A stretch of 32,536 nucleotides of DNA. It comes from Sneathiellales bacterium (GTDB lineage: Bacteria > Pseudomonadota > Alphaproteobacteria > Minwuiales > Minwuiaceae). The notes under the pieces are model-generated. The model worked only from the letters and a program-made list of their open reading frames with translations. It did no database searches and was not told the origin of the DNA. The first letter of the stretch is position 1, and the number at the start of each line of letters is the position of its first letter. The DNA lies in assembly GCA_026992315.1 (NCBI GenBank), contig JALXAG010000277.1:1-32536 (forward strand). Reading direction: 5' to 3'. The position numbers and the translations under genes were made by a program. Of this stretch, positions 1 through 32,536 are shown one piece after another.

Positions 1-2
1 CC

Positions 3-1190
3 CCGGCCCAAAGCTATCTGAATATCCCGGCCATCATCTCGGCGGCGGAAGTCACCGGCGCCGATGCCATTCACCCCGGCTGGGGCTTTCTGTCGGAAAA
101 CGCCAATTTCGCCGAGATCGTCGAAGAACACGGCATCACCTTCATCGGGCCGACGCCGGAACACATCCGCATGATGGGCGACAAGATCACCGCCAAGGAA
201 ACGGCGCGGACATTGGGCATTCCCGTGGTGCCGGGCTCGGACGGGGGCGTCGCCACCATCGAGGAGGCGCGCAAGGTCGCCGCTGAAATCGGCTATCCGG
301 TCCTGATCAAGGCATCGGCCGGCGGCGGCGGGCGCGGCATGAAGCTGGCCCGCACGCCCGACGATCTGGACGAAGCCTTCCACAATGCCCGTCAGGAAGG
401 GCGGCTCGCCTTCGGAGACGACAGCGTCTATCTGGAAAAATATCTCGGCAAGCCGCGCCATATCGAGGTCCAGGTCCTCGCCGACGGGCTTGGCCATGCC
501 ATCCATCTGGGCGAACGCGACTGTTCGTTGCAGCGCCGTCATCAGAAGGTGCTGGAGGAAGCCCCCTCCCCGGCACTGAATGCCGAACAGCGCCATGAAA
601 TCGGCGAAACCGTCGCCCGCGCCATGGCCAGGCTGAAATACCGCGGCGTCGGCACCATCGAATTTCTCTATGAAGACGGCAATTTCTATTTCATCGAGAT
701 GAACACCCGCCTGCAGGTGGAGCATCCGGTGACCGAGGCCATCACCGGCATCGATCTGGTGCGCGAACAGATCCGCATCGCCGACGGCGCACCGCTGGAC
801 ATGCGCCAGGAGGACATTACCTTCAACGGCCATGCCATCGAATGCCGCATCAATGCCGAACATCCGGTGACCTTTGCGGCCTCGCCGGGGCGGATTACCG
901 ATTTCCATCCCCCCGGCGGTCTTGGCGTGCGGGTGGATTCGGCCCTTTATGCCGGTTATGGCGTTCCGCCCCATTACGACAGCCTGATCGCCAAGCTGAT
1001 CGTGCATGGCCGCAACCGCAACGAAGCCCTGCTGCGGCTGCGCCGGGCGCTGGAGGAAATCGTTATCGGCGGCATCGAGACCACCATTCCGCTGCATCTG
1101 GAACTGGTGGATCATCCCGATTTCATCAACGGCACCTACGATATCCACTGGCTCGAAAAATTCATTGCCGCCAAGGACGGCGACGGGTGA
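3..1190 (+). CDS. accC: Biotin carboxylase subunit of acetyl-CoA carboxylase, 5'-truncated
   Basis: Catalyses ATP- and bicarbonate-dependent carboxylation of biotin carried on AccB, the first step of fatty-acid synthesis in the cytosol. The reading frame is open to the left edge of the window, so the N-terminus lies outside; about 395 codons are present of the usual ~450. Visible signatures are [11 protein letters not shown] near the start (most relatives have Tyr where this has Trp), the glycine-rich ATP-grasp loop GGGGRGMK, and the catalytic stretch [14 protein letters not shown], followed by the biotin carboxylase C-terminal domain. The TGA stop overlaps the GTG start of aat (GTGA), so the two are probably translationally coupled. 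accB is expected just upstream but is not visible. The family assignment is secure. Confidence 0.96.
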
Positions 1191-1843
1191 ACAAGGAGGC
1201 GCTGACCCCCACCCTGCTGCTGCATGCCTATGCCCAGGGCTATTTCCCCATGGCGGAAAGCCGCGATGCGCGGGAATTGTTCTGGGTCGATCCGGATATG
1301 CGCGGCATCATCCCGCTCGATGGGCTGCGCATATCCCGCCGTCTGGCGCGTACCATCCGCCAGGACCGCTTCCGCGTGACCGTCAACCGCGATTTCGCCG
1401 GGGTGATGGCCGCCTGTGCCGCCCCGGCGCCGAAGCGCCGCGAAACCTGGATCAACGAAGATATCCTGCGCCTGTACAACGCGCTGCATGAAATGGGTTT
1501 TGCCCATTCGCTGGAATGCTGGCACGAGGGCAAGCTCGTCGGCGGGCTTTACGGCGTCTGCATGCAGGCAGCGTTCTTCGGCGAAAGCATGTTTTCACGC
1601 ATGCGCGATGCCAGCAAGGTCGCCCTGGCCCATCTGGTGGCGCGGATGCGCGCCGGAAGCTTCCGCCTGCTGGATACCCAATTCGTCACCGATCATCTGA
1701 AAAGCCTGGGCGCCGTGGAAATCCCGCGCGATCAGTATCATGTACTGCTGGCCGACGCCCTGTCCCATGAAGCGGATTTCTTCTATTGGCCGGAAGAGGT
1801 ATCCGGCGCCACGGTCCTGCAGTCGATCACCCAGACATCGTAG
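1187..1843 (+). CDS. aat: Leucyl/phenylalanyl-tRNA--protein transferase
   Basis: Transfers Leu or Phe from charged tRNA to proteins with N-terminal Lys or Arg, marking them for ClpS/ClpAP degradation (N-degron pathway). The 218-residue product has the family hallmarks AYAQGYFPM near the N-terminus, the central stretch [20 protein letters not shown], and [16 protein letters not shown] chose the GTG at 1187 because the recognisable protein begins there and it overlaps the accC stop in a GTGA arrangement; the longer open frame upstream is a shadow of accC. Length is normal for the family. The last 61 bp overlap the 3' end of the opposing DUF2155 gene. Confidence 0.95.
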
Positions 1844-2247
1844 ACCGGATGCTCGAGGCTGGACAGGCCTGGACTTGAAGCCAGCATCCAGCCGCGGAAC
1901 AGGGGGCGCGCCGCCTCGCCGGGGCGTGCCTCGTCGATTTCGAGAAAGGCCGATGTTTCGGGGAATTCCTCCGGCGGACGCTTGTAGCAATGATCGGCCT
2001 TGATCAGCAGGCTGCCGAAACGAACCGTTTCTCCGATGGGTATTTCCAGATCGCTGATCCGCGCCGTGACCTTGTCCAGCCCGCGCAGAACCACGATGCG
2101 GTTTTCCCTTTCCCCCGTACCGCCACGACCGAGAAAGCTGCCGTTCTTGTCCAGAACCGCCGCAGATGCCTGCGTGAAAGCGGCAATGACAACCGCGGCC
2201 AGCAGCCCGCCAGCCATGCGGCAACGGCACCCCATGCCGCTACTCAT
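1783..2247 (-). CDS. DUF2155 family secreted protein
   Basis: A 154-residue protein of unknown function. It starts with a short basic segment and a hydrophobic stretch ending in QASA, which looks like a cleavable signal peptide, so a periplasmic location is likely. The conserved DUF2155 core is visible: [19 protein letters not shown], a CYKRPPEE motif, [14 protein letters not shown] and [13 protein letters not shown]; the two Cys could form a disulfide. The start at 2247 is chosen because its ATG overlaps the TGA of the upstream methyltransferase (ATGA coupling). The gene is often found near aat and the NDUFA12 gene in alphaproteobacteria, as here. Its 3' end runs into the aat coding region on the other strand. 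Confidence 0.88.
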
Positions 2248-3008
2248 ACCGCTGCCGCCAGGAAACGCAGGCGGACATAATCGGCCGTCCACACCCCCGC
2301 ATCGTCGCAAAGCACCGGACGCAACAGTGCCTCGACCCGGTCGAGATAATCGTCGCGCTTTTCCTCGGGCAGGGCGGCCAGTGCCCAGTCACAGAAGGTT
2401 TTCAGCCATGCTTTCATATCGGCGGGCAGTATGGTCGGCCTCGGTGTCAATTTTATGGCCTCGACGGTAAATCCCGCCGTCTGCAGCATTGCCGCGAAAG
2501 CCCGCACCGTCGGAAACCGCCAGGGCATCAGGGCGGCCCCGTCGATCCCGAATTCACCCAATACCGCATTGGCCGCCACCGCAATCGCCGCGACATTGCC
2601 ATGCCCGCCCAGCTCCCCGGCGAAGCGGGCACCGGGTTCGAGCATGGCGCGGATATTGCGCAATGCCGCCTGCTGATCCTTCACCCAATGAAGCGCGGCA
2701 TTGGAAAAGGCGCCGTTAAAACGCAGATCGGTGGTGAAATCGGCAATATCCGCATGAATGACGTGGATGCCCTGCGCCTGCGCCGCCGCCAGCATCTCCC
2801 GGCTGGGATCGAGGCCCCAGACATCGCAGCCGCGCGCCTTGATCCGGGCGCTGAGATAACCGTCCCCGCAGCCGATATCGACGATACGCTGGCCGGGAAG
2901 CGGGTTCAGATCGTCGATCAGATCGATACCGTAATCGGCCACGAAACGGGCATTGGCGCCATATTCCTCCGGCCTCCAGGACTGGCTTTCCCCGACGCGG
3001 CCGCTCAT
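2244..3008 (-). CDS. Class I SAM-dependent methyltransferase
   Basis: A 254-residue Rossmann-fold methyltransferase. Motif I, VDIGCGDG, lies at about residues 43-50; an acidic residue in GLDPSREM would bind the SAM ribose, and NAALHWVKD matches the post-motif segment of the UbiE/trans-aconitate methyltransferase-like superfamily. The substrate cannot be told from sequence. The start at 3008 (MSGRVGES) lies 10 nt after the mlaD stop, and the stop overlaps the DUF2155 start, so it sits inside a tight minus-strand operon. The open frame continues upstream through mlaD in another frame, but that extension is low-complexity shadow sequence. Confidence 0.85.
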   Translation of the reverse strand: MSGRVGESQSWRPEEYGANARFVADYGIDLIDDLNPLPGQRIVDIGCGDGYLSARIKARGCDVWGLDPSREMLAAAQAQGIHVIHADIADFTTDLRFNGAFSNAALHWVKDQQAALRNIRAMLEPGARFAGELGGHGNVAAIAVAANAVLGEFGIDGAALMPWRFPTVRAFAAMLQTAGFTVEAIKLTPRPTILPADMKAWLKTFCDWALAALPEEKRDDYLDRVEALLRPVLCDDAGVWTADYVRLRFLAAAV

Positions 3009-3018
3009 GAGCGCGCCC

Positions 3019-3477
3019 TCAATTCTTGCCCTGGCCCTGGGTGCTGCCGTAGATCGCCTTGCCGATAAGATCGATGATGTTGACCGCGCCCTGGGTGTAT
3101 TGAATCTCCCCGCCCGGTTCCAGCATATCCTCGGAACCGCCGGGCTCGATCGACAGATAGGTATCGCCCAGCAGCCCGTCACTGGAAATCTTCACCGCCG
3201 AATCCTCCGGCACCTTCACATCTTCATTCAGCGATATGGTGACGACGGCAAGAAAGGTTTCCGGCTCCAGACGCTGGTCGGTCACCGCACCGACCTTGAT
3301 ACCGCTGAGGCGGACATCGGCACCGGGAACCAGCCCGTCGACACGTTCGAACTTGGCGATCAGCGGATAACCGCCTTCCGGCGTCACGCCGGCGGTGCTG
3401 TAGGCGAAAACGACGAAGAAGGCGGCAATCGCCAGCACCGCGGCCCCGATCAGCGTTTCGACGATATTGTTGTTCAT
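3019..3477 (-). CDS. mlaD: MlaD-type outer-membrane lipid asymmetry protein (MCE domain)
   Basis: A 152-residue inner-membrane-anchored, periplasm-facing MCE protein. A single transmembrane helix spans about residues 9-27, followed by one MCE domain (about 37-115) with the typical VDGLVPGADVRLSGIKVG and a KISSDGLLGDTYLSIEPGG stretch. MlaD forms a hexameric ring in the MlaFEDB transporter, which moves phospholipids between inner and outer membranes. The partner genes (mlaF, mlaE) are not in this window, so mlaD is separated from its ABC transporter. It lies 67 nt downstream of the NDUFA12 gene and 10 nt upstream of the methyltransferase. Confidence 0.92.
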   Translation of the reverse strand: MNNNIVETLIGAAVLAIAAFFVVFAYSTAGVTPEGGYPLIAKFERVDGLVPGADVRLSGIKVGAVTDQRLEPETFLAVVTISLNEDVKVPEDSAVKISSDGLLGDTYLSIEPGGSEDMLEPGGEIQYTQGAVNIIDLIGKAIYGSTQGQGKN

Positions 3478-3544
3478 TGCGGTTTCTCCACCCGGCGTTC
3501 CTTCATCAGCCTGACTGAACCTGCCTCAACCCCGCCGCAGGGCC

Positions 3545-3901
3545 CTATTCCGGCTGCCAGGCCTCATAATCGCCCGTGGCATGGGGGCGCCTGCCGCCCT
3601 TATCCAGATGCCCCGCCGGCTTGTAGGCATGCACCGTGCCGGTCAGGTTGGGATGAAAGGGGCGTTCCCAGGCGTAATGATCGGTATCGTTACCAGGCAG
3701 TTCGTCGGTGGTCTTGTGCAGCCAGCGGTTCCAGCCCGGCGGCACTTTCGAGGCTTCCTCGACACCGTTGTATATGACCCAGCGGCGGCCGCCGGGACGG
3801 GTTTCCTGATAATAGCGATTGCCGAACTGATCGGTTCCGACCTGCCGTGCCCGGCCTGTCCTTTCCTTGAACCACGTAACCACGCGCGTGCGTATGCTCA
3901 T
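3545..3901 (-). CDS. NADH:ubiquinone oxidoreductase accessory subunit, NDUFA12 family
   Basis: A 118-residue protein with the NDUFA12/B17.2 signature: GTDQFGNRYYQE, RRWVIYNG, and the PPGWNRWLH segment followed by a His/Pro/Tyr-rich tail. It is a supernumerary subunit of respiratory complex I found in alphaproteobacteria and mitochondria. The other complex I genes are absent from this window, which agrees with its usual separation from the nuo operon. An AGGAC Shine-Dalgarno-like site precedes the ATG. It is the first gene of the minus-strand block leading to mlaD, the methyltransferase and DUF2155. Confidence 0.93.
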   Translation of the reverse strand: MSIRTRVVTWFKERTGRARQVGTDQFGNRYYQETRPGGRRWVIYNGVEEASKVPPGWNRWLHKTTDELPGNDTDHYAWERPFHPNLTGTVHAYKPAGHLDKGGRRPHATGDYEAWQPE

Positions 3902-4377
3902 GTCCTGAAACCCTGCTTGTTGCGCTTAATCCAACATCGCGCCCCGGCAAAGGCGCCATCCTTCAAAGCCGTACGATCAAAACACCCTGCGATCCGAAAT
4001 CATTTTCACCGATATATCGCAACCGGCCGGCGAGGCGCGTCAGCCCACCGCCCCGCCAGGACGGATATGCCGGAAACGCTGGCAATATCGCATTCTCTCC
4101 CCGCCGCGTCCAGTCTCGAAATCGTATCGGCCACGGGTAATACGATTCGCAATCGGACGAGAGGCCGGCAGAGCCATGTCCGGTTGCAGAATCGGAACGG
4201 CAATCGCTGCGGCTGCGCGAAATAGATCGAAAAGAATACTTGACAGAAAATCGCCGTTGCCCGCCCCCCTCACGCCCGCTGAAAACGGGATGGCGACGAG
4301 GCGCGCAAACTGCATGGAATTCCCGTCGCGAATCATAAATGCAGCAGACTGCCAACCATGGAAGATGCAGCTTAGAA

Positions 4378-4393
4378 ACACTATATACTGTGG
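4378..4393. promoter_or_regulatory. NrdR box 1 (strong match)
   Basis: The 16-mer ACACTATATACTGTGG matches 14 of 16 positions of the published NrdR box consensus acaCwAtATaTwGtgt as I recall it. NrdR is the ATP/dATP-sensing repressor of ribonucleotide reductase genes. The site lies upstream of nrdJ, exactly where such a box is expected, and contains a possible -10 hexamer (TATACT, 4384-4389). Confidence 0.75.
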
Positions 4394-4401
4394 TATGGGC
4401 A

Positions 4402-4431
4402 TTGACCTGACATAAATATCGGGTTCATACT
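4402..4431 (+). promoter_or_regulatory. Candidate nrdJ promoter
   Basis: A -35 element TTGACC (4402-4407), an 18-bp spacer and a -10 element CATACT (4426-4431). The degenerate NrdR box lies wholly in the spacer and the strong box just upstream, so NrdR binding would block RNA polymerase. An alternative is a promoter using TATACT inside box 1, but its -35 is poor. Confidence 0.45.
4409..4424. promoter_or_regulatory. NrdR box 2 (degenerate)
   Basis: Starts 31 bp after box 1, leaving a 15-bp gap, which is the helical spacing typical of paired NrdR boxes. Only 9 of 16 positions fit the consensus, but 9 of the 12 right-hand positions do (TAAATATCGGGT). It is called mainly on spacing next to the strong first box. 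Confidence 0.5.
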
Positions 4432-4671
4432 GACATAGTCACAGCGGGGGAGGCACCCGGCGGTGATGTAAGAAAACCCATCCGGACATGGTTACCCGGA
4501 AGCCCCGGGCGGCAGTCGATGCCGGCACAGCTGCGGGCGAAGATACGGCGTGAAAATCGGCTCCGGTGGGTATGGAACGGTATCATTCCGCATTTGCGGC
4601 CAACATCAATCATCCTCCGGCGGAACGCATGTCCGGCCGGCGGGATCTGGCAGAACGGGGACAGCAAGGCG

Positions 4672-7600
4672 ATGCGTGTTGAACGACGCTTCAGCGATAA
4701 CGGCACTTCGGCATATGACGGGCTGGAATTCAGGTTTACCAGCAGCGAGATCCGCAATCCGGACGGATCGGTCGTCTTCAGGCAGGAGAACATCGAGGTT
4801 CCCGCCGACTGGTCGCAGGTCGCCTGCGATATTCTGGCCCAGAAATATCTGCGCAAGGCCGGTATTCCCGCCTGCCTGAAACCGGTGGAGGAAAACGACG
4901 TCCCCTCCTGGCTGTGGCGCCATGAAGCCGACGAGGAAGCCCTTGCCGCCCTGCCCGAAGATGCCCGCTGGATCGGCGAAAGCAGCGCCAAGCAGGTTTT
5001 CGACCGTCTGGCCGGCACCTGGACCTATTGGGGCTGGAAGGGCGGATATTTCGACAGCGAAGAGGATGCGCGCGCCTATTTCGACGAGATGCGCCTGATG
5101 CTGGCCCGCCAGATGGCCGCCCCCAATTCCCCGCAATGGTTCAATACCGGGCTGCACTGGGCCTATGGCATCGAAGGCCCGGCACAGGGCCATCATTACG
5201 TGGATTTCAGAACCGGCGAACTCAAGCGTTCGGTCAACGCCTACGAGCATCCCCAGCCTCATGCCTGTTTCATCCAGTCGATCAAGGACGATCTGGTCAA
5301 TGAAGGCGGGATCATGGATCTGTGGGTGCGCGAGGCGCGGCTGTTCAAATACGGTTCCGGCACCGGCACCAATTTCTCCAACCTCCGCGGCGAAGGGGAG
5401 CCGCTTGCCGGCGGGGGCAAATCCTCGGGCCTGATGAGCTTCCTCAAGATCGGCGACCGCGCCGCCGGGGCCATCAAGTCCGGCGGCACCACCCGGCGCG
5501 CCGCCAAGATGGTCACGGTCGATATCGACCATCCGGATATCGAGAAATACGTGAAATGGAAGGCCGACGAGGAAAAGAAGGTCGCGGCACTGGTCGCCGG
5601 TTCGCAGCTTTGCGCCGAAAACCTGAACAACATCCTTGCCGCCTGCCATAACGACAGCTTCGCCCCGGATGACGAGGCCCGCTTCGATCCCAAACGCAAC
5701 AAGGGCCTGCGCAAGGCCATTCTGGGTGCCCGCAAGGCGCGGGTGCCGGAAAATTACATCCAGCGCATGATCGAATTCGCCCGGCAGGGCTATACGGAGG
5801 TCGAATTCCCCATCTTCAACACCGATTGGGATTCGGAAGCCTATCTGACCGTCTCGGGGCAGAATTCGAACAATTCCGTGCGGGTCAGCGACGATTTCCT
5901 GCGCGCCGTTCTCGATGACGGCGACTGGAACCTGATCCGCCGCACCGACGGCCAGGTGGCCAAAACCGTCAAGGCGAAGGAGCTGTGGAACGATATCTGC
6001 GAGGCCGCCTGGTCCAGCGCCGATCCGGGGCTGCAATACGACACCACCATCAACGACTGGCATACCTGCCCGAACGACGGCCGCATCAATGCCTCCAACC
6101 CCTGTTCGGAATATATGTTCCTGGACGATACGGCCTGCAATCTCGCCTCGCTCAATCTGATCGTCTTCCTGAAGGAGGACGGCAGTTTCGATCACGAAGC
6201 CTTCTCCCATGCCGTGCGGCTGTGGACCATCGCGCTGGAAATTTCGGTGCTGATGGCGCAGTTCCCCTCTGCCGAGATTGCCGAACGCTCCTACCGCTAT
6301 CGCACGCTGGGGCTGGGATATGCCAATATCGGCGGCCTGCTGATGGCCATGGGCCTGCCCTATGATTCGAAGGAAGGGCGTGCCATGTGCGCGGCCATCA
6401 CCGCGCTGATGGCCGGGCGCGCCTATGCCACCTCGGCCGAAATGGCCGGGGAGCTCGGCCCCTTCCCGGGCTATGAGAACAACAAGGAGGCCATGCTGCG
6501 CGTCATCCGCAATCATACCCGCGCCGCCGAAGGCAAGGCGGAGGGCTATGAAGGGCTGCATATCGCCCCGGTGCCGCTGAAGGCCGCGGACTGCCCCGAT
6601 GCGGCCGTTGCCGATGCGGCCCTGGCGAGCTGGCATCAGGCGCTGGCGCTGGGCGAACGCAACGGTTTCCGCAATGCCCAGACCACGGTCATCGCCCCCA
6701 CCGGCACCATCGGTCTGGTCATGGATTGCGACACCACGGGAATAGAACCCGATTTTGCGCTGGTGAAATTCAAGAAACTGGCCGGCGGCGGTTATTTCAA
6801 GATCATCAACCGCATGGTGCCCCGGGCACTGCGCAAGCTGGGTTATAGCGAAGCCCAGATCGAGGACATCATCGCCTATGCCGTCGGCCACGGCACATTG
6901 GAGGGGGCGCCGGCGATCAACCATGACAGCCTGCGCGCCAAGGGCTTCACCCAGGCGGCAATCGATGCGGTCGAGAATGCACTCGAAGGCGCCTTCGATA
7001 TCAAATTCGTCTTCAACAAGTTCATTCTGGGCTCGGAATTCTGCGAACATGTTCTGGGCTTCAGCCCCGAACAGCTCGATGACTTCACCTTCAACATGCT
7101 GGAGGCGCTGGGCTTCAGCGAAGAGGATGTCGAACGGACCAATATCCATGTCTGCGGCGCCATGACCCTTGAAGGTGCGCCGCATCTCAAGCCCGAACAT
7201 CTGCCGGTCTTCGATTGTGCCACCCCCTGCGGGCGCATCGGCACCCGCTATCTTTCGGCGGAGGCGCATATCCGCATGATGGCGGCGGCGCAGCCGTTCA
7301 TTTCCGGCGCCATTTCCAAGACCATCAACATGCCGAACAAGGCGACGATCGCCGATTGCGAGCGCGCCTATATGCTGTCCTGGAAGCTGGGGCTGAAGGC
7401 CAATGCCCTGTATCGGGACGGTTCGAAACTGTCGCAGCCGCTGAATGCCATCGCCCTTGGCGACGATGACGGCAGCCTGGCCGAGGAAATTCCCGAAAAG
7501 CCGGCCGCCCAGCAACCGACCCTGGTGGCGGAGCGCATCGTCGAGCGCATCGTCGCCGCCGAGCGGCGCAAGCTGCCGCAACGGCGCAAGGGCTACACGC

Positions 7601-8331
7601 AGAAGGCCTCGGTCGGCGGGCACAAGGTCTATCTGCGCACCGGCGAATACGATGACGGCACCCTTGGCGAAATCTTTATCGACATGCACAAGGAAGGCGC
7701 TGCCTTCCGCAGCCTGATGAACAATTTCGCCATCGCCATTTCCATCGGCCTGCAATATGGCGTGCCGCTGGAAGAATATGTCGAAGCCTTCACCTTCACC
7801 CGTTTCGAACCCTCCGGCATGGTCGAAGGCAATGACGCGATCAAAATGGCCACGTCGATCATCGATTACGTCTTCCGCGAACTGGCGGTCAGCTATCTCG
7901 GCCGCACCGATCTGTCCCATGCCGAACCGGCCGATCTGCGCTTCGATGCCATGGGCCAGGGGCAGAACCAGGGCGACCTTCCCGCCAAGGACAAAGAGGA
8001 TCGCCAGCAGACGATTCAGTCGGTGATCGGCCTGGCCTCGACCGGTTATATGCGCTCCAATCTCTATGTACTCGGCTCGGCCGGCAGCGGCACGGCCACG
8101 GCGATCGAAACCGTTCAGGCCGCACGGCAGGCCGGTGGTGTCGCAGCCGCATCTACCGGCAGCGGCGGCACGGGAAGCGGCCCGGCCTCGGAGCGGATGA
8201 GCCGCATTACCGAAGCGCGCATGAAAGGTTATGAAGGCGATCCCTGCGCGGAATGCGGCAATTTCACCATGGTGCGTAACGGCACCTGCCTGAAATGCGA
8301 TACCTGTGGCGGGACCAGCGGCTGTTCCTGA
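4672..8331 (+). CDS. nrdJ: Vitamin B12-dependent (class II) ribonucleoside-diphosphate reductase
   Basis: Reduces ribonucleotides to deoxyribonucleotides using an adenosylcobalamin-generated thiyl radical; works with or without oxygen. The product is 1219 residues, normal for the long proteobacterial NrdJ. I chose the ATG at 4672 ([11 protein letters not shown]), which matches the usual family start; an in-frame upstream ATG at 4519 would add 51 unconserved residues. Active-site positions are visible: Cys199 in PHACFIQ, the finger-loop NPCSE with the likely radical Cys478 and Glu480, Cys489 in [11 protein letters not shown], and the phosphate-binding PTGTIG at 676-681. A TSCPD domain follows (about 900-1060), and the C-terminus has six Cys (1192, 1195, 1206, 1209, 1212, 1218) in a zinc/redox tail. 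Probably controlled by NrdR through the boxes upstream. A terminator follows. Confidence 0.97.
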
Positions 8332-8357
8332 CCGCGGTTCCGGCAGAAATCCGGTTT

Positions 8358-8430
8358 CGTAGCGTATCCCGCCCGTAGCGTAACCCCGGCATCTTCCCTG
8401 TTGGCTGCCGGGGGCGCAGCCTGTGCGCCC
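8358..8430 (+). other. Hairpin-rich segment downstream of nrdJ
   Basis: Between nrdJ and its terminator there is a 9-bp direct repeat CGTAGCGTA (8358-8366 and 8374-8382, period 16). It is followed by two hairpins that compete for the same G run: CCCCGGCA (8384-8391) with TGCCGGGG (8406-8413), and GGGCGCA (8412-8418) with TGCGCCC (8424-8430). No known RNA family was recognised. It may be part of the nrdJ 3' UTR or a small RNA. Confidence 0.35.
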
Positions 8431-8483
8431 GGTTCACCGGAACATAGGATGGGTTGCGCGAGTGGTGACCTCCCTGAAACTCC

Positions 8484-8519
8484 GGGATGCGGCCTTTGGC
8501 GTTCCTGTTGCCGCATCCC
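8484..8519 (+). terminator. Rho-independent terminator of nrdJ
   Basis: A perfect 10-bp stem GGGATGCGGC (8484-8493) / GCCGCATCCC (8510-8519) with a 16-nt loop, followed on the plus strand by C and TTTT. It lies 153 nt after the nrdJ stop and before the convergent EAL gene. Confidence 0.7.
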
Positions 8520-8558
8520 CTTTTCAGGAAAAGCAGGCCTCCATCATGAACGCATGCG

Positions 8559-10208
8559 TCATCCCACCTGCCGGGCAGCATAGCCTGTAGGGGAAAGCGC
8601 GAGCGGTTCGCTTTCCGGTCGCCCGAACAGCCAGCCTTGCCCCAGATCGATACCGAAGCCTTTCAGCATCTTGGCCTGCCGGGAGGTTTCGATCATTTCC
8701 GCAACCGTCTTGATGCCGAGATTGCGGCACAAACCGGCGATGGCCCGCAAAATGGCGGCATCGCGCCGGTTCTCCAGCACGCGGCGGACATAGGCACCGT
8801 CGATTTTGACGAAATCGACGGTCAAGGCCTGAAAATACTGAAAGGAAGCCGCCCCGGCGCCGAAATCGTCCAGACATACCGGATGGCCATTACTGCGCAG
8901 GGTCTGAATGATCTTTTCCGCCCGCTCCAGATCCCTGATTTCCGCCGTTTCCGTCACTTCCAGAATGATCGAGGACCGCCGGCGGCCCATTTGCGCCAAG
9001 GTCGCCAGCAATTCCTGTATGAAAAGATCGCTTTCGAGCGATGCTCCCGACAGATTGACGGCAAAATGAAGGTCCGGCTGTTTGAACGTGCGAAGCCTCT
9101 GTATTGCCTGTTCGCACACGGCAATATCGAAATCGGCAATCAGCCCGACCTCCTCGGCAAAGGCGATGGTTTCCGCCGGGCTCTGCCCCGGCGCGAAGCG
9201 GCTGAGCACCTCGTAATGATGGACGGAAAAATCGTTCATATCGACGATGGGCTGAAAGACGATGCCGAAATCCCGCCCGGCAACAAGCTTCTTCAGTTCC
9301 GACACCCGCCCGAGCGTTTCGGTCATCAGATTGTTCAGCCCGTCCTCTATGCTCTGAATATCGGATCCCGCCACCCCCTTGCGGGCAAACTGATGGATGG
9401 TGAAGGCAAGGGCACGCTCCATATCGGCGGGGTTGATCTCATCGCTGTTCAGATCGATTGTCGCTTCCGCGATCTCCACCCCGACGCCTTCGGGATCGAT
9501 CTCCCGGGCCAGATTGTCGATATCCTCGCGAATGGCAGAGATATCGGTCCCTGTCATGTGAACAAAGCCGAACCGTCCCCTGGCAATCTGCCCTGCCGCC
9601 TGGCCGCCGATCGACTGAGCACTGAGAAACGATGCCAGCCCTTTCTTGAAAGTCTCGAAATTCTCCGTCCCGGCGCGTTTCTCCAGGGATTCGACCTGGC
9701 CGAGATCGAAAAAGGTCATATCGACCTTTTCGCCCGCTTCACGCGCCTGCTGCAGCACATCGCTGGAAGAGGAGATGAATTCCTGTTCGTTCAGCAGCCT
9801 GCCGTTTCCTCCCGGCCTCTGGACCTCCTTATGCGTGATATCGCCGCTCTTGCTGATGGCGATGAACAGCTTGTCCCCGAGATGAGGCAGACGGCACCCG
9901 CTCAGCAGCAAAACATTGTCATAGGTGGTGAGATGAATAAAAACCGGCTCCAGGCGCACCCCGTCCTTCAGACGCGCAATGCGGGAACGAACGAGAATGC
10001 GGTCGCCGTCATCGAGAAAACTCAGAAAGTCCGACCCGATGAAGTCCTTGTCGTGAACACCGAAAAAAGATTGCACCGCCCCGACGGCAAATTCAACCTT
10101 CCAGTTGCCGTCTATTTCGAGCAACGCATCGGCGGCAGCAAATGAAAAGGCAAGAAAACGGTCCCGGTCTCGCCGCAAGGTTTCAGACATGTTTTTGCCG
10201 TTGCTCAT
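8559..10208 (-). CDS. EAL-domain cyclic-di-GMP phosphodiesterase-like protein
   Basis: A 549-residue soluble protein. Residues about 10-125 look like a PAS-type sensor; about 160-275 resemble a degenerate GGDEF domain (no GGDEF motif, ARGRFGFVH in its place); about 310-535 are an EAL domain. The catalytic set appears complete though the signature reads EVL, not EAL: Glu333, Asn385 (VNLSG), Glu417 (LEVTE), Asp447-Asp448 (LDDFGAG), Lys468 (VKIDG), Glu504/507 (AEMIE) and Gln524 (GQGWLFGRP). It probably hydrolyses c-di-GMP, in line with a motility/biofilm role; a sensor-only role is possible. There is no transmembrane segment. A GGGGGAC Shine-Dalgarno-like site precedes the ATG at 10208. It stands alone between nrdJ and aspS. 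Confidence 0.88.
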   Translation of the reverse strand: MSNGKNMSETLRRDRDRFLAFSFAAADALLEIDGNWKVEFAVGAVQSFFGVHDKDFIGSDFLSFLDDGDRILVRSRIARLKDGVRLEPVFIHLTTYDNVLLLSGCRLPHLGDKLFIAISKSGDITHKEVQRPGGNGRLLNEQEFISSSSDVLQQAREAGEKVDMTFFDLGQVESLEKRAGTENFETFKKGLASFLSAQSIGGQAAGQIARGRFGFVHMTGTDISAIREDIDNLAREIDPEGVGVEIAEATIDLNSDEINPADMERALAFTIHQFARKGVAGSDIQSIEDGLNNLMTETLGRVSELKKLVAGRDFGIVFQPIVDMNDFSVHHYEVLSRFAPGQSPAETIAFAEEVGLIADFDIAVCEQAIQRLRTFKQPDLHFAVNLSGASLESDLFIQELLATLAQMGRRRSSIILEVTETAEIRDLERAEKIIQTLRSNGHPVCLDDFGAGAASFQYFQALTVDFVKIDGAYVRRVLENRRDAAILRAIAGLCRNLGIKTVAEMIETSRQAKMLKGFGIDLGQGWLFGRPESEPLALSPTGYAARQVG

Positions 10209-10232
10209 GGGTCCCCCATTCGGTCAACCCAT

Positions 10233-10246
10233 GATTGCTGGCAATC
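10233..10246. promoter_or_regulatory. Inverted repeat upstream of the EAL gene
   Basis: GATTGC-TG-GCAATC is a perfect 6-2-6 inverted repeat 25 bp upstream of the EAL-gene start, next to an A/T tract at 10247-10258. It could be an operator; no regulator is indicated. Confidence 0.3.
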
Positions 10247-10274
10247 TTTAAAAAAAAGTTGCCTTAAGAAACAA

Positions 10275-10309
10275 AAATGCCTGCGGCTATCGAAAGACCG
10301 CAGGCATTT
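10275..10309 (-). terminator. Rho-independent terminator of aspS
   Basis: A perfect 12-bp stem AAATGCCTGCGG (10275-10286) / CCGCAGGCATTT (10298-10309) with an 11-nt loop. On the minus strand it is followed by TTTGTTTCTT. It lies 31 nt beyond the aspS stop. A second small hairpin, ATATAGTT/AACTATAT (10311-10318 and 10325-10332), lies between it and the stop codon. Confidence 0.88.
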
Positions 10310-10340
10310 CATATAGTTGCAAAGAACTATATATAAATTC

Positions 10341-12128
10341 CTATTCCGGTTTGACAGCCTCCGGCAGGACCAGACGCAGACTTAATTCGCGCAACTGACG
10401 GGGGGAGGCCTCCGCAGGGGCCCCCATCATCAGATCCTGCGCCTGCTGATTCATCGGGAACAGCGTCACCTCGCGAATATTTGGCTCATCCGCCAGAAGC
10501 ATGACGATGCGGTCGATCCCCGGCGCCAGACCGCCATGGGGCGGCGCCCCGTAGCGGAAGGCATTGAGCATGCCGGAGAATTTCTCCTCCACCTCTGCCT
10601 GATCGTAACCGGCGATCTCGAACGCCTTCAGCATGATGTCGGGGCGATGGTTCCGGATGGCGCCGGAGGACAGTTCCACACCGTTACAGACGATATCGTA
10701 CTGATAGCCGAGAATATCCAGTGGATCCCGGCTCTCCAGCGCCTCCATGCCGCCCTGGGGCATGGAGAACGGATTGTGGCTGAAATCGATCTTCTGTTCT
10801 TCCTCGTTGAATTCATAGAGCGGAAAATCGACGATCCAGCAGAATTTGAAAACGCCTTCCTCACGCAGGCCCAGCTCCTCGCCGATGCGCAGGCGTGCGG
10901 CACCGGCCAGTTCCGCCGCTTCCTTTTCCTTGCCGCAGGCGAAGAACACGCCATCCCCCGGGCCGATGCCCGCCGCCTTGCACAGGGCGGCGATACGCTC
11001 GTCCTCCAGGTTCTTGGCGATCGGCCCCTTGGCCACCCCGTCCTGATCGAAAATGATGTAGCCGAGCCCCGCGGCACCGGTGCTGCGCGCCCAGTCGTTC
11101 ATCTTGTCGAAAAAGGAACGGGCGCGGCTGCCCGCCCCCGGCGCCGGAATGGCGCGGACGACGCTGCCGCCTTCGATTGCCCGTGAAAACAGGCCGAAGC
11201 CGCCACCGGCGAAGGCCTCGGTAACATCGGCGATCTCGATCGGGATGCGCAGATCGGGCTTGTCGGAACCGTATTTGAGCATCGCCTCGCGGAAGGGAAT
11301 GCGCGGAAACGGCGCCGGCGTCACCTTCTTGTCGCTGAACTCGCGGAAAATGCCTTCCAGAACCGGTTCGATGGCGGCGAAAACATCCTCCTGGGTGACG
11401 AAGGACATTTCCATGTCGAGCTGATAAAATTCGCCGGGGCTGCGGTCGGCGCGGGCGTCCTCGTCCCGGAAACAGGGCGCAATCTGAAAATAGCGGTCGA
11501 AACCGGCCACCATGATCAGCTGCTTGAACTGCTGGGGCGCCTGCGGCAGGGCGTAGAATTTGCCCGGATGCAGACGGCTCGGCACCAGAAAGTCCCGCGC
11601 CCCTTCCGGCGAGGAAGCCGTCAGGATCGGCGTCTGGAATTCGGTGAAACCCTGTTCCTGCATGCGGGCGCGGATCGAGGCAATCACCTTCGAGCGCAGC
11701 ATGATGTTCTGGTGCAGCTTTTCCCGGCGCAGATCCAGATAGCGGTAACGCAGACGGATATCCTCGGGATAATTGACATCGCCGAATACCGGCATCGGCA
11801 ACTCGCTGGCCGCCGAAAGCACTTCGATATCCCTGATCCGCACTTCGACCATGCCGGTATCGAGAGACGGATTGACCGTCTCCTCCGAACGGGCAACCAC
11901 TTCGCCGGTAATGCGCAGCACGCTTTCGGTGCGCGCCCCCTCGGCGATATGGAAAATATCGGAATCGTTCTCGATCACACACTGGGTCAGGCCGTAATGG
12001 TCGCGCAAATCGATAAACAGCAGATTGCCGTGATCGCGTTTGCGGTGAACCCATCCGGAAAGACGAACGGTTTCGCCGACATGCTCTGCCCTGAGCTCGC
12101 CGCAGGTATGGGTGCGGTATTCGTGCAT
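10341..12128 (-). CDS. aspS: Aspartyl-tRNA synthetase (probably non-discriminating)
   Basis: Class II synthetase charging tRNA-Asp; 595 residues from the ATG at 12128 ([10 protein letters not shown]), preferred because it matches the family start and has a GAAGAG sequence upstream. An in-frame ATG at 12146 has no ribosome-binding site. Order: N-terminal OB anticodon-binding domain, catalytic core with motif 2 ([10 protein letters not shown]), an inserted GAD domain typical of bacterial enzymes, and motif 3 ([12 protein letters not shown]). His33 in WVHRKRDHG replaces the Leu of the E. coli enzyme; His here is associated with enzymes that also charge tRNA-Asn for GatCAB amidation. The upstream region on the minus strand has a perfect -35 hexamer TTGACA (12205-12210) but a poor -10. 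It is divergent from rnd. Confidence 0.96.
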
Positions 12129-12257
12129 TCTCTTCAGCCTCGACATTCTGGTTACGGCCCGGCACGCGCCGGAACCGCGCCAACTCGCACCGAAACGGCG
12201 GTCTTGTCAAGGGGCAAAGGCGGCCGGGCGGCGCTTTGAAGCGGCATTGCCTTAATT

Positions 12258-12287
12258 CTGGCATATGGGGCAGCGATTGCGTATAAG
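12258..12287 (+). promoter_or_regulatory. Candidate rnd promoter giving a leaderless mRNA
   Basis: A -35 element CTGGCA (12258-12263), an 18-bp spacer and a -10 element TATAAG (12282-12287). The rnd ATG at 12294 is 7 bp after the -10, at the expected transcription start, and there is no clear Shine-Dalgarno site before it. Confidence 0.4.
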
Positions 12288-12293
12288 CGGATC

Positions 12294-13463
12294 ATGCTCA
12301 ATACGATTACGACCACCGATGACCTCGCCGCCCTGTGTACCCGGCTCGGCGAACACGACTACATCACCATCGACACCGAATTCATGCGCGAGAGCACCTA
12401 TTGGCCGAAACTGTGCCTGATCCAGGTGGCCAGCGCCGATGAAGCGGCGATCATCGACCCGCTGGCCGAGGGGCTGTCGCTCGATCCGCTGCTGGCATTG
12501 CTGCGCGACGAAAAGACGCTGAAGGTTTTTCACGCCGCACGGCAGGATCTGGAAATCTTCGCCAATCTGATGGGCGAAGTGCCCCATCCCGTCTTCGACA
12601 CGCAGATTGCGGCCATGGTCTGCGGTTATGGCGAATCCGTCGGTTACGAGACCCTGGTCAACCGCATCGTCAAGGCACAGATCGACAAATCGTCGCGTTT
12701 TACCGACTGGTCGCGCCGGCCGCTGAGCGAACGTCAGCTCACCTACGCCATCGGCGACGTTACCCATCTGCGCGTCATCTATGAAAATCTCGCCCGCCGT
12801 CTGCGGGAAAGCGGCCGCGCCGCCTGGCTGGACGAGGAAATGGCACAGCTGCTGAACATCGACAATTACATCATCAAGCCGGAAAACGCCTGGAAACGGA
12901 TCAAGGTGCGCACGACCAAGCCGCGCTTCCTTGCGCTGCTGCAGGCCGCTGCCGCCTGGCGGGAACGCGAGTGCCAGAAACGCAACCTGCCGCGCAACCG
13001 CATCGCCCGCGATGAATCGCTGCTGGAAATGGCCGCCCACCCGCCGAGCAGCACCGAAAAGCTGAAGAAAATCAGGGGCTTCAACAAGGGACTTGCCGAT
13101 ACGGAAGGCGGGCGGGAACTGATTGCCGCCCTGAAAGAGGCCGCTGCCCTGCCCGAGGAAGACTGCCCCGTATTGCAAAAGCCGGCGCCCCTGCCGCGGG
13201 GCATCGGCCCGGTGGTCGATCTGCTGCGTGTCCTGCTGAAAGCCCGCTGTGAACAGGCCGACGTTGCCCAGAAGCTGGTCGGAAACACCGCCGATCTGGA
13301 AAAGCTGGCCGCCGGGCGCCATGAGGGGCTGAAAATGCTCCATGGCTGGCGTTACGAGGTCTTCGGCAAGGACGCCCTCGATCTGACCGACGGCCGCATC
13401 GGCCTTGCCGCAGGGAAAAAGGGCGTGCGCGTCTTCCCGCTGAATGAAGGCGCGGCGGAATAA
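12294..13463 (+). CDS. rnd: Ribonuclease D
   Basis: A 389-residue 3'-5' exoribonuclease that trims tRNA and other stable RNA 3' ends. The DEDDy exonuclease domain fills about residues 1-170 with the metal-binding residues visible: Asp27 and Glu29 (IDTEF), Asp85 (ARQDLEIF), and Tyr151/Asp155 in YAIGDVTHL. An HRDC domain follows at about 205-285, then a C-terminal helical region. Length is normal. The first ATG at 12294 agrees with the family start. The gene is divergent from aspS and converges with ppx; the 45 bp after its stop hold only an imperfect hairpin (CCAGG/CCTGG, 13479-13497) without a clean T tract. Confidence 0.95.
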   Translation: MLNTITTTDDLAALCTRLGEHDYITIDTEFMRESTYWPKLCLIQVASADEAAIIDPLAEGLSLDPLLALLRDEKTLKVFHAARQDLEIFANLMGEVPHPVFDTQIAAMVCGYGESVGYETLVNRIVKAQIDKSSRFTDWSRRPLSERQLTYAIGDVTHLRVIYENLARRLRESGRAAWLDEEMAQLLNIDNYIIKPENAWKRIKVRTTKPRFLALLQAAAAWRERECQKRNLPRNRIARDESLLEMAAHPPSSTEKLKKIRGFNKGLADTEGGRELIAALKEAAALPEEDCPVLQKPAPLPRGIGPVVDLLRVLLKARCEQADVAQKLVGNTADLEKLAAGRHEGLKMLHGWRYEVFGKDALDLTDGRIGLAAGKKGVRVFPLNEGAAE

Positions 13464-13508
13464 TTTTTCCGGCCGAGACCAGGGAAGCGGTTCCTGGAAA
13501 AGCAGCGC

Positions 13509-15014
13509 CTAATCGGCCTCGAATGCGACGAGACTATCGACCCCGAAGGCATCGGCCAGGGCCTTCAGGCGGCGGTCGACCACCGCACCGGCAAAGGCGC
13601 GCATGCTGCCCGGCAGCGTCAGGACCAGATGGCGTCTGTCCAGACGCACCGGCATCCGGTTCAGCATCGCCGCCACCCCGCCGGTCAGCGTATGGGCCAG
13701 GCGCATGGCCAGGCCGATGCGCAGGGCCTTTTCGATATCTTCCGGCGTACACAGCATATTGGCCAGTTCCATCGGCTTGCCCGCCACCCCGCCGCTGTAG
13801 CGGGCATAGACGATCATCGCCAGCAGGCAACGCTGGCGGTGATCCACCCCCATCACCGGCGAACGCAGGATCCGGCGATAGGCCTGACCGTCGCGATAAT
13901 CGGGATGCAGGCGCCAGGCGACATCGCTGATATGGGCCGATGCCTTGCGCAAACGTTTCCATTCCGGGCTTTCACCGATGAACAGCGGCGCCATCCAGCG
14001 GAAAACCGCCTTGCCGATACCCGGAAAACGGTTCTCCCGCCGCCCCATATCGGCACAGGCCGTCACCAGCGGATCCTTGTTCCGGTCGCGTTCGGACAAC
14101 CCGTCGAACAGCACCCCTTCACGCAGGCCATGGGCGGAAAAGACCACCCGTTCCGGCCGGGCCAGCCGCAGCAGACGGTTCAGGGTCAGCGCCGTGACCG
14201 GCATCATCGCGCGGCGCTTCGAGGACACCCCGGAAAGCCTCAGCGCCTCCTCCCGGCTCAGGCGGGAAAGCTCTTCGCTCAGTCCGAGAACGGTTTGCGT
14301 ATCCAGGGTATAGTTCTGCACGATATGCAGGGGATAGGCCGTGCGTTCGATATGAAGTTTCGCCAAGGCCCGCCAGGCCCCGCCGACGGCATGAAAAGTC
14401 TGCCCCGACATTTCCCGCAGCCAGGACACGGCCTGAAGCCGCTGGTCGAGAAAACGTGCCAGCGCCTCCCTTTCCAGGGCAGCGGGCAAACGCTGCGGCC
14501 CCAGGGAAAGGGAAACCGCTTCTTCGATATGGCCGACCCTGCCAGTGAGGCGGGCCAGCTCAAGGCTGCCGCCGCCCAGATCGCCGACGAAACCGGTGGC
14601 ATCGTGATCGTCGAACATAACGCCGAGAGCGGCAAAACGCGCCTCCTCCTCGCCGCTGAGCACGGTAATCTCGAAGCCGGTGCGCTTCCTGACCCTGCGC
14701 ACGAAATCGGGGCCGTTCTTCGCATCGCGCACCGCCGCCGTCGCCACCACCGCCAGACGCTTGACCCGCATGAGGCGCACCAATTCGCTGAACCGTTCCA
14801 GCGTCTGCAGGGCATCGATCACGGCCTCCGGCGGCAGTTCGCCGGTTTCGGCCAGATTGCGCCCCAACCCGCAGAGGATCTTCTCGTTGTATTTGGGCAA
14901 CGGGCTGCGGGCGGGTCCGTCATAAACGACCAGACGCACGGAATTGGAGCCGATATCGACGACGGCCACCCCCTCGGCATGGTCGAGGGGTGTACGCAAG
15001 ACAAGCGAAGACAA
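13509..15014 (-). CDS. ppx: Exopolyphosphatase / guanosine pentaphosphate phosphatase family
   Basis: A 501-residue member of the Ppx/GppA family, which removes terminal phosphate from polyphosphate or the 5' phosphate from pppGpp. The ASKHA fold signatures are present: VVDIGSNSVRLVVYDG near the N-terminus and VGDLGGGSLELARL in the middle, followed by a C-terminal HD-like helical domain. The two activities cannot be separated by sequence alone, but the position 10 nt after ppk favours polyphosphate turnover. It is the last gene of the minus-strand block and converges with rnd. Confidence 0.93.
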   Translation of the reverse strand: MSSLVLRTPLDHAEGVAVVDIGSNSVRLVVYDGPARSPLPKYNEKILCGLGRNLAETGELPPEAVIDALQTLERFSELVRLMRVKRLAVVATAAVRDAKNGPDFVRRVRKRTGFEITVLSGEEEARFAALGVMFDDHDATGFVGDLGGGSLELARLTGRVGHIEEAVSLSLGPQRLPAALEREALARFLDQRLQAVSWLREMSGQTFHAVGGAWRALAKLHIERTAYPLHIVQNYTLDTQTVLGLSEELSRLSREEALRLSGVSSKRRAMMPVTALTLNRLLRLARPERVVFSAHGLREGVLFDGLSERDRNKDPLVTACADMGRRENRFPGIGKAVFRWMAPLFIGESPEWKRLRKASAHISDVAWRLHPDYRDGQAYRRILRSPVMGVDHRQRCLLAMIVYARYSGGVAGKPMELANMLCTPEDIEKALRIGLAMRLAHTLTGGVAAMLNRMPVRLDRRHLVLTLPGSMRAFAGAVVDRRLKALADAFGVDSLVAFEAD

Positions 15015-15024
15015 TGATTATATC

Positions 15025-17352
15025 CTATTCGGCTTCGTCGTTATCCAGGGTCAACAGGGGTATTTCCTCGCCCGCCTTCAGCGCATTGCCACGGCCGGAC
15101 AGGCTGGGATTGGTCATGAAATAGGTATGTGCATTGAAGGCATCCTCATCCGTCGAGGCGCGCTTGTACGAACCGTCGGACTGAAGATACCAGCTCTGCG
15201 CCCGGTCCTTCAGATTGGCGACCATGATCTGATTGAGGATCTGGCGACGCACGCTCGGCGTTTCGATCGGCACCAGAATCTCCACCCGGCGGTCGAGATT
15301 GCGCGGCATCCAGTCGGCCGAGGTGAGGAAGATCTTCGCCCCGTCATTGGGCAGGGTGGCGCCATCGCCGAAACAGACGATGCGCGAATGTTCGAGGAAA
15401 CGGCCGACAATGCTCTTGACCGTGATGTTTTCCGACAGGCCCGGCACCCCGGGGCGGAGGCAGCAGATACCGCGCACCACAAGCTGGATATCCACCCCGG
15501 CCTGGCTGGCCCGGTAAAGGGCATCGATGATCTCCGGATCGACGAGGGCGTTGAGCTTGGCCCAGATCGCCCCCCTGCGCCCGGCCCGGGCATGCTCCGC
15601 CTCCCTTTCGATCAGCTCCAGAAGGGTCTGGCGCAGATTGACGGGCGAGAACGATATTCTGTTCATATCCACCGGCCGGGCATAACCGGTGATGTAATTG
15701 AACAGTTTCACCGCATCCTGGCCCAGGGCCTCATCGGCGGTGAAATAGGACAGGTCCGTGTAGATCTTGGCGGTGATCGGATGGTAATTGCCGGTGCCGA
15801 AATGCACATAGGTGCGTAATTCGCCATCCTCGCGGCGCACCACCAGAGAAATCTTCGCATGGGTCTTCAGTTCGATAAAACCGTAGACCACATGCACCCC
15901 GGCGCGTTCCAGATCGCGCGCCCAGCGGATATTGGCCGCTTCGTCGAAGCGGGCCTTCAGCTCCACCAGCGCCGTCACCGATTTGCCGGCCTCGGCCGCG
16001 GAAACCAGTGCCTTGATGATCGGTGAATTGTCCGATGTGCGATACAGCGTCTGCTTGATGGTGACGACATTGGGATCGTCCGCCGCCTGTTGCAGGAACT
16101 GCGCCACCACATCGAAGCTTTCGTAAGGATGGTGAACGATGATGTCCTTCTGGCGGATGGCGGCAAAGCAATTGCCGCCGACATCGCGGATACGTTCGGG
16201 AAAGCGGGGGCTGTGCGGCTTGAACAGCAGATCGGGGCGTTCGCGCAGGATCAGTTCCGAGGTATCGGCAAGCCCCAGCAGCCCGTCAACGGTCAGCACA
16301 TCCTTCATGTCCATTTCCAGTTCCGAGGCGACGAAGCTCTTCAGCCCCTCGGACATGGCGCCGTTGGCAATCAGGCGGATGACACTGCCGCGGCGGCGGC
16401 GCTTCAGCGCGGTTTCGAAGAAACGCACCAGGTCCTCGGCTTCTTCCTCCACCTCGATATCGCTGTCGCGGATGATGCGGAACAGCCCCTCCTCGACAAT
16501 CTCGTAGCCCGGAAACAGGCTGTCGAAGAACAGCCGCACCGTATCCTCCATCGCGATGAAGCGGATATCCTCGCCCGGCAGGCGGATAAACCGCTTCGAA
16601 TGCTGGCGCAGGGGGATGAGGGCATTGAGGCGGGCGTTATCGGTGATGCGGTGCAGGCGCAGCACGATCACAAGCCCCAGATTGGGAATGAAGGGGAAAG
16701 GATGGGCCGGATCGATCGCCAGCGGCGTCAGGGTCGGGAAAATCTGCCTGAAGAAATGTTCCTTCAGCCACTCGTGCTCCCCGGCGGTCAGTTCCTCCGG
16801 ATCGATGACCGAAATGCCGGTTTCGCGCATCTCCCGGCGCAGTTCCGCCCAGCAATGCTGCTGATCGATCATCAGTTCATGGGCTTTTCGGGAAACCTTC
16901 TCCAGCTGCTGGGCCGGCGTCAGCCCGTCCTGAGAGATCTCGCCGACATTGGCGCGTACCTGCCCCCACAGCCCGGCGACGCGGACCATGAAGAATTCAT
17001 CGAGATTGCTGGCCGATATCGACAGAAAGCGCAGCCGTTCCAGCAGCGGATGGTTGCGGTTGGAGGCCTCCTCCATCACGCGGTAGTTGAAGGCAAGCCA
17101 GGACAGCTCCCGATTGATGAAGCGCGACGGATCGTCCATGGCAATGGCAGGCACCGGCGGATTCCGCTCGTCTGTCCGCCGCCCGGAGGCGGCGCTTTTC
17201 TTCCGGCCACGCCCGTGCCTTGGCGCCTTGTCGCCGGCCGTTTCCTTGCCGGCAGCCGCGGCGACATCCGTTGTTGCGGGAAACAGGCCCGGCTCGTTCG
17301 GCTCGTCCGCAACGGAGGTTTTTTCTGCCGCTATGGTGTCACTTTCTTCCAT
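15025..17352 (-). CDS. ppk: Polyphosphate kinase 1
   Basis: Makes inorganic polyphosphate reversibly from ATP through a phosphohistidine; membrane-associated in known cases. The protein has 775 residues from the ATG at 17352, preceded by AAGG; an in-frame TTG five codons upstream is less likely. About 76 N-terminal residues form a low-complexity Ala/Lys/Arg-rich extension before the conserved start [15 protein letters not shown]. The two PLD-like halves carry the key histidines, His498 in THAK and His655 in LEHSR, together with HFGTGNYHP. The start overlaps the DUF2147 stop by 22 bp and ppx follows after 10 nt, so polyphosphate synthesis and breakdown are encoded together. Confidence 0.96.
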
Positions 17353-17777
17353 GTCTGGGCCTTGCAAAATATGAAGACGCAGCCTTCGACCTGCAATTCG
17401 TCATCGCCGACGAGGCGCATCTGCGAACGGTAGGTATCGCCGTCCTCCGGATTATATATGCTTCCTTCGCCCCAACTTCCATCCTCAAGACGCTTGAAAC
17501 CCTGCAATAGCGGCAATCCCAGGATCGGCCGCTGGCGCAGGCTCTCATCCTTGTTTTTGACATCGCGCTTGGGCTTGCCGTCCCCATCCAGCGGTTCCTT
17601 CAGCCAGACGATCCGCCCGCACAGCCTGTCGCCGCAGGGGGCGATCTCCACCTGGGACTTGCCGCCCGCCGTCAGCCAGCGCCCGAGTGGCGTTTTCTCC
17701 GCCCGGACGGGCTGTGTCGCCAGGGCGAGCATCGCACCACCCGCCAGAACCGCCGCCGCAAAACCCTTTCCCCCCAT
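17331..17777 (-). CDS. DUF2147 family secreted protein
   Basis: A 148-residue protein with an N-terminal signal peptide (hydrophobic stretch ending in [10 protein letters not shown]) and a DUF2147 domain: [26 protein letters not shown], the [14 protein letters not shown] segment, [10 protein letters not shown], and a C-terminal [14 protein letters not shown]. This matches a small beta-barrel of unknown function found in many proteobacteria. Four Cys in the mature region could form disulfides in the periplasm. A purine-rich ribosome-binding site (AAGGAAGGGG) precedes the ATG. The 3' end overlaps ppk. Confidence 0.88.
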
Positions 17778-17830
17778 TTTCCCCTTCCTTTCTTGTCATT
17801 TCATTACCAATGCCCGCCAGGGCGTGTGTT

Positions 17831-18610
17831 TCAGAATGTTCCGGGATAGGCACCGCCATCAAGCAAAATGTTCTGCCCGGTCATAAAACCGGCATGGGCG
17901 CTGCATAAAAAGGCGCAGGCGCGGCCGAATTCAGCGGGATCGCCGAAACGTCCGGCGGGATTGGCGTCCATCATGCGCCGGCGCATTTCCGCCTCTTCCA
18001 CCCCTTCCGCCTCTGCCCGGAAGCGGATATTCGCCGCCAGCCGGTCCGTGTCGAACGGCCCCGGAAGGAGGTTGTTGATCGTCACGTTATGGCGCACGGT
18101 CTTGCGCGCGATTCCGGCGACGAAGCCGGTCAGGCCGCTACGGGCACCGTTGGATAGGCCCAGAATATCGATCGGGGCCTTCACCGCCGATGAGGTGATA
18201 TTGACGATGCGGCCGAAACCGCGCCCGATCATCGGATCGACAACCGCCCTGATCAGTTCGATGGCGCTGAGCATATTGGCATCGAGCGCCCTGATCCAGT
18301 CATCGCGGCTCCAATCCCTGAAATCGCCGGGCGGCGGACCGCCGGCATTGTTGATCAGGATATCCGGCTCCGGACAGGCGGCAAGGGCCTTGTCCCGCCC
18401 CTCCGACGTGGTCACGTCGGCGGCGACACCCTGTACGCGCCCGCCGGTTTTCGCCCGCATTTCCCCGACCGCCCGTTCCAGCACATCGGCGCGCCGTGCG
18501 ATCACCGTGACCGCAACCCCTTCCTCGGCCAGCGCCTCGGCACAGGCGCGCCCCAGCCCGCGGCTGGCGGCACAGACCAGGGCGGTTTTTCCTTCTATTC
18601 CCATATCCAT
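17831..18610 (-). CDS. Short-chain dehydrogenase/reductase with altered catalytic motif
   Basis: A 259-residue Rossmann-fold SDR protein. The cofactor motif (CAASRGLG, about 13-20), Asp65 in AADV, and NNAG (87-90) are present, and catalytic Ser is at 140-141 (NITSSAV). Where the Tyr-x-x-x-Lys pair should be, the sequence is GLSNGARSGLTG (151-162), so both Tyr and Lys seem to be missing. The same pattern occurs, from memory, in a set of close homologues annotated as 3-oxoacyl-ACP-reductase-like SDRs, so it is not a sequencing error. Function unknown; a non-redox or different mechanism is possible. It lies 29 nt after hdaA and has a GGGGGAA ribosome-binding site. Confidence 0.88.
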   Translation of the reverse strand: MDMGIEGKTALVCAASRGLGRACAEALAEEGVAVTVIARRADVLERAVGEMRAKTGGRVQGVAADVTTSEGRDKALAACPEPDILINNAGGPPPGDFRDWSRDDWIRALDANMLSAIELIRAVVDPMIGRGFGRIVNITSSAVKAPIDILGLSNGARSGLTGFVAGIARKTVRHNVTINNLLPGPFDTDRLAANIRFRAEAEGVEEAEMRRRMMDANPAGRFGDPAEFGRACAFLCSAHAGFMTGQNILLDGGAYPGTF

Positions 18611-18639
18611 GCGATTTCCCCCGTATTAGGATCCGGACC

Positions 18640-19335
18640 TTACTTTTCCCGATCTTCCATCATGGCGACCACCCGCCCGGCCAGCGGCACGGTGATCCGT
18701 TTCCTTTCCGCCAGGGCAAGCCGGTCCAGCATTTCCACCGCATCGTGCACCGCCTTGAAGCTGCGGGGCAGCCGCAGGGAAAGGAAATGGACCACATCCT
18801 GACCAACGGCAAGCTGCCGGTCGGAAAAAAGCTTGACCAGCAGGGCGCTGACCACGGCCTCGTCGGGATTGCCGATCCGCGCCACCGGGCTTGCCAGCAG
18901 GCGCGATTGCAAATCGGCAAGGGCGATATTCCAGCCCGCAACCGGCTGGCGGGCCAGCAGCAGGATGCCGTGCCCGCGCTCGCGGCACAGATTGAGCAGA
19001 TGAAAGGCGGCCTCCTCCTCCCACGCCGCGGTGCCGTCATCGCCGAGATTCATCTCGATAACGAGATGCGAAGCCGCCAGCGTATCGACGGCTTCCCCCT
19101 TCACCTGCGCGGCATCGACGATCCGGGCGCCGCTGCGGTTCTGCCACAGCCGTCCGAGATGGGTCTTCCCGGAATGCGGCGGGCCGCAGACGATCAGCCG
19201 GCCTTCCGGCCAGTCGGGCCAGCGGCCGATCCACAGACAGGCCTCCTCGTTACAGGGGGCGGTGAGAAAATCCTCCTCGCCCAGGGCGGTGCGGGGCGCG
19301 AAGGATAAGGGTATCTGATCCTGCGGAGAGGTCAT
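18640..19335 (-). CDS. hdaA: DnaA regulatory inactivator, HdaA/Hda family
   Basis: A 231-residue AAA+ protein related to DnaA without the DNA-binding domain. In E. coli and Caulobacter, Hda/HdaA bound to the sliding clamp stimulates hydrolysis of DnaA-bound ATP, preventing re-initiation of replication. A clamp-binding motif QIPLSF starts at residue 7, Walker A GPPHSGKTHL lies at 51-60, and the Walker B region is HLVIEMNLGDD (90-100), where Glu replaces the usual Asp. The C-terminal AAA+ lid with LPRSFKAVHDAVEMLD is typical. The ATG overlaps the stop of the AI-2E permease gene by 4 nt. Confidence 0.92.
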   Translation of the reverse strand: MTSPQDQIPLSFAPRTALGEEDFLTAPCNEEACLWIGRWPDWPEGRLIVCGPPHSGKTHLGRLWQNRSGARIVDAAQVKGEAVDTLAASHLVIEMNLGDDGTAAWEEEAAFHLLNLCRERGHGILLLARQPVAGWNIALADLQSRLLASPVARIGNPDEAVVSALLVKLFSDRQLAVGQDVVHFLSLRLPRSFKAVHDAVEMLDRLALAERKRITVPLAGRVVAMMEDREK

Positions 19336-20423
19336 CCCCCCTCCCCGCCGCCATCATGACCCGGCGGCTGATTGGCATACATGCGGCTTTGCAGATATTG
19401 TTCGAGAAGATAGCGGAAAATGACCCCGATCGCGGCCGCCGAAGGCACGGCGATCAACATGCCGACAAAACCGAACAAGCTGCCCCCGGCCATCAGCCCG
19501 AAAATGACCCAGACCGGATGCAGCCCGATGCTTTTGCCGACAAGACGCGGCGTCAGCACATTGCCTTCCAGCATCTGCCCGATGACGAAGATGGCAGCGA
19601 TAATGGCGACATGGGGCCAGTCGGGCCAGAACTGAAACAGCGCCAGCCCGATCGACAACACCCCGCCGAAAATGGCCCCGACGAAGGGAATAAAGGACAA
19701 GGCCCCGCTGATCACCCCGATCAGCAGGCCGAAATCGAGCCCCGCCAGAGCAAGCGCAATACCGTAAAAACCGCCCAGGGCCAGGCAGACCAGCGTCTGC
19801 CCGCGCACGAAGGAAGCCAGCGTCCGGTCGATTTCTTTCGCCAGGCGGCGAATCGTTTCCGCCTGACGGCGCGGCAGCCAGCCATCGACACGGGCGACCA
19901 TGCGGTCCCAGTCCAGCAGCAGATAAAAAGACACCACGGGCGCGATGATCAGCAGGCTGAGCAGGTTGAAGAACGCCGCCCCCTGAACCAGCACCTGGCG
20001 GATGAAACGGCCCCCGAAACTGAGCAGGTTCTGCCCGGCCGTTTCGAAAAATCCGCCAGGCTCCATCCCCGCCTTCAGCGGCAGCACCTCGCGCAGCCGT
20101 TCGATCAGCAGGGCGAACTTGCCCTGCAACACCCCGATCAGCGCCGGTATCTGTTCGGCGAACTGGATCACCTGATCGACCAGAAGCGGTATCAGCGCCA
20201 GAACGGCAAACAGGCTGAGCAGGAAAAACACCAGCGTGATCAGGGTAACCGCCACCGCCCGCGAAAGCCCCCAGCGTTCCAGCATATCCGCCACCGGATC
20301 GAGGAAATAGGCCACGGCCATGCCGATCACGAAAGGCAGCATGATATCGCGCAGCAGATAAACGAAGGCGAAGAAAACAAGGAAAAAGGCGATCCAGCCC
20401 ATGGCCTGTTGTTTCGTGGTCAC
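19332..20423 (-). CDS. AI-2E family (PerM/TqsA-type) membrane protein
   Basis: A 363-residue polytopic membrane protein with an N-terminal hairpin of hydrophobic helices, a central amphipathic/soluble section (about 85-150) and several C-terminal helices including the family-typical LIGVISGALSFIPFVGAIFGG (written in two parts: LIGVISGALS then FIPFVGAIFGG) and GNVLTPRLVGKSIGLHPVWV. The family name comes from a proposed autoinducer-2 export role, but members also act as ion antiporters, so the substrate is open. I chose the GTG at 20423, which overlaps the pgsA-like stop (GTGA) and follows GGCGGAG; a GTG at 20456 would add 11 residues. Overlaps hdaA by 4 nt at its 3' end. Confidence 0.9.
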   Translation of the reverse strand: MTTKQQAMGWIAFFLVFFAFVYLLRDIMLPFVIGMAVAYFLDPVADMLERWGLSRAVAVTLITLVFFLLSLFAVLALIPLLVDQVIQFAEQIPALIGVLQGKFALLIERLREVLPLKAGMEPGGFFETAGQNLLSFGGRFIRQVLVQGAAFFNLLSLLIIAPVVSFYLLLDWDRMVARVDGWLPRRQAETIRRLAKEIDRTLASFVRGQTLVCLALGGFYGIALALAGLDFGLLIGVISGALSFIPFVGAIFGGVLSIGLALFQFWPDWPHVAIIAAIFVIGQMLEGNVLTPRLVGKSIGLHPVWVIFGLMAGGSLFGFVGMLIAVPSAAAIGVIFRYLLEQYLQSRMYANQPPGHDGGGEGG

Positions 20424-20989
20424 GATGACATCTCCGCCGCTGTCAGTTGCCGCCACCAGCCGATCAGATAGGCGATGCCAGACAATATGGTGGTCAGTGC
20501 CGTCAGAACGATCAGGGCCGTATCCAGCCAGATAATGGCGTTTCCTTCAATGGCGAAGGCCTTCTGACCGAGGATCACGGCCACCAGCGTGATCTGCGCC
20601 GTGGTATTCGCCTTGGATATGAAGATGGGGTTGATCGTCACCGGCACCGACAGGGTATAGGACAGCAGCACCCCGCCGATGATCAGGACATCGCGGCTGA
20701 CCACCAGAATCACCAGCCAGGACGGCAGCATGCCGGCAATGCCCAGGGTCACGAAGACACTGACCAGCATCACCTTGTCGGCAATCGGGTCCAGATAGCG
20801 GCCGAGGCGGGAACGGGCATTGAATCGACGGGCGATGAAACCATCCACGGCATCGGACAGGCCGGCGACGACGAAGGCATAGAACGCCGCCAGATGGAAC
20901 TGGCGCAGCAGCATCCAGACGATGACCGGCACGGCAAGCAGGCGACCGATGGAAATGATATTGGGTATGTTCAACAAATAAGCTCCCAT
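20420..20989 (-). CDS. CDP-alcohol phosphatidyltransferase (PgsA-like)
   Basis: A 189-residue inner-membrane enzyme of phospholipid synthesis. The full catalytic motif is present: Asp46, Asp49-Gly50, Ala53-Arg54, Gly63, Asp67 and Asp71 in DAVDGFIARRF and GRYLDPIADK. Several hydrophobic segments surround it. The family includes phosphatidylglycerophosphate synthase (PgsA) and CDP-alcohol-type cardiolipin synthases; the sequence alone does not settle which, so no symbol is given. Length fits PgsA. Starts 22 nt after the DUF2066 stop and is coupled to the AI-2E gene. Confidence 0.9.
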   Translation of the reverse strand: MGAYLLNIPNIISIGRLLAVPVIVWMLLRQFHLAAFYAFVVAGLSDAVDGFIARRFNARSRLGRYLDPIADKVMLVSVFVTLGIAGMLPSWLVILVVSRDVLIIGGVLLSYTLSVPVTINPIFISKANTTAQITLVAVILGQKAFAIEGNAIIWLDTALIVLTALTTILSGIAYLIGWWRQLTAAEMSS

Positions 20990-21011
20990 CCCGGCACGCC
21001 CCGGCAGTTCA

Positions 21012-22160
21012 TCAGCGGATCAGCCGCCAGTATCCGTCCTGTTCCACCAGCCCGGCCTTGCGCTGGGCGATATCGGTCTGCAACTGTCCGACATCGCCGT
21101 AAAAGCGGATCTCCAGCTGGGCCCGTTCCGTGGTCAGGGAGCGCAGCTCAATGCCGGCGATGCGGGAAACATGTTCGAGCAGACGCCGCGCCGCCTGCAG
21201 ATCCTCTATCCCCTCAAGCGGCACCTCTATGCTGAGCACCCGCTCCTCGTCGAAACGCAGTACGGTCTGCCGCTTCCAGTCGGCCTCCACTTCCGCCGCC
21301 ATGCGTCGGGCCGCCCGGCGCAGGAAGGCATCCTCGCCTTCCCCTTCAGCCATGGCGAAACTGTCGATCTCCATATCCAGACCGGCCGGTCCGACCGGCG
21401 TCGCCACCACATCGAGCCGGCGCCCGGACAGGCGCGCCCGCGCCAGCAAGGCCGCATCGGCGCCATAGCGCCGCGCCAGGGCCAGAATGGCCTTTTCATC
21501 GCCGGCGGCGGCCGCATCCACCGGCAGGATCGTCAGATCCTCCAGATCGCCGAGCGGCACCAGCAGCGGCAGCAGACGGGTTCGCTGATCGACAGCCCCC
21601 CAGCCGGCCGCCCAGGGATTGTTTTCTTCCCACAGAATCGCATTGCCGTCGCGTTCCAGCAGCGCCACCACCAGAAGCGGCCGCGCCGGCGATTCGGAAA
21701 AGGCAATGCCGCGCGCCTTCAGCCAGTTGCGCACGGCATCGCGTTTGAAGCGGATGTTGACGCGGGCGATATAGCGCGTGGTCGAGGTTTTCTCGGAAGC
21801 GATTTCCATGGCCTGCACCATCCCCGCCACCGCCGCCGGATCGAAGGACAGATCCTGTCCGGGCAGGGCCAGGCGGGTCAGCAGCATGGCAAAGGCACGC
21901 TGCTGGGCGTCGCGCAATCCCTTGTCACGGGCCAGGGCGGCGCTTTTTGCCCGTTCATCGACCTGCAGATCGCGCACGGTGTAGATTCCGCTCAGCCCCT
22001 GCCGCTCCTGCGCATGGGCGGTCGGCGGCATCGGCAGCAGGACGGGCGCGAACAGCAGCAGAACCGGCAGCAGCGCCCGCAAAAACAACGGCAAAGGCGC
22101 GGCCACGGCAGGCAAGGCAGGTCTGAAGGGGCGAAAAAACAGGATCATTGCAAACCGCAT
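21012..22160 (-). CDS. DUF2066 family secreted protein
   Basis: A 382-residue protein with a long N-terminal hydrophobic region (about 1-50) ending in PTAHAQE, a probable signal peptide cleaved at AHA-QE. The mature part matches the DUF2066 family: YTVRDLQVDERAKSA, DAQQRAFAMLLTRL, YIARVNIRFKRDAVRNWL, and a C-terminal segment resembling an oligomerisation fold. Function unknown. It is the first gene of the minus-strand block with hdaA and ppk-ppx, and it diverges from purM with only 46 bp between the starts, so the two promoters must overlap or lie partly in coding sequence. A later in-frame ATG at 22148 is possible. Confidence 0.85.
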   Translation of the reverse strand: MRFAMILFFRPFRPALPAVAAPLPLFLRALLPVLLLFAPVLLPMPPTAHAQERQGLSGIYTVRDLQVDERAKSAALARDKGLRDAQQRAFAMLLTRLALPGQDLSFDPAAVAGMVQAMEIASEKTSTTRYIARVNIRFKRDAVRNWLKARGIAFSESPARPLLVVALLERDGNAILWEENNPWAAGWGAVDQRTRLLPLLVPLGDLEDLTILPVDAAAAGDEKAILALARRYGADAALLARARLSGRRLDVVATPVGPAGLDMEIDSFAMAEGEGEDAFLRRAARRMAAEVEADWKRQTVLRFDEERVLSIEVPLEGIEDLQAARRLLEHVSRIAGIELRSLTTERAQLEIRFYGDVGQLQTDIAQRKAGLVEQDGYWRLIR

Positions 22161-22206
22161 CGTATAAAGTATGTTCCAGCCGGGCGAAGCTTAACGTAGC
22201 AGGACG

Positions 22207-23268
22207 ATGACCAGCAACAAAAGCCAAACATATCGCGATGCCGGCGTCGATATCGAAGCCGGCAACGCCTTGGTCGAACGCATCAAACCCCTGGCCAGGG
22301 CCACGGCGCGCACCGGTTCGGCGCCGGCACTCGGCGGTTTCGGGGCCTTTTTCGATCCGCGTGCCGCAGGGTTTGCGGATCCGCAGCTCGTTGCCGCCAC
22401 CGATGGCGTCGGCACCAAGCTGAAGATCGCCATAGAATCGGGCATTCATGAGACGGTGGGCATCGATCTGGTCGCCATGTGCGTCAACGATCTGGTGGTT
22501 CAGGGGGCGGAGCCTTTGTTCTTCCTCGATTACTTTGCCACCGGGGCGCTGGATATCGAGGCTGCCGCCACGGTTATCGCTGGTATCGCCGAGGGCTGCA
22601 AACAGGCAGGCTGCGCCCTGATCGGCGGGGAAACGGCCGAAATGCCCGGCATGTACGCGGCCAAGGATTATGATCTGGCCGGTTTCGCCGTCGGCGCCGT
22701 CGAACGCGGCCAGGAACTGACCGGCGCGGCGATTAGCGACGACGACGTCATCATCGGCCTGGCATCCAGCGGCTTTCATTCCAATGGCTATTCGCTGGTG
22801 CGCCGTCTGGTCGATCTGGCCGGTCTGGACTGGCAGGACCCGGCCCCCTTCGATCCTTCGCGCAGCCTGGCGCAGGCCCTGCTGGAGCCGACGAAAATCT
22901 ATGTCAGGTCCTGTCTCGCCGCCATCCGGGCCGGGCTTGTGCACGGGCTGGCACACATCACCGGCGGCGGCTTCAGCGAAAACATTCCGCGCATTCTGCC
23001 CTCCGGGCTCGGCGCCGGAATCGATGTCGACTGGCCCCTGCCCCCCTGTTTCGCCTGGGCGGGCGCACAGGGCAACATCGCCCCTGAGGAAATGGCGCGC
23101 ACCTTCAACTGCGGCTTTGGCATGATCGTCATTGTCCCGCGGGACAAGGCGGATGAAGCCATGGATCTGTTCGCCGCACAGGGGGAAGAGGCCCGCATCA
23201 TCGGCCATGTCGATGCCGCCATATCCGGGGTGGTCATGAACGGGGCGGAAGAGAAATGGAAAAGCTGA
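22207..23268 (+). CDS. purM: Phosphoribosylformylglycinamidine cyclo-ligase (AIR synthetase)
   Basis: Closes FGAM to 5-aminoimidazole ribonucleotide with ATP, the fifth step of purine synthesis. The 353 residues carry the family signatures [63 protein letters not shown], and a C-terminal [20 protein letters not shown] precedes the ATG. The 3' end overlaps purN by 13 bp, so they are co-translated. Divergent from the DUF2066 gene. Confidence 0.97.
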
Positions 23269-23918
23269 AAACCGCCATACTGATCTCCGGGCGCGGGTCG
23301 AACATGCGCGCCCTGATCGACCATGCGGCGCAGGCCGATTTCCCGGCATGCATCGCACTGGTCATTTCGAACAACCCCGAGGCGGGCGGCCTCGAATACG
23401 CCGCCGGGCACGGTATTGCGACCCTCTGCATCGATCATCGCGGCTTCAAGGGCCGTCACAGTTTCGAACGCGCCCTCGATGCCGCCCTTGCCGATGCTGG
23501 CATCGAACTGATCTGCCTGGCCGGTTTCATGCGGCTGCTGTCGGCGGAATTCGTCAATAAATGGCGCGACAAGATCCTGAACATCCACCCTTCCCTGCTG
23601 CCCTCCTTCAAGGGGCTGAATGTCCATGAGCGGGTGATCGATGCCGGCGTGCGCTTTTCCGGCTGCACCGTTCATTTCGTCCGTCCGGAAATGGATGACG
23701 GGCCGATCATCATCCAGGCCGCCGTACCGGTACGGGGCGACGATGATGCCGACAGCCTGGCCGCGCGGGTGCTGAAAGCGGAACACCGCATCTATCCCCA
23801 GGCGCTGGCGCTGGTGGCATCTGGCAGGGTGCGCCTGTCCGGGCAGACGGCAAAAATAGAGGGCGCCCACTGGCCCGTGGACGCCCTGTTCAACCCGCAA
23901 TGGGAAGACGGGGCCTGA
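23256..23918 (+). CDS. purN: Phosphoribosylglycinamide formyltransferase
   Basis: Transfers a formyl group from 10-formyltetrahydrofolate to GAR in purine synthesis. The 220-residue protein has the substrate loop [10 protein letters not shown] near the N-terminus, the catalytic Asn and His in [12 protein letters not shown], and the catalytic Asp in [11 protein letters not shown]. Length and motif order are normal. It follows purM with an overlap of 13 bp. It converges on ndk; the 24 bp between their stops show no clear terminator. Confidence 0.97.
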
Positions 23919-23942
23919 ACCGCCCCGCCGCGGATCGGCCGG

Positions 23943-24365
23943 TCAGCCGACGATATCGCAGGTGCTGAAGAAATAGGCCACTTCGATGGCCGCGTTCTCG
24001 GCCGAATCCGAACCGTGAACGGAATTGGCCTCGATATTTTCGGCATAGAGCTTGCGGATCGTGCCTTCCTCGGCCTGCTCCGGATTGGTCGCCCCCATGA
24101 CTTCGCGATAGCGGGCGATGGCATTCTCGCCTTCCAGAACCTGCACCACAACCGGGCCCGAGGTCATGAACTCGACCAGGGAATTGAAGAAAGGACGTTC
24201 GCGATGAACGGCATAGAAGCCTTCGGCCTGTTCGCGGGTCAGGCGGATGCGACGCTGAGCGACGATGCGCAGCCCGGCCTTTTCAATCACGGCATTGATG
24301 GCGCCGGTCAGATTGCGGCGGGTGGCATCGGGTTTGATGATGGACAGGGTTCTTTCGGTTGCCAT
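23943..24365 (-). CDS. ndk: Nucleoside diphosphate kinase
   Basis: Exchanges the gamma-phosphate between nucleoside di- and triphosphates through a phosphohistidine, keeping NTP and dNTP pools balanced. The 140 residues match the family end to end: [11 protein letters not shown], the active-site His117 in NSVHGSDS, and a C-terminal EVAYFF. It works downstream of purine synthesis (purMN next door) and of nrdJ. A promoter candidate lies on the minus strand 45 bp upstream of the ATG. Confidence 0.98.
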
Positions 24366-24409
24366 TCTCTGGTTCCATTCAAAAAAGATTTGGGGAAAAC
24401 TTCGCCGGG

Positions 24410-24438
24410 GTTATAAAGTCTGGCGTCATTTTCGGCAA
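24410..24438 (-). promoter_or_regulatory. Candidate ndk promoter
   Basis: On the minus strand: -35 TTGCCG (24438-24433), a 17-bp spacer and -10 TATAAC (24415-24410). It is the best sigma-70-like pair in the gap between ndk and the divergent ABC-F gene. Confidence 0.5.
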
Positions 24439-24505
24439 CACCGATAATTCGCTGCGGCGGATTTCGCCTGCGAAAATCATTCTTCATTCTGTCTTGCGGT
24501 CTTCC

Positions 24506-26392
24506 ATGCTGAGCATCCGGAACCTCGGTTTTTCCATCGGCGGCAAACCCCTGTTCGAGGGTGCCAGCGCCACCATCCCCCATGGCCACCGGGTCGGGCT
24601 GGTCGGGCGCAACGGCGCCGGAAAATCGACCCTGTTCAAACTGATCCGCGGCGAATACACGCCACAGGAAGGGGAAATCGACATCCACCCCCATACCCGC
24701 ATCGGCTGGGTCGCGCAGGAAGCCCCCGGCGGAAGCGAGAGCCTGATCGATACCGTCCTCGCCGGGGACAGCGAACGCGCCGCCCTGCTGGCGGAGCTGG
24801 AGAACGATCCGCCGCCGGAGCGCATCGCCGATATCCATGCCCGTCTCGATGTTCTGGGTGCCCATTCGGCCGAGGGGCGCGCCGTCGCCATACTGACCGG
24901 GCTGGGTTTTCCGCCCGAAGCACAGAAACGCCCCTGCGCCGATTTTTCCGGCGGCTGGCGCATGCGCATCGCCATTGCCGCCGCCCTGTTCGCCACGCCG
25001 GATTTGCTGTTGCTCGACGAACCGACCAATCATCTGGATCTGGAAGCCACCATGTGGCTTGACGGTTATCTCGGCCGCTATCCCCATTCGCTGATCATCA
25101 TCAGCCATGACCGCGGCATCCTCAATCGCGCCGTCAATCACATCCTGCATCTGCACAACCGCCGCCTCGACCTCTATGGCGGCCCGTTCGACACCTTTCT
25201 CAGGCTGCGCGCCGAAAAGCTGCAGCAGCTTGAAAAGCAGGCGGAAAAGACGGCCCGGCAGCGGGCCCACCTCCAGGCCTTCGTCGATCGTTTCCGCTAC
25301 AAGGCTACCAAGGCGAAACAGGCGCAAAGCCGGCTGAAAATGCTGGAAAAACTGCAGCCGGTGGTCATCGATGCCGATGAGGCGCCGCCGCGCTTCGCCT
25401 TTCCCGAACCCGACAGCCTGCCGCCGCCGCTGTTCTCCTGCGAGAAGGTCAGCGTCGGCTACGTGCCCGGCAAACCGGTGCTGCGCCATGTCTCCCTGCG
25501 TCTGGACATGGACGACCGCATTGCCCTGCTGGGCGCCAACGGCAACGGCAAATCGACCTTCGCCAGGCTGATCGCCGGCGAGCTGGAGGCAGAAGGCGGC
25601 ACCCTGTCGCGCCATCCTAAAATGCGCATCGGCTATTTTGCCCAGCATCAGCTTGAACAGCTCGACCCGGCGGAAAGCGCGTATCGGACCCTCGCCCGCC
25701 TGGCGCCACGGGAACAGCCGGAAAAGCTGCGGGCACTGCTCGGCGGCTTCGGCTTTGCCCAGGAAAAGGCCGACCTGCCAATCCTGCAGCTTTCCGGCGG
25801 CGAAAAGGCCCGGCTGGTCATGTGCCTGCTGTCGCGCATCAGGCCGCATCTGCTGATACTGGACGAGCCGACCAACCATCTGGACATCGAATCCCGCGAA
25901 GCCCTGATCGAAGCCCTGAACGCCTATCGCGGCGCCGTAGTACTGATCAGCCATGACGAGCATCTGGTCAGCCTGGTCGCAGACCGCCTTTATCTGGTGG
26001 CAGAGGGCACAATACGCCGCTTCAATGGCGATATGCAGGAATACCGCTCCCTGATCCTCGACCGCGGCAGGGAAAGCCGGCCGGCGCGCCAAGGCGCCGA
26101 TAACAGTGATCAGGGCAAACGCGGCGGCAATGCCGCCCAGCGCCGCCGCCGTCTGGCCCCCTTGCGCCAGGCCGCCAGGGATGCGGAACGCCGTCTGGAA
26201 AAACTGATGGCGGAGAATGCCATGCTGGATGAAGAACTGGCCGATCCCGCCCTTTATGCCGACAGGAAAGCCGATGTCCCGGCGTTGCGAAAACGCAAGG
26301 CGGCGCTGGCGGATGAGATCGCCGCGGCAGAGGAAGCCTGGCTCAGGGCACTGGAAGCGGTGGAGGCGGTGGAAAGCGAAGCCGGGCCTTAA
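24506..26392 (+). CDS. ABC-F family ATPase (Uup/YheS-like)
   Basis: A 628-residue soluble protein with two ABC ATPase domains and no membrane part; ABC-F proteins act on ribosomes. Start at 24506 (MLSIRNLGFSIGG) fits the family; the frame is open about 50 codons further upstream, but that stretch crosses the ndk promoter. Domain 1: Walker A GRNGAGKS (34-41), a divergent signature FSGGW, Walker B LLLLDEPTNHLDLE. A charged linker (about 215-270) contains RYKATKAKQAQSRLKMLEKL. Domain 2: GANGNGKST, LSGGEKARL, LLILDEPTNHLDIES. A charged coiled coil forms the last ~95 residues. The coiled-coil tail favours Uup/YheS over EttA. Confidence 0.94.
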   Translation: MLSIRNLGFSIGGKPLFEGASATIPHGHRVGLVGRNGAGKSTLFKLIRGEYTPQEGEIDIHPHTRIGWVAQEAPGGSESLIDTVLAGDSERAALLAELENDPPPERIADIHARLDVLGAHSAEGRAVAILTGLGFPPEAQKRPCADFSGGWRMRIAIAAALFATPDLLLLDEPTNHLDLEATMWLDGYLGRYPHSLIIISHDRGILNRAVNHILHLHNRRLDLYGGPFDTFLRLRAEKLQQLEKQAEKTARQRAHLQAFVDRFRYKATKAKQAQSRLKMLEKLQPVVIDADEAPPRFAFPEPDSLPPPLFSCEKVSVGYVPGKPVLRHVSLRLDMDDRIALLGANGNGKSTFARLIAGELEAEGGTLSRHPKMRIGYFAQHQLEQLDPAESAYRTLARLAPREQPEKLRALLGGFGFAQEKADLPILQLSGGEKARLVMCLLSRIRPHLLILDEPTNHLDIESREALIEALNAYRGAVVLISHDEHLVSLVADRLYLVAEGTIRRFNGDMQEYRSLILDRGRESRPARQGADNSDQGKRGGNAAQRRRRLAPLRQAARDAERRLEKLMAENAMLDEELADPALYADRKADVPALRKRKAALADEIAAAEEAWLRALEAVEAVESEAGP

Positions 26393-26406
26393 GCGGAAAC
26401 CCGTTT

Positions 26407-26422
26407 GCATACAATCGTATGC
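26407..26422. promoter_or_regulatory. Inverted repeat upstream of the EamA-type permease
   Basis: GCATAC-AATC-GTATGC, a perfect 6-4-6 inverted repeat 60 bp upstream of the permease start and 15 bp after the ABC-F stop. A third partial half-site (GCATAA, 26427-26432) follows. A regulator site is possible; it lacks a T tract and is not a good terminator. Confidence 0.35.
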
Positions 26423-26482
26423 TTACGCATAATCGCCCGGCCGTGGGGCGTAACGGCAACCAGACAAAACAAGGGGCATCTC

Positions 26483-27385
26483 ATGGCAGGAACAATGGCG
26501 GAAAAGGAAAACAGCCCCTTGGGCATCCGCATCGCATTGCTGGTGACCTTCGGCGGTTTGTACGGTGCGATCATCGCACTGGGTCGCGTTGCCGTGGCCC
26601 ATGGCCTGCAACCGCCGGTGATGGTGTTCTGGCAGGCGCTGGGGCCTGCCCTGCTTCTGGGGGCGCTGGCCGTGATCAAGGGGCATCCGCCGGTTCTGAA
26701 ATGGCGCCATCAGCGCTATTATCTTCTTTCGGCGCTGACATCGATGGTGGTGCCCAACTACCTGTCCTTCACCGTGGTCAACAAGGTCGGTGCCGCGATT
26801 ACCGGCCTGGCCTATGCCCTGTCGCCGCTGACGACCTATTGCCTTGCCCTGATCGTCGGTGTGGAACTGTTCCGCCCGGGGCGTTTCTTCGGGGTCATCC
26901 TCGGCCTTGCCGGCGCGGCAATCATCAGCATGGACGGCAACAGCATCGGCACCGCGCCTGAATGGCTCTATCTGCTGCTGGCCTTTTCCATTCCCTTCGT
27001 GCTGGGCTGCGGCAATATCTACCGCGCCCTCGACTGGCCGCCCGGTGCCCACAGCACCGAAATCGCTGCCGGAGCGATGATCGTCTCCGCCATCGTCATG
27101 CTGCCCCTGGCCCTGCCCCATGGCCTGTTGCCGACCGATGCCGATGCCACCGCCCTGTATGCGCTGCTGGCCATCGTGGTGCTGACCAGCATCGGCTATA
27201 TCGTGTATTTCGAGTTGCAGCGCCGGGCGAAGCCCGTGTTTTTCAGCCAGATATCCTATGTGATCGTCCTCAGCACGCTGCTGCTCGGCGTTTCCTTCCT
27301 CGATGAAAGGCTGAACATGGCCACCAGCATCGCCATCCCGGTTATTCTGGTCGGGGTTTACTTCGCCAACCGCCAGAGCCGCTGA
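26483..27385 (+). CDS. EamA/DMT-family transporter
   Basis: A 300-residue inner-membrane protein with about ten hydrophobic segments arranged as two EamA repeats, the drug/metabolite transporter fold. Substrate unknown; relatives export amino acids or metabolites. The start at 26483 (MAGTMAEKENS) follows AAGGGG at good spacing; the open frame extends upstream to 26405, but that part is not membrane-like or conserved. The two repeats begin around IALLVTFGGLYGAIIALGR and APEWLYLLLAFSIPFVLG. It follows the ABC-F gene after 90 bp and may share its transcript. Confidence 0.88.
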   Translation: MAGTMAEKENSPLGIRIALLVTFGGLYGAIIALGRVAVAHGLQPPVMVFWQALGPALLLGALAVIKGHPPVLKWRHQRYYLLSALTSMVVPNYLSFTVVNKVGAAITGLAYALSPLTTYCLALIVGVELFRPGRFFGVILGLAGAAIISMDGNSIGTAPEWLYLLLAFSIPFVLGCGNIYRALDWPPGAHSTEIAAGAMIVSAIVMLPLALPHGLLPTDADATALYALLAIVVLTSIGYIVYFELQRRAKPVFFSQISYVIVLSTLLLGVSFLDERLNMATSIAIPVILVGVYFANRQSR

Positions 27386-27421
27386 ACACGGCCCTGACCG
27401 GAAACCCGCACCGATAACGGC

Positions 27422-27451
27422 TGGAAATACCACAGCCTCTGCAGACATAAT
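27422..27451 (+). promoter_or_regulatory. Candidate promoter of the IalB-like gene
   Basis: -35 TGGAAA (27422-27427), an 18-bp spacer and -10 CATAAT (27446-27451), 32 bp before the ATG at 27484. The -10 is good, the -35 only fair. Confidence 0.35.
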
Positions 27452-27483
27452 GGCGAATGATTTTCACCTGAACGGACCGAAGC

Positions 27484-28128
27484 ATGTTCCTCCGCCCCGC
27501 GATTCTCGCCGCCCTGCTGGCTGTATCCGCCACCCTGCCCGCCCGGGCCGATTACCGCGAAGAGCACGGCAGCTGGCGACTTGAATGTTATATGCGGCAG
27601 CAGCCGGCGCGCGATTATCGCTGCGCGGCCCTGTCCGGTCCGCTACAGGGCATTATCGCTTATGTGATCTATCGCGAAGACCGGCCCATCATCGCCCTGC
27701 AAACGACAGGCAAAACCCGCTTCGACCGCAGCGTTCCCGTCAGCATCCGCATTGGCAAACAGAAAGGTTTCTTCAGTTTCGGCGGCGATTTCGGCCCCAA
27801 CCACGCCACGCTGGCCCAGCAGCGGCGCGTCGCTTTCTTCCAGGGGCAGGAGGCGCGCGCCATGATCGCCGAAATGCGCGATGAGCGTATCCTGTTCATC
27901 CGCTACCGGGATATTTTCGGCGCCGGCCGGTCGCTGCGCCTGCCGCTTGACGGCTTCAGCCGCAGCCATGCCGCACTGCTCGCCGCAATCGACGAGGCCA
28001 AGGCCGCCGATGCCATCGCCCCCCCGCCGCCATCGTCTGCCAAGCCGGAACAGACGGACGACCGCGGCGGGCTGCTCGATATTCTCAAGGGCTTGTTGCC
28101 CTCGTCCAAAACGACACCTGCACAATAA
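27484..28128 (+). CDS. Invasion-associated locus B (IalB)-like periplasmic protein
   Basis: A 214-residue protein with a clear signal peptide (MFLRPAILAALLAVSATLP, then ARAD) cleaved near residue 22. The mature part resembles the IalB family of alphaproteobacteria: an early WRLEC with a second Cys in YRCAAL, a central beta-rich segment, and a later ARAMIAEMRDERILFIRYRD (20 residues). The C-terminal ~40 residues are Pro/Ser-rich and low in complexity. The family is named for a Bartonella gene, but most members are of unknown role, so no virulence function should be inferred. It converges with the decarboxylase gene, 20 bp away. Confidence 0.72.
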   Translation: MFLRPAILAALLAVSATLPARADYREEHGSWRLECYMRQQPARDYRCAALSGPLQGIIAYVIYREDRPIIALQTTGKTRFDRSVPVSIRIGKQKGFFSFGGDFGPNHATLAQQRRVAFFQGQEARAMIAEMRDERILFIRYRDIFGAGRSLRLPLDGFSRSHAALLAAIDEAKAADAIAPPPPSSAKPEQTDDRGGLLDILKGLLPSSKTTPAQ

Positions 28129-28148
28129 CGACGGCCCGGTGCCGGCGC

Positions 28149-29783
28149 TCATTCGTCCTTCAGCGCCGAAATTTTCTTCACGGCACCGGCAAAACGCGAC
28201 AGCATGCCCGAGGTCATCCCGCGATCCAGCATCACTTCGATCAGCTGAAAGCAACTGTCATCCTGCCAGGCCGCCTCCAGCGCCGCCTTCAGCTCGCCGC
28301 AGCTGCGCACCCGCACACCCCGCCCGCCAAGCGAGGCTGCAAGATCGGCATAATGCCAATCGTCCAGATCGTGATAGCGCGGCCCCGGCTGAAAGGCGCG
28401 CAACATTTCCCAGCTTCGGTTATTGAACAGCACGACGATCGGCGAAAGCCCGTATTTACGGCAATTGCCTATTTCCCAACCGGTCATCTGAAAGGCGCCA
28501 TCGCCGACAAGAACAAGCGGCCGGCGACCGGTCGCCGCCTGCAGGGCCAGGCCCGCAGGCACACCGAATCCCATGGAGGCATAATATCCCGGGGCGACGA
28601 ATTCGGTATTCTCGATCTCCAGCCCCGTGAACAAACAGTCCCCGATATCGGAGGCAATCGGCATGCGTCCGTGTTCGGCGAACAAATCATTCACCGCCAT
28701 CGCCACATGGGACGGCTGCAGCGGCGTATCGTCATCGGGCAGACCGCGGGCGAAGGCGGGGGACCGTCCCTTTCCCGCCCGGCCGACAGGTTCGGCAATC
28801 TCCTGCAGGGCATCGATCAGGGCTTCCAGCGGCAGATCGGGATAGCGATGATAGGCAAAGGCCACTTCACGGTCGAAGGCGTGAATGGCATTGCGCATAT
28901 CGATATTCCGCCCCGATACGCCGAAATTGGTATCGCTGACGATGACGCCCAGCATCAGCAAAGCGTCGGCCTGTTCAATGCTGCGGGCCACGTCTTCATC
29001 CCCCGCCGAACCGAGATAGGTGCCAAGCAGCGGGCAATCCTGCGCTGCCAGCAGACCGTGCCCCATGAAGGTCGTGGCGACCGGCAGGGAAAGGCTGCGG
29101 CACAGGCGGCTCAATTTCTCTTCCAGGTCATAGCGACGGATCTCCACCCCGACCAGCAGGGCCGGGTTTCGGGCCGCCTTCAGACGATCCATGACTTCTG
29201 CGGCGCAGGCGCGGGCGGCCTGCATATCGACAGCAGCGGGCGAGAAATCCGCTACCGGGGCGCAGGGGGCATGGGTCAGATCGCGGGGAATTTCTATATA
29301 GACCGGGCGCGAAAGCTTCAGGGCATTATCGAGAACCCGGGCGATCTGTCCCGGTGCCCGGGCCGGATCGTCAAGAATGGCCTGATCGCAGGTCAGTTCC
29401 CGGAAGATGCGGTATTGCGACGTCAGATTCTTCACCTGATGATGCAGGAACAGGCCCGCCTGCCCTTCCTGCATGCCGGGTCCGCCGGAAATCACCACCA
29501 AAGGGGATTTTTCCGCATAGGCCTGGGCAACCGCATTGACCATGTTCAGCGCCCCGGCGCCATAGGTGACGACAGCAACACCGAGCGCAGAGTGAATTCG
29601 CCCGACCGCATCGGCAGCATAACCCACCCCGGGCTCATGGCTCAACGTATGCAGGGGCAGAATGCCGCTTTCCTCGATCACCCGGAAAAACGGCAGCACG
29701 AAATCCCCCGGGATACCGAAAATGCGATCGGCGCCACGGTCCCTGAGCGCATGGAGCAGGCTCGTTGCCAGAATCTGTTGCAT
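28149..29783 (-). CDS. ipdC: Phenylpyruvate / indole-3-pyruvate decarboxylase (TPP-dependent)
   Basis: A 544-residue thiamine-diphosphate enzyme closely resembling, from memory, the Azospirillum brasilense ipdC product (545 residues), which decarboxylates phenylpyruvate and indole-3-pyruvate on the way to phenylacetate and indole-3-acetate. Visible: Asp27 (FGIPGDF), catalytic Glu50 in LHTLSHEPGVGYAADA, VVTYGAGALNMVNAVA, AYAEKSPLVVISG, and the TPP motif GDGAFQMTGWEIGNCRKYG ... NN. The start at 29783 (MQQILATSLL) has GGAG eight bases upstream; the open frame reaches 29864 without conserved sequence. The exact 2-oxo acid preference cannot be told. A palindrome sits in the promoter region. Confidence 0.85.
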   Translation of the reverse strand: MQQILATSLLHALRDRGADRIFGIPGDFVLPFFRVIEESGILPLHTLSHEPGVGYAADAVGRIHSALGVAVVTYGAGALNMVNAVAQAYAEKSPLVVISGGPGMQEGQAGLFLHHQVKNLTSQYRIFRELTCDQAILDDPARAPGQIARVLDNALKLSRPVYIEIPRDLTHAPCAPVADFSPAAVDMQAARACAAEVMDRLKAARNPALLVGVEIRRYDLEEKLSRLCRSLSLPVATTFMGHGLLAAQDCPLLGTYLGSAGDEDVARSIEQADALLMLGVIVSDTNFGVSGRNIDMRNAIHAFDREVAFAYHRYPDLPLEALIDALQEIAEPVGRAGKGRSPAFARGLPDDDTPLQPSHVAMAVNDLFAEHGRMPIASDIGDCLFTGLEIENTEFVAPGYYASMGFGVPAGLALQAATGRRPLVLVGDGAFQMTGWEIGNCRKYGLSPIVVLFNNRSWEMLRAFQPGPRYHDLDDWHYADLAASLGGRGVRVRSCGELKAALEAAWQDDSCFQLIEVMLDRGMTSGMLSRFAGAVKKISALKDE

Positions 29784-29847
29784 TAAAATCTCCACAATGA
29801 AATCAGATGGCCCGCCATAATCGGCGGGGGCTGTTACAGGGAAATTA

Positions 29848-29861
29848 GTTCCATATGGAAC
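29848..29861. promoter_or_regulatory. Perfect 14-bp palindrome, likely operator of the decarboxylase gene
   Basis: GTTCCATATGGAAC is a perfect palindrome 65 bp upstream of the ATG. On the minus strand it falls between a -35-like TTGCAT (29870-29865) and a -10-like CTAATT (29847-29842) with a 17-bp spacer, a classic position for a repressor or MerR-type activator. Confidence 0.6.
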
Positions 29862-29919
29862 CATAATGCAACATTAATCCACAGATGCCGTCTGCACCTT
29901 GACCTGAATCATCCATAAG

Positions 29920-29945
29920 AAAAGCCGCCATCGCCGGCGGCTTTT
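29920..29945 (-). terminator. Rho-independent terminator of the chemoreceptor gene
   Basis: A perfect 10-bp stem AAAAGCCGCC (29920-29929) / GGCGGCTTTT (29936-29945) with a 6-nt loop; on the minus strand the T run continues as TTTTCTTATGG. It lies 31 nt after the chemoreceptor stop and before the decarboxylase promoter region. Confidence 0.85.
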
Positions 29946-29976
29946 CCCATTCTTGCCGATCCTCCGGCCGGTTGCG

Positions 29977-32316
29977 CTAGCCGGCGCGCACGGCCTTGAG
30001 GAATTCTTCGATCTCGTCGTGAAGCGTCTGCGAATAACGCGTCAGCTCCCCGGCGGCGCTCAGCACCTGGCTCGACGCATCGCCGACCTGACCGACCACC
30101 TCGGAAACCTCACCGATATGCTGGTTCACCTCATTGGTGCCTGCGGCGGCAAGCTGTACGTTGCGGGCGATTTCCTGGGTTGCCGCACCCTGCTGTTCGA
30201 CGGCAGCGGCAATGCCGGAGGCAATATCGTTGATCCGGCTGATCGTCTGCCCGATGCCGCCGATGGCGTCCACCGCATCACCGGTCGCCCCCTGGATATT
30301 GCTGATCTGCCCGGCAATTTCATCCGTGGCACGGGCCGTCTGAGTGGCCAGATTCTTCACCTCGGCCGCCACCACGGCGAAGCCCTTGCCCGCTTCGCCG
30401 GCGCGGGCCGCCTCGATGGTGGCGTTCAGCGCCAGCAGATTGGTCTGATTGGCAATATCGGTGATCAGGCTGACCACCTCGCCGATCTTGTTGGCGGCAT
30501 CGGCCAGGCCGCGCACCGTTTCGTTGGTCCGATCGACCTCGCCCACCGCCTGGCCGGCGATATTGGCCGATTCACTGACCTGACGGCTGATCTCGTTGAT
30601 CGAGCTCGACAGCTCCTCGGCCGCCGTCGCCACGGAATTGACGTTGGAGGACGCATCCTCCGAAGCGCCTGCCACCATGGAGGAACGCTCATTCGCCTGG
30701 GCCGCCGCCGCGCTCATGCCTTTTGCGGTTACCTCCATCGAACCTGCTGCCCTGGAGACCTGTTCGACAACGCCCATGACACTCTGTTCGAACTGCTCGG
30801 CCATTTTCTGCAGGGCGGCCTTCTTCTCGGCTTCGGCGCGGGCTTCGGCCTCGCGGCGTTCGCGTTCGGCGCGCTCTTCCGCCAGGCGTTTTTCTTCTTC
30901 CTGACGGCGGCGTTCCTCGGCGGCGCGGGCTTCGGCCTCTTTCTGCTCGGCCTCCAGGCGTTCCTTTTCAAGGGCATTGTCCTTGAACACCTGCACCGTA
31001 CGGGCCATGGCCGCCAGCTCGTCACGGCCGGAGGTATCGATTTTCACCGTCATGTCGCCGGTGGCCAGTTTCTGCATGGCCTGGGCGAGATTGCCAAGAC
31101 GGCGGATGACATTGCGCTGCACATAGAAGAAACCGATTGCCAGGGCCACCAGAATGCCGCCGATGACCATAAAGGTCATGAAGGTCTTGGCCCCGGCGAC
31201 GGCAGTGGCGAAATCGCTGCTGCTGTTCTTCATGGCTGCATCGGCCTTGTTGACCAGAGCCTCGATATCCTCGCCCAGCATCTGCACCAGCTTCTTGTTC
31301 TCATCCGCCAGTTTCAGACCCTTTTCGGTCGCGGCCAGTTCGCGGGCCTTGATGGCGAGAACGCCGTTTTCCTTGTCATTGACCGCCTTGAACAACGGCG
31401 TACCGATATCGTTTGCCTTCTCTCCGCCATTCAGACCATTGAGCTTGTAAAGTTGCGAGGCCAGATTGCCCATGACGCCGAGAATTTCACCCTTGAGCCT
31501 GTCGAGCTCCTCCGGCGTATCGGCGCGGGCCACCTGCGCCATCAGATTGGCGGCGGAGGAATTCAGCGCCGATGCCGTCAACGCCGCGCGCAATTTGCCG
31601 GTGCGGCGCATGGTTTCCATGCCGACGTTGGACATCATCTCCGCCACGTCGTCGGTGACATAGCTCGCCCCCTCTTCCAGCTTGTCTTCATACATGCTGG
31701 AGGCTTCGGCAATACCGAGATTGGCCGAAGTCGTGACCATCTTCAGCACCTTGGCCAGTTCCTTGCTCTGTTTCTGGATATCGTTGACACGGGCCTCCAG
31801 TTCGCCCGCCACCTTCTGGCGTTCCTCGGTGCTGGCCTTGATCTTGTCGATATTGCCATTGATGCCGCTGACATCCTGTTCCAATGCTTCCAGTACCTTT
31901 TCTGCATCCTTATCCGCCAGCAGAATCGGCGAAGATTTCACCTGCGAGAGAAGCTCTTCCGTGCGCGCCCGCAATTGCGACAAATTCCGGTATTCGGCAT
32001 TCAGCGTTTCGGTATCGGGTGCACCAGCCAGCAGGGGCGCGGCGGCTGAAATGGCGATCGAGGCGCCTTCCAGCCCCTCGGCGGCCTTGATCAGCGGCAC
32101 GGCTGCATCGGTGATCGCCGCCCGGTTACGGTCGAGCGCCCCGAAACTGTTGATGGCAATGACCGCCATCGCCACCATCATCAGCGCCAGCAGGCCGTAA
32201 GCGCCGATCAGCCGTTCCCGGATGCCCAGCAAGACCTTGCCGTTTTTGCCGGCGCCCTGCTTCTTTTTATCAGGCCCGGCTTTCGCTTTCTGCTGTTTTG
32301 CCCCTGTCGCACTCAT
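29977..32316 (-). CDS. Methyl-accepting chemotaxis protein
   Basis: A 779-residue transmembrane chemoreceptor. A basic Lys-rich N-terminus is followed by TM1 (about 37-57), a large helical periplasmic ligand domain of ~315 residues (about 60-375, size of an HBM-type module), TM2 (about 378-398), a HAMP domain (about 399-452), an unusually charged Glu/Arg/Ala coiled coil (about 450-503) and the signalling domain. Its hairpin tip [19 protein letters not shown] and [15 protein letters not shown] are intact. The C-terminus [12 protein letters not shown] ends without a CheR-docking pentapeptide of the NWETF type. Start: ATG at 32316, with AGGAG 10 nt upstream; a GTG one codon earlier is equally possible. 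Ligand unknown. Confidence 0.95.
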
Positions 32317-32536
32317 CACTCGGATACTCCTGTCAACGGATTGATCCCGGTCCCTGCCAGCATTCGCAGATACTGCGCCTATGCTGAAACGCTTATCTCG
32401 TTACCCTATACTGACCTAAAATCGTAAACAAAGACTTAGGGAAAAGTTCAGTACCAGATCCCGGGGCTGCTGGGCGGAACCTGCCGCCCCTCGACATTTC
32501 CGCCGATGTCCCTAAATTGTATTCACGATATCGGGA
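32317..32536. other. Upstream region of the chemoreceptor gene
   Basis: No gene is visible. On the minus strand there is an AT-rich part around 32400-32440 that could hold the promoter, including an imperfect CCTAA...TTAGG inverted repeat (32415-32440), but no clear -35/-10 pair at proper spacing. Confidence 0.4.

Follow-up and report, generated by a model that had tools for sequence, protein, structure and literature searches.

A probable NrdR operator upstream of the class II ribonucleotide reductase gene nrdJ in a Sneathiellales bacterium

The window, i.e. the whole stretch of 32,536 bp analysed here, carries a gene for a class II ribonucleotide reductase, a divergent neighbour and between them an intergenic region with two candidate binding sites for the repressor NrdR. 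It belongs to a 3.15-Mb draft genome made up of 284 contigs. The features of the locus are as follows.

3545 to 3901, minus strand: NDUFA12-like gene, divergent; bounds the intergenic region at 3901 and is given for context only.
4378 to 4393, plus strand: NrdR box 1, ACACTATATACTGTGG, matching 14 of 16 consensus positions; a conserved class of site 5' of nrdJ.
4402 to 4407, plus strand: predicted -35 element TTGACC, a consensus match only, 8 bp past box 1 and between the boxes.
4409 to 4424, plus strand: degenerate NrdR box 2, GACATAAATATCGGGT, matching 9 of 16 positions, inside the spacer of the predicted promoter.
4426 to 4431, plus strand: predicted -10 element CATACT, a consensus match only, with an 18-bp spacer.
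4438 to 4671, plus strand: putative untranslated leader of ~234 nt, with no recognisable element.
4672 to 8331, plus strand: nrdJ, adenosylcobalamin-dependent class II ribonucleotide reductase, about 1219 aa.

Loci carrying nrdJ were collected from 41 genomes and from a public genome collection (the best 80 of 592 loci). Three of the resulting 111 (L001, L030, L031) were not nrdJ and were dropped, leaving 108. For upstream comparisons the locus of this genome (L002), a duplicate (L037, of L013) and two loci with short upstream DNA (L011, L064) were taken out, and 90 of the 104 usable loci were non-redundant. The best boxes of 77 of these loci, the present locus left out, served to train an NrdR matrix; scores of best boxes in the training set are favourable by construction. 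Counts at 11/16, 12/16 and at least 13/16 refer instead to a consensus that we take to be the literature NrdR consensus.

Pfam assigned to NrdJ a class II N-terminal domain, a barrel and a TSCPD domain, and detected no ATP-cone in it. The named records among its relatives were mostly Alphaproteobacteria, or genera or orders of that class, and the genome was assigned to the class by this similarity. The most likely start of nrdJ is the ATG at 4672 (MRVERRF): the open reading frame listing alone carries the frame up to 4519, and the matches of most relatives begin at or within a few residues of residue 52 of this longer frame, which is MRVERRF. An in-frame N-terminal extension from the ATG at 4519, although the frame stays open, was rejected for want of peptide conservation: across the nine relatives compared, no more than 7 of the 51 residues were identical in position. 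By a rough count that includes the present locus, the duplicates L013 and L037 and the too-short L011, the upstream frame is open in 15 of 108 loci.

Box 1 differs from the NrdR consensus, ACACWATATNTWGTGT, at two positions, in agreement with the original prediction of a 14/16 match. It was the sole independent site at three mismatches or fewer in the window (shuffle mean 0.27), a match at 4376 being the same box in a shifted register and counted with it as one site. A genome-wide scan for NrdR boxes, proposed with the original prediction, was carried out as pattern searches rather than as a matrix scan, and box 1 was the sole site at two mismatches or fewer in the 3.15 Mb. The motif by itself is not rare at this scale, since the reversed-pattern control gave 2+1 matches in the same genome; the weight of box 1 as evidence is its location 5' of nrdJ, not the rarity of the motif genome-wide. 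A core pattern at one mismatch or fewer occurred at two places in the genome, and the reversed control gave 13 per strand. The second of these places (L127, near 1501-1514, one mismatch) is close to the start of a small open reading frame, which we take to be YggT-like from its look, and is likely a chance match.

Box 2 starts 31 bp after the start of box 1, leaving a gap of 15 bp and about three helical turns between the box centres. Its weakness, its offset and its gap had all been described correctly; relatives share neither the exact pair nor its position. By the matrix, box 1 scored 19.1 bits. Box 2 scored -3.2 bits and ranked fourth among 585 positions, with two of the three better-ranked positions being box 1 in two registers. 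At the conserved positions 4 and 13, box 1 keeps C and G, while box 2 keeps G13 and has A at position 4, where the matrix frequency of C is 0.98.

In Streptomyces coelicolor, inversion of conserved pairs of the C:G type cut NrdR binding about 50- to 60-fold (PMC9110341), and a single putative NrdR box has been described at topA of Pseudomonas aeruginosa (PMC4409342). In line with the latter, box 1 might function alone, with NrdR binding as weakly as at single-box targets and with box 2, which matches at 9/16 with only one of the two conserved C:G pairs intact, being a chance resemblance. We regard this as unlikely, while giving it some weight, since a phased partner as good as box 2 arose in only 27 of 2000 flank shuffles and 47 of 2000 local shuffles (1.4-2.4%), and the spacing from box 1 to box 2 is exactly the class-wide mode. 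Because of the shuffle counts, box 2 is judged probably real but weak. Phased partners that equal or surpass box 2 are present at 64 of 104 loci, so that either the pair may be bound weakly at the present locus or box 1 may act almost by itself.

Upstream of alphaproteobacterial nrdJ genes, conservation of NrdR boxes is strong. Boxes matching at least 13/16 were present within 300 bp of nrdJ at 72 of 104 loci (100 shuffles: mean 1.26, maximum 4) and boxes of at least 14/16 at 38 of 104 (shuffle mean 0.07); at the remaining 32 of 104 no box within that distance reached 13/16. Among same-family genomes (L005-L010, L015, L016) the best box matched at least 13/16 in 8 of 8. Conservation of the boxes 5' of orthologous nrdJ genes, on which the original prediction had been made to depend, was thus found both across the sample and within the family. 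Spacings of 30-33 bp were dominant (82 of 286 box pairs, with the peak at 31-32 bp), and with the consensus at 11/16 there were 55 such pairs vs 3 in reversed sequence. Longer box distances (36-260 bp) showed no significant 10.5-bp helical phase (P 0.086). The exact two-box layout fared less well than the boxes themselves in the comparison of related genomes: box positions in this genome and its family do not align, and their distances to nrdJ differ. What is conserved, to judge from these upstream regions, is a class of operator and not the present pair base by base.

The intergenic region is common to nrdJ and the NDUFA12-like gene, which lies 5' of nrdJ on the opposite strand at 64 of 108 loci, at some of them with more than 1 kb of other DNA between; the divergent pair (3545-3901 and 4672) is itself a conserved pairing. 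That the boxes serve the NDUFA12-like gene and not nrdJ is nevertheless very improbable: the start of that gene is ~476 bp away from box 1, vs 294 bp for nrdJ, boxes stand 5' of nrdJ even where the NDUFA12-like gene was not found or is more than 1 kb away, and the predicted promoter points toward nrdJ.

That promoter, and with it the transcription start, is predicted from a consensus match only. The elements TTGACC and CATACT, said to hold box 2 in their spacer, are present with a spacer of 18 bp, but the match is at chance level: because 0.7 matches of this quality are expected by chance in the 1.1-kb region scanned, the predicted nrdJ promoter is plausible and not significant alone. Across alphaproteobacterial nrdJ upstream regions no dominant offset from TTGAC to the box was found.

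With nrdJ starting at the ATG at 4672, the putative leader is ~234 nt long. A leader of ~240 nt had been noted as unexplained; it is indeed long, and nothing beyond chance was seen in it by Rfam, folding or reading frame. A leader of this length upstream of an enzyme that needs adenosylcobalamin could in principle hold an RNA switch, such as a cobalamin riboswitch, that is the main control of nrdJ and leaves the boxes a secondary role. Scanning the window with Rfam at gathering level yielded no match, and relaxing the search of 3800-4900 to E 5 yielded none either; 20 nrdJ loci, related or own, were likewise free of Rfam matches, and no Rfam riboswitch model matched in the leader. The predicted fold (-93.9 vs a shuffle mean of -99.1 kcal/mol; z +1.06) was slightly worse than those of shuffles. 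A structured leader was rejected on the Rfam and folding results, and we hold an RNA switch as the main control to be highly improbable. The simplest reading of the sequence is a long untranslated leader, in which nothing needing explanation was seen.

Absence of nrdR would have told against NrdR control. One canonical nrdR gene was found in the genome, scoring above the TIGR00244 cut-off and encoding a product with Zn_ribbon_NrdR and ATP-cone domains; it is flanked by genes that we take, from their own sequences, to be glyA-like and ribD-like. No NrdR box of at least 2 bits was seen by the matrix at the nrdR locus itself. The reductase encoded by nrdJ is not the only one in the genome: class I nrdB and a 3' fragment of nrdA lie at one end of a contig of 4,731 bp (G000:C170, L126). 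NrdR may act on nrdAB too; nrdA runs off the contig end, and its promoter is missing from the contig. Same-family relatives (L118-L125) hold a second reductase-like open frame of ~770-910 aa, and the stretches 5' of its provisional start contained no more than a single site, scoring 4 bits or less.

We propose, with a probability of about 0.87, that the region 4378-4431 is the NrdR operator of nrdJ and mediates dATP-dependent repression. To the boxes, their phasing, their conservation and the nrdR gene, all found directly in the genomes, this proposal adds tetramer binding, ATP/dATP dependence and repression from published NrdR work, in which NrdR, as a tetramer with ATP and dATP bound, occupies two boxes separated by 15-17 bp and bends the DNA (PMC9110341, PMC12176259, PMC12051234). 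When dATP is plentiful, an NrdR tetramer carrying ATP and dATP would sit firmly on box 1 and weakly on box 2, bending the DNA between them, where the predicted -35 element lies. Box 2 would fill most of the promoter spacer. Because the predicted -35 element is between the boxes and box 2 is in the spacer, bound NrdR would block RNA polymerase from the nrdJ promoter. On a drop in dATP, NrdR would shift to oligomers that do not bind, and nrdJ would be transcribed. The weakness of the second box suggests that the operator is leaky or easily relieved. Since no ATP-cone was found in NrdJ, that of NrdR would be the only one acting on this reductase; a B12-dependent enzyme without a detected ATP-cone would thus be placed under a repressor that has one, and NrdR is likely the dATP sensor for NrdJ supply. 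We consider the locus a well-supported, ordinary example of how the making of DNA precursors is matched to their supply.

Many relatives have more than a pair. At least three boxes (at least 3 bits, within 450 bp) were found in 51 of 90 non-redundant nrdJ upstream regions (shuffles: mean 0.97, maximum 3), and at least four in 26 of 90. By the consensus at 12/16, at least two boxes were present in 47/90 regions vs 1/90 in reversed sequence, and at least three in 13/90 vs 0/90. Ladders of three or four boxes in steps of 30-34 bp occurred at 11 of 104 loci (shuffles 0.07). The genus designated g3 has its two best boxes at a distance of 44 bp. Three of its loci have spacings of 31, 44 and 42 bp, which can be taken as one valid pair of 31 bp and another of 42 bp linked across 44 bp. 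Tentatively, and with the odds somewhat against it, the usual nrdJ operator of Alphaproteobacteria could be an array of three to five boxes, spaced as a ladder with ~31-bp steps or grouped into two linked pairs, in which higher NrdR assemblies or alternative tetramer registers would make the response to dATP a graded one; on this view the window would hold a reduced two-box version. For the arrays themselves the sequence evidence is strong. The natural series of box spacings at alphaproteobacterial nrdJ is material for testing NrdR oligomers on DNA.

Individual layouts vary. Four-box ladders with 30-33 bp steps stand 5' of nrdJ at L008, L012, L014, L017 and L052. In Roseibium/Labrenzia (L082, L083, L088, L095, L104, L106) two strong boxes, or box pairs, lie near -170 and -415 from nrdJ. 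Their separation of ~245 bp within a single upstream region might reflect two promoters or a looped operator.

The comparative genomics of NrdR was reportedly treated by Rodionov and Gelfand in 2005. That paper may cover NrdR boxes at alphaproteobacterial nrdJ; a literature search that included PMC3019208 found no paper on them. NrdR control of class II reductases, put forward in the original prediction as known in some bacteria, is indeed already described for S. coelicolor (PMC9110341) and P. aeruginosa (PMC4409342). The present locus resembles S. coelicolor nrdRJ in having a class II reductase, two 16-bp palindromic boxes about three turns apart and an NrdR with Zn-ribbon and ATP-cone (PMC9110341); it differs in having its nrdR outside the nrdJ operon, a degenerate box 2 and a long putative leader. 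The nrdJab promoter of P. aeruginosa, a member of a different bacterial class, likewise serves a class II reductase and has two NrdR boxes, and mutation of its box 2 gave expression like that of an nrdR mutant (PMC4409342); its box 1 overlaps the -10 element, whereas here the predicted -35 element lies between the boxes. Operators of three and four NrdR boxes are described for Streptococcus nrdHEF and Listeria nrdAB (PMC12051234), and many alphaproteobacterial nrdJ relatives share with them the presence of more than two boxes. Those cases are class I reductases of Bacillota, and the window has only two boxes. The multi-box state of nrdJ extends these known operators, though its being the norm throughout a class may be new.
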